Shown: positions 1 to 64,000 of the stretch, piece after piece
How positions within the stretch are numbered: position 1 is the first letter of the stretch
Layout of the letters: each line of letters opens with the position of its first letter
Assembly: GCA_016936815.1 (NCBI GenBank)
Contig: JAFGXD010000090.1
Coordinates: 1-64,000, forward strand
Length of the DNA stretch: 64,000 nt
Direction of reading: 5' to 3'
From: Bacteroidales bacterium
GTDB taxonomy: Bacteria; Bacteroidota; Bacteroidia; Bacteroidales; GWF2-38-335
The notes under the pieces: generated by a model
Seen by the model: only the letters and a program-made list of their open reading frames with translations
Told to the model about the DNA's origin: nothing
The model's database searches: none
Program-made: the position numbers and the translations under genes

Positions 1-54
1 AATATGTATTAATTTAGCGCTTGCTAAAATCAACTAATCTTAAAAAAATAAAGG

Positions 55-261
55 ATGAAAAAGCTAATGAAAATACCATTGTATATACCATTTTTAGGTA
101 TGTTTTTAAGTTTTGTTTTTTTTATTATTGCAGCTCAAAGTCCAAATGATGCTCTAGTTATTGCCGGAGCTGTACTTATTCATCTCTCTGCGTGGATTTT
201 GATAGTAAATTTTGTTCTTTCAGGAATGGGATTTTTCAGTATGGTATTAAAAAACGATTAG
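55..261 (+). CDS. Small hydrophobic membrane protein, hypothetical
   Basis: 68-aa ORF with two hydrophobic segments; ATG start. Confidence 0.5.
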   Translation: MKKLMKIPLYIPFLGMFLSFVFFIIAAQSPNDALVIAGAVLIHLSAWILIVNFVLSGMGFFSMVLKND

Positions 262-283
262 CTTATTGAATTTATAAGCTACT

Positions 284-3200
284 TTAATTCTTAACCACTT
301 TCTTCAAGAAAATTTTATTATCCATTTGAATTTTAATGTAGTAAATACCGGTGGTATAGCTTGCGAATTCATTAATAACTATGCTTGTATTTTGCTCTCC
401 GGTATTTTTGTAATTACGGTTTAGCAAAACTTTACCCATACCATCGTAAACCGATATCTTGGTTTCTTTGCTCGTTTGTCCAATAAGGTCAATAATAATA
501 TATTCGGCAACAGGATTTGGGTAAACAACAACAGATATTGTGGAATTTATTTCATTTACTCCAATTGTTCCTCCTGTTGCAAAAATTCCGAAACCTTTTG
601 CAGAAGAAGTAGTGTCTACAATAAAATCGTAACCCAATAAAACAGAATCTGTAGTATATAAACTAATTTCATGTGTTGAAATTAATGGCAAGCCCGGAAT
701 ATCAGCCAAAATTGTGAAATTTCCTGTAGGTAAACCAATAAACTGATATGCTCCTGTATCATTTGTTACTTTATACCTGTAAATATTAGATAATAAGCCG
801 GTTTCTGCAACATACATTGATACTCCTGCAACCGGATTGGAATAATCCTTAGAAAGATTCTGGTAATAAACTTTTCCGTTTATGTAGTTTGTACCCGAAG
901 CTAAATTAACCAGTTCAATCATTGTAATATTAGCTTCAATGGTATCGTGACAAGCACCATTGAGGTTTGTAACATTATCCCATAAGGCTGTTTCGTAATA
1001 GAATGTTGGAATAAGATTTGGATATAAAGCTGCTGAAGGTTTTGCCAGTAAAACAAAATCTCCGGTTCCATTGGCTTCCATTAAAAATTCTCCTGAGTTA
1101 TTATTTACAGTGCTTGCTAACATTGTTGTACCTGAATGTTGACTAAACAACTGTATATCAATACTTCCTTCTGTTGGAATTCCCGTTGGAACAATTATTT
1201 CACCTTCCAAAAACAAGTGGCTTGATTCAATTATTTCTATATCATTTGCCACAATACAATCGAATGTGTCAACTATTTCTACCTGATAAATTCCTCCGGA
1301 AAGATTGGAAACATAAATAGAATCTGAATAAACCGTTATATCTCCCTCTGCACTCAGCCAATTTATAGAGTGATATGCAAATGGTGCTAATCCTCCTGCT
1401 CCTTCAATTGTTACCCAACCATTGCTCATTCCTGTGCATGGCTCATAAATACCTAAAATATTGGCGTAATTTACCGGTGGTTCAAATAGGGTGTCTCGGT
1501 AAATTGGTGAGCTACATCCATAGCTGTTTGTAATTCTAAGGTCAACAATATGAAATGGTTCATCATTTTCCCAATAAATATTGTTAGCAAAATTGCCTCC
1601 TGCCGAGTTATTTTCATAAGAATCAATAATATATCCTCCGGAACCAAAATTCCAGTCGTAAATCGGCAATGTATCTTCCATTGCAGAAACGGACCATAAA
1701 TCACCAAAACAATTTGGTGCATCATAAGTGTATATTGCGTATGGAATTCTTGCAAACTTAACAGCAATTTGTGTGGAAACAGCACAACGGTTTTGGTAAG
1801 GGTAGTATTCGGTTAGATCTATATACCTTGTTGTATCAACTATGTTTACGCAAACGGTATCAATAGCAGATGTTCCAAATATTGTTCCTGTTGAAGAGAA
1901 AGTTATTCCACTTGGTGATAATGCACTCCAAGTTACAAATGTACTATCCATAGATTGATTTCCCACAAGACGGTAACAACTACCGCAAGTAGTATCTGTT
2001 GCTGCTACTGTTGGTTCGGGCCATTCGTAAAAAGTAATATGTAGAGCTTCTGATGTATCGCTACAAGAAGCTGTATATGAACCAATTTGCACAAGATTCT
2101 CTGCAATCCGGTATATTTCGTGAGTTCCGTAAATACTTACATTAACGGTATCGTTTATAAAACTGGTTCCTGCATGAGAGGCATCGAACCAATATGCAGT
2201 ATCTGCATCAATAACGAATCCACCAATTGAAAAATACTGTGGTCCGCAAACCCAGTCGTCTTCTGTCAAAACTATTGTTTGCGGCGTTTCAGCAAAAACA
2301 ATATCAAAACAAGATTCCATCTCAAAAGGTTCGGAAGAACCTATGTCAACTAACTCTTTCCAACATATTGTAAACAAACCTGCCAAACTAGAAGAAATTT
2401 GTGTAGAATTGTTGTACTGATTTTCGAAGCTTATTCCAGATTGGTCACAATGCCAAAGTCCTAAACCATAGCTTCCAACAACTTCAATTTCTGCTAAATA
2501 CTCGCCGCTTGAATTTCGACAACTAATAGTGTCGTTGCCTGCATGAAGGTCTGTTGGTATAGCATTGAAAGTAATAGAAACAGTCTCTGAATTAATACAA
2601 ACAGAATTGTTTGTTTCAGTCCATTCAAAAACATAAACTCCTGGTTCGCTTACCAATACCATAACATTAGGGTCAAATGCCGGAACTGTTGGAACAGTGC
2701 TTGAAGAATAAATAACAGTTCCGGGACCAGACAATTGAGACCAAAATCCTTGTGTAGCTCCCTCTGATTGTATGGCCTGCATTGTATATGATAAACCTCC
2801 AACATTTGCATCAATTCCCGCAAAAGGTTCTACCATCTGATATAGTAAGTGGGTTACCACATCTGACGAAACACATCCGCCATTTTCAATATTCCACATA
2901 ATATTAAGAGTTGCTATTCCATCAACAAACAAATAAGAAAGAGAATCGGGAATTGAAACATAAGCATTCGGGTCGTTTGCCGGATTAATACTTTCGCCGG
3001 TAATATTGTTCCAGTAGCTTAATCCATACGAATCTGTCCAATAGCCGTTTAGTAAGCCAACTCCAATTGTGTCTGCATGTAATTGAATAGAATCACCGCA
3101 GAAATAATTATCAATTCCTGCATAAGCATAAGGTCCAGGCAAAAAGACAATTTCAACATTATCTGTTTCAGTGCAAATTTCGTTTGTTTCGTTCCATATA

Positions 3201-4999
3201 AAAACCAAACTTGTAGATGTTCCAACTAGCGCAATATTTGCCTGCACACTTGGTTCCCTTTCAGGATAAGGATTAGTCGGATTCGAGGTGTCGTAAAAAA
3301 TTACATTAGTTACCGGAACTCCCCCTGTAGTTTCAACTGTCCAGTATCCTTCGCCAACCACTCCTGTTACATTCAAATCGTATATGGAACCACATACTGT
3401 TGCATTTGTGCCGGCATTTGGAGCCGGTTCTTCATAAAATGTTACCTCAACATCATCCGATATTACACATGTTCCATTGTCAACTGTCCATGTAAACAGA
3501 TATTCAATACTGCCGGAATAAGCGGGAATTGTTACTGTTGTAGTTGGAGAAAGAAAATTTGCATAATTTGCTCCGGTAGTTGGCGGCACAGATGTCCACG
3601 TTCCTGTTTGCCCGGCTTCAAGAGTTCCGGCATCAAGAAAATAAACATTTCCACATATACTACCATCCGAGCCTGCATTTACTATTAATTCATCAGCAAA
3701 GGTTATTGTTACATTATCGCTGGCTGTACATGCAGAATTTCCGTTATTAATTTCTGTCCATGTAAATGTGTAGGCTCCGTTTAGGTTTACAGTTACTAAG
3801 GTATTTGGCTCGGTAGGATTTGAAAAAATTGCTGTGCCCGGACCGGTATAAGTCCAAATGCCTTGGTTATCGGCAATGGAAAAATCTGTAGCTGTTAATT
3901 CAAAACTATTTGAACAAACTGTACTGTTTGAAGAAGTAATATTTGTCGTTGGCATTATGCAGCAGTTTGTTGCACCGCTTCCCAGAATTGTTGCAAATAT
4001 TGTTGTGTCGTAATAACATCCAAAGTCGTCGACAACAGTAAAAATAAAAGGTTGGCTGGTTGTTGATAAGCCTGTTCCGTCGTATGTACCTTGGTTTGCC
4101 GCAATCATTGAACCTCCGGTAGCCCCAACTGTCCACATTTGGGTTGGATATGAATTGCTGTACGAAAGGGAAGAATTTTCCTCATTTGTATATGAAACAG
4201 GATTTACTATTCCTGTAAGATTAATAATATCTCCCTGACAATTAACTATTGGGGAAAGCATTGAGCCGGCAAAAACCGGAGTTCCGGAAATAAAAACATT
4301 AAAGCAATTAGAAATTGTACTTGAACATCCTTGAGCATCGGTAATTGTTAAAACAACCTCATAAGATTGTGCATTGGAGTAAGTATGATTTACATTTTGC
4401 CCGGTTGCAGTATTTCCGTCACCAAAATCCCATTCGAAAACCGAAGTAATATCTGCCTGAGTATATGTGGTGTTTTGATAAATTCCTGATCCAAAAAAGC
4501 TAATGGCTTCTCCCTGACAAATTTCAAGAATATTACACTCTCCGGTAATTACTGATGAAGGCGAGGAACTAATTTCCGCTTCAAGGTTTTGGCATTGAAA
4601 AGAGGAAGTAAAACTTCCTGAGAAAGTTGATCCCGGGGAATTGGAGAAAAATTGAATTGTTAAACAACCCGAAAGATTATTTGCACTTGCCGAGAAACCG
4701 GATGGCAAAGTTTCGGTAAAACAGCCCAAAAGAGGAGCAGAAGAAGAGTTACCATCGAAAACACAAAGAATACCATTTCCCTGTACAAACTCCGTAGAAC
4801 TAATTGAAATGTGAGAACTTATGGGATTATCGGAACAAATTGTTAAAGAATAAACCTCTCCGGGAACGTAGCTTCCCAATTCAATTGTACCGGAAGAACC
4901 ATTAACTGTTTCTCCATTATTTACAGTAATTGAATACTGTGCATTTCCAGATATTACTACCATTAGGAAAACAAAACTTGCTAAAAATGACTTTCTCAT
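284..4999 (-). CDS. Large secreted T9SS cargo protein with CUB-like N-terminus, PKD domain and multiple gliding-motility/SprB-like repeats
   Basis: Signal peptide MRKSFLASFVFLMVVISGNAQ; PKD motif FEWDFGDGNTATGQNVNHTYS; repeated 'xAGxDxxxCGxxxxL' units; C-terminal sorting domain VVVYPNPVAEYIIIDL...GIYYIKIQMDNKIFLKKVVKN. Confidence 0.88.
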   Translation of the reverse strand: MRKSFLASFVFLMVVISGNAQYSITVNNGETVNGSSGTIELGSYVPGEVYSLTICSDNPISSHISISSTEFVQGNGILCVFDGNSSSAPLLGCFTETLPSGFSASANNLSGCLTIQFFSNSPGSTFSGSFTSSFQCQNLEAEISSSPSSVITGECNILEICQGEAISFFGSGIYQNTTYTQADITSVFEWDFGDGNTATGQNVNHTYSNAQSYEVVLTITDAQGCSSTISNCFNVFISGTPVFAGSMLSPIVNCQGDIINLTGIVNPVSYTNEENSSLSYSNSYPTQMWTVGATGGSMIAANQGTYDGTGLSTTSQPFIFTVVDDFGCYYDTTIFATILGSGATNCCIMPTTNITSSNSTVCSNSFELTATDFSIADNQGIWTYTGPGTAIFSNPTEPNTLVTVNLNGAYTFTWTEINNGNSACTASDNVTITFADELIVNAGSDGSICGNVYFLDAGTLEAGQTGTWTSVPPTTGANYANFLSPTTTVTIPAYSGSIEYLFTWTVDNGTCVISDDVEVTFYEEPAPNAGTNATVCGSIYDLNVTGVVGEGYWTVETTGGVPVTNVIFYDTSNPTNPYPEREPSVQANIALVGTSTSLVFIWNETNEICTETDNVEIVFLPGPYAYAGIDNYFCGDSIQLHADTIGVGLLNGYWTDSYGLSYWNNITGESINPANDPNAYVSIPDSLSYLFVDGIATLNIMWNIENGGCVSSDVVTHLLYQMVEPFAGIDANVGGLSYTMQAIQSEGATQGFWSQLSGPGTVIYSSSTVPTVPAFDPNVMVLVSEPGVYVFEWTETNNSVCINSETVSITFNAIPTDLHAGNDTISCRNSSGEYLAEIEVVGSYGLGLWHCDQSGISFENQYNNSTQISSSLAGLFTICWKELVDIGSSEPFEMESCFDIVFAETPQTIVLTEDDWVCGPQYFSIGGFVIDADTAYWFDASHAGTSFINDTVNVSIYGTHEIYRIAENLVQIGSYTASCSDTSEALHITFYEWPEPTVAATDTTCGSCYRLVGNQSMDSTFVTWSALSPSGITFSSTGTIFGTSAIDTVCVNIVDTTRYIDLTEYYPYQNRCAVSTQIAVKFARIPYAIYTYDAPNCFGDLWSVSAMEDTLPIYDWNFGSGGYIIDSYENNSAGGNFANNIYWENDEPFHIVDLRITNSYGCSSPIYRDTLFEPPVNYANILGIYEPCTGMSNGWVTIEGAGGLAPFAYHSINWLSAEGDITVYSDSIYVSNLSGGIYQVEIVDTFDCIVANDIEIIESSHLFLEGEIIVPTGIPTEGSIDIQLFSQHSGTTMLASTVNNNSGEFLMEANGTGDFVLLAKPSAALYPNLIPTFYYETALWDNVTNLNGACHDTIEANITMIELVNLASGTNYINGKVYYQNLSKDYSNPVAGVSMYVAETGLLSNIYRYKVTNDTGAYQFIGLPTGNFTILADIPGLPLISTHEISLYTTDSVLLGYDFIVDTTSSAKGFGIFATGGTIGVNEINSTISVVVYPNPVAEYIIIDLIGQTSKETKISVYDGMGKVLLNRNYKNTGEQNTSIVINEFASYTTGIYYIKIQMDNKIFLKKVVKN

Positions 5000-5237
5000 A
5001 GCCTATTATTTAATTATTCAAATTTAAAAAATGATCTGTTTTATTCAATGACAAATTATTATGACAAAAAGTTGTATGAATAAAAAATTTTAACTTTTCT
5101 AGGCTTCCTTTACACCAGCACATGATTTAATTAGCAAAAACCGACTTTCATCAAAAAATGAAAAAAAATTCCCCGTTACAAAGATATTAATACTAGTTGT
5201 ATTTCAAGAAAATAAGTTAAAAAAAATAAAAAAAAAC

Positions 5238-5268
5238 CTTGAAAGTGTCTAAAGAAACCGTATTTTTG
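5238..5268 (+). promoter_or_regulatory. Bacteroidota-type promoter upstream of the pyrophosphatase gene
   Basis: CTTG-N19-TATTTTTG, matching the TTTG/TAnnTTTG consensus. Confidence 0.6.
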
Positions 5269-5367
5269 CAGGCTGTTATTTAAACTGATTATTAATAACC
5301 GGTTAATAAGGTTGATGTACAATTATGAAAACAGTAACTAATTAACTATAAAACAAATTTTTAAAAA

Positions 5368-7755
5368 ATGAAAAAGAAAGTACTATTAAGTCTGGTGCTG
5401 GGATTGTTCACTCCGGCCTTCACCTTCGCCAGCGAGGCGGATCTTGTGATTCCCGATGGTGTAAAAGATCAGGAGCTTCTCTATTGGGGATTTCTGATAA
5501 CTTTTGGCGGTTTCTTGTTTGGTTTGTACCAGTTTTTGAAAGTAAAAAAGCTAAAGGCACATAAATCAATGCTAGAAGTTGCCGATGTAATTTATCAAAC
5601 CGGTAAAACATATCTTGTGCAACAAGGTAAATTCTTAGCAATTCTGTTCCTTTTTATTGGTTCAGCAGTTGCTTTTTATTTTGGCTATTTGTCGGAAGCC
5701 AACTTTGGCGTTGGAGGCGTTCTGTTAATAATTGGCTGGACAGTAATTGGAATTTTAGGCTCTTATGTTGTTGCCTGGTTCGGTATTAGAATGAACACTT
5801 TAGCCAACTCACGTATGGCTTTTGCTTCTCTTGAAAGAAAACCTATTAAACTTCTTAACATTCCTCTTAATGCAGGTATGAGTATTGGCGTTGTTTTAAT
5901 TTCTCTGGAATTAATAATGATGCTTGTAATTTTGCTTTTTGTACCGGGAGAATATGCCGGCGCCAGCTTTATTGGATTTGCTATTGGTGAATCTCTTGGT
6001 GCTTCTGTGCTTCGTATTGCCGGTGGTATCTTCACAAAAATTGCTGATATTGGTTCCGACCTTATGAAAGTTATCTTTAAAATTGGCGAAGACGACCCAA
6101 GAAACCCCGGAACTATTGCCGATTGTGTTGGTGATAACGCAGGAGATAGTGTTGGACCAACTGCCGATGGTTTCGAAACTTACGGTGTTACAGGTGTTGC
6201 TCTAATTTCTTTCATTTTACTTGCTGTAATGCCTAATTTTCAGGTTGAATTACTTACTTGGATTTTCTTAATGCGTATTCTTATGATTGGAACTTCTGTA
6301 GTTTCATTCTGGATTAACAATGCTCTTTCTAACGCAACTCTAAAAGGCAAAGACGATATTGATTTCGAAAAACCATTAACTAATCTGGTTTGGATAACAT
6401 CTATTCTTTCAATGATTGTAACTTTTGTTATTAGTTATTTAACAATTAGTGATTTACCAAACGATTTATGGATTACTCTTTCAGTTATTATTAGTGCCGG
6501 TACTCTTGGTGCTGCTCTTATTCCCGAGTTTACAAAGTTGTTTACTTCACCAAAATCCGCCCACGTTAACGAAGTTGTTGAAGCTTCCAAAAAAGGTGGT
6601 GCCTCCCTAAATATTCTTTCTGGTCTTGTTGCAGGTAATTTCTCTGCTTTTTGGAAAGGAATGGTTTTCGCCTTCCTAATGTTTATTGCCTACTATGCAA
6701 GTACTTATGGCCTTAGCGACTTAATGGTTTATCCTTCAATTTTTGCTTTTGGTCTTGTTGCTTTTGGTATGTTGGGAATGGGCCCTGTTACTATTGCAGT
6801 TGACAGCTACGGTCCTGTAACCGATAATGCTCAGTCTATTTACGAACTTTCACTTATTGAAGAAACTCCGGGAATTTCGGAAGAAATCGAAAGAGATTTT
6901 GGTTTTAAACCCGATTTCGAAAAAGCTAAACACTACCTTGAAGCCAACGACGGCGCAGGTAATACATTTAAGGCAACCGCAAAACCTGTTCTTATTGGAA
7001 CAGCTGTGGTTGGTGCTACTACCATGATTTTTAGCTTAATTTTGGTTATTCAGAGTACTTTAGGCGTTCAACCGGAAACCATTCTTAATCTCCTAAATCC
7101 TTATACAATTCTAGGATTTTTACTTGGTGGTGCTGTAATTTATTGGTTTTCCGGAGCTTCAATTCAGGCTGTTACAACCGGTGCTGCAAGAGCAGTAGAT
7201 TATATTAAAAACAATATTAATCTTGACCCCGACGCTCCAAAAAAGGCAGATGTTGCTAAATCTAAGGAAGTTGTAAAAATTTGTACTGTTTACGCTCAAA
7301 AAGGTATGTGGAACATTTTTATTGCTATCTTCTCTTTTGCTCTGGCTTTTGCTTTCCTTTCTGCTCCCGGCGAAACAGCTCTTCCCGTTTCTTTGTTTGT
7401 TTCTTATCTTCTTTCAATTGCATTCTTCGGACTTTATCAGGCAATTTTTATGGCCAATGCCGGTGGAGCCTGGGATAATGCCAAAAAAGTTATTGAGGTT
7501 GATATGAAAGAAAAAGGAACCGACTTACATGCCGCTTCTGTTGTTGGTGATACTGTAGGAGACCCGTTTAAAGATACCTCCTCTGTTTCGCTTAACCCAA
7601 TTATTAAATTTACTACTTTATTTGGTTTGCTTGCTATGGAAATAGCTATTGCTGAACAATTTAGAGATATAGCTCCTTATGTTGGATTTGGTTTCTTGGC
7701 TGTTGCTCTTTATTTTGTTTACCGTTCATTCTACAAAATGAGAATAAACCAATAA
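5368..7755 (+). CDS. hppA: Membrane-bound ion-translocating pyrophosphatase
   Basis: Motifs GGIFTKIADIGSDL, EDDPRNPGTIADCVGDNAGDSVGPTADGFETYG, DGAGNTFKATAK, VVGDTVGDPFKDTSSVSLNPIIK; polytopic. Confidence 0.93.
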   Translation: MKKKVLLSLVLGLFTPAFTFASEADLVIPDGVKDQELLYWGFLITFGGFLFGLYQFLKVKKLKAHKSMLEVADVIYQTGKTYLVQQGKFLAILFLFIGSAVAFYFGYLSEANFGVGGVLLIIGWTVIGILGSYVVAWFGIRMNTLANSRMAFASLERKPIKLLNIPLNAGMSIGVVLISLELIMMLVILLFVPGEYAGASFIGFAIGESLGASVLRIAGGIFTKIADIGSDLMKVIFKIGEDDPRNPGTIADCVGDNAGDSVGPTADGFETYGVTGVALISFILLAVMPNFQVELLTWIFLMRILMIGTSVVSFWINNALSNATLKGKDDIDFEKPLTNLVWITSILSMIVTFVISYLTISDLPNDLWITLSVIISAGTLGAALIPEFTKLFTSPKSAHVNEVVEASKKGGASLNILSGLVAGNFSAFWKGMVFAFLMFIAYYASTYGLSDLMVYPSIFAFGLVAFGMLGMGPVTIAVDSYGPVTDNAQSIYELSLIEETPGISEEIERDFGFKPDFEKAKHYLEANDGAGNTFKATAKPVLIGTAVVGATTMIFSLILVIQSTLGVQPETILNLLNPYTILGFLLGGAVIYWFSGASIQAVTTGAARAVDYIKNNINLDPDAPKKADVAKSKEVVKICTVYAQKGMWNIFIAIFSFALAFAFLSAPGETALPVSLFVSYLLSIAFFGLYQAIFMANAGGAWDNAKKVIEVDMKEKGTDLHAASVVGDTVGDPFKDTSSVSLNPIIKFTTLFGLLAMEIAIAEQFRDIAPYVGFGFLAVALYFVYRSFYKMRINQ

Positions 7756-7777
7756 ATTTTTATACAAAAAAAGACTT

Positions 7778-7807
7778 AGGGGTGTGAATTTCACATCCCT
7801 TTTTTTA
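7778..7807 (+). terminator. Intrinsic terminator after hppA
   Basis: AGGGGTGTGAATTTCACATCCCT inverted repeat followed by a T-run. Confidence 0.7.
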
Positions 7808-7849
7808 TTTTTGTATATTGAAAAATCGTTTACTGAAAAATATTACACC

Positions 7850-10800
7850 ATGAAAAAATTATTAGTTCTATTCGCATCTGCTTTATTATTAATCACTAAC
7901 ACAGCAATAGCTCAAATTAGTACAGGCGGTAAACCCGTTAGTTTTGTTTATAAAAATCTTTCCGATAATATTGGGAAAATAGAAATTCCTGCTCCAAATA
8001 TGGAATTAATTTTGCAAGAAGATAACCAAGCAGAAAAAAACGGCAGCTTTTACAAAATTGGTCGCTACATTAATGCTGATATAAATCTTATGGAATCGGG
8101 AACATGGACTGAACTGCCTGATGGTGGAAAAATATTTAGAATTAGTCTGAAATGCGAGGGTGCTGAGGCACTAAATGCTGTTTATTCCGACTTCTATTTG
8201 CCGGAGAATACTGTTTTGTATATTTATAACAAAAACAAAAAACATGTTATTGGAGGTTTTACAGATTTTAACAATAGAGACGACCGTTCTTTTGTACATG
8301 AAATTGTTCAGGGTGATGAAATAACTTTAGAGTATTACCAACCTGCCGGTGTTGATGAAATGCCTTCACTGAACATTGAGCAAATTGGTTACACTTATAG
8401 AAGTTCTCATTTGGATGCATATAAAGACGTGAAAGATTTTGGCGGCTCCGATAATTGTCAGGTTAACGCTAATTGCAGTCCCGAAGGAGATAACTGGCAG
8501 AACCAAAAACGAGGAGCTGTTAGAATTCTTCTAACCGTTGGCACAGGTATGGGATGGTGCTCCGGTTCTGTAATAAATAATACTAATGAGGACTGTACTC
8601 CATACATATTAACAGCAGATCATTGCGGAAACGGAGCTACTGTAGCTAACCTAAATCAATGGATTTTTTACTTTAATTACGAAGCTCCAACATGTTCAAA
8701 CCCGTCTTCAGAAGGCACATTGGCGAATCAATCTATGACCGGATGTGCTCTTATTGCCCATGGCGGCGATGAAGGAGATGCAGGCTCTGATTTTTTTCTT
8801 GTTGAATTGAATGAGGAAATTCCTGATTCTTATCAACCTTATTACAATGGATGGAACAGAGAAGACGTTGCTGCAACCAGTGGCGTTAGTATTCATCATC
8901 CAAGTGGCGATATAAAGAAAATTTCCACTTTTACTTCAACATTGGTAACAGCCTCATGGTCCGGAACATATAATGCCCATTGGAGAGTTACCTGGGCGGC
9001 AACAACTAACGGATATGGTGTTACAGAAGGCGGTTCATCAGGAAGTCCCATTTTTAACCAAGCCGGATTAATTGTTGGAGACCTTACAGGTGGAAGTTCT
9101 TATTGTACAGCAACTTCTTCTCCCGATTTGTACGGAAAATTTTCATACTCATGGGAATCAAACGGAACAACCGATGGTGAAAAACTAAAACCATGGTTAG
9201 ATCCTGCAAATACAGGAGTAATGAGTCTTAACGGAAAAGATTTTTCTACTTGCGGAATAGCCACTATTACTGTTACCGGAACAGCAACTGGAGTTTCTTG
9301 TTGGGGTTACAACGATGGTTCTATTGATATTTCAGCAAGCGGTGGAACACCTCCTTATTCCTATGTTTGGAGTCATGGCCCTACTACAGAAGATGTTTCA
9401 GGACTTCCTGCAGGAAATTACTCTGTTACTGTAACCGATTCAGAAAATGTTACCGGAACACAATCTTTTACTGTTAATGCAGGAACTCCAATTGAAATAG
9501 CAGGAACAATTACAGAAGCTACTGCCGGAGAATGCGATGGAGCTATTGATATTACAGTCACACCGGCAGGATCTTATACTTTCTATTGGTCAAATACAAG
9601 TACAATTGAAGATCTTACCAATTTGTGCCCCGATTCATATTTTGTTGTTGTTACCGATGCCAATGGCTGTGATACCTCTGCAACATTTGTTGTGGTTGAA
9701 GAAGGCGTTGTTATACAAGCCGATTTTTCGGGAACTCCCACTTCAATTATGGTTACTGAATCGGTTAACTTTACAGATGCTTCCTACGGTTCGGTTACAA
9801 GTTGGAACTGGACTTTTACAGGTGGTACTCCCGGAACTTCTACAGACCAAAATCCTACAGGAATTGTTTACAATACTCCCGGATCTTATGCTGTTAGTCT
9901 TGAAGTTTCCGATGGAACAAACAACGATACTGAAACCAAAAACGGTTATATTGTTGTAAGTCCTTCAACAGCTACTGTGCCCGTAGCCGATTTTATGGGA
10001 AATCCTACTACTATTCCGGTTGGTGGCTCGGTAGATTTTACTGATCTTTCCGATAATGTTCCAACTTCATGGGTTTGGGAATTTGAGGGAGCTGATGTTG
10101 GCATTTCAACAGACCAACACCCTGCCGGAATTACTTATAGCACAGCCGGTTTCTACTTCGTAAAACTAAAAGTTACTAACTCTGCAGGAAGCGATTCACT
10201 TACAAAAATAGATTATATTGCTGTTGTTCTAGATACAAGCTCAACAGCTCCAATAATTGACTTTGATGCATCGGTAAGACTTATTTCAACCGGAGAAACA
10301 GTTGATTTTACCGATTTATCGGCTAATTATCCTATTTCTTGGACATGGACTTTTAACGGAGGTACACCAAACTCATCAACCGACCAACATCCTCTAAATA
10401 TTTCCTATAACACACCGGGAATTTATTCTGTAACACTTGCTGCCACAAACTCTGCAGGCACTTCAAGCTTAACAAAAACCGATTATATTGTTGTAACAGA
10501 TTTTCCCACAGCAGAAATTTGCGATACAATAACAAATGTAATGACAGGCGAAGGAATTGGTTATAAATCTCTTACATCAACTTGGGGCTATTTGCCGGGA
10601 CATAACGGAAAGTTTGTTACAGCTTATGCCGATAGAATCGAAAACTATATGTTTAGTCAAGTTACCGGATTTCTTTATCCCGTTCATAAAGCAAATAACG
10701 GAGGTGGAAAAGTTGTTTTTACAGTTTGGAACGAAGATGGAAGTCTTCCCGACAGCATCCTTGGTACTAAAAATGTAAATGTTTCGGCAATTGGAACAAA

Positions 10801-11305
10801 CTTAGTGAACTTAGTAATGTTTAATTCTCCTGTGCCTGTGGATGGTATTTTCTACATTGGTTACCAAATAAGCTATGCTTATCCAGATACTGTTGTTATT
10901 AGCATGGCAAACGACAGAGGTCCCGGAGGTGTAAATACTCTTTACTGTAGAAAAGACGGTAATTGGCAATCGGCAACCGATTTGTTTGGAGTTTCTACTT
11001 CCTCGGGAATGAGAGTTCTGGGTTGTGTTACCGATATTCAGATAATTGAATTCGAAGATAATATGGCACTTATTTATCCTAATCCATCATCAGGGATTTT
11101 TACAATTGATTTGTCTGCTGCCGAAATTAGAGAATTTGACCTGAAAGTGTTTGATATTACTGGTAAATTAATTGATGCTAAGGTCGTTAAGAATGATTTG
11201 GGTATATACGAATTAAATCTTGAAAATAGTAATTCAGGTATTTATTTCATTAAAATGATTATTAACGGAAATAACATTACAAGAAAAGTTTCATTAGTGA
11301 AATAA
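7850..11305 (+). CDS. Secreted trypsin-like (lysyl endopeptidase-type) serine protease with SprB-like repeats, three PKD domains and a T9SS sorting domain
   Basis: ORF track starts at 7784, but signal peptide MKKLLVLFASALLLITNTAIAQ begins at ATG 7850. Catalytic-type motifs TADHCG, GSDFFLVEL, GGSSGSP; PKD repeats; CTD LIYPNPSSGIFTIDLS...GIYFIKMIINGNNITRKVSLVK. Confidence 0.88.
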   Translation: MKKLLVLFASALLLITNTAIAQISTGGKPVSFVYKNLSDNIGKIEIPAPNMELILQEDNQAEKNGSFYKIGRYINADINLMESGTWTELPDGGKIFRISLKCEGAEALNAVYSDFYLPENTVLYIYNKNKKHVIGGFTDFNNRDDRSFVHEIVQGDEITLEYYQPAGVDEMPSLNIEQIGYTYRSSHLDAYKDVKDFGGSDNCQVNANCSPEGDNWQNQKRGAVRILLTVGTGMGWCSGSVINNTNEDCTPYILTADHCGNGATVANLNQWIFYFNYEAPTCSNPSSEGTLANQSMTGCALIAHGGDEGDAGSDFFLVELNEEIPDSYQPYYNGWNREDVAATSGVSIHHPSGDIKKISTFTSTLVTASWSGTYNAHWRVTWAATTNGYGVTEGGSSGSPIFNQAGLIVGDLTGGSSYCTATSSPDLYGKFSYSWESNGTTDGEKLKPWLDPANTGVMSLNGKDFSTCGIATITVTGTATGVSCWGYNDGSIDISASGGTPPYSYVWSHGPTTEDVSGLPAGNYSVTVTDSENVTGTQSFTVNAGTPIEIAGTITEATAGECDGAIDITVTPAGSYTFYWSNTSTIEDLTNLCPDSYFVVVTDANGCDTSATFVVVEEGVVIQADFSGTPTSIMVTESVNFTDASYGSVTSWNWTFTGGTPGTSTDQNPTGIVYNTPGSYAVSLEVSDGTNNDTETKNGYIVVSPSTATVPVADFMGNPTTIPVGGSVDFTDLSDNVPTSWVWEFEGADVGISTDQHPAGITYSTAGFYFVKLKVTNSAGSDSLTKIDYIAVVLDTSSTAPIIDFDASVRLISTGETVDFTDLSANYPISWTWTFNGGTPNSSTDQHPLNISYNTPGIYSVTLAATNSAGTSSLTKTDYIVVTDFPTAEICDTITNVMTGEGIGYKSLTSTWGYLPGHNGKFVTAYADRIENYMFSQVTGFLYPVHKANNGGGKVVFTVWNEDGSLPDSILGTKNVNVSAIGTNLVNLVMFNSPVPVDGIFYIGYQISYAYPDTVVISMANDRGPGGVNTLYCRKDGNWQSATDLFGVSTSSGMRVLGCVTDIQIIEFEDNMALIYPNPSSGIFTIDLSAAEIREFDLKVFDITGKLIDAKVVKNDLGIYELNLENSNSGIYFIKMIINGNNITRKVSLVK

Positions 11306-11319
11306 ACCTTCCTAAGAAA

Positions 11320-11850
11320 CTATTCGGGAAACCTGAATCCGTTTAGAAATAGGGATTTGTAATTGTAGTTTACCTCTTCAACTGAGTAAACCATTAGTAC
11401 TACCAGAAAATGGTTATCGGCCCATGCTTTAATGTCGTATTGGTAATTATTTTCATCTTCCCAAAAATCGATAACTCCGGTAGCTTTTGGATTCGATTCC
11501 ATTATATGTCCCATTCCATATCCGGCAGTTCGCGTAATTTTATACTGAGTTTGCAAAAAATCAAGATATTGAGTTAATAAATTATTCAATTCATCTTTTT
11601 CTGAATCAATAAAAACAGTTCCTAAATCAACTAAAATCAAATAGTAAAAGGCATCTCCAAAACTTGCTTTACCAATATACATATTCAAACTATCTTCGGA
11701 TTTTTGAATTTCAAAACTTCCAGGATTAACAGGAAAATAAGCATAACATCCTGAAGAGGAAATAGCATATTTAGCAAACTGTGGAACATCCTGAGATACA
11801 GATACTAAACTTGTAACTAAGAATAGCAGGGAAAGCAAAAGTTTATTCAT
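11320..11850 (-). CDS. Hypothetical secreted protein
   Basis: Signal peptide MNKLLLSLLFLVTSLVSVSQ; no family recognised. Confidence 0.6.
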   Translation of the reverse strand: MNKLLLSLLFLVTSLVSVSQDVPQFAKYAISSSGCYAYFPVNPGSFEIQKSEDSLNMYIGKASFGDAFYYLILVDLGTVFIDSEKDELNNLLTQYLDFLQTQYKITRTAGYGMGHIMESNPKATGVIDFWEDENNYQYDIKAWADNHFLVVLMVYSVEEVNYNYKSLFLNGFRFPE

Positions 11851-11973
11851 AATGGTATTTTTTGCAATATTACAAAACCATATAATATCATTAACAAGAA
11901 AATGAAAAATCTTGGCATTAATTTTGTTTTAAAAGAATTGAAAAGCAACTTTGTCAACTCAACATATTTTCAG

Positions 11974-12004
11974 CCTGTCGGTGTAAACCGGCAGGTTTTA
12001 TTTT
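11974..12004. terminator. Hairpin with GUAA loop and T-rich tail on the + strand, between two minus-strand genes
   Basis: CCTGTCGGT-GTAA-ACCGGCAGG (one G-U pair) followed by TTTTATTTTG. Confidence 0.4.
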
Positions 12005-12804
12005 GTTTGTAAAGCATCCTCGGGATGTCTTATATTTGTCCCCTTTTCGAAATATGCCTTTATTGAGCCCAAAAAAATCTTTGCTTCAACCAAAATTGGA
12101 ATGTGGTTTTTATCGTCTGTTACCCAAACATAATGACCTTCACCTTTGGTAAAAATTGTGCCATCGGGCATTATAGCCGAAAGTTTTATGCAACGGTAAG
12201 ATTTATCGTTTCTAGCCTTTATTGTTTCTTTACCCAGATATACTACAAATGCTTTATAAAAATTGTTGTCGACAATAAAAGTTATGGGAATTTTATCGCC
12301 AATTTGTTTGTCGGAAAAATCTATGTTTCTTGCATAATAAACCGCCGAAAGTACATCGAAAACACAGGGTTTTAGTTCGAAAGTATCTTTTGAAAAAGGC
12401 TTATCTGAGTTTTCTGTTTGAGTATAGATTTTTTTTTGTTTATAATCGAATTTATACTGATTATCGGTGTTGAAACCTCCTTCCGATGTTTTTCTTTTGT
12501 AAAAAACCGGTTTTAAATCGGATGATCTGATGGTTGTTTCATAATAATCTCTAACCCTAAAAATCCAGTCATATTTTTTATGAGACCAGCCATAACTAAC
12601 TAATTTATAAGTTTTTGGGCTTGGGGTAGAATCTGACTTAACTGTAAAAAACACTTCAGCGGCATTTATCCAAACCAAGCCCCAATGAAAATATACCTGA
12701 AATTCTAGTTTTTCCCCCGGCTTAAAAGTCGTATTACTTACATTACACTGCGATGACGAAAAAATTGAAATTGAAAGAAAAACAAACAAAAGTATTTTTC
12801 CCAT
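11998..12804 (-). CDS. DUF3108 domain-containing protein
   Basis: FKPGEKLEFQVYFHWGLVWINAAEVFFTV near the N-terminus after a signal peptide, typical of DUF3108. Confidence 0.75.
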   Translation of the reverse strand: MGKILLFVFLSISIFSSSQCNVSNTTFKPGEKLEFQVYFHWGLVWINAAEVFFTVKSDSTPSPKTYKLVSYGWSHKKYDWIFRVRDYYETTIRSSDLKPVFYKRKTSEGGFNTDNQYKFDYKQKKIYTQTENSDKPFSKDTFELKPCVFDVLSAVYYARNIDFSDKQIGDKIPITFIVDNNFYKAFVVYLGKETIKARNDKSYRCIKLSAIMPDGTIFTKGEGHYVWVTDDKNHIPILVEAKIFLGSIKAYFEKGTNIRHPEDALQTK

Positions 12805-12807
12805 AAA

Positions 12808-13119
12808 CTAGATATTAACAGGACCAATTTTGTTTTCTATTGATTCCAATTTCTTTTTCAGTCTGCCAGTTTGCCCTTTTCTAATATCAAATTTTATTGA
12901 AGAATAAATTCTATTACTGTGAGGTTCAAGTACTAGATAAGATTTATTAATTATTTCCAGAGCTTCTTCCATTGTGTTGGTTTCAATAATTGTTCCCATG
13001 GCTGTTAGTTTATAATCGCAACCGGAATTTCTAATCATTTCAATTACTTTGCTAACATAAGCACTTACAGAATCTCCCTTATCTGTTGGAAACATTGCAA
13101 ATTCGAGTAATACAGACAT
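12808..13119 (-). CDS. MTH1187/UPF0045-type thiamine-binding family protein
   Basis: MSVLLEFAMFPTDKGDSVSAYVSKVIEMIRNSGCDYKLTAMGTIIE...; about 100 aa. Confidence 0.75.
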   Translation of the reverse strand: MSVLLEFAMFPTDKGDSVSAYVSKVIEMIRNSGCDYKLTAMGTIIETNTMEEALEIINKSYLVLEPHSNRIYSSIKFDIRKGQTGRLKKKLESIENKIGPVNI

Positions 13120-13219
13120 ATTTGTTTGATTTTAGTTTATTAATAAATTCAAGAAAAAGCAAATTTGCTTGCTCCAAATTTACGTGAAAAAATTTGATAA
13201 TAATAAACTATTTTATTAC

Positions 13220-13305
13220 AAAGGGTTATAGATTCTGCCTTTTCTATATGAATGTGCATGGGTTCGTGATTTTAATTACTGAAAAAGCAGATTCTATAAC
13301 CCTTT
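13220..13305. repeat. 25-bp near-perfect inverted repeat with 36-nt spacer
   Basis: AAAGGGTTATAGATTCTGCCTTTTC (13220-13244) against GAAAAAGCAGATTCTATAACCCTTT (13281-13305), 23/25 complementary. Confidence 0.8.
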
Positions 13306-13494
13306 ATCTACAATCCGGTTGGCATAGTACAAAGTTATGAATTTTTAATAAAATTAATTTATCCGATAAGAACAATATTAGGAAAAACACTTTATAAAAA
13401 TACAAAAATCGGACACATTTTCATTATACTTCGGATGCAATTAATAAGGATTTGAATCTCCTTAACAATCTTACGTGCATAATACAATTTTTTA

Positions 13495-13502
13495 TATCTT
13501 TG
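13495..13502 (+). promoter_or_regulatory. Putative -7 promoter element of the metH transcript
   Basis: TATCTTTG matches TAnnTTTG, about 36 nt upstream of riboswitch P1; -33 element weak. Confidence 0.45.
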
Positions 13503-13537
13503 CAACACAATTCAATCATTCTTTTTTCGGGAATGTT

Positions 13538-13649
13538 TTGATTATAAAGAGGAGTGGAGAGAACAGGCTCTGCGAAACTCCGGCAACCATCCCAACGATT
13601 TCTGTGGGGAAAAGGTGCCAAAACCTGCCCAAAAGGGGATTATAATTAA
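13538..13649 (+). promoter_or_regulatory. SAM-I family riboswitch upstream of metH
   Basis: AAAGAGGAGTGGAGAGAACAGGCTCTGCGAAACTCCGGCAACC...AAGGTGCCAAAACCTGCCC core; P1 closed by TTGATTATAA/TTATAATTAA. Confidence 0.88.
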
Positions 13650-13660
13650 AAATTAAAAAA

Positions 13661-16600
13661 ATGAAACCTGACATCAAAGAAATTTTAAAAAGCCGAATTC
13701 TTGTCCTCGATGGGGCAATGGGAACTCTAATTCAAAAGTACAAACTAAAAGAAGAAGATTTTAGAAGGGGATTTTTCGAAAATCATAGTATAGAATTAAA
13801 AGGCAATAACGACGTTCTTTCTCTTACCCGTCCCGATATTATTGCCGAAATTCACGAAAAATACCTTAGCGCAGGTGCCGATATTATTGAAACAAATTCC
13901 TTTAATGCAAATGGCATTTCACAGGCCGATTATGGTTTGGAAGACAGGGTTTATGAAATAAATTTTGCTTCTGCACAGATTGCTAAAGCTGCGGCACAGA
14001 AGTTTTCAACTTTAAAAAAGCCTCGATTTGTTGCAGGTTCAATTGGTCCTACAAACCGCTCAGCGTCTATGTCTCCCGATGTTGAGAATCCCGGCTTTAG
14101 AGCTGTAAATTTCGATTTGCTTGTTGAGGCTTATTACCATCAAGCTAAGGGTTTGATAGAGGGAGGTTGCGATTTGCTCTTAATTGAAACGGTTTTCGAT
14201 ACTCTTAACGCCAAAGCTGCCTTTTTTGCTGTTAATAAACTTATTGAAGAAAAAGTAAAAGTTATTCCGGTAATGATTTCGGGAACTATTACCGATGGCA
14301 GCGGAAGAATTCTTTCGGGACAAACTCTTGAGGCTTTCTATAATTCAATAGAACATTTCGATTTGCTTAGCGTGGGACTAAACTGTGCAATGGGAGCCGA
14401 GCAGCTTAAACCTTTTATTGAGGAACTTTCGGGTTTGTGCAAATTTAATCTTAGTGTTCATCCCAATGCCGGCTTGCCAAATCAGTTTGGCGAATACGAC
14501 CAGTCTGCTCAGGAAATGGCCGATATTGTTGAGAGTTTACTACAAAAAAACTTGCTTAATATTATTGGAGGATGTTGCGGAACTACTCCGGTTCATATTG
14601 AAAAACTTGCTGCATTGGCAGAGAATTACAGACCGAGAATTATTCCCGAAATCTCAATAAAAACAAAGCTTTCCGGTTTGGAAGCATTAACAATTGACAA
14701 AAATCGGAACTTTGTTAATATTGGCGAAAGAACTAATGTGGCGGGCTCAAAGAAATTTGCAAGATTAATTAAGGAAGAAAAATTCGATGAGGCTCTCTCG
14801 GTTGCTCGTGAGCAAGTTAATTCTGGCGGTCAGATTATAGACATTTGCATGGACGATGCAATGCTCGATGCTGAAAAGGCAATGGTAAACTTCCTTAATC
14901 TTATTGCCTCGGAACCCGAAATTGCTAAAGTGCCATTAATGATAGATTCATCTAAATGGTCGGTTTTGGAGGCAGGACTTAAATGTGTGCAGGGAAAATC
15001 TCTGGTAAATTCAATCTCGCTTAAGGAAGGCGAAGAAATTTTTGTTGAAAGAGCAAAGCTTATTAAAAACTATGGAGCATCTGCTGTGGTTATGCTCTTC
15101 GATGAAAAAGGTCAGGCCGATTCTTTTAAAAGAAAAATTGAAATTGCTGAAAGGTCTTACAAAATACTATGCGAAAAAGCCGATTTTCCTGCCGAAAATA
15201 TTGTTTTCGACCCCAATATTCTGGCTATTGGAACAGGAATTAAGGAACATTCTAATTATGCAGTAGATTTTATTAATGCTACAAAATGGATTAAAGAAAA
15301 CCTTCCGTTTGCTAAAGTTTCCGGTGGAGTTTCTAATCTTTCTTTTGCTTTTAGAGGAAACGACAAAGTTCGTGAAGCCATGCATTCTGTGTTTCTTTAT
15401 CATGCAATAAAGGCCGGAATGGACATGGGAATTGTAAATCCCGGACTTTTGGAGGTTTACGATAATATTCCTCAAAATCTTCTAAAACTTGTTGAAGATG
15501 TAGTGCTTAACCGCAGAAAAGATGCCGCCGAACGATTAGTGGTTTTTGCACAAAGCATAAGCCAAACAGTAGCTGAAAGCGAACAAGAGGCAAGTTGGAG
15601 AAAAAACGATGTAAATCAACGCCTTAGCTATTCAATGATTAAAGGTATAGGCGATTTTCTTGAAACCGATGTTGAAGAAGCTCGTAAAAACTCCTCTTTT
15701 GCAATTAATGTAATAGAAGGCCCTTTAATGGACGGTATGAATAAGGTTGGAGAACTTTTCGGCTCAGGAAAAATGTTCCTTCCTCAGGTTGTTAAGTCGG
15801 CACGAATTATGAAAAAGGCCGTTTCTTTTCTTCTTCCGCACATTGAAAGTGAGAAGAATGCTGCAAACGACCGGTCATCTAATGGTAAAATTCTACTGGC
15901 AACAGTTAAAGGAGACGTTCACGATATTGGTAAGAACATTGTTGGGGTTGTATTGGCATGTAATAATTACGAAATAATTGATTTGGGAGTAATGGTAAGT
16001 GCCGAAAAAATTGTCCAAACTGCCATTAAGGAAAGTGTTGATATTATTGGTCTTTCCGGTCTTATTACCCCCTCGCTGGAAGAAATGGCCATTGTTGCAA
16101 GCGAAATGCAAGCGACAGGTTTAAAAATTCCTTTGCTAATTGGAGGAGCAACTACTTCAAAAATCCATACTGCACTAAAAATTAGGCCGAATTATTCGGG
16201 AGCTGTAGTTCATGTAAACGATGCCTCGCTTGCTGTTAATGTGGTTTCTAATCTTCTTTCCAAAGAAAAAAGCGAAAGTTTTATAATAAATCTAGAGCAA
16301 GAAAATTTACGACTTATTGAAAAGTATTCAAACAATTCAAAAAAATACATTTCGCCGGAAGAGGCCGACAAAAACAAACTAAAGACCAATTGGAAGGAAT
16401 TCGAAATTTCAAAGCCTAAAGTGTTGGGAATTACTAAGTTTGAAGAAATAAATATTTCAGAACTTTTGCCGTATATCGACTGGACATTCTTTTTCCATGC
16501 ATGGGAAATAAAGGGAAGATATCCGGCAATAATTAGCGACCCGGTTAAAGGCAAGGAAGCCAAAAAACTTTATGAAGAGGCACAAAACTATCTTAAGAAA

Positions 16601-17236
16601 ATTATCGACAACAAAATGCTGGTTGCCAAAGCAGTATGTGGCATTTTTCCGGCCAATTCGCTTGGAAACAATATAAAGCTAGTACATAACGAGGAAGAAT
16701 TCACCTTTCATTTTTACAGAAATCGTGAAGAAAAAGAAGCAGGAATACCGAATTTATGTCTTGCAGATTATATAGCGCCTGAGAATTCCGGTGTTCAGGA
16801 TTATATTGGAGCATTTGCAGTAACAGCGGGCATTAACGCCGATTATCATGCTAACAAATACAGAGAAGAACTTAACGATTTTGGGGCAATAATGATAAAA
16901 ATTCTGGCCGACCGTTTGGCCGAAGCTCTAACAGAATGGTTACACCGGAAAGTCAGGAAGGAAATTTGGGCTTATGTTCCCGAAGAAAATCTAACTCCTG
17001 CCGAACTTCTTACAGAAAAGTACAGAGGTATTCGACCTGCTTTCGGCTATCCTGCTTGTCCGGTCCATTCCGATAAAAAAATTCTTTTCAATTTACTTGA
17101 TGTTGAAAAAAATACAGGTATTCAGCTTACCGAAAATTTCTCTATGAATCCGGGAGCTTCGGTTTGCGGCTTGTACTTTTCTCATCCGCAGGCTAAGTAT
17201 TTTACGGTGGGGAAAGAGAGTAGTTTTGAGTTTTAA
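13661..17236 (+). CDS. metH: Cobalamin-dependent methionine synthase, full length
   Basis: [61 protein letters not shown]-terminal activation domain [15 protein letters not shown]. Confidence 0.97.
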
Positions 17237-17285
17237 GTTGACATTATGCTAATAATTAGCTTGTTGGGGCTCGAGAGGGATTTGG

Positions 17286-17330
17286 TTTGTAAAGTTTATA
17301 AAGTTTGTAAAGTTCTTAAAGTTTGTAAAG
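17286..17330. repeat. Tandem 9-bp repeat array, 5 units (TTTGTAAAG type)
   Basis: tttgtaaag/tttataaag/tttgtaaag/ttcttaaag/tttgtaaag read directly. Confidence 0.9.
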
Positions 17331-17816
17331 TTGGAATTGGAATTAGTTTTTAGTTTATAAGCTAACAGCTAAATGCCAAAACAAAAAATACCCCGCTAGG
17401 GGTTACATCTTTATACGAATGATTATTTTTGCCGATAAACCCGCCGTAGCATAAAGTTGTTTGAAGGAATAATTTGTTTTAGGCGGAACGGGGATAGTTT
17501 TGAGTTTTGCTAAATATTAGCTTATTAGAATTAACCAAAGCTTTACAATTGCAGAAAGAACCATAATGGAAATTCCCCCTTAGAAAAGAGAACCAGAGGG
17601 ATTGACTCGGGTGTATGAATGCTAAAAGCTTCCAAAAAATATTTCCACATCCCAAAAACATTTCTTACTATTGTAACCGGAATTAATAAATATTAAATGA
17701 AACTTGCTTTTTATAACAAACTTCACATATTTGCCCTATTGGGTAATATTTTTCGGGTTTTTTGGAAAGTTTAGTACTTATAAATATATTGTGCATAATT
17801 TTAAACTAAACTCCAG

Positions 17817-18275
17817 ATGGCTAACTGGCAAATATTAAGCAGATTTGTTTACCCTCATGACGCTCACATGGCTAAAGGCTTCTTAGAGTCAGAAGGTATT
17901 CAGGTAATACTTAAAGATGAATTAACAACCCAAGTGAATAATTTCTATTCAAATGCTATTGGTGGAGTTAAGATTCTGGTTAGAGATGTAGACATTGAAC
18001 GAGGTATTGAGGTGTTAAAAGCCGGAGGTTTCATAAATACTGACTCGGAAGACTTAGCCAATCAAATCGAAATAGTAGAATTGACAAGGAATACAGATAT
18101 AAATTTTTGTCCCTTTTGTAAATCTAAAAACATTGGAAGGAAGAAAGAACCAAACATATTAACTATTGTAGTCTTTTTTATCCTAGGTGCTTTTTTTCCA
18201 ATATTTAAGAAATCATATAAGTGCTTCGATTGCAATAAAGCATGGAAATTCCAAAAGAAAAAAATAGACCAATAA
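17817..18275 (+). CDS. DUF2007 (putative signal-transducing) domain protein with C-terminal zinc-ribbon/membrane segment
   Basis: ILSRFVYPHDAHMAKGFLESEGIQVILKDELTTQVNNFYSNAIGGVKILVRDVDIERGIEVL; CPFCKSKNIG...CFDCNK. Confidence 0.75.
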   Translation: MANWQILSRFVYPHDAHMAKGFLESEGIQVILKDELTTQVNNFYSNAIGGVKILVRDVDIERGIEVLKAGGFINTDSEDLANQIEIVELTRNTDINFCPFCKSKNIGRKKEPNILTIVVFFILGAFFPIFKKSYKCFDCNKAWKFQKKKIDQ

Positions 18276-18609
18276 ATTAAATGTAGGCAGAACATTTCAC
18301 CCCCGACCCCACACCACCAAGAACCTTATTTGAAAAAAAACCGCGCTTTTCAGCACCTGTCCTGAGCTTGACCTTTGGGTAATCCGTGGCAAAGAAAAAC
18401 CGAAATTGTGATAAGGCGAAATTGCGATGAGGAGATGAAGAAATTATCTAACTATTCAAAGGCATAGAACGCCACAGGCAAAGAACAAAAACTGTTTCCC
18501 CATCCCAAAAACACTTCTTAATATTGTAACCAAAATTAACAAAACCTTTATGTAACCTTTACACACTGAAAAAATAAAAAACAAAGAATCGTTATTATTG
18601 AACTGAACT

Positions 18610-19080
18610 ATGATGAGAATAGAAAAAATTTCCGAAAATAAGAAACAGTTCCTTGACTTATTGTTGTTGGCAGACGAGCAGGAAAACATGATTGACAAGT
18701 ATTTGTCGAGCGGGGATTTGTTTGCATTATTTGAAAACGATTTGAAAAGTGTTTGCGTTGTAGTACCTATAAATAGCGATACTTGCGAGTTAAAAAACAT
18801 AGCTACTTATGAGAAATATCAAGGCAAGGGCTACGGGAGAGCATTGATAAATTACATTTCTGATTTTTACAAAAACGATTACAAAACAATGCTTGTCGGT
18901 ACAGGTGAAACACCGGCAATATTATCGTTTTATGAAGGTTGTGGATTTGAAAAGTCTCATAAAATTAAGAATTTTTTTACTGACAATTACGACCACCCAA
19001 TGTTCGATGGTGACATACAACTTGTTGATATGATTTATCTTAAAAAAGATTTGAAAACTAATACTATTTTTGGCTTATGA
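18610..19080 (+). CDS. GNAT family N-acetyltransferase
   Basis: [24 protein letters not shown] acetyl-CoA binding motif; [24 protein letters not shown]. Confidence 0.85.
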
Positions 19081-19244
19081 AAATTGTCAAAACCTCTTAT
19101 TTCACCACCACAAAAACTTTTCCTATTATTGTAAATGGAATTAATAAATAATATATGCAAATCACTTTTTCTAAAAACTCGTAAATATTTGTCTTTTTTG
19201 GGCAATATTATACAGTTATTCTTGGAAATATAGAACAGATATTT

Positions 19245-19574
19245 ATGTTTGCAACAATTAGGCATAAGCTTTCATTAAAGCAACTGATAAAAAGAATTGT
19301 AATTATATTACTAATTGAGTATTCATTATCGTTAATATATGTATTTATTCTGAATATACCAGGTAAAGTATTTCGATTAGATGATATTCCAATAATAATA
19401 CTAGATGTAACATTAGTAAATGTTGTGGCACTGGTTTTTGTGCCATTTTTGGCATTGTTCTTTATGAGAATCCCTTTATACAGAATTATTCTTTTAACTC
19501 AATATGGAGCTCTTGCTTTTTGTGTGATTTTCTTTTTGTATTTAATAATGCGTTTTCATCTTTCATTATTTTAA
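19245..19574 (+). CDS. Small integral membrane protein, hypothetical
   Basis: 109-aa ORF with three hydrophobic helices. Confidence 0.5.
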   Translation: MFATIRHKLSLKQLIKRIVIILLIEYSLSLIYVFILNIPGKVFRLDDIPIIILDVTLVNVVALVFVPFLALFFMRIPLYRIILLTQYGALAFCVIFFLYLIMRFHLSLF

Positions 19575-19669
19575 GAATAAAGAAAAAATCGGCGCTTTTC
19601 AGCGCAACACGTGGCTAAAAACGCCGAAGGCGATGAACAAAAAAACGCCGAAGGCAAAAAGACCCAACC

Positions 19670-19723
19670 TTACAAACTTTACAAACTTTATATACTTTAT
19701 ATACTTTAAGAACTTTATAAACT
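19670..19723. repeat. Tandem 9-bp repeat array, 6 units, reverse complement of the 17286-17330 unit
   Basis: ttacaaact x2, ttatatact x2, ttaagaact, ttataaact; reverse-complement units are rotations of TTTGTAAAG/TTCTTAAAG/TTTATAAAG. Confidence 0.9.
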
Positions 19724-19729
19724 ACTACC

Positions 19730-19761
19730 CTTGCATAATTAAAAAACTTGTTTTACTTTTG
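19730..19761 (+). promoter_or_regulatory. Promoter of the his leader/operon
   Basis: CTTG-N20-TACTTTTG, 21 nt before the leader ATG. Confidence 0.55.
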
Positions 19762-19782
19762 CTACGAAATTTTTATATAAAA

Positions 19783-19839
19783 ATGAATTACAATACTTTA
19801 CATCTACATCATCATTTGTTCGCTCAGGCGAGGAGATAA
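19783..19839 (+). CDS. His operon leader peptide (18 aa, MNYNTLHLHHHLFAQARR)
   Basis: Short ORF with His-Leu-His-His-His directly upstream of a terminator hairpin and hisG; in frame inside track ORF 19633..19839. Confidence 0.8.
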   Translation: MNYNTLHLHHHLFAQARR

Positions 19840-19869
19840 TGGTGTATTGTATTTTATGATATTCCTTAA

Positions 19870-19901
19870 CCCGTCTGAGTAAATCAGACGGGATTTTTTT
19901 T
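19870..19901 (+). terminator. Attenuator terminator of the his operon
   Basis: CCCGTCTGA-GTAAA-TCAGACGGG perfect 9-bp stem followed by A and eight T; located between leader peptide and hisG. Confidence 0.88.
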
Positions 19902-19939
19902 GCCTTATGGTTTGCTCAGACATAAAAATCTAAAAAAAA

Positions 19940-20797
19940 ATGAGTAAACTGAAAATTGCTATTCAAAAACAAGGCCGCCTTAGCGAAAAATCTCTTAAAC
20001 TGCTCGCCGATTGCGGCATTAAGATTTCTAATGGCGACAGAAAACTAAAGGCAGAAGCTAAAAACTTCCCCGTTGAAATTCTCTTTCTGCGCGACGACGA
20101 TATTCCTCAATATGTGGAACAAGGCGTTGCTCATATTGGCTTTTTAGGCGAAAATGAGGTCTGGGAACAACAAAAAAATGTAAGTGTTCTGGAAAAACTC
20201 GGTTTTGCTCATTGCAAATTGTCGCTTGCTATTCCTAAAGATGAAATATATACAAACCTCAACTATTTCGAAAATAAAAAAATTGCTACAGCATACCCGA
20301 AAATCCTCAGAACCTTCTTTCAGAAAAATAATATAGATGTTGCTATTGAGGAAATTGGCGGCTCTGTTGAAATTGCACCGGGTATTGGTCTTGCCGATGC
20401 GGTCTTCGATATTGTTAGCACCGGAAGCACTCTGCTTATGAATGGTCTTAAAGAGGTGGAGGTTGTTGCACAAAGCGAGGCTGTTCTAATTGCAAATACA
20501 AACCTCGATGAAAATACTAAAAAAACACTTAACAGCCTAATATTTAGAATAAAAGCTGTTAAAAATGCTTCCGAAAATAAATATATTCTTCTTAATGCTC
20601 CCGCTTCCGGCATTGATGAAATTGTGAAAATTCTTCCGGGCATGAAATCTCCTACCATTCTTCCTCTTGCCGATAAAAACTGGTGCAGCCTGCACTCTGT
20701 TGTTAAAGAAGATGAGTTCTGGAGCATAATTGACCAACTTAAAACCCTTGGCGCACAGGGAATTCTTGTGGTGCCTATTGAAAAAATGATTGTATAA
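19940..20797 (+). CDS. hisG: ATP phosphoribosyltransferase, long form
   Basis: KLKIAIQKQGRLSEKSLKLL, IAPGIGLADAVFDIVSTGSTL, C-terminal regulatory domain (285 aa). Confidence 0.96.
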   Translation: MSKLKIAIQKQGRLSEKSLKLLADCGIKISNGDRKLKAEAKNFPVEILFLRDDDIPQYVEQGVAHIGFLGENEVWEQQKNVSVLEKLGFAHCKLSLAIPKDEIYTNLNYFENKKIATAYPKILRTFFQKNNIDVAIEEIGGSVEIAPGIGLADAVFDIVSTGSTLLMNGLKEVEVVAQSEAVLIANTNLDENTKKTLNSLIFRIKAVKNASENKYILLNAPASGIDEIVKILPGMKSPTILPLADKNWCSLHSVVKEDEFWSIIDQLKTLGAQGILVVPIEKMIV

Positions 20798-20808
20798 AAA
20801 TATTAGCA

Positions 20809-22104
20809 ATGAAAATTATTAAAAACCCCAAAGAAAAAGACTTGTGTAAATTAACACAACGTTCTTCTTTAAAGCAAAACGACTTATTGCAAACCGTTGC
20901 CGAAGTATTCGAAAATGTGAAAACAAAGGGCGACAGAGCGGTAAAAATGTACTGCAATAAATTCGATAAGGTTAATCTGAAGTCCTTGATATACAACGAA
21001 AATCTTATTAAAGACTCTGCCGGAAAAATTAGCCCCGATTTACGAAACGCCATAGTTTTGGCAAAGAACAATATTGAAAAATTTCATGCTGCTCAATTGC
21101 AACCGGAACTAAAAGTTGAAACTTCTGATGGAGTTTTTTGCAGCTTACAAACTCGTGCTATTGAAAAAGTTGGACTCTACATTCCCGGTGGTTCTGCTCC
21201 CTTGTTTTCGACAGTTCTTATGCTTGGAATTCCTGCTAAAATTGCCGGTTGTAAAGAAATTGTGCTTTGCTCACCACCCGGCAAAAACGGCGAAATTCAC
21301 CCCGCTATATTATTTGCTGCCAATTTGGTGGGAATTAAGGAGGTATTTTGCGTTGGTGGAATTCAAGCCATTGCAGCTATGTGCTACGGAACGGAATCTA
21401 TTCCAAAAACCTACAAAATATTTGGTCCCGGAAACCAATATGTTACAGCTGCTAAAATGTATGCTCAAAATCTTGGAATTGCTATTGATATGCCTGCCGG
21501 TCCCAGCGAGCTTCTAATAATTGCCGATAATTCCTCTGTTCCCGAATTTGTGGCTGCAGATTTACTCTCGCAAGCAGAGCACGGTGACGATAGTCAGGTT
21601 ATTCTTCTTTCAAACAATTTGTTGGTTATTGAAAATTCCCTTTTGGCTCTTAAGAAACAGTTGAAGGTTTTGCCCAGAAAGGAAATTGCGCGTAAAGCTC
21701 TTAAAAACAGCAAAGCCATTCTTTTAGAAAACCTTGACGATTGCATTAGTTTCAGTAATTTGTATTGCCCGGAGCACTTAATTTTGGCTATAAAGGATTT
21801 CGAAAAGTATTCTGCAAAAATCATAAATGCAGGATCTGTTTTTCTGGGAAATTTCTCTTGCGAAAGTGCAGGAGATTATGCGTCGGGAACAAATCATACT
21901 CTGCCAACAAACGGTTTTGCAAAAAACTTCAGCGGTGTTTCTGTTCATTGCTTTCAAAAATTTATAAGCTTTCAGGAGATAAAAAAACAGGGAATTATGA
22001 ATATTGGCAAAGCTGTAGAAATATTGGCTGCTGCCGAAAACCTTGAAGCTCACAAAAATGCTGTTAGTGTTAGACTAAAATATTTAGAAAATGATAGAAC
22101 TTGA
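20809..22104 (+). CDS. hisD: Histidinol dehydrogenase
   Basis: GLYIPGGSAPLFSTVLMLGIPAKIAGC, GPGNQYVTAAK, DMPAGPSELLIIAD, LLSQAEHGDDSQ, GTNHTLPTNGFA. Confidence 0.97.
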   Translation: MKIIKNPKEKDLCKLTQRSSLKQNDLLQTVAEVFENVKTKGDRAVKMYCNKFDKVNLKSLIYNENLIKDSAGKISPDLRNAIVLAKNNIEKFHAAQLQPELKVETSDGVFCSLQTRAIEKVGLYIPGGSAPLFSTVLMLGIPAKIAGCKEIVLCSPPGKNGEIHPAILFAANLVGIKEVFCVGGIQAIAAMCYGTESIPKTYKIFGPGNQYVTAAKMYAQNLGIAIDMPAGPSELLIIADNSSVPEFVAADLLSQAEHGDDSQVILLSNNLLVIENSLLALKKQLKVLPRKEIARKALKNSKAILLENLDDCISFSNLYCPEHLILAIKDFEKYSAKIINAGSVFLGNFSCESAGDYASGTNHTLPTNGFAKNFSGVSVHCFQKFISFQEIKKQGIMNIGKAVEILAAAENLEAHKNAVSVRLKYLENDRT

Positions 22105-23116
22105 AAAATTAGTGCGCAAAAATATTCTTGCGTTAGAGCCATACACATGCGCCCGAGAGGAATATTCCGGAAACGAAGGGATTTTTCTCGATGCCAACGA
22201 AAATCCGTACGGACAGCTCAATCGTTATCCCGATCCTAAGCAAAAATTGTTGAAACAAAAGCTTTCCGAATTAAAAAATATTGATTTGGAAAATATTTTT
22301 CTCGGCAATGCAAGCGATGAAATTATTGATTTGCTTATTCGCATTTTCTGCAATCCCGGAAAAGATAAAATTCTTGTTTTTACTCCAACCTACGGAATGT
22401 ATAAAGTTGCCGCTGCAATTAATGATGTTGAAATTATTGAAATGCCCCTTACCAAACAGTTTCAACCCGATTTACAAAACCTGCCTGCCTCTTTTTTTGG
22501 GAAAACTAACTGCTGCAAAATTGCTTTCTTTTGTTCGCCCAACAATCCTACCGGTAACATTCTCGAAATTCCCGATTGGTTTATCAGTTCTTTTACCGGC
22601 ATTGTTGTTGTTGATGAGGCATATATAGATTTTTGCAAGCAAAAATCCTTTATCGGAAAAATCGCAAATCACCAAAATCTTGTTGTTTTACAAACTTTCA
22701 GTAAGTCGTGGGGACTAGCCGCTGCAAGGGTTGGCATGGCCTTTTCTAACCAAAAAATTGTTGCCTTGCTTAATAAGGTAAAACCTCCATACAATATCAG
22801 CACCCCTAATCAACTTGCTGCCATTGAGGCTCTTGAAAACGTAGAATCGTTTACTATTCGACTGGTCGAATTACTTGAAGAAAAAGACCGACTTCTAAAC
22901 GAACTTTTGTCAATTCCTTACATTAAAAAGGTTTTTCCTTCCGATGCCAATTTTTTTCTGGTTGAAGTTACTAATGCCGAAAAAATATATTCAGACTTGC
23001 TTAAGGCTGGAATTGTTGTTAGAAACAGGAGTTCAGTCGTAAAAAACTGCCTTAGAATATCGGTGGGAACAAGAGAACAAAATTTATTACTTATTGAAAA
23101 ACTTAAAAATTTGTGA
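22091..23116 (+). CDS. hisC: Histidinol-phosphate aminotransferase
   Basis: DANENPYGQLNRYPDP, SPNNPTGN, VVDEAYIDF, TFSKSWGLAAARVG; overlaps hisD by 14 bp. Confidence 0.96.
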   Translation: MIELEKLVRKNILALEPYTCAREEYSGNEGIFLDANENPYGQLNRYPDPKQKLLKQKLSELKNIDLENIFLGNASDEIIDLLIRIFCNPGKDKILVFTPTYGMYKVAAAINDVEIIEMPLTKQFQPDLQNLPASFFGKTNCCKIAFFCSPNNPTGNILEIPDWFISSFTGIVVVDEAYIDFCKQKSFIGKIANHQNLVVLQTFSKSWGLAAARVGMAFSNQKIVALLNKVKPPYNISTPNQLAAIEALENVESFTIRLVELLEEKDRLLNELLSIPYIKKVFPSDANFFLVEVTNAEKIYSDLLKAGIVVRNRSSVVKNCLRISVGTREQNLLLIEKLKNL

Positions 23117-23117
23117 A

Positions 23118-24209
23118 ATGAAAAACGCTTTAATAATTTTTAGAAACGGAACTCTTATAAAGAAAATAGACAACAAATTATTGCCCTATTCGCTTGAAAA
23201 CCTTGAATTTTACCCCGGAGTTTTTCAAAATCTTTCCAAAATTGCAAGAGAAAAAGATTTCGACATTTTTGTAATTATAGAAAAAACCAAAAACTCAGAC
23301 GGGGATTTCAATGAAAACAATTTTGACTCTGTGCAGCAAAAACTTATTCAAGCCTTTAAAAATGAAGGTGTTGAATTTGTAAGATTTTTTATTTTCAGCC
23401 AAAAGGAAAATAATGATTCCGATTTTCAGCAACTGGAAACTCAATTACTGAAATTGTTTTTGAAAGGAAATTATTCCCCGGATAATTCCTTTATAATTGG
23501 AAACAATGATTATCACAGGAAAATTGCAGAGTCTATTGCTTGTAAAGCCCTTATTTTAAATGAAGTAACCTGCAATGATCTTCCATATTCAGTAAATTCA
23601 TGGTCTGAAATTTATTCGATTTTCTCTTCTCAACTGCGAAAAGCCGCAATTTCTCGAAAGACTTCTGAAACCGACATTGAAATCTTCCTAAACCTCGATG
23701 GCAATGGAAAACACGATATTTCTACAGGTCTCGGGTTTTTCAATCACTTACTCGAACAAATTGCAAAACATGGAAACGTAGATTTATCTGTTTCGGCTAA
23801 AGGCGATTTGATTGTTGATGAACACCATACCATTGAAGATGTGGCAATTGCTCTGGGCGAGGCATTTATAAAGGCTTTGGGCAGCAAAAAGGGCATAGAG
23901 CGTTATGGCTTTGTTGTTCCAATGGACGATTGTATTGCTCAGGTTGCTCTTGATTTTGGCGGCAGACCTTTCTTGCAGTGGGAAACGGTTTTTCTAAGAG
24001 AAAAGATTGGCGATCTGCCAACCGAAATGTTCGAACACTTTTTTAATTCGTTCTGTATTAGCGCAAAATGTAATTTAAACATTAAGGCCGAGGGGACTAA
24101 CGAGCATCACAAAATTGAAGCCATTTTTAAGGCTTTTGCCAGAGCTGTTAAAATGGCTGTAAACATCACAAATAATTTTTCAATACCAAGTACAAAAGGA
24201 CTGTTATGA
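23118..24209 (+). CDS. hisB: Imidazoleglycerol-phosphate dehydratase with degenerate N-terminal HAD (histidinol-phosphatase-like) domain
   Basis: IGPD motifs FFNHLLEQIAKHG, DEHHTIEDVAIALGEA, EGTNEHHKIEAIFKAFARA. N-terminal region aligns with the HisB phosphatase domain but lacks DxD and the Cys/His metal loop. Start ATG 23118 preferred over track start 23094. Confidence 0.93.
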   Translation: MKNALIIFRNGTLIKKIDNKLLPYSLENLEFYPGVFQNLSKIAREKDFDIFVIIEKTKNSDGDFNENNFDSVQQKLIQAFKNEGVEFVRFFIFSQKENNDSDFQQLETQLLKLFLKGNYSPDNSFIIGNNDYHRKIAESIACKALILNEVTCNDLPYSVNSWSEIYSIFSSQLRKAAISRKTSETDIEIFLNLDGNGKHDISTGLGFFNHLLEQIAKHGNVDLSVSAKGDLIVDEHHTIEDVAIALGEAFIKALGSKKGIERYGFVVPMDDCIAQVALDFGGRPFLQWETVFLREKIGDLPTEMFEHFFNSFCISAKCNLNIKAEGTNEHHKIEAIFKAFARAVKMAVNITNNFSIPSTKGLL

Positions 24210-24784
24210 TAGCAATTATTAAATACAATGCAGGAAATTCAACCTCAGTTAAAAATGCTCTTAATCGTTTGGGGTTCCAATCTGTTGTTACAGACGACAA
24301 AAAGAAGATTCTAAACGCCGAAAAGGTAATATTTCCCGGAGTTGGAGAGGCCGGTTCTGCAATGAAATATTTGAGAGAAAAAGGATTGGACGAGCTTATA
24401 AAATCCCTTAAACAACCGGTTTTGGGAATCTGCTTAGGTCAGCAACTTATGTGTTTGCACTCAGAAGAGGGAAATACAGATTGTATGGGGATTTTCAATT
24501 GCAAGGTAAGGCTGTTTCCAAATACGGAAATTGTTCCCCACATGGGCTGGAACTCTCTAACAAAACTAAATTCCGAAATTTTTAATGGAATTTCCGAAAA
24601 CCCCGATGTCTATTTTGTCCATAGTTATTATTGCGAAATATCCGAATTTACTGTTGCACAATGCAATTACATTCTCCCTTTTGCTGCAGCAATGCAGAAA
24701 GACAATTTCTTTGCAACACAGTTTCACCCCGAAAAATCCGGATTAATTGGAGAAAAAATTCTACTTAACTTTTTAAAACTATAA
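24206..24784 (+). CDS. hisH: Imidazole glycerol phosphate synthase glutaminase subunit
   Basis: [49 protein letters not shown]. Confidence 0.96.
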
Positions 24785-24788
24785 CAAA

Positions 24789-25502
24789 ATGAGAATAATA
24801 GCAGCAATAGATATAATTGATGGTAAGTGCGTTAGACTTACAAAAGGTGCTTTTGACACAAAAAAGATTTATAACGAAAATCCGCTTGAAATGGCCAAAG
24901 AATTCGAAACCAAGGGTATTAAGTATTTGCATTTGGTGGATTTAGACGGAGCAAGAACCGGTAAAATTTTTAATCGCTTTATTCTTGAAAAGATAGCTAT
25001 AAACACAAAATTGAAAATTGATTTTGGAGGAGGTATTAAATCTTTAAAGGATGCTGAAATAGCTTTTGAATGCGGAGCAGATCAGGTTACCGGAGGTAGT
25101 ATTGCCATAAAAAACCCTGTGGAATTTATTAAAATACTTGAAAAATTTGGTCCGGAAAAAATAATTCTGGGGGCCGATGTTAACCAACGAAAAATTGCTG
25201 TTTCGGCTTGGCTAGAAAATACAGATAATTGCGTAATTGATTTTATTACAAAGTATTACAACCAAGGAATACGAAATGTAATATGCACGGATATTTCTAA
25301 AGACGGAATGTTAAACGGTCCCTCCGTTAATCTTTACCAAGAAATATTGCAAAATGCTGAAGTAAATCTAATTGCAAGCGGAGGTGTTTCGTCAATTAGC
25401 GATTTAGAAAAACTGCAAACTATTGGTTGCGAAGGGGCAATAGTAGGAAAAGCAATTTATGAAGGAAAAATTTCATTACAAAAACTTACAGAGCTATGTT
25501 AA
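24789..25502 (+). CDS. hisA: Phosphoribosylformimino-5-aminoimidazole carboxamide ribotide isomerase
   Basis: [56 protein letters not shown]. Confidence 0.96.
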
Positions 25503-26248
25503 AAAAACGAATAATTCCTTGTCTTGATATAAAAGACGGAAGAACTGTAAAAGGAACAAATTTTCTTAATCTACGAGATGCCGGAAATCCTGTTGAGCTT
25601 GCACAAAAATATGTTTGCGATGGAGCAGATGAACTTGTTTTTCTCGATATTACGGCAACAATTGAAAAGCGTAAAACTCTCGTAAAACTTGTTGAAAATA
25701 TTGCCTCCAAAATAAATATTCCATTTACTGTGGGGGGAGGAATAAACTGTTTAGAAGATGCAGAAGCGGTAATTAAATCTGGCGCCGACAAGGTAAGTAT
25801 TAATTCTTCTGCGGTAAGAAATCCAAAGCTAATTTCGGAAATTGCAAAAAGGTTTGGAAATCAAGCTGTTGTTTTGGCAATTGATACAAAATTCGAAAAT
25901 GGGGAATGGTTGGTTTTTGTAAATGGCGGCTCAGTTTCAACAGAAAAAAGAACCAAAGATTGGGCAAAACAGGCAGTTGATTTGGGAGCGGGAGAAATTT
26001 TACTAACCTCCATGAACCACGATGGCACAAGAACCGGTTTTGCTATTGAATTATGCAATTTGGTTTGTGCTGAGGTAAACGTACCAATAATTGCTTCGGG
26101 AGGAGCCGGAAATTTACTCCACTTTAAGGATGTTTTCGAAAACACCAATGTTAGTGCGGCTTTGGCTGCCGGAATTTTCCATTATGGGGATATAGGAATT
26201 TCAGAATTAAAAAATTATTTAAAAACCGAAAAAATTAATGTAAGATGA
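25496..26248 (+). CDS. hisF: Imidazole glycerol phosphate synthase cyclase subunit
   Basis: [71 protein letters not shown]. Confidence 0.97.
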
Positions 26249-26835
26249 AAGTAGATTTTAATAAGACAGGAGGTTTAGTACCGGTTATTGTCCAGAATTA
26301 CCTGAGCAGCAAAGTATTAATGCTTGGTTATATGAATAATGAAGCTCTTGAAAAAACAGTTGACCAGGGTTTGGTAACATTTTTCAGCAGAAGCAAAAAC
26401 AGGCTTTGGACAAAAGGAGAAACCTCGGGTAATTTTCTGAAAGTAAAAGAAATAAAAACCGATTGCGACAACGATACTCTCTTAATTTTAGCAGAACCCT
26501 CCGGGTCAACTTGCCATACCGGAGACGAATCTTGTTTTGGAGACCAATCGGCAAAGGGTTTTTTGTATAAACTTGAAGAAAAAATTAGAAGCAGAATTGA
26601 TGAAAATTCCGAAAATAGTTATACAAATAACCTGTACAAAAAAGGCATAAACAAAATAGCCCAAAAGGTTGGAGAAGAAGCGGTTGAGCTTGTAATAGAA
26701 GCAAAAGACAACAATATTGAGCTTTTCAAAAACGAAGCAGCCGATTTGCTATATCATTTGTTAATTCTCTTGAAAGCCAAAAATATTAAGCTTGAGGATA
26801 TTGAAGAAATATTAAGAACAAGAGACAGATGTTGA
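26245..26835 (+). CDS. hisIE: Bifunctional phosphoribosyl-AMP cyclohydrolase/phosphoribosyl-ATP pyrophosphatase
   Basis: [51 protein letters not shown]-terminal [14 protein letters not shown]. Confidence 0.97.
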
Positions 26836-27013
26836 AATTACTGAAAAATTGAAATTAGTCCAAACTATAACTTCATAACAAAAGCGGAAAATACTTGCTT
26901 ATTTGTAATCTTTGGTCTTTGGGAAGCAAAAAAAATGCAATTACCCAAATTTTTTCAACCCAAATACAACAAATTAGAGTAAATTTGCATTACTATTGTA
27001 AAACAAACTAAAT

Positions 27014-27466
27014 ATGATTTTACGAAAAATTCTTTTTCTGCTGTTAATACTTTCTCTGCTAATAGTAGAAAATTCTTATGCTCAGAAACCTGTAAAACGA
27101 GAAAAACATAGAACAGGACAAAACGATGTTATAAAAGACGGTGACCAGAATTGGGGAGTGAAACAGGGAAGACTAAAAAACTCCAAAATTACAAGTAAAG
27201 GGCGAAGGTATACCAATTCAAAAGAACAGGCAAATCACGCAAAAACAAATAAAAACCGATACGAAAAGCCGAAGAAACGTGTTAATAAAAAACGTTATCA
27301 TTCCAAAAAAGCCAAAGAAGATGTAGATAAGTTCGAAAAGGAAGTGAATACCATTTCAAAAGAAATGAAGAAAGAAGATAAAACTAGAAGAAAACGAGGG
27401 AAAAAAGTCCAAAAACAAAATAGAAAAATACCTGAAACCCAGAAGTTGCCCCGCCGAAAAAAGTAG
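27014..27466 (+). CDS. Small exported, extremely Lys/Arg-rich protein, hypothetical
   Basis: Signal peptide MILRKILFLLLILSLLIVENSYAQ followed by a strongly basic low-complexity mature part. Confidence 0.6.
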   Translation: MILRKILFLLLILSLLIVENSYAQKPVKREKHRTGQNDVIKDGDQNWGVKQGRLKNSKITSKGRRYTNSKEQANHAKTNKNRYEKPKKRVNKKRYHSKKAKEDVDKFEKEVNTISKEMKKEDKTRRKRGKKVQKQNRKIPETQKLPRRKK

Positions 27467-27487
27467 ATAAACTGTAAACAAAAAAAA

Positions 27488-27967
27488 TTGAAATACTCTG
27501 TAAAAGATATTATTATTGGGGCATTGGTATTTCCTGCCGGCGATTTAATTGCCGCTTTTATTACCGGAGATTTTTGCCTAATGCGATTAATTGGAATTAT
27601 TCTTGTTGGAGCAATTATTTACGCTTTCGAAATACCAAATTTTTTCCGCTGGATAGAAAAAACATCTTCAAAATATAAGGGAATTAAACTCTCCATTTAT
27701 AAGACAAGTTTGTCAACTTTGTACTTTAATCCCCTTTGGATTTCAAGACATATGGCCTTAATAATGTGGTTTTCAGGAAAAAGCAACGAGATTTCTACTG
27801 AAATTTTTTATCAGGGCTTATTATCATTTATTTTCTCTCTTCCTATTACTCTAGCCGGTAATTTTATGGTTCAAAATATGCTCCATTTTAAATACCGGTT
27901 TTTTGGTTCGGCATTGTTTTCAGTAGTAATGGCTGTTTACTATGCATTAAGCATGGAGTATCTTTAA
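27488..27967 (+). CDS. Integral membrane protein, hypothetical
   Basis: 159 aa, about four hydrophobic segments; TTG start. Confidence 0.55.
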   Translation: MKYSVKDIIIGALVFPAGDLIAAFITGDFCLMRLIGIILVGAIIYAFEIPNFFRWIEKTSSKYKGIKLSIYKTSLSTLYFNPLWISRHMALIMWFSGKSNEISTEIFYQGLLSFIFSLPITLAGNFMVQNMLHFKYRFFGSALFSVVMAVYYALSMEYL

Positions 27968-28021
27968 TCTATTGTTTTTATCATTAAAATTCCCTAGGTT
28001 TGAGGCTACGCATTAAAAATA

Positions 28022-29833
28022 ATGAAACAAAAGGAAAATATTGACCTAATTCTTAAGTCGCTTCCCGAATTACCCGGTGTATATCAATTTTTTGACAAAG
28101 ATGATGTCCTCATGTATATTGGCAAAGCAAAAAATCTTAAGAAAAGGGTTAGCTCCTATTTTGTAAAAAATCATGCAGCTGCCAAAACTAGGATTATGGT
28201 AGCTAAGATTGAGAATATTAGACATATTGTTGTTGAAACCGAAACAGACGCATTATTGTTGGAGAATAATCTGGTTAAAAAACACCAACCCAAATACAAT
28301 GTCATGCTAAAGGATGATAAAACTTTTCCATGGATTTGTATTAAGAAAGAGGATTTTCCCAGAGTTTTTAAAACAAGAAACGTTTATCGCGATGGCTCTG
28401 AATACTTTGGCCCATATGCAAGCGGTCTTATGCTTAACACTTTACTTGATTTAATTAGAAAAATTTTTCAACTTAGAACATGCAAACACACCTTATCTGA
28501 AGAAAATATAAAAAAGAAAAAAATTAAAACCTGCCTCGAATACCATATTGGAAACTGTAAAGCCCCTTGTGCAGGTTATGTAAACACAGAAGAATACGAA
28601 CAAAACATAAATCAAATTAAAAATATTCTTAAGGGAAATATTCAATCGGTTTTGCAATTTCTAAACCAACAAATGTTGGAAAAAGCAGAAAAAATGCTCT
28701 TTGAAGAAGCTCAAGAAATAAAAGAGAAAATATTACTAATTGAAGGATATAAAGCAAAATCAACAATTGTAAATCCTGCCATCTCAAACCTTGATGTTTT
28801 TGGCTACGCTGAAGACGAAAAAATTGCCGTTGTAAACTTTATTAAAGTACAGAATGGAGCAATAATTCAGGCTCATTCTGTTGAATTAGTTAAAAAGCTA
28901 GATGAAGCCAAAGAAGATTTGTTGCTTTTTGCTATTCTTGAAATAAGAGAAAGATTATTTAGTACTGTTAAAAATGTTATTGTACCTTTTAAACCTTCTT
29001 TAATTCCTGATAATTTCACCTTTATTGTGCCTAAGCAAGGCGACAAAATGAAACTTTTGGAGCTATCCTTACGCAACGCTAAATACTATCTTCTTGAAAA
29101 GAGAAAGAGACAAGAAATAAAAAACCCGGAAACAGGAATAATACGAAAACTTGAAGTTGTTAGAAAAGATCTTAGAATGACTGATTTACCAAGACATATA
29201 GAATGTTTCGACAATTCCAATCTTCAGGGAACAAACCCGGTTGCAGCCTGCGTTGTTTTTAGAAACGCAAAACCGTATAAATCTGATTACAGGCACTTTA
29301 ATATTAAAACAGTAGATGGTCCCGACGATTTTGCTTCAATGACAGAAGTGGTGTTCAGAAGATACAAAAGGTTAATTGATGAAAACAAATCTCTTCCTCA
29401 ATTAATAATAATTGATGGAGGAAAAGGTCAGTTAAGCGCTGCTCTAAATGCCTTAGAAACTTTAGGTTTAAGAGGTAAACTAACTATTATTGGAATAGCA
29501 AAGAAGCTGGAAGAAATATATTTTCCTAACGATAGCATTCCGGTATATCTTGACAAAAGGTCTGAAACTCTGCGACTTATCCAACAATTAAGAAATGAAG
29601 CACACCGTTTTGGAATAAGTTTTCATAGAACCAAAAGAAAAAGTAAATTTGCAGCTAGTCTGCTTACCGATATTCCCGGAATTGGAAGTTCTGCCGCAGA
29701 AACTCTTCTTAAGAAGTATAAATCGGTTGAAAGACTTAAAAAATGTAGTCTGAAAGAATTAACAGAAATTGTGGGCAAAAGTAAAGCCGGAAAAATTAAA
29801 ACATATTTTGAAAGTGAAAAACCAATTTCCTGA
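28022..29833 (+). CDS. uvrC: Excinuclease ABC subunit C
   Basis: LPELPGVYQFFDKDDVLMYIGKAKNLKKRVSSYF GIY-YIG domain; IECFDNSNLQGTNPVAACVVF; C-terminal HhH. Confidence 0.97.
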   Translation: MKQKENIDLILKSLPELPGVYQFFDKDDVLMYIGKAKNLKKRVSSYFVKNHAAAKTRIMVAKIENIRHIVVETETDALLLENNLVKKHQPKYNVMLKDDKTFPWICIKKEDFPRVFKTRNVYRDGSEYFGPYASGLMLNTLLDLIRKIFQLRTCKHTLSEENIKKKKIKTCLEYHIGNCKAPCAGYVNTEEYEQNINQIKNILKGNIQSVLQFLNQQMLEKAEKMLFEEAQEIKEKILLIEGYKAKSTIVNPAISNLDVFGYAEDEKIAVVNFIKVQNGAIIQAHSVELVKKLDEAKEDLLLFAILEIRERLFSTVKNVIVPFKPSLIPDNFTFIVPKQGDKMKLLELSLRNAKYYLLEKRKRQEIKNPETGIIRKLEVVRKDLRMTDLPRHIECFDNSNLQGTNPVAACVVFRNAKPYKSDYRHFNIKTVDGPDDFASMTEVVFRRYKRLIDENKSLPQLIIIDGGKGQLSAALNALETLGLRGKLTIIGIAKKLEEIYFPNDSIPVYLDKRSETLRLIQQLRNEAHRFGISFHRTKRKSKFAASLLTDIPGIGSSAAETLLKKYKSVERLKKCSLKELTEIVGKSKAGKIKTYFESEKPIS

Positions 29834-29846
29834 AATAGTATTTAAT

Positions 29847-30836
29847 ATGCCGCCTCAGCAAGACAGCACAAGTTTGGTTTTAAGTCCATATTTGCAAAAT
29901 TACTATCGCTATTTACGCTCGGTTGAAAAAGATTCCTTTTTTCATAAAAAATATAATCTTGCAACTTACAATCTCTTTATTAATCCTCCCGAGAAAAAAC
30001 AAGACAACAAACTTTGGTTTGTAAAAGATTCTATAATTATAAGCAAAAACGATAGTACTGTTCAACCGGCTTTGCCATTAGAAGATACTCTTGAAACAGT
30101 TTCTAAAAACGACAGCATATTAACTGAAACACTTGAAATACCAAAATTTGATGCAAATAATCAGGAAAAAACACTTTCAAAAATAGAAAAATTCGATTGG
30201 TATCTTATTGTTATTATTGGAGCCGTAATATTTTTTGCATGGATAAGATTTTTTTTCAGAAGAGAATTAGATAAAATTTTCGAATCTTTATTTAATAATC
30301 AAACATCTCATAAAGTGTTTTTGGAACAAAATGCAAATACCCAAAGAGCTTCTTTTTTACTCAACTTTCTTTTTGTATTAAGTATGTCGTTTTTTTTGTT
30401 TTTTGTCGCTCAATTTTCTGAAATAACTCTGTTTAATAAAGATAAACCCCTATTGTTTTTATTGATTTATGGAATAATTATTTTGGTTTATCTATTAAAG
30501 TTAGTTGTTTATAAAATTTTAGGCAATCTTTTACTTGCAGAACGCGAATGTAACGAGTACCTACATAATGTCTTCCTTTATAATAAAGCTGTTGGAATAT
30601 CCTTACTGCCAATTAGTATTGGACTTTCTTACCTACCTCCGAACTTACACTTTCATTTGCTTATTACAGGGGGAATTTTGTTTGCAATTTCCTTTATAGC
30701 AAGAGTTTACAGGGGATTGCAAATTTCTTATCGTGCAAAAGTATCACCGTTTTATTTGTTTTTGTATCTTTGTACCCTTGAAATTGCACCATTTTTAGTG
30801 CTTTTCAAGTATTTTGGAATCCTCGGATTTAAGTAA
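29847..30836 (+). CDS. DUF4271 domain-containing membrane protein
   Basis: Polytopic C-terminal half; Bacteroidota-conserved context next to the hemD-like gene; ATG 29847 preferred over a start inside uvrC. Confidence 0.7.
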   Translation: MPPQQDSTSLVLSPYLQNYYRYLRSVEKDSFFHKKYNLATYNLFINPPEKKQDNKLWFVKDSIIISKNDSTVQPALPLEDTLETVSKNDSILTETLEIPKFDANNQEKTLSKIEKFDWYLIVIIGAVIFFAWIRFFFRRELDKIFESLFNNQTSHKVFLEQNANTQRASFLLNFLFVLSMSFFLFFVAQFSEITLFNKDKPLLFLLIYGIIILVYLLKLVVYKILGNLLLAERECNEYLHNVFLYNKAVGISLLPISIGLSYLPPNLHFHLLITGGILFAISFIARVYRGLQISYRAKVSPFYLFLYLCTLEIAPFLVLFKYFGILGFK

Positions 30837-30865
30837 TGAAGGTATAATTTAAAAACGGAATCAGA

Positions 30866-31621
30866 TTGAAAATCAGGAAGATATTGGTCTCCCAGCCGGA
30901 ACCAAAAACAGACAAGTCGCCTTATTTTGATTTAGCTAAAAAGTATTCTTTGCAGATTGATTTCCGACCTTTTATTAAGGTTGAGGGTGTAAGCGTAAAA
31001 GATTTCCGGCAAGATAGGATAAATATTGCTGAGCATACAGGAGTAATTTTTACTTCCCGCACAGCAGTAGACCATTTCTTTAGAATTTGTGAAGAAATGC
31101 GCATCTGCGTTCCAGATACTATGAAATATTTTTGCATTTCTGAATCTATAGCCTTCTATCTTCAAAAATACATTGTTTACAGAAAAAGAAAAATATTTTA
31201 CGGAAAAAGTAAATTCGAAGAGCTTATGGATTTAATAACAAAGCATAAAGAAGATTTATTCTTACTGCCCTTGTCCGATATCCACAAACAGGAAATTCCT
31301 GAAGCTCTGGAAAAACAAAAAATCCGCTTTAACAAAGCAATTCTCTACAGAACAGTAAGTTCAGATTTATCAGACTTAAAAAATATCGACTATGATGTGT
31401 TGGTTTTTTTCAGTCCCTCCGGAATAAAATCTTTATTGCAAAACTTTCCTGAATTTGCTCAGGATACAACAAAAATTGCAGCTTTTGGACCATCAACCTC
31501 ACGAGCAGTCAAAGAAGCCAAATTACGACTGGATATTCAAGCCCCTCGTCCCAATGCACCTTCAATGACCATGGCTCTTGACCAATTTATTAAAAAACAC
31601 AACAAAAACGGAAAAGAATAG
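30866..31621 (+). CDS. hemD: Uroporphyrinogen-III synthase family protein
   Basis: ILVSQPEPKTDKSPYFDLAKKYSLQIDFRPFIKVEG; GVIFTSRTAVDHFF; DVLVFFSPSGIKSLLQNFP; AFGPSTSRAVKEA; TTG start. Confidence 0.82.
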   Translation: MKIRKILVSQPEPKTDKSPYFDLAKKYSLQIDFRPFIKVEGVSVKDFRQDRINIAEHTGVIFTSRTAVDHFFRICEEMRICVPDTMKYFCISESIAFYLQKYIVYRKRKIFYGKSKFEELMDLITKHKEDLFLLPLSDIHKQEIPEALEKQKIRFNKAILYRTVSSDLSDLKNIDYDVLVFFSPSGIKSLLQNFPEFAQDTTKIAAFGPSTSRAVKEAKLRLDIQAPRPNAPSMTMALDQFIKKHNKNGKE

Positions 31622-31660
31622 ACTCTGGTTTTTTATTAGCTTTTTTCTTCAAAATTTATT

Positions 31661-34600
31661 TTACTCCAATAAATACTTAGCAGTTGCCGAGCTTGTTCCA
31701 CTAATAAACCGCAATAAATACAAGCCTTTTGGTTTATTAGATAAATCTAGTACTATTTTGTTTTGTCCATAGTTAAACTCGTAAATTGACAAGAGTTCAC
31801 CGGTACTGGAAAATATTTCAACCCTGCTAAAAGACAATAGATTTTCTATTTGTACTATTCCGGAGCCGGGATTTGGAAAAACTTGAAAATCTGAAAAAGC
31901 CATGTTTTCGGAAATACTTAACGGAAGTACAGATACTGTAATTTCGGCAGTATCGCTACACCCAAATTCGTTTGTTACCAAAACCCAGTATTGGGTAGTT
32001 GTATCAGGCGATGCCTCAGGAGACGAAACAATTGTACTATTTAAACCTTCCGAAGGCCACCATTGATAGCTTTCACCCCCTGTGGCACTTAAAACCGTTG
32101 TTTCTCCAAAATATATCTCAACATCTTCTGAAACAATAATTTCCGGCAAAGGATAAACATTGGCAATTACTTCAGCTCTTTCGCTTATACAGTCTTGCCC
32201 TTTTACTTTCCAATCGAAAAAATAGTAATAAAAATCTTGTTCCTGTCCATCAACGTTTGAGCCTGTTAGGGAAACAAGTCCGGGAATTGTATAGGGATAA
32301 TCTGGTGATCCATCGTTTATTCTGAAAAAATCTATTAAACTACCACTTACTTTTAAATAATATCCCGAATATGGCTCAATATTAAACCCCAAAGAAACAA
32401 CCTGCTCTCCTGCTCCAACATAAACATTGGCAGTATGTATAACTGAACCTCCATCGCCGCTTAATACCTCTATAGTTCTTGTGCCCGCAGAATTAGAATA
32501 TACTTTAACTGTTTCTAAGGTAAAGAAATCGTATGCGTCGAAGAAAATTCCTCTTAAATCGTTTGAATTGAAATTTCCTCCTGACCCGAAACTATTATCT
32601 ACCGGACCAACACTAAGTAATGGACTTTCAACAAGTTCCTCAACAAAAAAAGATGTTGTTTCGTTAATAACAGTGCTATAACTAGATCCTGTTGCTATGG
32701 ATGAAGTTGAGCCTAATTCATTAAACCAGTATAATAATCCGGCAGAACTCGAGTTTGCAACTAGATTTACTTCACCTTCTCCACATATTGTATCTCCTTC
32801 GCAAAAAGGCATTTCCGGTTTGTTTACAGAAATATATGAGGTTTTAATAATACTATCGTTTCCAATACTGTTTTCAACAGATAACTTAACAGTATAGGTT
32901 CCGTTTTCGGGATAAAAATGATATGGGTTTTGCATTGTTGAAGTAGTACCATCACCAAAATCCCAAAACCATGATGTTGGATTAAAGCCCGATTGGTCTG
33001 TAAAATTTACTTCCCCTGTGCAAGTTTCGTTTACATTAGAAGAAAAATTTGCAAGGGGCGGAAAAATCAAATCGTTTTCGGAATTAAGAATAATATCAGA
33101 AACCATTATTGACCCGGAAACCGATTGGTTAAAGAGAAATTTTATTTGTTCTACCGAGCTTAAATCAATTCCTTCAAAAGAGGAAACCGGAATTGAAATT
33201 GTGTTGTGTAATAATTTTGGAAGAGTATTATTTAATGTCCCCGGAGGAGAATATAGAGCATTGCTATGTTCACTTATTTGTTGATTGGCAACAAACCCAT
33301 AAGAATCAATTAATTGTACTGTAAAATTTAAAGGAGATGCTCCAGTATAACTAATAAAATTTACTGCAAGTCTAAATTGAAGAGAATTAAACTGGGTAAA
33401 ATTTCTAAATGCTTCTGGAATATCGTTTGTATATTCATCAGCGGAGGAATTCCATCCTATTTGTAATTGGGAAAGACTAAGAGAGCTTGAACCATGGGGC
33501 TCCTGAGCAGTTCCTTCGTCCAAACAATATCCGCTGCAAATACTGTAATTTGTAAGACCAGAAAATCCCACATCATCAGTAAGACTGTTAAGAATTTCAC
33601 AAGTTTGATTATCTAAACGATTAATTTCTAACCTCTTAGATTTTGCAGGATGAAATGAAACAAAAACTTCACTTGCATCGAGACCACTAGAAACCGGAGG
33701 ATCAATATCTTCTGTTTGTAGAATTGGAAGGAATTGTGTTTCGTTTCCGACATAAACCCTAAAAAAGGCTGATAAATAAGTAATAAGAGCAGCTCTTTGT
33801 TGGGCAGAGCTTAATCTTTGGTTCGATGAAGAATTAGTCCCGCAATGCGAATCGTTTTGAAACATATCTTCATAACCCCAATCGTCGGAAGCTCCTGCCG
33901 GGAACTGACCGGGAGTCCAAATTGTATTAAAGAAATTATGATTGGCGCCTAAAATCAAAACCGAATGTTTTGGAGCCTCATCGTTTGCATCATTATATCT
34001 GGCATCATCGAAGTAGTGAATACCCTGAAGATTTGAAACATCTCCATCGCAATAAGGAGCAATATTCATAAGAGGAATTCCATTAAGTACTTTTCTACCA
34101 AAATCTACGGGAGCAAGAGTAAGAACCGCCTTTATACCATAGGGGTTACCCTGTTCATTATTTAACAAGGCATGCTCAACAACACCTTCACCTCCGCGAG
34201 AATGCCCCATGGTTCCAACTCTGTCTAAATCTAGTTTTCCAACAAATTGAGTTCCAAAAGGACTACCGCCAACACTATTGTAAGTTTGCCAAAGATTCAA
34301 ATGATGCTGAACTAATTCTCCTCTTGCACGCATGCCAAAGTCGGAAACATCGTTATCTGTTGCATTTATGGCATTGGCAGATATTGAAATAACAATATAT
34401 CCGTGACCGGCCATAAATTCAGCAAGATAATCATAACCCTGATAACTTGGTAAAATATCGTAAGAACTGGTGCATGGCCACGAACTGGATGTTCCATTTG
34501 TTGAAGGATTATAACAAGTTGAATGTCGCCCATGCAAAAATATTAAAACAGGAAAAGGTCCTGCAGTTAAATCTGAGGGATAAAAAACCCTACCTATTAC

Positions 34601-34789
34601 CTCAACTGATGAAGGAAATGTTGGAGGAGAATATGCCAAATCTCCCAAGTCGTAATCCTGATAAAGAACAGAATAGGGTCCTGAGATACCGGGATCTGCT
34701 GTTTGTGATTTACAAATTAATGAGTTGAATAAAAAGAATATTGTAAAACAAATTATTGAAAGAGAATTCAGATTTTGATTATTTTTCAT
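31661..34789 (-). CDS. T9SS-exported alpha/beta-hydrolase with PKD and Ig-like domains
   Basis: Signal peptide; FPVLIFLHGRHSTC; VGTMGHSRGGEGVVEHALL nucleophile elbow; PKD FWDFGDGTTSTMQNPYHFYPENG; CTD VFPNPGSGIVQIENL...GLYLLRFISGTSSATAKYLLE. Confidence 0.87.
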   Translation of the reverse strand: MKNNQNLNSLSIICFTIFFLFNSLICKSQTADPGISGPYSVLYQDYDLGDLAYSPPTFPSSVEVIGRVFYPSDLTAGPFPVLIFLHGRHSTCYNPSTNGTSSSWPCTSSYDILPSYQGYDYLAEFMAGHGYIVISISANAINATDNDVSDFGMRARGELVQHHLNLWQTYNSVGGSPFGTQFVGKLDLDRVGTMGHSRGGEGVVEHALLNNEQGNPYGIKAVLTLAPVDFGRKVLNGIPLMNIAPYCDGDVSNLQGIHYFDDARYNDANDEAPKHSVLILGANHNFFNTIWTPGQFPAGASDDWGYEDMFQNDSHCGTNSSSNQRLSSAQQRAALITYLSAFFRVYVGNETQFLPILQTEDIDPPVSSGLDASEVFVSFHPAKSKRLEINRLDNQTCEILNSLTDDVGFSGLTNYSICSGYCLDEGTAQEPHGSSSLSLSQLQIGWNSSADEYTNDIPEAFRNFTQFNSLQFRLAVNFISYTGASPLNFTVQLIDSYGFVANQQISEHSNALYSPPGTLNNTLPKLLHNTISIPVSSFEGIDLSSVEQIKFLFNQSVSGSIMVSDIILNSENDLIFPPLANFSSNVNETCTGEVNFTDQSGFNPTSWFWDFGDGTTSTMQNPYHFYPENGTYTVKLSVENSIGNDSIIKTSYISVNKPEMPFCEGDTICGEGEVNLVANSSSAGLLYWFNELGSTSSIATGSSYSTVINETTSFFVEELVESPLLSVGPVDNSFGSGGNFNSNDLRGIFFDAYDFFTLETVKVYSNSAGTRTIEVLSGDGGSVIHTANVYVGAGEQVVSLGFNIEPYSGYYLKVSGSLIDFFRINDGSPDYPYTIPGLVSLTGSNVDGQEQDFYYYFFDWKVKGQDCISERAEVIANVYPLPEIIVSEDVEIYFGETTVLSATGGESYQWWPSEGLNSTIVSSPEASPDTTTQYWVLVTNEFGCSDTAEITVSVLPLSISENMAFSDFQVFPNPGSGIVQIENLLSFSRVEIFSSTGELLSIYEFNYGQNKIVLDLSNKPKGLYLLRFISGTSSATAKYLLE

Positions 34790-34798
34790 TTTTTTTAA

Positions 34799-35209
34799 TT
34801 ATTTGTTTAACAAATCCTTATCCAAAACGCCAATTTTCCAGTGTTTTCCCGAAAAAGTTCTATTTTCACCAATAGTTTTTTTGTTTTTAATATTTGAATC
34901 AAATAATCCATAAACCAAAACCATTTCATTATTATTCTTTATGGCTGAAAAGCTATCAAAATCAATCTTGAAAACTATTAGATTTTCGTTTCCATCGGGA
35001 TGTATACTCTTTGTAAAATATGAATCACCAATATGTAAGACATATCTCTCGCTGCCAATAATAAAACCCTTTTTTGAGGAAATGCATATTTCAATATTCT
35101 CCTTGTTCTTTTTTACTGAAAATAGTTTAATAGTATCTTGTTGGGCTTTTACTTTGGGAATTAATAAAATGAAAACAGACAATAAATAGATGAAATAATA
35201 TTTTTTCAT
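34799..35209 (-). CDS. Hypothetical secreted protein
   Basis: Signal peptide MKKYYFIYLLSVFILLIPKVKAQ starting at 35209 (track ORF starts at 35257). Confidence 0.5.
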   Translation of the reverse strand: MKKYYFIYLLSVFILLIPKVKAQQDTIKLFSVKKNKENIEICISSKKGFIIGSERYVLHIGDSYFTKSIHPDGNENLIVFKIDFDSFSAIKNNNEMVLVYGLFDSNIKNKKTIGENRTFSGKHWKIGVLDKDLLNK

Positions 35210-35438
35210 TTTAGGATTTTGTATTTGTAAGGCAATAAAAGTATTAAAATACAACAAAGTAGTTTAATTTTTCTTTCATTATTATACAAAAGTATTGTAT
35301 AGCAGTACAAAAAAACCAAATTGTTTTATCTTGAGGAAAAACAATAAACAAAAACCATTAAAGTAGTATTAAGTAGTCATGTAGGCTATCTTGTGTTGTT
35401 CAATTCTGTCAACACTCCACAAAATTTTTCTGATATTT

Positions 35439-35765
35439 CTAATTAGTTGCGGTAATACCTTTAATAAAAGCATCAACAGCTACATCCATCTGAATTTCGT
35501 TAGTAATAATAATCTTTTTATTCATGCTTTGAAATTCTTCCTGAGTTTTACTAGAAATTTCTCTGGCAATTATTACCTCACAATCGCTAAGTTTTCTAAC
35601 TAAATCTAAATCTTTTTGTCCATTAGATTGACTTAGATTGTTTTCAATATAACGAAACGATCCTACGTGGTTGTTTTCTACCTCAATTATTTTAAACCAC
35701 TTAGCATTCGCAAAGTCTTGTGAAATAGAAACATTGTTGTCGGTTGGTATTGCAATCTTTTTCAT
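35439..35765 (-). CDS. Dinitrogenase iron-molybdenum cofactor (NifB/NifX-like) domain protein
   Basis: MKKIAIPTDNNVSISQDFANAKWFKIIEVENN...CEVIIAREIS; size and start typical of the family. Confidence 0.7.
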   Translation of the reverse strand: MKKIAIPTDNNVSISQDFANAKWFKIIEVENNHVGSFRYIENNLSQSNGQKDLDLVRKLSDCEVIIAREISSKTQEEFQSMNKKIIITNEIQMDVAVDAFIKGITATN

Positions 35766-35896
35766 ATTAGTATGGGTTAAGACTGCAAATTTACAATTTT
35801 AATATATTCAAGTCAAGTGTTTGTCACGAATTTTTATGCTTTCGTCATAATTAATTAGTCACTCGTCACAAATAGGTTGATTATCAAATATAAAGA

Positions 35897-36952
35897 TTAA
35901 TCGATTTTAATTAATTTATATTTTTTATTTCCTAAGCCTCTTTTGTAGGCATATTCTATTTGATTTTTTCCTGAAACAGAGTTTATTTTAAGGAAGGTAT
36001 CTTTGCATTTATGGTTTTTATCTACCAGATCATGGCTTGCTTTTTCAATTGCAACAATATCTGTTGAAGCTAATATTCCAATATCATTCATAAAGGGCTT
36101 TCCGGCAGCTTTCACACAATCGCAGTCCTTTGAGATATTAGCCAGCACGTTAATATAAACCACATTTCTGTCTTTAATAATTGCCTCAGCATATTCAACA
36201 AGTCGTTCCAAAAAAACCGGTTTAGAAACCGAAGCCCATGCCACACCAAAAACTCCGTCTTTGCACACTCCAATGCACTGGCCACATCCTATGCATTTGG
36301 CAGAGTCTATTTTAACATTGGGTTCTATTGTTATTGCTCCACCAGGACATTTTTTTTCGCAAGCTCCACATTTGGTACATTTCTCATTTTTTATGGTTGG
36401 AACAGTACTTGTATGTAAGGCCATTTTTCCTGCAATTGAAGCCAGTCCCATGGAAACATTTTTTATTGCACCTCCAAATCCTGCCATTCCGTGACCTTTA
36501 AAATGCGAAAAAATAATGTAAGAATCATATTTATCAAGGCTTCTACCAACTTTCACTTCTTTGTAATGAGTTCCATTTGTCTTTATTGAGTAATCTCCTT
36601 CTGCATCCAGAATATCAATAGGGGCAAAATTAAAGCCGTGATCTTTTGCAAGTTGAATATGACTTTCTGTGTATCTTCTCCTGCTAACATATAAGACATT
36701 TGTTTCAACAAGAGTTCCATTTGTAAGCTTACAAAGTCCTTCTACAAGATTGGGAGACAGGTAGTTTTGATTTCCATCTTCTCCAAAATGTACTTTTATT
36801 GCAATTCTTTTGCCTTTTACTTCCGATTTTATTTTCTCATAAATCTTTAACACCCCTGCGGAGGAAATATCTTTAGTAAAATAAACTTCGGATTTTTGAG
36901 AGTAGCTTAGTAAACCTAAGATAATTAGCAATAATGAGAATAAATATTTCAT
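35897..36952 (-). CDS. DUF362 domain protein with two 4Fe-4S ferredoxin motifs and an N-terminal signal peptide
   Basis: CTKCGACEKKCPGGA and CIGCGQCIGVCKDGV; FSHFKGHGMAGFGGAIKNVSMGLASIAGK; signal-like MKYLFSLLLIILGLLSYSQ at ATG 36952. Confidence 0.88.
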   Translation of the reverse strand: MKYLFSLLLIILGLLSYSQKSEVYFTKDISSAGVLKIYEKIKSEVKGKRIAIKVHFGEDGNQNYLSPNLVEGLCKLTNGTLVETNVLYVSRRRYTESHIQLAKDHGFNFAPIDILDAEGDYSIKTNGTHYKEVKVGRSLDKYDSYIIFSHFKGHGMAGFGGAIKNVSMGLASIAGKMALHTSTVPTIKNEKCTKCGACEKKCPGGAITIEPNVKIDSAKCIGCGQCIGVCKDGVFGVAWASVSKPVFLERLVEYAEAIIKDRNVVYINVLANISKDCDCVKAAGKPFMNDIGILASTDIVAIEKASHDLVDKNHKCKDTFLKINSVSGKNQIEYAYKRGLGNKKYKLIKID

Positions 36953-36962
36953 AAAACAATTA

Positions 36963-37676
36963 TTAAACAACAATTTCCTGAGTTGTGCCTTCGTAATAAT
37001 AGAAAAATCCCGGTTCAATTAAACCTCTTGTTTTTAAATAATTCTGATAAGTTGCATCGAATTCTATTCTGTGGTTAACCGCTTGATCAAAATTCCCGTT
37101 GCAAGCACAAATTAGTTCACAAACCTCTCTAACTGCATTATTACCACCTTCATTTCCTGTTGCATAATCTAGTAATTTCTCGGAAGAAATATAATTATTT
37201 GTCATAGGATTTCCTGCTCTTCTTACATAAAACCTAAGTGCAACTTTGCGAGCAACAGATAAGTCAAGAATATCGTCGAAAACAAAAGCAACTTCAGTAG
37301 GCAATATCCCAAATTTCTTTTCCAAATGCATCAAAGCTTCACTTTTATTTAAAAAGCTGAAATATACAGCGTTATAACTTTCTCTTTTTGCAAGTTTAAT
37401 AGCAGTAGGGTTTTTTTGTCCTGTAATAATTCCAATAAATGGTAGTTTTTTATTCAAAAGCCAAAAGCTAAGTCTAAGCATGTTTAATCCCATGGAATCT
37501 ATTTCTGAAAAAGGACTTCCTGTTTGTTCAGTTTTTTCTCCTGTATTAAAAACTCCATCCCAATCGAAAATTACTGCTTTACATTTTTGTAATTTGGTTT
37601 GAATTTCGGCTCGTGAAGAATAAAACTCACCGCCCTGATTTTCGAATAATTTTTGTAAAAAATCCATTATCCCCAA
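36963..37676 (-). CDS. KdsC-like HAD-superfamily phosphatase
   Basis: AVIFDWDGVFNTG; GIITGQKNPTAIKLAKRE; VAFVFDDILDLSVARKV; C-terminal YATGNEGGNNAVREVCELI resembling KdsC. Confidence 0.82.
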   Translation of the reverse strand: MGIMDFLQKLFENQGGEFYSSRAEIQTKLQKCKAVIFDWDGVFNTGEKTEQTGSPFSEIDSMGLNMLRLSFWLLNKKLPFIGIITGQKNPTAIKLAKRESYNAVYFSFLNKSEALMHLEKKFGILPTEVAFVFDDILDLSVARKVALRFYVRRAGNPMTNNYISSEKLLDYATGNEGGNNAVREVCELICACNGNFDQAVNHRIEFDATYQNYLKTRGLIEPGFFYYYEGTTQEIVV

Positions 37677-38695
37677 AGATTGAGTTTAACAAGATCTTGA
37701 ATATCAATCATTCCCGAAGGTTTTCCGTTGTTTGTAACAATAATATTATCTATGGATTTTTGTTTGAAAATTTTAACAGCTTCGTTCAGTAGAGCTTCGG
37801 AATCAATAGAAACAGGAATATTAAAAGAAAGGTCTTGCATTTTCTTTTCCAAAATAGCCTTGCCGTTTTCCTTCACTTTTCTTCGTAAATCGCCATCAGT
37901 AAAAATTCCTTTCAGGTTACCATTTTCATCAACAATTGTTGCCGCTCCAAATCCTGATTCTGTCATTTTAAGAATTGCATCCAGAACTGTGTTTTCAGGA
38001 TAAATTAAAGGGTTATCAGATGAAATCACATCTTTCACTTTCATAGTCATTAATCTGGTATGCTCGAAAAATTGCTGAGTACCAAGACTGGTAAAGTTGT
38101 TTTCGGTTAATGATTTCATCACTTTCCATGGAACTGTGCATGTATGAACACCAATGTTAAGAGCATTTCTAACATGTTCTGCATGACGAACTGAAGAGAA
38201 CATTATTTTTGTATCGTAACCATATACTTCAACAGCATCAACGCATTGTTCAACAAGACTTAAAGCATCGTGTCCCTGATCCTGAAGGCGACCAACAAGT
38301 GGACAAACGTAAGTTGCTCCGGCTGCCATCGCCATATAGGCTTGTTGAAGAGTATAAACCAAATGGACATTTACCAGAAAATTTTCGTCGGTTAGCATTT
38401 TGCAAGCCCTTACTCCTTCTAACGAAACAGGAATTTTATATACAGTTTTCTTTCTATCTAGTCCCAGTTGGTCGAGCCGTTGAGCTTCTTTATAAATCTC
38501 TTCTGCTGTCTCTCCAAGAGCCTCAATCTGTAAAACAGGCACAATTTCCGACAATTTCATTATCATACCGTCAATATCGGTAATACCATGACGGTGCATA
38601 AAAGTTGGTGTAGTTGTTAGACCGGCCAAAAAGCCAAGTTTTCCAAATGCTTCTTCAATTTCATTAAGGTCAGCAGAATCCAAATATAGTTCCAT
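37667..38695 (-). CDS. Transaldolase/TalC-like domain fused to a KdsD-type CBS pair
   Basis: MELYLDSADLNEIEEAFGKLGFLAGLTTTPTFM; VYKIPVSLEGVRACKML (Schiff-base Lys); AGATYVCPLVGRLQDQGHD; C-terminal CBS LKGIFTDGDLRR and MIDIQDLVKL. Confidence 0.9.
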   Translation of the reverse strand: MELYLDSADLNEIEEAFGKLGFLAGLTTTPTFMHRHGITDIDGMIMKLSEIVPVLQIEALGETAEEIYKEAQRLDQLGLDRKKTVYKIPVSLEGVRACKMLTDENFLVNVHLVYTLQQAYMAMAAGATYVCPLVGRLQDQGHDALSLVEQCVDAVEVYGYDTKIMFSSVRHAEHVRNALNIGVHTCTVPWKVMKSLTENNFTSLGTQQFFEHTRLMTMKVKDVISSDNPLIYPENTVLDAILKMTESGFGAATIVDENGNLKGIFTDGDLRRKVKENGKAILEKKMQDLSFNIPVSIDSEALLNEAVKIFKQKSIDNIIVTNNGKPSGMIDIQDLVKLNLWG

Positions 38696-38708
38696 TTATT
38701 GCGTATTT

Positions 38709-39848
38709 TTAGAGTTTAATTAGTTTTTCAGCAGCTTTTTCAAGGGTTTCGTTGGATTTTGCAAAGCAAAATCTTAATACTTTATTGTCGAAAGTTTTGT
38801 GGTAAAAAACAGAAACAGGTATTGATGCTACTCCAACTTTCTTAGTCAAATATTCAGCAAATGCTATTTCTTTTTCTTCTGAAATTTTACTGTAATCCAA
38901 CAATTGAAAATAGGTTCCACTTGCAGGTTTAAGGCCAAACCTAGAGCCTTTTAACAACTTTGCAAAGTAATCTCTTTTCTCTTGATAAAATTTTTCCAAA
39001 CCTTTGTAATTGTTTTCATTCTGCAAAAATTCAGCAAGTGCATACTGAATAGCAGTATTTACAGAAAATACCAAAAACTGATGAACCTTACGAAATTCAG
39101 CCATTAATACGGCTGGCGCTACACAATATCCCATTTTCCAACCTGTTGCATGAAATGTTTTTCCAAAAGATGAAACAATAAAACTTCTTTCCGCAAGCTT
39201 TGGAAATCTAGCAACCGATTGATGTTCGTAACCATCAAAAAGAATATGTTCGTAAACTTCATCGGAAAGTATTACTATGTTTGAACCTGCTGTTATTTTC
39301 GACAATTTTTCTAAATCGAATGCCGTCATTATCGACCCAGTTGGATTATGAGGACTGTTTATTATTATCATTTTGGTTCTGGAACTAATGGCTTTTTGAA
39401 CTTCATTCCAGTCAATTGAATAATCCGGTTGCTTTAACTGAATAAAAATTGGCCTTCCTCCATTTAACTCTATAGCAGGTAAATAACAGTCGTATGATGG
39501 TTCAAAAACTATTACCTCATCATCTTCCCTAACTATGGAAGTAATTGCTGTATAAATTGCTTGCGTTCCTCCGGCTGTAACTGTTATTTCAGTCTCAGGA
39601 TTGTATTTTAATGAATACAAATTGTAGGTTTTTTCAGCAATTATTTCTCTTAACGGCATTATTCCCGGCATTGGTGCATATTGATTTTTGCCGGCTTTCA
39701 TGTGTTTGTTTATTAGTTCAATAAGCTCTGCAGATACTTCAAAATCAGGAAATCCCTGAGAAAGATTTATTGCATTATACTCCTCTGCCATCTTCGACAT
39801 TATTGTAAAAATGGTCGTCCCTACATTAGGTAATTTCGAGTTTATCAT
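38709..39848 (-). CDS. PLP-dependent aminotransferase, methionine/kynurenine aminotransferase type
   Basis: INLSQGFPDFEV, VTAGGTQAIYTAI, INSPHNPTGS, ILSDEVYEHI, SSFGKTFHATGWKMGY. Confidence 0.92.
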   Translation of the reverse strand: MINSKLPNVGTTIFTIMSKMAEEYNAINLSQGFPDFEVSAELIELINKHMKAGKNQYAPMPGIMPLREIIAEKTYNLYSLKYNPETEITVTAGGTQAIYTAITSIVREDDEVIVFEPSYDCYLPAIELNGGRPIFIQLKQPDYSIDWNEVQKAISSRTKMIIINSPHNPTGSIMTAFDLEKLSKITAGSNIVILSDEVYEHILFDGYEHQSVARFPKLAERSFIVSSFGKTFHATGWKMGYCVAPAVLMAEFRKVHQFLVFSVNTAIQYALAEFLQNENNYKGLEKFYQEKRDYFAKLLKGSRFGLKPASGTYFQLLDYSKISEEKEIAFAEYLTKKVGVASIPVSVFYHKTFDNKVLRFCFAKSNETLEKAAEKLIKL

Positions 39849-39949
39849 TTCTTAAGAAAAATTAGAGTACAAAAATATGAATTTTTTACCATTATTTAAT
39901 TTGAACAATGGATTATTAAACATGCATTAAAAGAAAATTACTAACAAAA

Positions 39950-39996
39950 CGGTCATAATGACAGTGGTATTTTCATAAAATCGGCCATTGTGACAG
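39950..39996. promoter_or_regulatory. Two palindromic operator-like sites upstream of hsp20
   Basis: CGGTCATAATGACAG (39950-39964) and CGGCCATTGTGACAG (39982-39996), start-to-start 32 bp. Confidence 0.6.
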
Positions 39997-40075
39997 CTTT
40001 TATTGAATTTTTGCAATTGGTATCTATTTTGAAAGAATGTATTTGAAATTAAAATTTAAAGTTTAACTAAAATAT

Positions 40076-40531
40076 ATGGAGGACAAAACAATGACACTAG
40101 TTAGAAGAAACAACGAATTGCTGCCAAATGTGTGGGACAACTTCTTTAACGATGATTTTTTCTTCACACCGGCATTCAGCAGGGTTAAATCAAATATGCC
40201 TGCCGTTAATATCAAGGAAAGCGAAAACGATTTTCAAATCGAAGTAGCTGCTCCGGGTTTTGGAAAAGACGATTTCAACATTTCATTAGAAAATAATCTT
40301 TTAACGATTTCGACTAAAAAAGAAATGTCTAATGAAGATGAAAACAAAAACGACGGCTATAAAAGAAGAGAATTCTGTTACAGCTCTTTTGAAAGAAGCT
40401 TCACAGTTGACGAAAAAACTGTCGATAGCGATAAAATTAAGGCAAAATACGACAACGGAATTCTTAGTATCCTTCTTCCCAAAAGAGAAGAGGTGAAACC
40501 AAAACCTGCCAGAATGATAAAAATTGCATAA
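40076..40531 (+). CDS. Hsp20/alpha-crystallin family small heat-shock protein
   Basis: PAVNIKESENDFQIEVAAPGFGKDDFNISLENNLLTIS; YDNGILSILLPKREE; ATG 40091 is an alternative start. Confidence 0.94.
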   Translation: MEDKTMTLVRRNNELLPNVWDNFFNDDFFFTPAFSRVKSNMPAVNIKESENDFQIEVAAPGFGKDDFNISLENNLLTISTKKEMSNEDENKNDGYKRREFCYSSFERSFTVDEKTVDSDKIKAKYDNGILSILLPKREEVKPKPARMIKIA

Positions 40532-40540
40532 TTGTAAAAA

Positions 40541-40569
40541 AACCGGCTAAAACTTTAGTCGGTTTTTTT
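40541..40569 (+). terminator. Intrinsic terminator after hsp20
   Basis: AACCGGCTAAAACTTTAGTCGGTT hairpin followed by a T-run. Confidence 0.75.
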
Positions 40570-40578
40570 ATTATAGTC

Positions 40579-41421
40579 CTAATATCTGGCTTTTTGAGAT
40601 TGACGAAGATATTCTTCAGGATCTGACATATAATTTGAAGGGTCGGGAACTTTGCCGGCATCTTCAATACTTTTCTTATATTTTTCAGCCTTTTCTTTTG
40701 CCAAGCCCCCATCTCTAATTATTTCACCATCTTTATAAACAACATCATACTTTTTGTGTCCACCATTGTCGTAATATGTCCATACACCATCTGCAAGCCC
40801 ATCTTTATACTGACCTTTTTCAAGCAGACTGCCATTTTCATGAAATATTGCATATTCTCCATGCCTAACACCATTTTTGTGCCCTATTGCAAATTTTCTA
40901 TCTCCTGTATGATAGTTCTGCTTCCAATTTCCTTCCATTTTTCCATTTACAAAATCCATTTCGTCAATTAAAATTCCTTCATCGTTATAAATTTTTTGAG
41001 TGCCTTGCAATACTCCATTAACGTAAACTTCTTCACGAATTTTAGTCTTATTTTTACCATAATACACCCAAACACTATCTTTTAATTGTCCTATGTATTT
41101 GCCCTCGGCGACAAGAGTTTCACCTTCGGAATATAATTTTGCTCTACATACGTCGGTTTTCTTTTCATGATTCATTTCAGCCATTATTTTTCCATTGGGA
41201 TGATAACGTTTTAACAAACCAACCGGTTTATCATCAATAAAATAACCATCATACATTATGGTATTTCCCGAATAATGCTTTATCCAATGCCCTTGCTTTT
41301 TCCCGTTTATATCGGTGTAGTTTAGTAGTGTGTCGCCTTTCTGACCAACATTTTGGGAAAAAAGACCAATGCTTGATAAAAGAAAAGCCGCTAACAGAAA
41401 AATTTTTGTGTTCATAATCAA
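40579..41421 (-). CDS. MORN-repeat-like (YwqK family) exported protein
   Basis: Repeated 'YxxNGxxxxxGxYxxGxxxGxWxYY' units (GQYKDGLADGVWTYYDNGGHKKYDVVYKDGE); N-terminal signal peptide. Confidence 0.78.
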   Translation of the reverse strand: MIMNTKIFLLAAFLLSSIGLFSQNVGQKGDTLLNYTDINGKKQGHWIKHYSGNTIMYDGYFIDDKPVGLLKRYHPNGKIMAEMNHEKKTDVCRAKLYSEGETLVAEGKYIGQLKDSVWVYYGKNKTKIREEVYVNGVLQGTQKIYNDEGILIDEMDFVNGKMEGNWKQNYHTGDRKFAIGHKNGVRHGEYAIFHENGSLLEKGQYKDGLADGVWTYYDNGGHKKYDVVYKDGEIIRDGGLAKEKAEKYKKSIEDAGKVPDPSNYMSDPEEYLRQSQKARY

Positions 41422-41770
41422 AAAATACTTGATAAAACAATAGTCGTATTAATACAACGAAAATACAAATAAAATCTTGTTTTACAATTTAGAACTGATT
41501 AAAATTTTCATCATAGAGTTTAAGGTCTGCAAAGTTCTTTCAAAATGGCAGGATTAGTTTTATTATCATTTGGCTAATTCAAGCTCCCTGCAAAGATACT
41601 ATACAATTTAGGCAATATTTCTAATGAGGCTTTCTTAAAAACCAAAGTTATTCCAAAAGGTCAGGAATACTTAGTTTTTAAAATTAACAAACTTTATAAA
41701 CATCCAACCTTTTGTTTTATCAAGTTTTTTATATCTTTACCCATCGTTTATTAATTAAAAATTTAAGCTT

Positions 41771-42829
41771 ATGAAAAAGGGTCTTCTTTCGCTGTTCTTT
41801 ATGGCTTTGGTTTTTGGCAGCACATTTGCCCAGGAAGCCGATAAAGACACAACCTTGGTTATTGCAGAGAATCAGGATGCCGAAATTGCCTATAACAGAG
41901 GAATTGAAAATTTTAAGAACAAACAACTTCAGCAGGCAATTAGCGATTTTACTGAAGCTATTCAGCATAAAGCGGATTTTTCGAAAGCCTACTTTAATAG
42001 AGGAAGTGTTTATGTTGAATTAAACAGGGTTTCAGAGGCTATTTCAGATTTCGATATGGCTATTCAACACGATGCAAGCTTCGGAAACGCCTACTACAGC
42101 CGTGGAAGAGCAAAACAAAATTCTAACGACAACGAAGGTGCTTTGTCCGATTTCGATAATGCAATTAATAATGGCTTTAAAGAAGCTAATGTTTACTACT
42201 ACCGTGGTGTAATTAAATTTCAAGCCGGACAATACGAAGATGCAAAAGCAGATTTTTCTCTGGCAATTAGTGCAGACCGTCAACATGCCTACGCATACAA
42301 CGACCGTGGAAGCGCAAACCGCAAACTTGAAAAATACGACGATGCCATTTCAGATTACAAAATGGCTATTTCAATTGACGGAAAAATGGCTTTTACTTAT
42401 AATAATTTAGGCTCTGCTCTTAGAAAAAAAGAAAATTATAAGGAAGCAATTGACCAGTTTACCAATGCCATTAAACAAAAATCGGACTATTACATGGCCT
42501 ACAATAACAGAGGCTCTGCAAAATACGATATGAAAGACTACGAAGGCGCTATTAAAGATTTTGAAGAAGCAATTAAAATAAAATCCGATTATGCTTATGC
42601 CTACAACAATATTGGAACGGCCAAAATGAAACTTAAAGACTACGAAGGCGCTATTAAAGCTTTCGATAAAGCTATTTCAATTGATTCGAATTATGGCTAC
42701 GCATATATGAACAGAGGAAATGCCAAAGAAATGTTGAGAGATGCAAAAGGAGCCTGCGCCGACTGGAACAAAGCTGCTGAACTAAATGTTAATCAGGCCT
42801 CTTCTTTCGCCGAAGATTGTAATTTTTAA
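41771..42829 (+). CDS. Exported TPR-repeat protein
   Basis: Signal peptide MKKGLLSLFFMALVFGSTFAQ; about eight TPR units such as AYNNRGSAKYDMKDYEGAIKDFEEAIKIKSDY. Confidence 0.92.
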   Translation: MKKGLLSLFFMALVFGSTFAQEADKDTTLVIAENQDAEIAYNRGIENFKNKQLQQAISDFTEAIQHKADFSKAYFNRGSVYVELNRVSEAISDFDMAIQHDASFGNAYYSRGRAKQNSNDNEGALSDFDNAINNGFKEANVYYYRGVIKFQAGQYEDAKADFSLAISADRQHAYAYNDRGSANRKLEKYDDAISDYKMAISIDGKMAFTYNNLGSALRKKENYKEAIDQFTNAIKQKSDYYMAYNNRGSAKYDMKDYEGAIKDFEEAIKIKSDYAYAYNNIGTAKMKLKDYEGAIKAFDKAISIDSNYGYAYMNRGNAKEMLRDAKGACADWNKAAELNVNQASSFAEDCNF

Positions 42830-42860
42830 TAATGTTTAATCTGTAAAAAAATATATTACC

Positions 42861-44933
42861 ATGAAAACCCTAAAAAATATAGCCGTTTTCATTCTTACTT
42901 TTTTGGCAATAAACTCCTTCAGCCAAAATGTGGAATTCGATAAAGACAACTTTAAAAACGATAAAGATGGCTTTAAAAAGGCAATGGGCAACCTTAAGCA
43001 GGGAGATGAGTATTACGAAATGCAATCCAGAGGTGCATATATTCTTGCTCTTGATTTTTATCTTGAAGCCAATAGATTCAATCCCAATAGCGCAAAACTA
43101 AACTACAAAATAGGTCGTTGCTACGAAGGCTCTATGCAAAAATCTAAATGTCTGGAATATTTTAAGAAAGCCCAAAGTCTTGGTACAGGCGAAATTGACA
43201 TTAAATATTATATAGCCCGAGGACATCATTTAAATTTGGAATTCGATGAAGCAATGGAGAATTATAAAGCTTACAAAAATGTGCTTTCCCCAAAAGAACT
43301 TCAGGAAAAAAGAAAAAACATTGATAAGAAAATTCAGGAATGTAAAAACGGAAAAATTCTAGTTCAAAATCCTGTTAGAGTATTTATTGATAATTTAGGA
43401 GGTACTGTAAATTCAATTTATCCTGATTACAGCCCTCTAATTTCAGCTGATGAATCTATGATGATTTTTACCTCAAGAAGAGCAGATACTTATGGAGGTG
43501 GAAGTGACCCCGGAGATCAACAGTATTTTGAAGATATTTATGTAACTTATAACATAGACGGAATTTGGCAAACACCAAAAAATATGGGAAAACCACTGAA
43601 TACAAGCAATAATGATGCAACAGTAGGTCTTTCTCCCGATGGCCAACAACTATTTATCTTTAATGGCAAAGAAGGTGGTGGAAATATTCTAATGTGCGAA
43701 CTAAAGGGCGAAGAATGGTCGAAACCAGATGACGGCACGCTAAAGAAATATATTAATACCGATTATCATGAGTCTTCGGCTTCATTCTCATTCGATGGAA
43801 AAACTATGTACTTTGTTTCCAACAGACCCGACATGAGTTTTGGAAATCATGATATTTACTATACAAAATGGGATGAGGAAAAAGAAAGATGGGGTGAACC
43901 GGTAAATATTGGAAGTACCATTAATACCGAATATGAAGAAGAAGGTGTGTTAATGCATCCCGATGGTAGAACAATTTATTTCAGCTCTCAGGGACATAAC
44001 TCAATGGGAGGTTACGATATTTTTAAATCGGAAATGGATGATAACGGAAACTGGGGAACTCCAATAAATTTAGGTTATCCAATAAACACCCCCGACGATG
44101 ATGTGTTTTTTGTTATTAACGCTTCAGGAAAAAGAGGATATTATTCATCTGCACAGGATGGGGGTAACGGTTCATACGATATTTATGTTATAACCTTCCT
44201 TGGACCTGAAAAACCACTGGTACAGTCAAACGAGGATAACCTAATTGCCAGTATTGCTAATCCTATTTCGGAAACTGTTATTGAAGAAAGCGTTGAAATT
44301 AAAACAACCCGTCTAACCATTCTTAAAGGAACAATTACCGACGGATTTACCGGTACTCCAATTGGCGCTTCAATAGAAATTGTGGATAACGAGAAAAATC
44401 AGGTTATTTCCGTTTCATCATCTAACTCATCTACAGGTAAATACTTGGTTTCTTTGCCTTCGGGTAAAAACTATGGTATTGCTGTTAAGGCAACTGATTA
44501 TTTGTTCCATTCGGAAAACTTTAATATTCCGGCTGCTACAAATTACCAAGAAATTGTTAAAGATATTCAGTTAAATAAGATGAAAATTGGCTCCAGTGTA
44601 ATTCTTAAAAACGTGTTCTTCGATTACGCTAAGGCTACATTACGACCTGAATCATATCCGGAACTTGATAGATTGTACAAGCTTATGGCCGATTTTCCAA
44701 AAGCCAAAATCAAGGTTACAGGTCATACCGACAGCCGCGGCTCCGTTACAACCAACACAAGATTATCAAACGACAGAGCCCAAGCGGTGGTGCAGTATTT
44801 AATTGACAAAGGAATAGATAAAGGTCGTCTGCAATTTGAAGGAATGGCAGCCCAGAAACCAATTGTGCCAAATGCAAAAACAGAAGACCAACATCAGCAG
44901 AACAGAAGGGTTGAGTTTGAGATAATAGAATAA
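42861..44933 (+). CDS. PorE-like OmpA family protein (TPR, PD40/WD40-like propeller, carboxypeptidase-regulatory-like, OmpA C-terminal), paralog 1
   Basis: N-terminal TPR; SADESMMIFTSRR, LSPDGQQLFIFNG, SFDGKTMYFVSNRP propeller blades; GTITDGFTGTPIGASIEIVDN; OmpA VTGHTDSRGSVTTNTRLSNDRAQAVVQYL. Confidence 0.9.
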   Translation: MKTLKNIAVFILTFLAINSFSQNVEFDKDNFKNDKDGFKKAMGNLKQGDEYYEMQSRGAYILALDFYLEANRFNPNSAKLNYKIGRCYEGSMQKSKCLEYFKKAQSLGTGEIDIKYYIARGHHLNLEFDEAMENYKAYKNVLSPKELQEKRKNIDKKIQECKNGKILVQNPVRVFIDNLGGTVNSIYPDYSPLISADESMMIFTSRRADTYGGGSDPGDQQYFEDIYVTYNIDGIWQTPKNMGKPLNTSNNDATVGLSPDGQQLFIFNGKEGGGNILMCELKGEEWSKPDDGTLKKYINTDYHESSASFSFDGKTMYFVSNRPDMSFGNHDIYYTKWDEEKERWGEPVNIGSTINTEYEEEGVLMHPDGRTIYFSSQGHNSMGGYDIFKSEMDDNGNWGTPINLGYPINTPDDDVFFVINASGKRGYYSSAQDGGNGSYDIYVITFLGPEKPLVQSNEDNLIASIANPISETVIEESVEIKTTRLTILKGTITDGFTGTPIGASIEIVDNEKNQVISVSSSNSSTGKYLVSLPSGKNYGIAVKATDYLFHSENFNIPAATNYQEIVKDIQLNKMKIGSSVILKNVFFDYAKATLRPESYPELDRLYKLMADFPKAKIKVTGHTDSRGSVTTNTRLSNDRAQAVVQYLIDKGIDKGRLQFEGMAAQKPIVPNAKTEDQHQQNRRVEFEIIE

Positions 44934-44974
44934 TGGGATTAGGGTAAATCCCTTTCCCTTCAACATAACCTAAT

Positions 44975-46939
44975 ATGAAAAATCTATTGTTGCTTGCCTG
45001 TTTATTTTTATTCTCATTAATAATTAATTGTCAGGAAAATACTCCTTTCTCTAAAGAGTATTTTAAAGACAACAAAGAAGGTCTTTTCGAAGCTTTAAAT
45101 AACATTTCCGACGGAGATGATTATTACGAAACAGGAGGAGGAGGGTATGCTCTTGCTCTCGAATTATTTCTAAAAGCCAACGAATTTAACCCACATAACG
45201 CCGAATTAAATTACAAAATAGGTATTTGTTACTTGAATTCTATTTACAAAACCAAGGCTCTTGATTACATTCAGAAAGCTCAAAAATTAGACCCTAAAGT
45301 ATCTTCCGATATTTTTTACAGATTAGGGCAAGTTTATCAATACAATTTGGATTTCTTTAAGGCAGTTAATTTTTATAATCTTTATTTAGACAATCTTGAA
45401 GCTCAGGAAAAAACTTCAAAACTAGAGCATATTGAAAAGAAAATTGCTGAATGTAGGGTTGGAATGGAATTAATTAAAAATATTGTGCCCGGAATAATTG
45501 TAAATATTAAAGCTCTTAACTCTCCCTTTGCAGATTTTTGCCCTGTAATTTCTGCCGATGAATCTACCTTAATATTTACTTCCAGAAGAGAAAAATCTAC
45601 AGGAAATGAAAAAGACCCAAACGACTTGCAGTATTTCGAAGACATCTATTTTTCGAAAAAGGAAAATAATACTTGGTCGGAACCCGAAAATATTGGCGAA
45701 CCCATAAATACTGTCGGGCATGATGCAACTGTTGGTCTATCTCCCAATGGTCAGACCCTGTATATTTACAAAGGAGATAAAAATGGAGGAGATATTTATT
45801 TTTGTGATTTGGTGGGCGAAACATGGAGCAGTCCAAAACCTCTTCCTCCAACCATAAATTCTCCTCATCGGGAAACTTCGGCATGTTTAAGTCCCGATGG
45901 AAACACTATTTACTTTGTTAGCGACAGAAATAAAGGCTTTGGACGAGATATTTTCTTTTCAGAAAAAAATACCGCAGAAGAATGGACAGAAGCCAAAAAT
46001 ATTGGTACTACAATAAATACAAAATTCGATGAGGAAGGGGTTTTTGCTCATCCTAACGGAAAAACGCTTTATTTCAGCTCCAAGGGTCATAATACAATGG
46101 GGGGATACGATATTTTTAAAACCCTTAAAGATGAAAATGGTAATTGGTCTGAACCAGAAAACATTGGTTATCCGATTAATACTGCCGACGACGATGTGTT
46201 TTTTGTAGTATCTGCCGACGGCAAAAGAGGATATCTTTCTTCGGTTCGACCCGATGGACGAGGAGAAAAAGATATTTATGTTTTCAATTTTTCTGAAGCC
46301 CAAAACGAAAATTTTCTTACTCTCTTAAGCGGAAAGGTTACAGATAACGAAACAAAAAATCCAATTTCGGCTGAAATAGAAATAACAGACCTATCAACAG
46401 GAGAAGTTATTTCAGTTTTCAATAATAACGAATCATCTGGAGAATATTTGTTAACCCTTCCTTCAGGAAAAAATTACAGCATAACAGTTAGCGCTGAAAA
46501 ATATTTGTTTTATTCCGAAAACTTCGACCTACCTGAAAATTCAAAATTTAATGAGGTAGAAATAAATATTGAACTAAATGCTCTAAAAGAAAACTCGAAA
46601 ATTATTCTTAAAAATGTCTTTTTCGATTACGCAAGAGCAATAATTAAACCTGAATCAAAATCGGAATTAAACCGACTAATAAAAATACTAAACGATAATC
46701 CAAAAATTAGAATAGAAGTTTCAGGTCATACCGACAATGTATCGTCGTTGGAAACAAATAACCGATTGTCTAATGATAGAGCAAAAGCTGTTGTTGATTA
46801 TCTTATTGAAAACGGCATTGATAAAACCCGTTTGGAATACAAAGGATATGCATATTTTCAGCCGGTTGCCGAAAACGATACTGAAGAAAACAGAGCAAAA
46901 AACCGCAGAGTGGAATTTAAAATAATAGGCATCGATTAA
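44975..46939 (+). CDS. PorE-like OmpA family protein, paralog 2
   Basis: Same architecture; SADESTLIFTSRR, LSPDGNTIYFVSDR, VSGHTDNVSSLETNNRLSNDRAKAVVDYL. Confidence 0.9.
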   Translation: MKNLLLLACLFLFSLIINCQENTPFSKEYFKDNKEGLFEALNNISDGDDYYETGGGGYALALELFLKANEFNPHNAELNYKIGICYLNSIYKTKALDYIQKAQKLDPKVSSDIFYRLGQVYQYNLDFFKAVNFYNLYLDNLEAQEKTSKLEHIEKKIAECRVGMELIKNIVPGIIVNIKALNSPFADFCPVISADESTLIFTSRREKSTGNEKDPNDLQYFEDIYFSKKENNTWSEPENIGEPINTVGHDATVGLSPNGQTLYIYKGDKNGGDIYFCDLVGETWSSPKPLPPTINSPHRETSACLSPDGNTIYFVSDRNKGFGRDIFFSEKNTAEEWTEAKNIGTTINTKFDEEGVFAHPNGKTLYFSSKGHNTMGGYDIFKTLKDENGNWSEPENIGYPINTADDDVFFVVSADGKRGYLSSVRPDGRGEKDIYVFNFSEAQNENFLTLLSGKVTDNETKNPISAEIEITDLSTGEVISVFNNNESSGEYLLTLPSGKNYSITVSAEKYLFYSENFDLPENSKFNEVEINIELNALKENSKIILKNVFFDYARAIIKPESKSELNRLIKILNDNPKIRIEVSGHTDNVSSLETNNRLSNDRAKAVVDYLIENGIDKTRLEYKGYAYFQPVAENDTEENRAKNRRVEFKIIGID

Positions 46940-48922
46940 ATGAAAAATATTAAGAAATACTTTGTTTTTTTTACATTTTCATTAATGTTTTCGCTTGTTT
47001 ATTCACAAAATGTTGAGTTTTCAAAAGATAACTTCCAAAACAACAAAGATGGCCTTAAAGAAGCTCTAATAAATATTGAAGATGGGGACTATTATTGCGA
47101 AATGTCGGGTGCAGCATTTGCTTTGGCAATACCCCACTATCTAAAAGCCAATACTTTTAATCCAAATAATGCTCTTCTTAATTACAAAATCGGAAACTGC
47201 TACCTTCTTGCATCAATAAAAGAAAATGCTTTGGAATATTTTGAAACGGCATATTCACTCAATTCAAAAGTAATGCCCGATATTTTACTTAAAATTGCCG
47301 CAGCTCACCACTATAAATTACAGTTCGATAAGGCAATAGAATTTTATGGCAAATATCTGGAATCTCTCTCCCCCTCAGACTTTTCAAGTAATGAAACAAA
47401 AATTAAAAAACATATTTCCGAATGTGAAACCGGCAAATCTTTAGTTGCAAATCCGGTAAATGTGGAAATTAAAAACCTTGGGGAAAAAATAAATACTGAA
47501 TATCCCGAACATAGTCCACTCGTTACAGCAGACGAATCTATGTTAATCTTTACTTCGAGAAGAAATACAACACTTGGCGGTGGAAAAGACCCAAACGACA
47601 TGCAGTATTACGAAGATATTTATATTTCTCATAACATAAACAGCGATTGGGGAAATCCTATTAACCCTGAGAATCCTGTAAATTCTAGCGACCATGATGC
47701 AACTGTTGGACTTTCACCTGATGGTCAGAGGCTGTTTATTTACAAGGGCAAAAAGAACAGAGGCGACATTTATTGGGTGAAACTTAGAGGCGATGAATGG
47801 CAAAACCCAAAGAAACTTCCCGAAAATGTAAATACCGTTTTTCACGAAAGCTCGGCATGCTTCTCACCCGACGATAAAAGAATTTATTTTGTAAGCGACA
47901 GATTAGAAAACAACTACGGAGGAAGAGATATTTATTACATTGAAAAGCAAGAAAATGATTCATGGTCGAATGCAATAAACATTGGCAAAACAATAAATAC
48001 CGACCTAGACGAAGATTGCGTTTTTATGCATCCCGATGGAAAAACCTTGTATTTTAGCTCAACCGGTCATAATGGAATGGGCGGTTACGACATCTTTAAA
48101 AGCAAACTTCAGGACGATGGCTCCTGGTCGGCTCCTCAAAATATTGGTTTCCCTATAAATTCACCCGACGACGACGTGTTTTTTGTTATGTCTGCTTCGG
48201 GAAAACATGGATATTTTAGCGCATACAAAAAAGATGGCATGGGCGATAAAGATATTTATCGTGTTGATTTTCTACCAAATAAGAAAGAAGAATTATCGCT
48301 TGTAACTATTGTTAAAGGAATTGTTAGCGACCAAGTTTCAGGAAAACCAATAGAAGCAAAAATTGAAATAATTGATAATGAAAAAAATGAAATAATTGCC
48401 ACCTTCTACTCCAACTCCTCTTCCGGAAAATACTTGGTATCGTTACCTTCCGGAAAAAATTATGGAATAATTGTAGCAGCAGAAAAATACCTTTTCCACT
48501 CCGAAAATTTTAATCTACCCAAAGAACAGGGTTTCGAGGAAATTATCAAAAACATTAATCTAAAAAGCCTTTCCGAAGGTTCATCGGTTGTTTTGAATAA
48601 TATCTTTTTCGATTATGCAAGCGCAAGACTTAGCACCGAATCGTTTCCCGAACTCGATAGAATTGTAAAACTAATGAACCAAAACCCTTCCATGCAAATA
48701 GAAATTGGAGGTCATACGGATAATCAAAGCTCTTTGGCAACAAACCAAAAATTATCTGAAGACAGAGCCAAATCGGTAGTAGATTATTTAATTTTGGAAG
48801 GTGTTGACAAACAAAGACTTTCTTACAAAGGATATGCTTTTCATAAACCTATTGCCGACAACAATACTGAAGAAGGAAAAGCAAAAAACAGAAGAGTTGA
48901 GTTTAAAATTATTTCAAAGTAA
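46940..48922 (+). CDS. PorE-like OmpA family protein, paralog 3
   Basis: Same architecture; TADESMLIFTSRR, FSPDDKRIYFVSDR, IGGHTDNQSSLATNQKLSEDRAKSVVDYL. Confidence 0.9.
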   Translation: MKNIKKYFVFFTFSLMFSLVYSQNVEFSKDNFQNNKDGLKEALINIEDGDYYCEMSGAAFALAIPHYLKANTFNPNNALLNYKIGNCYLLASIKENALEYFETAYSLNSKVMPDILLKIAAAHHYKLQFDKAIEFYGKYLESLSPSDFSSNETKIKKHISECETGKSLVANPVNVEIKNLGEKINTEYPEHSPLVTADESMLIFTSRRNTTLGGGKDPNDMQYYEDIYISHNINSDWGNPINPENPVNSSDHDATVGLSPDGQRLFIYKGKKNRGDIYWVKLRGDEWQNPKKLPENVNTVFHESSACFSPDDKRIYFVSDRLENNYGGRDIYYIEKQENDSWSNAINIGKTINTDLDEDCVFMHPDGKTLYFSSTGHNGMGGYDIFKSKLQDDGSWSAPQNIGFPINSPDDDVFFVMSASGKHGYFSAYKKDGMGDKDIYRVDFLPNKKEELSLVTIVKGIVSDQVSGKPIEAKIEIIDNEKNEIIATFYSNSSSGKYLVSLPSGKNYGIIVAAEKYLFHSENFNLPKEQGFEEIIKNINLKSLSEGSSVVLNNIFFDYASARLSTESFPELDRIVKLMNQNPSMQIEIGGHTDNQSSLATNQKLSEDRAKSVVDYLILEGVDKQRLSYKGYAFHKPIADNNTEEGKAKNRRVEFKIISK

Positions 48923-48933
48923 TTGTTGTTATT

Positions 48934-49806
48934 ATGAATAATGAACAACAAAACATTTCCGCAAAAATTATTGAAAGTCCCCGCGATGGTTGGCAGGCAG
49001 TAAAAACGTTCATTCCAACAAAAACAAAAGCAGAATACATAAATAAACTTCTAGAAATTGGCTTTCATACCATAGAAATTGGCAGTTTTGTTTCTCCAAA
49101 AGCCATACCCCAACTTGCAGACACAGAGGCGCTTATTTCAATGCTTGATTTTTCAAAAAGTAAATCAGAAATAATGGTTCTAACAGGCAATAAAAAGGGA
49201 ATTGATAAAGCTGCTTTGTTTGAAGAAATTAATAGTATTTCCTTTCCATTTTCAATATCGCCTGAATTTTTAAAAAGGAATTTGAATATTAGCAGTTTAG
49301 AAGCCGAAGAATTAGTAAAATATTTAATTGAAGTTTGCAATAAAAACAAGAAAACTCCTGCCGTTTACATTGCAATGGCTTTCGGGAATCCTTACGGTGA
49401 TTCATGGAGTTTAGACTTATTATCTGAAATTGTCGGCAAACTTGTTAGTTTCGGACTTTCATCCCTTTCGTTAACAGATATTTTAGGAACAGCAGATTCT
49501 AAAAGAATTTCTGAAGTTTACGGGAGATTAAGCAATGATTTTCCACAAATAGAATTCGGACTGCATTTGCACACCAAAAAATCCGATTTCGAAGAAAAAA
49601 TTAAAGCAGCATGGGAAAAAGGATGTAAAAAATTCGACTCAGTTCTTGGAGGCGCAGGCGGTTGTCCTATGACAGGCAAAGAATTAACAGGAAATTTAAA
49701 CAGCAAAGACCTTATTGAGTTTTTGAAAAAACAAAACTCTTTGCCTAACAACTTCCTTATTGAATCCTTAAATTCCATAACAAATCCCGCTCTTGCTGTT
49801 AAGTAA
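48934..49806 (+). CDS. Hydroxymethylglutaryl-CoA lyase
   Basis: IESPRDGWQ, IEIGSFVSPKAIPQLADTE, AMAFGNPYGDSW, LTDILGTAD, GLHLHTKKSD, DSVLGGAGGCPM. Confidence 0.92.
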   Translation: MNNEQQNISAKIIESPRDGWQAVKTFIPTKTKAEYINKLLEIGFHTIEIGSFVSPKAIPQLADTEALISMLDFSKSKSEIMVLTGNKKGIDKAALFEEINSISFPFSISPEFLKRNLNISSLEAEELVKYLIEVCNKNKKTPAVYIAMAFGNPYGDSWSLDLLSEIVGKLVSFGLSSLSLTDILGTADSKRISEVYGRLSNDFPQIEFGLHLHTKKSDFEEKIKAAWEKGCKKFDSVLGGAGGCPMTGKELTGNLNSKDLIEFLKKQNSLPNNFLIESLNSITNPALAVK

Positions 49807-49856
49807 AAGAACTACTTTGCTTGCATTTCAATAGAAAAATCAATGATTTATTAGAT

Positions 49857-51116
49857 TTATACCCTTCTTTTAATAAAATGAGAACTTACCAAAGAAATCA
49901 TACAATAGGCAAGAAAGAAATAAAAACCAATTTCTAAAGTAGATTGCTCGGTGTTTAAGGTTGTTTTAAGATGTTTAATTCTTTCAACTCCTTCCATTTG
50001 CTCCGAAATTATTCCCTGATAGCCAAGGGTTGCCAAAAATATTGCAACAACAAAAACATCGGCCATTGACCATTTTCCAATTTTTTGAACTATTGCATTA
50101 AGAATTTTGTTCTTGCCTGCTTTTTCTGAAAATATTATTAATAATGAAGCAATTAACTTGGTAAGTGGCGTTACTATGCTAAATGCAAATATTAGCACTG
50201 CAACCAAAACGTTGTTGTGTATAAGAATTGTTACAATATCGAAAATAGACTTGCTTCTATAATAAATATATTGATTCTGAAAAGAAATTGTCTCCCCTAA
50301 AAAGTTAAATTCCAAAGCCTCAACACTGGCATTTATTTCCATCATTGGAAGTAAAACGCCGAGAATAAGACAAATTAAACCAATAAAAAGACTGTCGATT
50401 AGAATTATTTTTCCAAGCTTTTTTTTCCTTAAAAAAAGCAAGACTGTTATTAAGTAATAAATAAAGCAAACTCCAATAAAAACCAATACATATAATTCTA
50501 CCTGTTTGTTTTCGTCCGAAAAATCGTGCAAAACCGGTGGGGCTTTTTCTTCACAATCTAATGTATAAGACTTTGATTCTTTTGATGTTTCCAAATTTGA
50601 ATGAATAGCATTCTGAACCTGATCGGAAATTAAGTCCTTAATTAGCTCATCGTTGTTTTTTATTCTTTCAATAACATAGCCTTCAATAATATCCAAAACA
50701 ATATCTAAGCCTTTTTGAGAAATAAAAGACGAACCATTAGAAAATAAACTGGAAACCACCGAAAACGATTTCTCCAAAAAATTTCCATCATTTCCCGAAT
50801 AAGCATTGGCCAACGAATCGCCTAAATTCATTGTTCTAATATGTTGTGTTGAAGCCCGGTAAACAGAATCAACATAGTTTACCAATTTTTCGGATTCCAA
50901 AGAAACATCGAGGTTTTCTAACCTTTTGTCAATTATGCTTATTACCTTACATTTCCATTCGTTAGGACTAAACAAACCCATACTAACATCGTGGAAAACA
51001 GCATTTGCTTCCTTTTTTTTCTGAATAGATTTTGAATTACTGAGTATCTGCCAGGCCGAAAAAACCAATACAGCAAAAAACAAAATTCTTAGGAATATTT
51101 GCAAAAATCGATTCAT
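49857..51116 (-). CDS. Paraquat-inducible protein A (PqiA)-like membrane protein
   Basis: FSIVTPLTKLIASLLII and IGKWSMADVFVVAIFLATLGYQG C-terminal PqiA-like motifs. Confidence 0.8.
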   Translation of the reverse strand: MNRFLQIFLRILFFAVLVFSAWQILSNSKSIQKKKEANAVFHDVSMGLFSPNEWKCKVISIIDKRLENLDVSLESEKLVNYVDSVYRASTQHIRTMNLGDSLANAYSGNDGNFLEKSFSVVSSLFSNGSSFISQKGLDIVLDIIEGYVIERIKNNDELIKDLISDQVQNAIHSNLETSKESKSYTLDCEEKAPPVLHDFSDENKQVELYVLVFIGVCFIYYLITVLLFLRKKKLGKIILIDSLFIGLICLILGVLLPMMEINASVEALEFNFLGETISFQNQYIYYRSKSIFDIVTILIHNNVLVAVLIFAFSIVTPLTKLIASLLIIFSEKAGKNKILNAIVQKIGKWSMADVFVVAIFLATLGYQGIISEQMEGVERIKHLKTTLNTEQSTLEIGFYFFLAYCMISLVSSHFIKRRV

Positions 51117-51263
51117 GGGATAAAAATAACATAAAAAACGATATAGATCGCAACTAAAAAGACATTTTCCTTAATATTCTCATTTTATATCGCCCTGATT
51201 TTCTTGGTACAGGCTGAACTGCATAATACCTTTGTAGCAGTATTAATTTAAAAAACAAAAATC

Positions 51264-51755
51264 ATGGCAAAAGGTAAAATTCTAATTGTAGACGACGATC
51301 ACGACCTAATTGAAGGAACTCAGGCAATTCTCGAATCCCAAGGATATGAAGTGTCTTCAGCACTTAACAAAAACGAAGGTCTTAATCAAATTCGTATTAA
51401 CCGTCCCGATCTTATTATTCTGGATGTAAATATGACAACCGAACAGGAAGGTTTCGAAATGAATCTTGAACTTAGAGAAAATCCCGATTATAATTCTATT
51501 CCGGTGTTAATGCAAACAGGTATTGAGGTAATGACTTCAAACAGAACAGTTGCAACAATGATTAGAGAAATGAGAAAAGACGAGAATTTTAAAGACAATA
51601 AAGTTCTTTTATGCAAAAACGAAGTAGAAGGAGCCGCAGGTGTTGATTATCTTAGCGAAGACGGTGGTTCAATTTTTCTTCCCGTTGAAGGTTTCCTTTC
51701 AAAACCGGTTGATCCAAATCATCTAATTTCTGAAGTTGAAAGACTTATAAAATAA
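51264..51755 (+). CDS. Single-domain response regulator receiver protein with an insertion before the conserved KP
   Basis: KILIVDDDHDLIEGTQAIL, DLIILDVNM, VLMQTGIE, FLSKPVDPNHL. Confidence 0.9.
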   Translation: MAKGKILIVDDDHDLIEGTQAILESQGYEVSSALNKNEGLNQIRINRPDLIILDVNMTTEQEGFEMNLELRENPDYNSIPVLMQTGIEVMTSNRTVATMIREMRKDENFKDNKVLLCKNEVEGAAGVDYLSEDGGSIFLPVEGFLSKPVDPNHLISEVERLIK

Positions 51756-53116
51756 TGAGTTTTACTCAAACAAAACCGGTTAAACCCTACCAAAGGGCCA
51801 TTAGAAGAAATTTCTGGTTAATAAAACTCAGATGGTGGGCTATTGCAGGATTGGCTGCAATTATACTTCTGAGTTTTATTCTTTCTTTTAGAATTGAATT
51901 TATTGGCATTTTAGCTGTATTAACCGGCCTTGTAATTCACAATATTATTTCGAGATGGCTGCTGGTTAGAGCCATAAAAACTAAAAAGAAAGGTCTGGTA
52001 GATTATATTGAAAGGATTATTTTCTACCAAATAATTATTGACCTAATCCTACTTTCGGTAATAATATATTTATCGGGAGGTTTAGAAAATCCTTTTATCC
52101 TTTTTTACTCCTTTCATGTTGTTTTGGCAAGCATACTGCTAACAAGAACAGCAAGTTATATTGTTGCCTCTTTCTCGGTAATTATGCTGGGAATTCTTGC
52201 TGCAATAGGTTATTTTAACCTTGCCCCCCACTTTTCGTTGGGTATTTTCGATTATTCTTCATCAAATTCAATTTATTCAATTTCGGTAATAGCAATATTT
52301 GCAATAGCCGCATTTGTATTGGTTTTTTTGGTAAGCTCTATTTCAAAAAGACTTAAATCTCAGGAAATTAGTTTAATCAGAATAAATAATCAACTGGAAG
52401 TAGCAAACGAAGAATTGAAAAGAAAAGATGCCGTAAAAGATGAATATGTTAGCAGAGTAACTCATGATATCAAAGGTCATTTGGCTGCTATTCAGACCAA
52501 TATCTCAGTCTTGCAAAAAGAAATTGCGGGGCCTCTTAGTCCTCAACAAGAAAAATTTGTAAACCTTGCATATAACAGAACAATAAGGCTAACCGAATTT
52601 GTTAAAGACTTGCTAAGAGTAACTCAAATGAGGTTGAAAAACGAAACCGACAAACAGGAGTTTAAATTTAGCGAATTGTTGGAAAAAGTAAGAGAAAACG
52701 CATTAACCAATGCAGAAAAGAAAAATATAGAGCTTAAAATTTTGAATTCCGACAATACATCGGGCTTTGGTAATCCTTTTTCAATTGAAGAAGTTATCTT
52801 AAATCTGGTGCTAAATGCAATTAAATACACCAACGAAAACGGCATTGTTACCGTAACCCTCAGCGATAAAGATTTATACACAGAATGTTCCGTTTGTGAT
52901 ACAGGAATAGGAATTCCTCCCGAAGAAATTGAATTTGTTTTCGACGATTTTTATCGCGGTTCAAATGCCAAAAACCTAAGAATTGAAGGAACCGGTATGG
53001 GACTGGCTTTGGTATGGCAAATAATTGAACGAAACAACGGAAAAATTTGGGTTAAGAGCGAACTTGGCAAAGGTTCTTGCTTTACTTTCAGCATACCAAA
53101 AAAAGAAGAAGTATAA
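51755..53116 (+). CDS. Membrane sensor histidine kinase
   Basis: N-terminal TM helices; H-box VTHDIKGHLAAI; N-box LNLVLNAIKYTNENG; CDTGIGIPPEEIEFVFDDFYRG; GTGMGLALVWQI; ATG overlaps upstream stop. Confidence 0.94.
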   Translation: MSFTQTKPVKPYQRAIRRNFWLIKLRWWAIAGLAAIILLSFILSFRIEFIGILAVLTGLVIHNIISRWLLVRAIKTKKKGLVDYIERIIFYQIIIDLILLSVIIYLSGGLENPFILFYSFHVVLASILLTRTASYIVASFSVIMLGILAAIGYFNLAPHFSLGIFDYSSSNSIYSISVIAIFAIAAFVLVFLVSSISKRLKSQEISLIRINNQLEVANEELKRKDAVKDEYVSRVTHDIKGHLAAIQTNISVLQKEIAGPLSPQQEKFVNLAYNRTIRLTEFVKDLLRVTQMRLKNETDKQEFKFSELLEKVRENALTNAEKKNIELKILNSDNTSGFGNPFSIEEVILNLVLNAIKYTNENGIVTVTLSDKDLYTECSVCDTGIGIPPEEIEFVFDDFYRGSNAKNLRIEGTGMGLALVWQIIERNNGKIWVKSELGKGSCFTFSIPKKEEV

Positions 53117-53178
53117 TATTTTGGTTCTAGTTATTTTTTCAATAACTTTACACTTAAGTATTAACAAATTTTTGGGCA

Positions 53179-55521
53179 ATGAAAAAATATTTCTTACTCT
53201 TATCTCTGGCTTCCCTATTGTCTTTTAACGGCTTCTCGCAGCATGCAAAATCCCTTCACTCAGATTCTTTGGATGTTCTGCATTATCGTATAGAGCTGGA
53301 TTTAACCGAAATGGCCTCTAACCAAATTTCAGCTAAAACAAGCTTGCAATTAGTTCCAAAAGTAAATAATCTAAATAATGTTTCTCTGGATCTTTTAAAA
53401 CTAATTGTAGATTCTATAAAAATAGATGGTGCAATTGTGCCAAGCTTTTCCTATAACGACACATTATTAAATTTTGCAACTACTGAAACATTTGATATAA
53501 TAGACAGTTTTTTAGTGGATGTTTATTACCACGGTGACCCGGTTATTGATCCTTCGGGTTGGGGCGGTTTTTACACCAATTCAAACTATGCCTTTAATCT
53601 GGGCGTTGCTTTTGCCGATAATCCTCATAATTACGGACGAGCATGGTATCCCTGCGTTGACGATTTTATTGACAGGGCAAGTTACGAGTATATTGTAACA
53701 GTGCTTAACCCAAGAATTGTGGTATGTGGAGGATATCAGGAAAATGTTGTGGATAACGGCGATGGAAGCTCAACATATTTTTGGAGAATGGACGAAGAAA
53801 TTCCAACATATCTTTCTTCTGTAGCTGCCGGTTTGTATGTGCATGTAAAAGACACCTTTAACGGACTAAACGGAGAAATTCCAATAGATATTTACGCATA
53901 TCCGGGCGATAGTCTCGATGCTGTAAATAGCTTTATTAATTTAAAAGAAATTGCCGCAGCTTATGAAAATTACTACGGCCCATATCGTTGGAACAGAATT
54001 GGTTTCACCGCAACTTCTCAGGGAGCAATGGAACATCCAACAAATATTTCTTATCCTTATTTCTGCATAGATGGAACATTAACAAACGAATGGCTTTATG
54101 CTCACGAACTTTCTCATCATTGGTTTGGCGATTTGGTTACTTGTAATTCTGCCGAAGATATGTGGATTAACGAAGGCTGGGCAGTATTTTCTGAATTTAC
54201 CTTTACCGAGGCTCTTTATGGGAAAGATGAGGCGAAAAACTATGTTAGAGACCAACATAAAACAAACTTGCAATTTTTACATCATACCGAAGGTTACTAT
54301 GCAATAACCGGAATCCCACACGATATAACTTATGGCAATACCGTTTACGATAAAGGAGCGACAGTAACACATTCACTTAGAGGATATTTGGGCGACGAAT
54401 TGTTTTTTAATACAGTAAAAGCTTATATGGATGCTTATGCTTTTTCAGATATTTCTTCCGCTCAACTACGAGACTTTTTCTCTTCCTATACCGGAATAGA
54501 TATGACAGACTTTTTCGATGCTTGGGTATTTCAACCGGGATATGTACATTTTTCAATAGATTCTTTTAGAATACTTGCGGGCGAAAGTCCTTTTCAGATA
54601 GAAGTATTTGCACGTCAGAGAACCAGAGGACCGGCAGCTTTGGCTAATTCAAACAGAGTGGAAATTACTTTTATGGATAATTATTGGAATCAGTATTCTG
54701 AAATAATGACTTTCGATGGAGAAACCGGCTCACAGATTTTCGAAGTTCCATTTCTTCCCACACTAGCAATGATGGACATAGATGAAAAACTTTGCGACGC
54801 AACTACCGATAGTTACGTAGTAGCAAAAGAAGTTGCAAACTACGATTTTGTTGGCGCTCATTGCAGAATTGATGTTTCGGAATTGTCGGATTCGGCATTT
54901 ATTAGAGTAGAACATAACTGGGTAACACCAGACCCATTAAACCCCGACATACCGGGAATTATTCTTTCAAACCAGCGCTATTGGAGAGTTGATGCAATTT
55001 TGCCCGACACTTTTAATGCCACAGGTAGGTTTTATTACAACAAATTGACCTCAACCAACAATGGGTATTTAGATTGGGAATTGGTAACAAATTCAATCGA
55101 CAGTCTTGTTTTGCTTTACAGAGAAAATCCCGCACACAACTGGGATACAATTGGTTTTACAAGAGTTGGAAATTCGTTTTATGGAAATTTGGTTTGCGAT
55201 AGTCTTATTCCGGGAGAATATGTTTTGGGAATTTACGATTGGAATCAATGGCTTACAATTAACACAGCAAAAACACCAAACAATTTATTTAATGTTTATC
55301 CCAATCCCTCTTCAGGAGTTTTTAATATAGATTTGAATGAAAAAACATCCGGAAAAATCAGCATTTACAGCATAACCGGCGTTCTTATTGATGAGTTTAC
55401 CGTGAATGAAGAAAGTAAAATTGAATGGAATCCGGTAAACCACCCATCGGGTACTTATGTAATTTCATTTAACGGAAAAAAAGGCAAGGGAGTTAAAAAG
55501 GTTGTTTATGGGAGAAATTAG
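53179..55521 (+). CDS. M1 family metallopeptidase with T9SS sorting domain
   Basis: Signal peptide; QGAMEHPTN exopeptidase motif; HELSHHWFGDLVTCNSAEDMWINEGWAVFSE (HExxH-18-E); CTD NVYPNPSSGVFNIDLN...GTYVISFNGKKGKGVKKVVYGRN. Confidence 0.93.
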   Translation: MKKYFLLLSLASLLSFNGFSQHAKSLHSDSLDVLHYRIELDLTEMASNQISAKTSLQLVPKVNNLNNVSLDLLKLIVDSIKIDGAIVPSFSYNDTLLNFATTETFDIIDSFLVDVYYHGDPVIDPSGWGGFYTNSNYAFNLGVAFADNPHNYGRAWYPCVDDFIDRASYEYIVTVLNPRIVVCGGYQENVVDNGDGSSTYFWRMDEEIPTYLSSVAAGLYVHVKDTFNGLNGEIPIDIYAYPGDSLDAVNSFINLKEIAAAYENYYGPYRWNRIGFTATSQGAMEHPTNISYPYFCIDGTLTNEWLYAHELSHHWFGDLVTCNSAEDMWINEGWAVFSEFTFTEALYGKDEAKNYVRDQHKTNLQFLHHTEGYYAITGIPHDITYGNTVYDKGATVTHSLRGYLGDELFFNTVKAYMDAYAFSDISSAQLRDFFSSYTGIDMTDFFDAWVFQPGYVHFSIDSFRILAGESPFQIEVFARQRTRGPAALANSNRVEITFMDNYWNQYSEIMTFDGETGSQIFEVPFLPTLAMMDIDEKLCDATTDSYVVAKEVANYDFVGAHCRIDVSELSDSAFIRVEHNWVTPDPLNPDIPGIILSNQRYWRVDAILPDTFNATGRFYYNKLTSTNNGYLDWELVTNSIDSLVLLYRENPAHNWDTIGFTRVGNSFYGNLVCDSLIPGEYVLGIYDWNQWLTINTAKTPNNLFNVYPNPSSGVFNIDLNEKTSGKISIYSITGVLIDEFTVNEESKIEWNPVNHPSGTYVISFNGKKGKGVKKVVYGRN

Positions 55522-55546
55522 ATAAACAAAGAAATTTATTAACTAT

Positions 55547-57145
55547 TTAATAAACAATTAGTTTTCTAGCGATTTTTTCTAGCGAATTATTAACTCTAAT
55601 AAGATATATTCCTTTTTCTAAATCGTTAACTCTAACAGTTTTGTAATCGGTAGTTGTTTGTCTAATCAATTCACCTGTAATAGTGTATATTTCAATAGAC
55701 CATTTGCCCAAAACTATGTTAGTGTTTTCTATTGTTACAAAACCACTCGAAGGATTTGGGAACACATTTATTGAATTCGAAATCAACGATTCTTCTCTTT
55801 GCAAATATGGATTTTCAAATTTTGCAACCCAAAGATCTTTGGCACCAAAATTTTGATTAATAAACAAATCATCGGATTCTGTTCTTCCCGCTACAAAAAT
55901 ATTTCCGTTGTTTATTGCAATATCGGTAAGAATATCCGATTCTGTTCCTCCCTTTTTAAATGTCCATAAGGTATCCAAATTTCCATCCATTGAAATGATC
56001 CAAAAATCGGCTACCGTTGTGGTATCTCCTGAAGCAAAAAAATCTGTTGAGCGTGTAAAACCCGACAAAAGAAAATGCCCATCGTTGTTGTTAATAATTT
56101 TATAAATAGTTTCGCTTTGTGTGCCGCCAATAATTTTTTGCCTGATAATTGTTCCTGTGCTGTCGGCTTCAGCAATCCAAACATCACCGTAGCCGCCAAT
56201 ATAGGGTTGATTTACATCTCCATCGGATGAATATACAATTCCCAAAAACACTACTGTTAATGAGTCTGTTTCAGTAATGGAATATGGTGAATTTTGACTT
56301 GTACAGCCTATTTCTTTTTGCCAAAGAACCTCCCAATTGGCATTTGTTTTTATTAACCAAAAGTAATCTGCTCCTGTAAAGGTATGGGTAGAAAGTCCCA
56401 AAAAATAGTATCCCGACCCATCGGATATTTCAATTCCTTCAATTATTTCATCAGTATTCCATTCGTCGTGTCCTGTCCACGCAATTTTCTTTGTATCAAT
56501 AATATCTCCCTCCAAAATTTCAACTTCCAGCATCCATCCAACATAGAAATAATCGAAATTTGCTTCCGAAACTAAATCGCCGTTTTGCGAATTTGTTTGA
56601 CCCAAAGCCATAATATTACCGTTTTCCAACAAAATAATATCATAAATAAAATCGGCACCTTCCACGCCCATAAATGAGCTGCCACCATATAGTTCGTTCC
56701 AGATTAAATTGCCTTCGTTATCTATCCTCATAATAAAGCCATCGGACTCACCATCGGTTCCGTGATTTCCGGCAAAATCTAAATCGTCGGAATATGAAAA
56801 TCCGGCAACAATACAACCGCCATCTTCAAGAGCAATAATATCCTGAGGTAAATCGGCATTTGTTCCACCAAAAACTTTAGACCAAATGGTATCCCCGAAT
56901 TCATTCAATTTTATTATCCAACAATCGGCGCTTCCTTTGTTAATTCCAACCATAAAATCGTTTGAAACCGTTGCACAAACAACATACGATTCTCCGTTGG
57001 CATTAACTGCAATCTTTGCACGGTAGTCAAACCCATAACCCGGACATTCATCAGCAGAACCTCCCAAAGTTTTTGTCCATAATGTATCCGGTGTTTGCGA
57101 AAATCCAATAAAATTCAGCAACAATAAATAAATAAATAATTTCAT
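55547..57145 (-). CDS. Secreted T9SS sorting-domain protein with beta-propeller-like 'D-W-I-x-K-x-x-x-x-G-x-x-x-W-x-K-x-x-G-G' repeats
   Basis: DCWIIKLNEFGDTIWSKVFGGTNAD-type repeats; CTD NVFPNPSSGFVTIENTN...GIYLIRVNNSLEKIARKLIVY. Confidence 0.85.
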   Translation of the reverse strand: MKLFIYLLLLNFIGFSQTPDTLWTKTLGGSADECPGYGFDYRAKIAVNANGESYVVCATVSNDFMVGINKGSADCWIIKLNEFGDTIWSKVFGGTNADLPQDIIALEDGGCIVAGFSYSDDLDFAGNHGTDGESDGFIMRIDNEGNLIWNELYGGSSFMGVEGADFIYDIILLENGNIMALGQTNSQNGDLVSEANFDYFYVGWMLEVEILEGDIIDTKKIAWTGHDEWNTDEIIEGIEISDGSGYYFLGLSTHTFTGADYFWLIKTNANWEVLWQKEIGCTSQNSPYSITETDSLTVVFLGIVYSSDGDVNQPYIGGYGDVWIAEADSTGTIIRQKIIGGTQSETIYKIINNNDGHFLLSGFTRSTDFFASGDTTTVADFWIISMDGNLDTLWTFKKGGTESDILTDIAINNGNIFVAGRTESDDLFINQNFGAKDLWVAKFENPYLQREESLISNSINVFPNPSSGFVTIENTNIVLGKWSIEIYTITGELIRQTTTDYKTVRVNDLEKGIYLIRVNNSLEKIARKLIVY

Positions 57146-57149
57146 AATT

Positions 57150-60100
57150 CTATCTCTTTTGAATAATTAGTTTTTCTACGAAAATGATTTTACCCGACTG
57201 ATTATCTGTTATTTGCACATTATATACTCCGTCATTCAATTGGTCGGTTAAATAGTTTATACTTATTGTATTATCGTCTGAAATAATTGTTTCAGAAATA
57301 ACTTTTCGTGAAAGAATATCGGTTAATAGGACATCAAATTTTTGTGCCGTAATATTATTTCCTTCCACAATAAAGAATTCATTTGCAGGATTTGGAAAAA
57401 GTTTAAATTCTTGGTTAAATGGGATATTATTAACAGCAACAATATTTGAGTATGAAAAGCTTCCGTCGTAATCGGTTTGTTTCAATCTATAATATGAAAT
57501 TCCGGTTGCAGGGTTTTTGTCGGTTGCGCTGTAATTTTTTTCTTCATTGGAATTTCCAGCTCCATCAACTTGGGCAAACGATTCAAAATCTATTCCGTCA
57601 ATAGATTTTTCAACATTAAAATAATCGTTATTAATTTCTGTTGCAGTAATCCAATGCAAATTAACGGCATCATTTTGCAATTCAGCATTAAATTTCAGCA
57701 ATTCAATTGGTAAAGAAATGGCTCCGCTAATTCCCAGAAAGAAATCGCAGTCATTGTTAGCATAGCCATCAATTACAACATAATAGGTTGTGTTTGGAGG
57801 AAGTGAAGACCCATTCCAAACAATATCATTTTCATTTCCGGAAGCCTGACAAAATACATTTGTATAATTTGCAGGATCGCAGGGAGTTCCGGTAATTTGG
57901 TCGATTGATACTTGAATTCCATTAGCCGATGGAGAACAATTGGTGCCGGTAAAATCCAGAGTTACATCGCCGCCGGCATCTGTTGTAGTAAAATAGTACC
58001 ACACAGAATTTTCAACAGTAATTGAACCGCATGAAGAAAAATCGGGATCTTCAGATCCGTCGGGGGTTGCAAAAGACGTTTGTGAGGCAGAAATTGTTCC
58101 CCATGTTAATTCAATAGCATTACTGCAATGATCGTTGCAATTTGACCAAATTATTGAAGAATTCCACGCAGAATCATTATTAACTATCTGATCGATTCCG
58201 CTGTTTGGTAAGGAACACCATATTTGCACATCAGTAGAATTGTCGGGAATTAACACATTTGGTACTACCACCAAATCGGTAGCACCTGGCAAAATATTTA
58301 AGCCTGTTATGCTCGAAGTAACAGGTGCACCTCCATCAATTGAATAAGTAATATCCAGCTCGGTAATTGCGGGAGGCACATTGCATGAATTGTTTCTATT
58401 TGTTATTTGAACATCTAAACTGTATTCGCTAGCGTAGCAGCCGGAAATGAAAATGGCCTGAGCATCAATTGGGGCATCGGTAATACTAATATTGTCGAAA
58501 GCAAAGAAATTTCTGTTTCTATAATCCGTAGCACCGGAAATTCCGTAATATGCGTAACCGGAAATTCTAAATTTCACGCAAGTTTGGCCTATCAAATTAC
58601 AAAGATTGTGTTCAACATAAGTCCATTCATTAACCGAATTAGGATAATTATTGTACCAATAGTTTGTATTTCCAGAATACCAATCCAAATCGGCATTTGT
58701 TCCTAATTGTGTCCAGCTTACACCTCCATTTGTTGAATACTCTACATGAAATTGGGTGTAGTAATTAGATAACTGATATTTTATATGAAAAGACAGCATT
58801 GGATTGGTTAATCCGGTGAAATCGAAAACAGGGCTTTCAACCCAAATTAAATCATATCTCCCATGAGTTGTAACATCCACGTAATAACAATCGTCCATAT
58901 TTTCGGAGCCGTTAAGGTAGGGTAATTGACCCAGAATAAATTGCCTGCCGTTATTTAGTGGAGGATTTTCACCTGTTGCTACCCAATAGCTTGTTCCCGA
59001 ATTAAAGTTTTCGTAGTAAGGAAAAGTTGAAATAAGTGGATAATTTACATTAATTGTTTGCCTTATTGTATCGTTTATTCTATTGTAATCGTTCGACAAA
59101 TCGGAATAAACAGTAAAATTATAAACTCCAAGTGCAGTTAAATCTACAGAGGCAGGAAAGGTGTAATTTATTGTGCTTCTTGCGTTTATAGAAACAAGCC
59201 CGTTTATTGTTTGTGTAATTGCTCCGGTAATTTCGCAAACAATTGGTACATTAACCAAATTGTTACAAAACGGATTTTTTACGGTTACCGTAATCTCCTG
59301 GGCATTCGAAAATGTACAAAACTCTTGCGACTGAAGAGGTTCAATAAAAGCAGTAACGGCAACATCATCAACATTGTCAACTATTTCAAAATTATCAATT
59401 GCAAAATAGTTATAATTTCGGTAATCTGTTACACCTGAAATTCCATAATAAGCATAGCCCAAAATTCTTATTTTTACGCAAGGAAGTCCGGCCAGATTGC
59501 ATAAATCGTGTTCAACATGTTTCCAATAATCTACCGGATTAGAAAGGTTGTTATACCACCAATTGGTATTTCCCTCGTACCAACTTGGGTCGGCATTTGT
59601 TCCAAGTTGAGTCCATGTTGTACCTCCATTTGTTGAATATTCCACATGAATTTGCGAATAATAGGAGGTAAATTGATATTTTATGTCCATAAACAAAGAA
59701 GGCGCAACAAGAGAAGAAAAGTCGAAAACAGGGCTTTCAATCCAAAATTTATAGTATTCGGCGTGTCTGCTTACATCCACATACCACGAATTTCCCTCTC
59801 CTTCGGGTCCGTTTAAATATGGTAGTGAACCCCAAACAAAATCTCTGCCTCTATCTACATCAGGCAAAACAGGAGCATCTCCCGAAGACACCCAATAGCC
59901 GTTATTGGCATTAAAGTCTTCAAAATATGGAAAACTTGCAATTGTTGGATAATTAACGTTAATTGAAAGAAATGCAGAGTCATTTAAACTATTAATATCT
60001 CCCGGCATTGTTGAATATGCTGTGAAATTGTAAGTTCCAAGCCCTGTCATATCGAAGCTTCCCGGCAAAGTATAATCTGTGTAAGAATGAGCTGGAACAG

Positions 60101-63100
60101 AAGGAACCAAACCGCTGAGACTTGTTGAAACCGGACCTGAAACCAGACAAGTAACAGGAACGTTTATTGCATTAGTGCAACTCCAGTTGTAAACCCTTAG
60201 TACAATTTGTTGGTTAGTTGAATAAAGGCAGCCTAAATCGGCAATATTTGGTTCTCGAATTTCAGTAACTCCAACATCTTGCGAGTCTGAAATCCTAAAA
60301 TTATCCATTGCAAAATAGTTATAATTTCTATAGTCGTTATTGCCGGAAATACCATAATAGGCATAACCCATAATTCTGAATTTAACACAAGTTTGTCCTG
60401 CCAAATTACACAAATCGTGCTGAACCTGAGTCCATTCCTCCACCGGTGATGCTAGATTATTATACCAATAGTTTGTATTTCCAACATACCAATACGGATC
60501 TGCATTTGTTCCCAATTGAGTCCATGTACTACCGCCGTTTATGGAATATTCCACATGAAATTGAGTGTAATAAGAACTAAGCTGATATTTAATATCCATG
60601 TAAAGCATTGGATTAGCTGTTGTTGAGAGGTTGAAAACAGGACTTTCAAGAGTAAAAACATCATATTTTCCATGTTCGCTTACTTCAACAAACCATGATG
60701 CTCCTTCTCCCTGAGACCCATTAAGATAAGGTAATGTGTCCAGACGAAAATGTCTTCCCGCTTGTGGCGTATTGGAAACCCAACCTTCATTTCCGGAATT
60801 AAAATTCTGTATATAAGGAAAAGAATTTATTGGGCTATTATTAATTCTTGTTTCGGTTAAAGTATTATTTGAATTATCTCCATCGCTTGCTAAATTTACT
60901 TGGGCAAACAATGTATGATTTCCCGGAGCAGAAAGATTGGCGGTTGTAGTAAATGTATAAATATAGCTTCCAAAACGAGGGATTGGGCCCGGCATTATCT
61001 CATTTATCACAGAACCTCCATCAACTTGCAATGAAACGGGGATATTGTATAAAGGTCGGCATTTATTATTATTTACAAGTATTTGAACCTGTTCGCTTGC
61101 AGAGTAGTTACCACAAACCCCGGCTTTTGGCAGGGTAAAAGCTATTGGTTCTGCATCGTCCGATTCTCCGCCGGAAATCTGAAAATTGTCGAATGCAAAA
61201 TAGTTGTAATGCCTGTAATCGGTTGCTCCGGAAATGCCATAGTAAGCATAAGCAAGTATTCTGAATTTAACACAAGATTCTCCCGAAAGATTGCATAAAT
61301 CGTGCTGCACATTTGTCCAACTGTTTACCGGTACGGCCAAATTATTATACCACCAATTAGTGTTTCCAACGTACCAGAGAGGGTCTGCATTTGTGCCAAG
61401 TTGAGTCCATGCAGTACCTCCGTCGGTTGAATATTCAACATGAACCTGAGTATAGTATGAACTAAGTTGATATTTTATGTCCATTGAAAGGACGGGATTT
61501 GTGTTATTTGTAAAATCGAAAACAGGACTTTCTGCCCAAATTTTGTAATATTCTCCGTGTCTGCTTACATCAATGTACCAACTATCAAGATTTCCATCAG
61601 AACCATTAAGGTAAGGCAAAGAGCCCAGAACAAATTCACGGCCTCTGTCAACATCGGGAGAAATGGGACTTTCGCCAGAAGCTGTCCAATAAGCAGTTCC
61701 CGAATTAAAAGTTTCAAGGTAAGGATAGGTTGTAATTTTCGGAAAATTGACGTCAATAGTTACAGAACTTGTGTCGTTAGAAACATCATAATCCCCTGGA
61801 AGTTGTGTATAAGCCTCAATATTGTAGGTTCCCAAAGGGGTCATATCAAAAGAACCTGCAAAAGTGTAAAGAACGCTTGAATGGGCAGGAATTGAAGGAA
61901 CTAATCCAGAAAAATTGGCAATAGCAGTTCCGGAAATATCGCACTGAGCAGGAACATTTGTAATTGTAGAGCAAGAATAGTTATGTACTCTTACGGTAAC
62001 CTGTTGTGCAGAAGAATACAAACAGCCGGAGACGGTTTCGTCGGGGTCAACAATTTCTGTTATTGCAACATCCACATCGTTAGTAACCTTAACATTATCA
62101 AGAGCAAAATAATTATAATGTCTGTAATCGGTATTTTCGTTAAGTTGAGTATTGTATCCGGTATGTCCGTAGTATGCGTAGCCCGAGATTCTTAGTTTAA
62201 CGCAAGCTAATCCCGACAAATTACACAAATCGTGAACCACAGTAATCCACTCATCCTGAGGATTAGACAAATTATTATACCACCAGTTGGTATTTCCCTC
62301 ATACCAATTTGGATCGGCGTCAGTTCCTAACTGAGCCCATGTTGTTCCTCCATTTGTTGAAAATTCAACATGAAACTGTGAATAATAGGTTGAAAGTTGG
62401 TACTTAATATCCATGTAAAACATAGGGTTTGTTAAGCCGGAAAAATCGAAAACCGGACTTTCAAGAGAAAATAAATCGTATTTGCCATGTTCCGTTATTT
62501 CTACAAACCAAGACAAATTATTTCCATCGGCTCCATTAAGGTAAGATAAGGCGTCGAGCCGAAAGTGCCTTCCGGCCTGTGGAGTATTAGAAACCCAGCC
62601 ATTGTTGACAGAGTCAAAATTTTGAATATATGGAAAAGCTATTATTGGATTGGAATTTATTCGTATTTCGGATAAAACGTCATTTGAAACATCGCCATCG
62701 CTCGGATGATTTGTTGTAACAACAATGCTGTGGTTGCCTGGAGAAGAAAGGTCTGCTGTAGACGTAAAGGTGTACAAATAGCTTCCAAAACGAGGAATGG
62801 GTCCGGGCATAATTTCGTTTATTGCAATTCCACCATCAATTTGCAAACTAACCGGAACGTTTATTAGAGGTCGGCATGTGTTATTATTTATTAGAACCTG
62901 AACTAATTCTGAGGCTGAAAAATTTCCACAAGTACCGGCTTTAGGCAGATTTAGTGAGATGGGTTCAATATCGTCGCTACTTCCCTCAGAAATTTTAAAA
63001 TTATCGAAGGCAAAATAATTATAATGCCTATAATCTGTTGCTCCCGAAATGCCATAATATGAATAAGCAAGTATTCTGAATTTTACGCATGAATTGCCCG

Positions 63101-64000
63101 ACAAGAGACACAAATCTCGCTCCACATGAGTCCATGAATTAACCGGAGAAGCAAGATTATTATACCACCAGTTTGTGTTTCCCAAATACCAATCGGGGTT
63201 AGCATTGGTACCAAGTTGATACCAGTTTGTGCCACCATTAGTTGTATATTGCACCTGAGCCTGAGTATAATAGGAACTAAACTGATATTTAATATCCATT
63301 GAAAGAACAGGTGCGGTATTTTCCGAAAAATCGAAAACCGGACTTTCTACCCAAATTTGATAATATTCTCCATGCCTTGTTACATCTATATACCAAGAGT
63401 TGCCCTCCCCTTCCGGGCCGTTGAGGTAAGGAAGATTTCCAAAAGCAAATTCTCTACCTCTATTTAGGTCAGGTGAAGTGAAAGCATCTCCTGTATTTAA
63501 CCAACCAAAAGTTCCGGAATTAAAATCTGCCAAATAGGGATAATGCTGAACAAGCTGCTGTCTTCCGGTAATCCAGGCATTGTTCGATAAATACGAATCG
63601 CCGGCAAAACTTGTGTAGGCATTAAAATGGTAAAAAGTATCGGCAGTCATATCAATTGTTGTTGAAAAAGTATAATCAACATACGATTCGGCAGGAATTG
63701 TTCCAACATAAGTTTCTGAAAATGTTAAAGTAATGCCTCCGGTTATTTCCACAGTTACAGGAATTGTTGTTACTGGTTCGTGACTGAAATTGCTGATTCT
63801 AACAGTAATTAATTGAGCATTATTATACATTTCGCCACAATTTAGGTAAGATGGATTAATTAGCTCAGAAATACCAACATCAGGGTTTGCATAAATTGTG
63901 ACATCATCTATATACCAATATTTTCCCGAAAACCCTCCATCTGTATATCTAAATCTCACTCTAACATCAGGCTGACCGGCGGCTAATGCGGAAACATCAA
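57150..64000 (-). CDS. Giant secreted repeat protein (MAM/LamG-like plus CARDB-like repeats, pre-peptidase-like domain, T9SS sorting domain), N-terminus outside window
   Basis: Six tandem repeats of about 300 aa (YPYL..FNSG...YYTQ.HVEYSTNGGT.W.QLGTNADP.WY.GNTNWWYNNL...CVKFRI.GYAYYGISG.TDYR.YNYFA.DN). CTD LFPNPANEFFIVEGNN...KIIFVEKLIIQKR. Reading frame stays open to the window edge (…DVSALAAGQPDVRVRFRY), so the listed start is not real. Confidence 0.88.
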   Translation of the reverse strand, partial: DVSALAAGQPDVRVRFRYTDGGFSGKYWYIDDVTIYANPDVGISELINPSYLNCGEMYNNAQLITVRISNFSHEPVTTIPVTVEITGGITLTFSETYVGTIPAESYVDYTFSTTIDMTADTFYHFNAYTSFAGDSYLSNNAWITGRQQLVQHYPYLADFNSGTFGWLNTGDAFTSPDLNRGREFAFGNLPYLNGPEGEGNSWYIDVTRHGEYYQIWVESPVFDFSENTAPVLSMDIKYQFSSYYTQAQVQYTTNGGTNWYQLGTNANPDWYLGNTNWWYNNLASPVNSWTHVERDLCLLSGNSCVKFRILAYSYYGISGATDYRHYNYFAFDNFKISEGSSDDIEPISLNLPKAGTCGNFSASELVQVLINNNTCRPLINVPVSLQIDGGIAINEIMPGPIPRFGSYLYTFTSTADLSSPGNHSIVVTTNHPSDGDVSNDVLSEIRINSNPIIAFPYIQNFDSVNNGWVSNTPQAGRHFRLDALSYLNGADGNNLSWFVEITEHGKYDLFSLESPVFDFSGLTNPMFYMDIKYQLSTYYSQFHVEFSTNGGTTWAQLGTDADPNWYEGNTNWWYNNLSNPQDEWITVVHDLCNLSGLACVKLRISGYAYYGHTGYNTQLNENTDYRHYNYFALDNVKVTNDVDVAITEIVDPDETVSGCLYSSAQQVTVRVHNYSCSTITNVPAQCDISGTAIANFSGLVPSIPAHSSVLYTFAGSFDMTPLGTYNIEAYTQLPGDYDVSNDTSSVTIDVNFPKITTYPYLETFNSGTAYWTASGESPISPDVDRGREFVLGSLPYLNGSDGNLDSWYIDVSRHGEYYKIWAESPVFDFTNNTNPVLSMDIKYQLSSYYTQVHVEYSTDGGTAWTQLGTNADPLWYVGNTNWWYNNLAVPVNSWTNVQHDLCNLSGESCVKFRILAYAYYGISGATDYRHYNYFAFDNFQISGGESDDAEPIAFTLPKAGVCGNYSASEQVQILVNNNKCRPLYNIPVSLQVDGGSVINEIMPGPIPRFGSYIYTFTTTANLSAPGNHTLFAQVNLASDGDNSNNTLTETRINNSPINSFPYIQNFNSGNEGWVSNTPQAGRHFRLDTLPYLNGSQGEGASWFVEVSEHGKYDVFTLESPVFNLSTTANPMLYMDIKYQLSSYYTQFHVEYSINGGSTWTQLGTNADPYWYVGNTNYWYNNLASPVEEWTQVQHDLCNLAGQTCVKFRIMGYAYYGISGNNDYRNYNYFAMDNFRISDSQDVGVTEIREPNIADLGCLYSTNQQIVLRVYNWSCTNAINVPVTCLVSGPVSTSLSGLVPSVPAHSYTDYTLPGSFDMTGLGTYNFTAYSTMPGDINSLNDSAFLSINVNYPTIASFPYFEDFNANNGYWVSSGDAPVLPDVDRGRDFVWGSLPYLNGPEGEGNSWYVDVSRHAEYYKFWIESPVFDFSSLVAPSLFMDIKYQFTSYYSQIHVEYSTNGGTTWTQLGTNADPSWYEGNTNWWYNNLSNPVDYWKHVEHDLCNLAGLPCVKIRILGYAYYGISGVTDYRNYNYFAIDNFEIVDNVDDVAVTAFIEPLQSQEFCTFSNAQEITVTVKNPFCNNLVNVPIVCEITGAITQTINGLVSINARSTINYTFPASVDLTALGVYNFTVYSDLSNDYNRINDTIRQTINVNYPLISTFPYYENFNSGTSYWVATGENPPLNNGRQFILGQLPYLNGSENMDDCYYVDVTTHGRYDLIWVESPVFDFTGLTNPMLSFHIKYQLSNYYTQFHVEYSTNGGVSWTQLGTNADLDWYSGNTNYWYNNYPNSVNEWTYVEHNLCNLIGQTCVKFRISGYAYYGISGATDYRNRNFFAFDNISITDAPIDAQAIFISGCYASEYSLDVQITNRNNSCNVPPAITELDITYSIDGGAPVTSSITGLNILPGATDLVVVPNVLIPDNSTDVQIWCSLPNSGIDQIVNNDSAWNSSIIWSNCNDHCSNAIELTWGTISASQTSFATPDGSEDPDFSSCGSITVENSVWYYFTTTDAGGDVTLDFTGTNCSPSANGIQVSIDQITGTPCDPANYTNVFCQASGNENDIVWNGSSLPPNTTYYVVIDGYANNDCDFFLGISGAISLPIELLKFNAELQNDAVNLHWITATEINNDYFNVEKSIDGIDFESFAQVDGAGNSNEEKNYSATDKNPATGISYYRLKQTDYDGSFSYSNIVAVNNIPFNQEFKLFPNPANEFFIVEGNNITAQKFDVLLTDILSRKVISETIISDDNTISINYLTDQLNDGVYNVQITDNQSGKIIFVEKLIIQKR

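Follow-up and report, generated by a model that had tools for sequence, protein, structure and literature searches.

We propose that a transaldolase-CBS fusion protein, TAL-CBS, encoded in a Bacteroidales genome, is likely to be a non-orthologous replacement for KdsD, the arabinose-5-phosphate (A5P) isomerase, and would supply A5P by Schiff-base chemistry; both the reaction and the A5P product are inferred and there are no activity data. We assign this role because the gene is linked to Kdo genes and because it and KdsD come close to excluding one another in Kdo-making genomes. Kdo is an essential sugar of lipopolysaccharide whose synthesis starts from A5P. This synthesis is near-universal and drug-targeted in Gram-negative bacteria, and in the usual scheme A5P comes from KdsD/KpsF alone. 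No link of a transaldolase or a transaldolase-CBS protein to Kdo synthesis was found in the open-access literature that we searched (subscription journals were outside its scope). What is new here is probably an unrecognised and recurrent replacement of one step in a known pathway, again with the activity inferred. The relevant features of the window (the whole 64,000-nucleotide stretch of DNA that was analysed) are as follows.

37667-38695, minus strand: TAL-CBS (transaldolase-CBS fusion), 342 aa; open reading frame with an ATG start, Pfam TAL_FSA plus two CBS, AlphaFold model, 78 related loci; proposed A5P-forming enzyme.
38054-38695, minus strand: transaldolase/FSA (beta/alpha)8 barrel, residues 1-214; Pfam 3-214, Foldseek to 1vpx/3r8r.
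38609-38611, minus strand: T29, where TTN has a conserved Asn; invariant in 73 homologues.
38435-38437, minus strand: Schiff-base lysine K87 (VYKIPVS); invariant in 73 homologues.
38363-38365, minus strand: H111, where the barrel Thr is usual; invariant in 73 homologues.
37682-38050, minus strand: KdsD-type CBS pair, residues 216-338; TIGR00393 positions 153-265, 4o9k at 2.1e-16.
37880-37903, minus strand: FTDGDLRR signature, residues 265-272; common to KpsF/KdsD CBS domains.
36963-37667, minus strand: KdsC-like HAD phosphatase (KdsC'), 234 aa from its ATG; TAATG junction with TAL-CBS, HAD catalytic residues conserved.

Pfam assigns the N-terminal part of TAL-CBS to TAL_FSA (PF00923, 4.8e-33, residues 3-214) and the C-terminal part of ~125 residues to CBS (8.1e-19, in two stretches). 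The CBS half is nearest to KpsF/KdsD: its best family match is TIGR00393 (KpsF/GutQ, 1.1e-19), its best PDB match is 4o9k, the CBS pair of arabinose-5-P isomerase, and TDGDLRR is found alike in this pair and in KpsF proteins. No SIS domain was found at the TAL-CBS N-terminus, TIGR00393 matching at positions 153-265 only and Pfam giving TAL_FSA there. TAL-CBS therefore resembles KdsD/KpsF/GutQ (SIS plus two CBS) in its homologous TDGDLRR-containing CBS pair, placed C-terminal to the catalytic domain, and in its apparent pathway position, but it lacks SIS and its catalytic part is a transaldolase-family barrel. Against TIGR00875, the fructose-6-phosphate aldolase equivalog, it scores 159.4 bits, below the cut-off of 245.95. 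An AlphaFold (AF2) model with an input of 39 homologues gave a pLDDT of 89.1 and a pTM of 0.58, and Foldseek matched the modelled barrel to the TalC-type transaldolases 1vpx/3r8r (TM about 0.9, target-normalised). A structure search found no solved structure spanning both the barrel and the CBS pair. The first-pass annotation, made from sequence alone, had described a TalC-type barrel with a Schiff-base lysine followed by two KdsD-type CBS domains, and this description held (Pfam, TIGR00393, 4o9k, K87). On the same strand of the window a methionine-aminotransferase-type PLP enzyme (38709-39848, over the PRK09082 cut-off) ends 13 bp upstream of TAL-CBS.

Alignment of 73 TAL-CBS homologues shows seven residues that never vary: D6, E58, K87 and N109 and, at the phosphate site, R136, S168 and R170. 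For TalB and FSA, an Arg/Arg/Ser site for phosphate has been described, as has the part that the Ser/Ala position plays at the donor site (PMC3962226); the catalytic Asp (D6 here) removes the proton of the C4 hydroxyl in C-C bond cleavage (PMC7092467). Equally invariant are the departures from transaldolases, namely T29 (Asn), H111 (Thr), Y114 (Phe), L133 (Phe) and Q138 (Asp), while residue 131 is Cys or Thr as against Ser/Ala in transaldolase/FSA. The donor-side Asn (TTN) and Thr (NVTLxF) are thus missing from every homologue, with T29 and H111 in their places. Two of these changes, NVTLVFS to NVHLVYT (H111) and GRLDD to GRLQD (Q138), had been picked out in the first-pass annotation and both held. 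TAL-CBS has in common with TalC-type transaldolase/FSA (MipB) its barrel, the lysine that forms the Schiff base, Asp6 and the Arg/Ser site for phosphate, as well as Glu58, which is found in TalC-type members; it differs by N to T, T to H, F to L, S/A to C and D to Q at class-defining positions and by the fused CBS pair. Because the ordinary transaldolase Asn and Thr are replaced at 29 and 111, the activity of TAL-CBS is not to be assumed. The protein probably still acts on a phosphorylated sugar by carbonyl chemistry through a Schiff base, with altered donor or substrate geometry, an activity inferred from its sequence.

Scanning GTDB genome contigs gave at least 80 loci (a lower bound, the seeds being window-specific), and when their gene neighbourhoods were analysed the fusion was present at 78. 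Identity within the TAL-CBS family is 58-85% across loci, and the taxa are Bacteroidota, Ignavibacteriota/Chlorobiota, Desulfobacterales and SAR324; cultured carriers include Thermonema rossianum, Thermoflexibacter ruber, Raineya orbicola, Runella aurantiaca, and Plebeiobacterium and Labilibacter species. Since the fusion is conserved at 78 loci from several phyla, a chance fusion or an assembly artefact is ruled out. A plasmid search did not find the fusion, returning FSA-type barrels only, none of which covered 80% of the query.

The fusion sits among Kdo genes. kdsA is its immediate upstream neighbour at 38 of the 78 loci and KdsC' is present at 47, in 35 of them as the next gene downstream; the other recurrent neighbours are kdsB (24), kdnA (15), kdnB (13) and waaA (8). 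All copies of kdsA, kdsB and KdsC' lie on the strand of the fusion, the median gap being 30 bp between kdsA and TAL-CBS and 15 bp between TAL-CBS and KdsC'. Neighbour identities were confirmed on representatives: KdsA exceeds the NF003543 cut-off and KdsB that of TIGR00466, and the best matches of WaaA are WaaA families, yet its scores are below their cut-offs. The neighbouring KdnA matches 5k8b (1.8e-138), and the KdnB homologue of the source genome matches 5k8c (2.3e-131). KdnB and KdnA convert Kdo to its 8-amino form (Kdo8N). Homologues of the Kdo8N cluster kdnA/kdnB (Shewanella; 5k8b, 5k8c) thus recur beside TAL-CBS, but those genes act after Kdo has been formed. The gene order in Desulfobacterales is waaA-kdsB-kdsA-fusion-KdsC', and genome G091 has kdnA-kdnB-kdsA-fusion-KdsC'-kdsB together (kdn and kdsB identified by eye). 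In Thermoflexibacter ruber (L005) the gene before TAL-CBS resembles a KDPG/KHG aldolase, as judged by eye, and ends 174 bp upstream of position 8001.

The KdsC-like phosphatase that the first-pass annotation placed next to the fusion was confirmed, whereas the 10-bp overlap it gave depends on the start codon. At the TAATG junction the in-frame ATG at 37667 gives an overlap of 1 bp, and only the upstream TTG (open reading frame 36963-37676, minus strand) gives 10 bp. KdsC' falls below the cut-offs of both KdsC equivalogs (PRK09484, 1.1e-15, 57.7 bits versus 208; TIGR01670, 51.9 versus 106.95). Its HAD catalytic residues D38, D40, T85, K111, D134 and D135 (numbered from the TTG start) are conserved in a 46-member alignment. 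It shares these catalytic residues with the Kdo8P phosphatase KdsC (YrbI family), and many KdsC' members also have the GG-AVREV tail of KdsC, but it differs in forming its own branch, in its sub-equivalog scores and in having SExDSMG in place of the usual substrate segment. A second, canonical KdsC is encoded in the source genome (L136:7858-8388), with a Rossmann-type gene on its upstream side and a UbiA-like gene on its downstream side. Given that this ordinary KdsC coexists with it, KdsC' could act on another substrate. That KdsC' is the sole Kdo8P phosphatase does not hold in general either, as 22 of 50 fusion genomes own a canonical KdsC that scores over cut-off. After KdsC' on the same strand of the window (35897-37018) lies a DUF362 protein with two 4Fe-4S motifs, which is not recurrent at related loci.

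Canonical KdsD and the fusion are distributed in a nearly exclusive manner. In a survey of 118 Bacteroidota genomes, each at least 90% complete, KdsA was found in 87 and canonical KdsD in 85, and no KdsD-containing genome carried the fusion. KdsD was present in 84 of the 85 genomes that have KdsA without the fusion. Only three genomes had KdsA without KdsD: the source genome and G091, which carry the fusion, and G023, which does not. Among 50 fusion genomes, KpsF/KdsD was missing from 48 and KdsA was present in 49, and WaaA was present in all 22 fusion genomes tested, the source genome included. The exclusion of KdsD by the fusion gives a Fisher p of about 2e-33 with kinship ignored; because the genomes are related, we read this value as a gauge of strength and not as a probability. 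The fusion and KdsD occur together in two of the 50, G133 and G122. The latter, a MAG of 8.8 Mb, has two copies of KdsA: KdsD lies near a canonical one and TAL-CBS near one of the fusion-linked type, KdsA' (contigs 270 and 324; L007, L123), and the MAG may be a mixed bin. G023 (L117) has a canonical KdsA and neither KdsD nor TAL-CBS, a pattern that might reflect an assembly gap or a third source of A5P.

The source genome itself holds KdsA and WaaA. Searches with SIS and KpsF did not find KdsD in it (the assembly is about 95% complete), its SIS proteins being GlmS, a GmhA-like protein and MurQ; within the limit set by completeness, a KdsD hidden elsewhere in this genome is therefore rejected. 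Its kdsA is on a different contig from the fusion, with one small gene separating it from the KdnB homologue (L086:1479-3892, contig 145). This proximity raises the possibility of Kdo8N in the lipid A core of the source organism, although KdnA was not located. The genome also contains an ordinary TalC-type transaldolase gene (219 aa of open frame; the stretch given for it crosses 2 TAA codons), and hence TAL-CBS is not its only transaldolase. The first-pass annotation had called for a check for a canonical kdsD elsewhere in the genome and for a search for the architecture and its conserved neighbours, and it had counted a canonical kdsD/kdsC pair elsewhere among the findings that would speak against it. 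kdsD is absent; kdsC is present, which weakens the claim for the phosphatase only; and the search gave the 78 fusion loci, with KdsC' at 47. Its reading of an unusual sugar-phosphate route for a surface ulosonic acid is supported and sharpened to Kdo/Kdo8N by linkage and KdsD exclusion, with the catalytic step still inferred.

A simpler account would be that TAL-CBS is an ordinary transaldolase/FSA with a CBS regulator that lies near LPS genes by coincidence, and that A5P comes from a promiscuous SIS protein, e.g. one that is GmhA-like. The fold and Schiff-base residues are transaldolase-like and a GmhA-like SIS protein is encoded in the source genome, in keeping with this account. We regard it as very improbable, however, as the genome already has its ordinary TalC-type gene and the account leaves unexplained the active-site changes, the KdsD-type CBS signature, the operon linkage and the KdsD exclusion.

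The KdsA linked to the fusion bears on the identity of the product. KdsA' forms one clade apart from other KdsA (100/100 support). It carries KANRS to KDNRS and PAFLxR to PAYLxM in 39/39 members plus G091, in motifs which we take to be the A5P side of KdsA, and the further changes common to the class are an inserted residue and, close to the THA/I motif, Q to R. The KdsA' of the source genome scores over the equivalog cut-offs (NF003543, 351.5 versus 242; TIGR01362, 335.8 versus 314), and it keeps what we take to be the metal Cys and, on the PEP side, the Lys and Arg, as read from its sequence. The changes may represent lineage drift or a changed aldose. Since KdsA' stands apart as a clade and its A5P-side residues are altered, an aldose other than A5P is not excluded, and it is mainly this altered sugar side that lowers our confidence in A5P as the product. 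In the corresponding rival reading, TAL-CBS and KdsA' would use another aldose phosphate, or a free aldose, and the product would be a Kdo-like ulosonate, or Kdo through another entry. In its favour are the single clade with class-wide A5P-side changes and a preserved PEP side, and the ordinary KdsC that coexists in the source genome. Against it, KdsA' is above the Kdo8P-synthase cut-offs and retains the K-x-NRS phosphate motif, almost every fusion genome has no other KdsA beside its single WaaA, and the KdnA/KdnB neighbours imply a Kdo product. We consider this reading unlikely.

If A5P is indeed the product, the favoured chemistry is an FSA-type aldol reaction, in which the enamine of glycolaldehyde (the two-carbon unit) on K87 would add to glyceraldehyde-3-phosphate (G3P) to give A5P. 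We favour this route because the phosphate site for the three-carbon acceptor is kept while the site for the extra CH2OH of the donor is changed, and it ranks first among the chemistries considered, although we would not put its chances beyond those of a coin toss. E. coli FSA turns glycolaldehyde and G3P into A5P and has been used as an 'arabinose 5-phosphate aldolase' (PMC9947464), including in synthetic pathways (PMC9947464; PMC6298115). By Fischer bookkeeping, the stereocentres newly set in F6P-forming aldol chemistry are those of A5P. E. coli FsaA as synthetic A5P aldolase (PMC9947464, citing Garrabou 2009 and Sanchez-Moreno 2012) is of the same family and starts from the same two substrates, but this is a side or engineered activity of a protein that has no CBS pair and is not a Kdo-pathway gene. 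To our knowledge, the joining of glycolaldehyde and G3P to A5P is not known other than as a side or engineered activity.

No recurrent glycolaldehyde-supplying gene was found among the 78 fusion loci. Labilibacter marinus has a second TAL-CBS copy (L054:5117-9020) in a pentose-phosphate setting: TalC-type and transketolase genes immediately precede it, and it stands apart from Kdo genes. Because there is no conserved glycolaldehyde source, and because of this copy beside transketolase and TalC, other chemistries stay in play within the A5P reading. One possibility, which we place behind the aldol route, is a Schiff-base C2 epimerase/isomerase, in which the imine of ribose-5-P on K87 would be inverted at C2 to give A5P, with H111 as acid/base and no net C-C bond making. 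Ribose-5-P is a central metabolite, which fits with the lack of a conserved supply gene, and H111, new and invariant where Thr is usual, is a candidate acid/base; retro-aldol epimerases exist in other folds (AraD, dihydroneopterin aldolase). The invariant D6 argues against it by suggesting that bond-breaking chemistry is retained, and the transaldolase family is not known to contain a C2 epimerase. Also conceivable, and ranked lower still, is transaldolase cleavage of D-glycero-D-ido-octulose-8-P, whose retro-aldol fragment is exactly D-arabinose-5-P by Fischer bookkeeping. Transketolase has been documented to form this octulose phosphate, and LmbR, a transaldolase homologue, also makes an octulose phosphate (PMC5854111); the Labilibacter copy adjoins transketolase and TalC, and no glycolaldehyde source would be needed. 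However, the octulose route predicts the opposite of the observed active site, in which the donor (dihydroxyacetone) side is changed and the short-acceptor phosphate site kept, and no conserved transketolase was found at the Kdo-linked loci among the 78.

Returning to A5P supply in place of KdsD, we envisage that TAL-CBS would make A5P through the K87 Schiff base, that A5P would pass to the dedicated KdsA' lineage, and that KdsC' or canonical KdsC would remove the phosphate. KdsB would then activate the sugar and WaaA transfer it to lipid A; in some genomes KdnB/KdnA would turn Kdo into Kdo8N before transfer. The CBS pair may act as a feedback sensor of a late pathway product. Its ligand could be CMP-Kdo or CMP-Kdo8N, a tentative suggestion made by analogy with 4o9k, which contains bound CMP-Kdo; the CBS-mediated regulation proposed at first pass, ligand included, remains an inference. 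Against the A5P reading stand the A5P-side changes in KdsA', the lack of a recurrent gene for glycolaldehyde supply, the replaced Asn and Thr of the barrel, the two of 50 genomes that also have KdsD and the Labilibacter copy away from Kdo genes. A bolder reading, towards which we are more sceptical than not, is of a second, parallel Kdo route in several phyla: a natural Schiff-base enzyme from the transaldolase family would form the pentose phosphate, possibly from glycolaldehyde and G3P, with end-product control through the CBS pair that it has in common with KdsD, and would feed a co-evolved KdsA with a rebuilt sugar site.

Recruitment of the transaldolase fold to a special sugar pathway is seen likewise in LmbR and in the sulfofructose transaldolase BmSF-TAL (8bc3), but the pathways differ and neither is known to be fused to CBS. 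If our proposal is true, TAL-CBS would offer carbon-conserving synthetic pathways, which now rely on E. coli FsaA, a candidate A5P aldolase from nature. It would also explain the missing kdsD in many genomes, and would provide a clear case of the replacement of an enzyme by a different fold with the regulatory domain retained.
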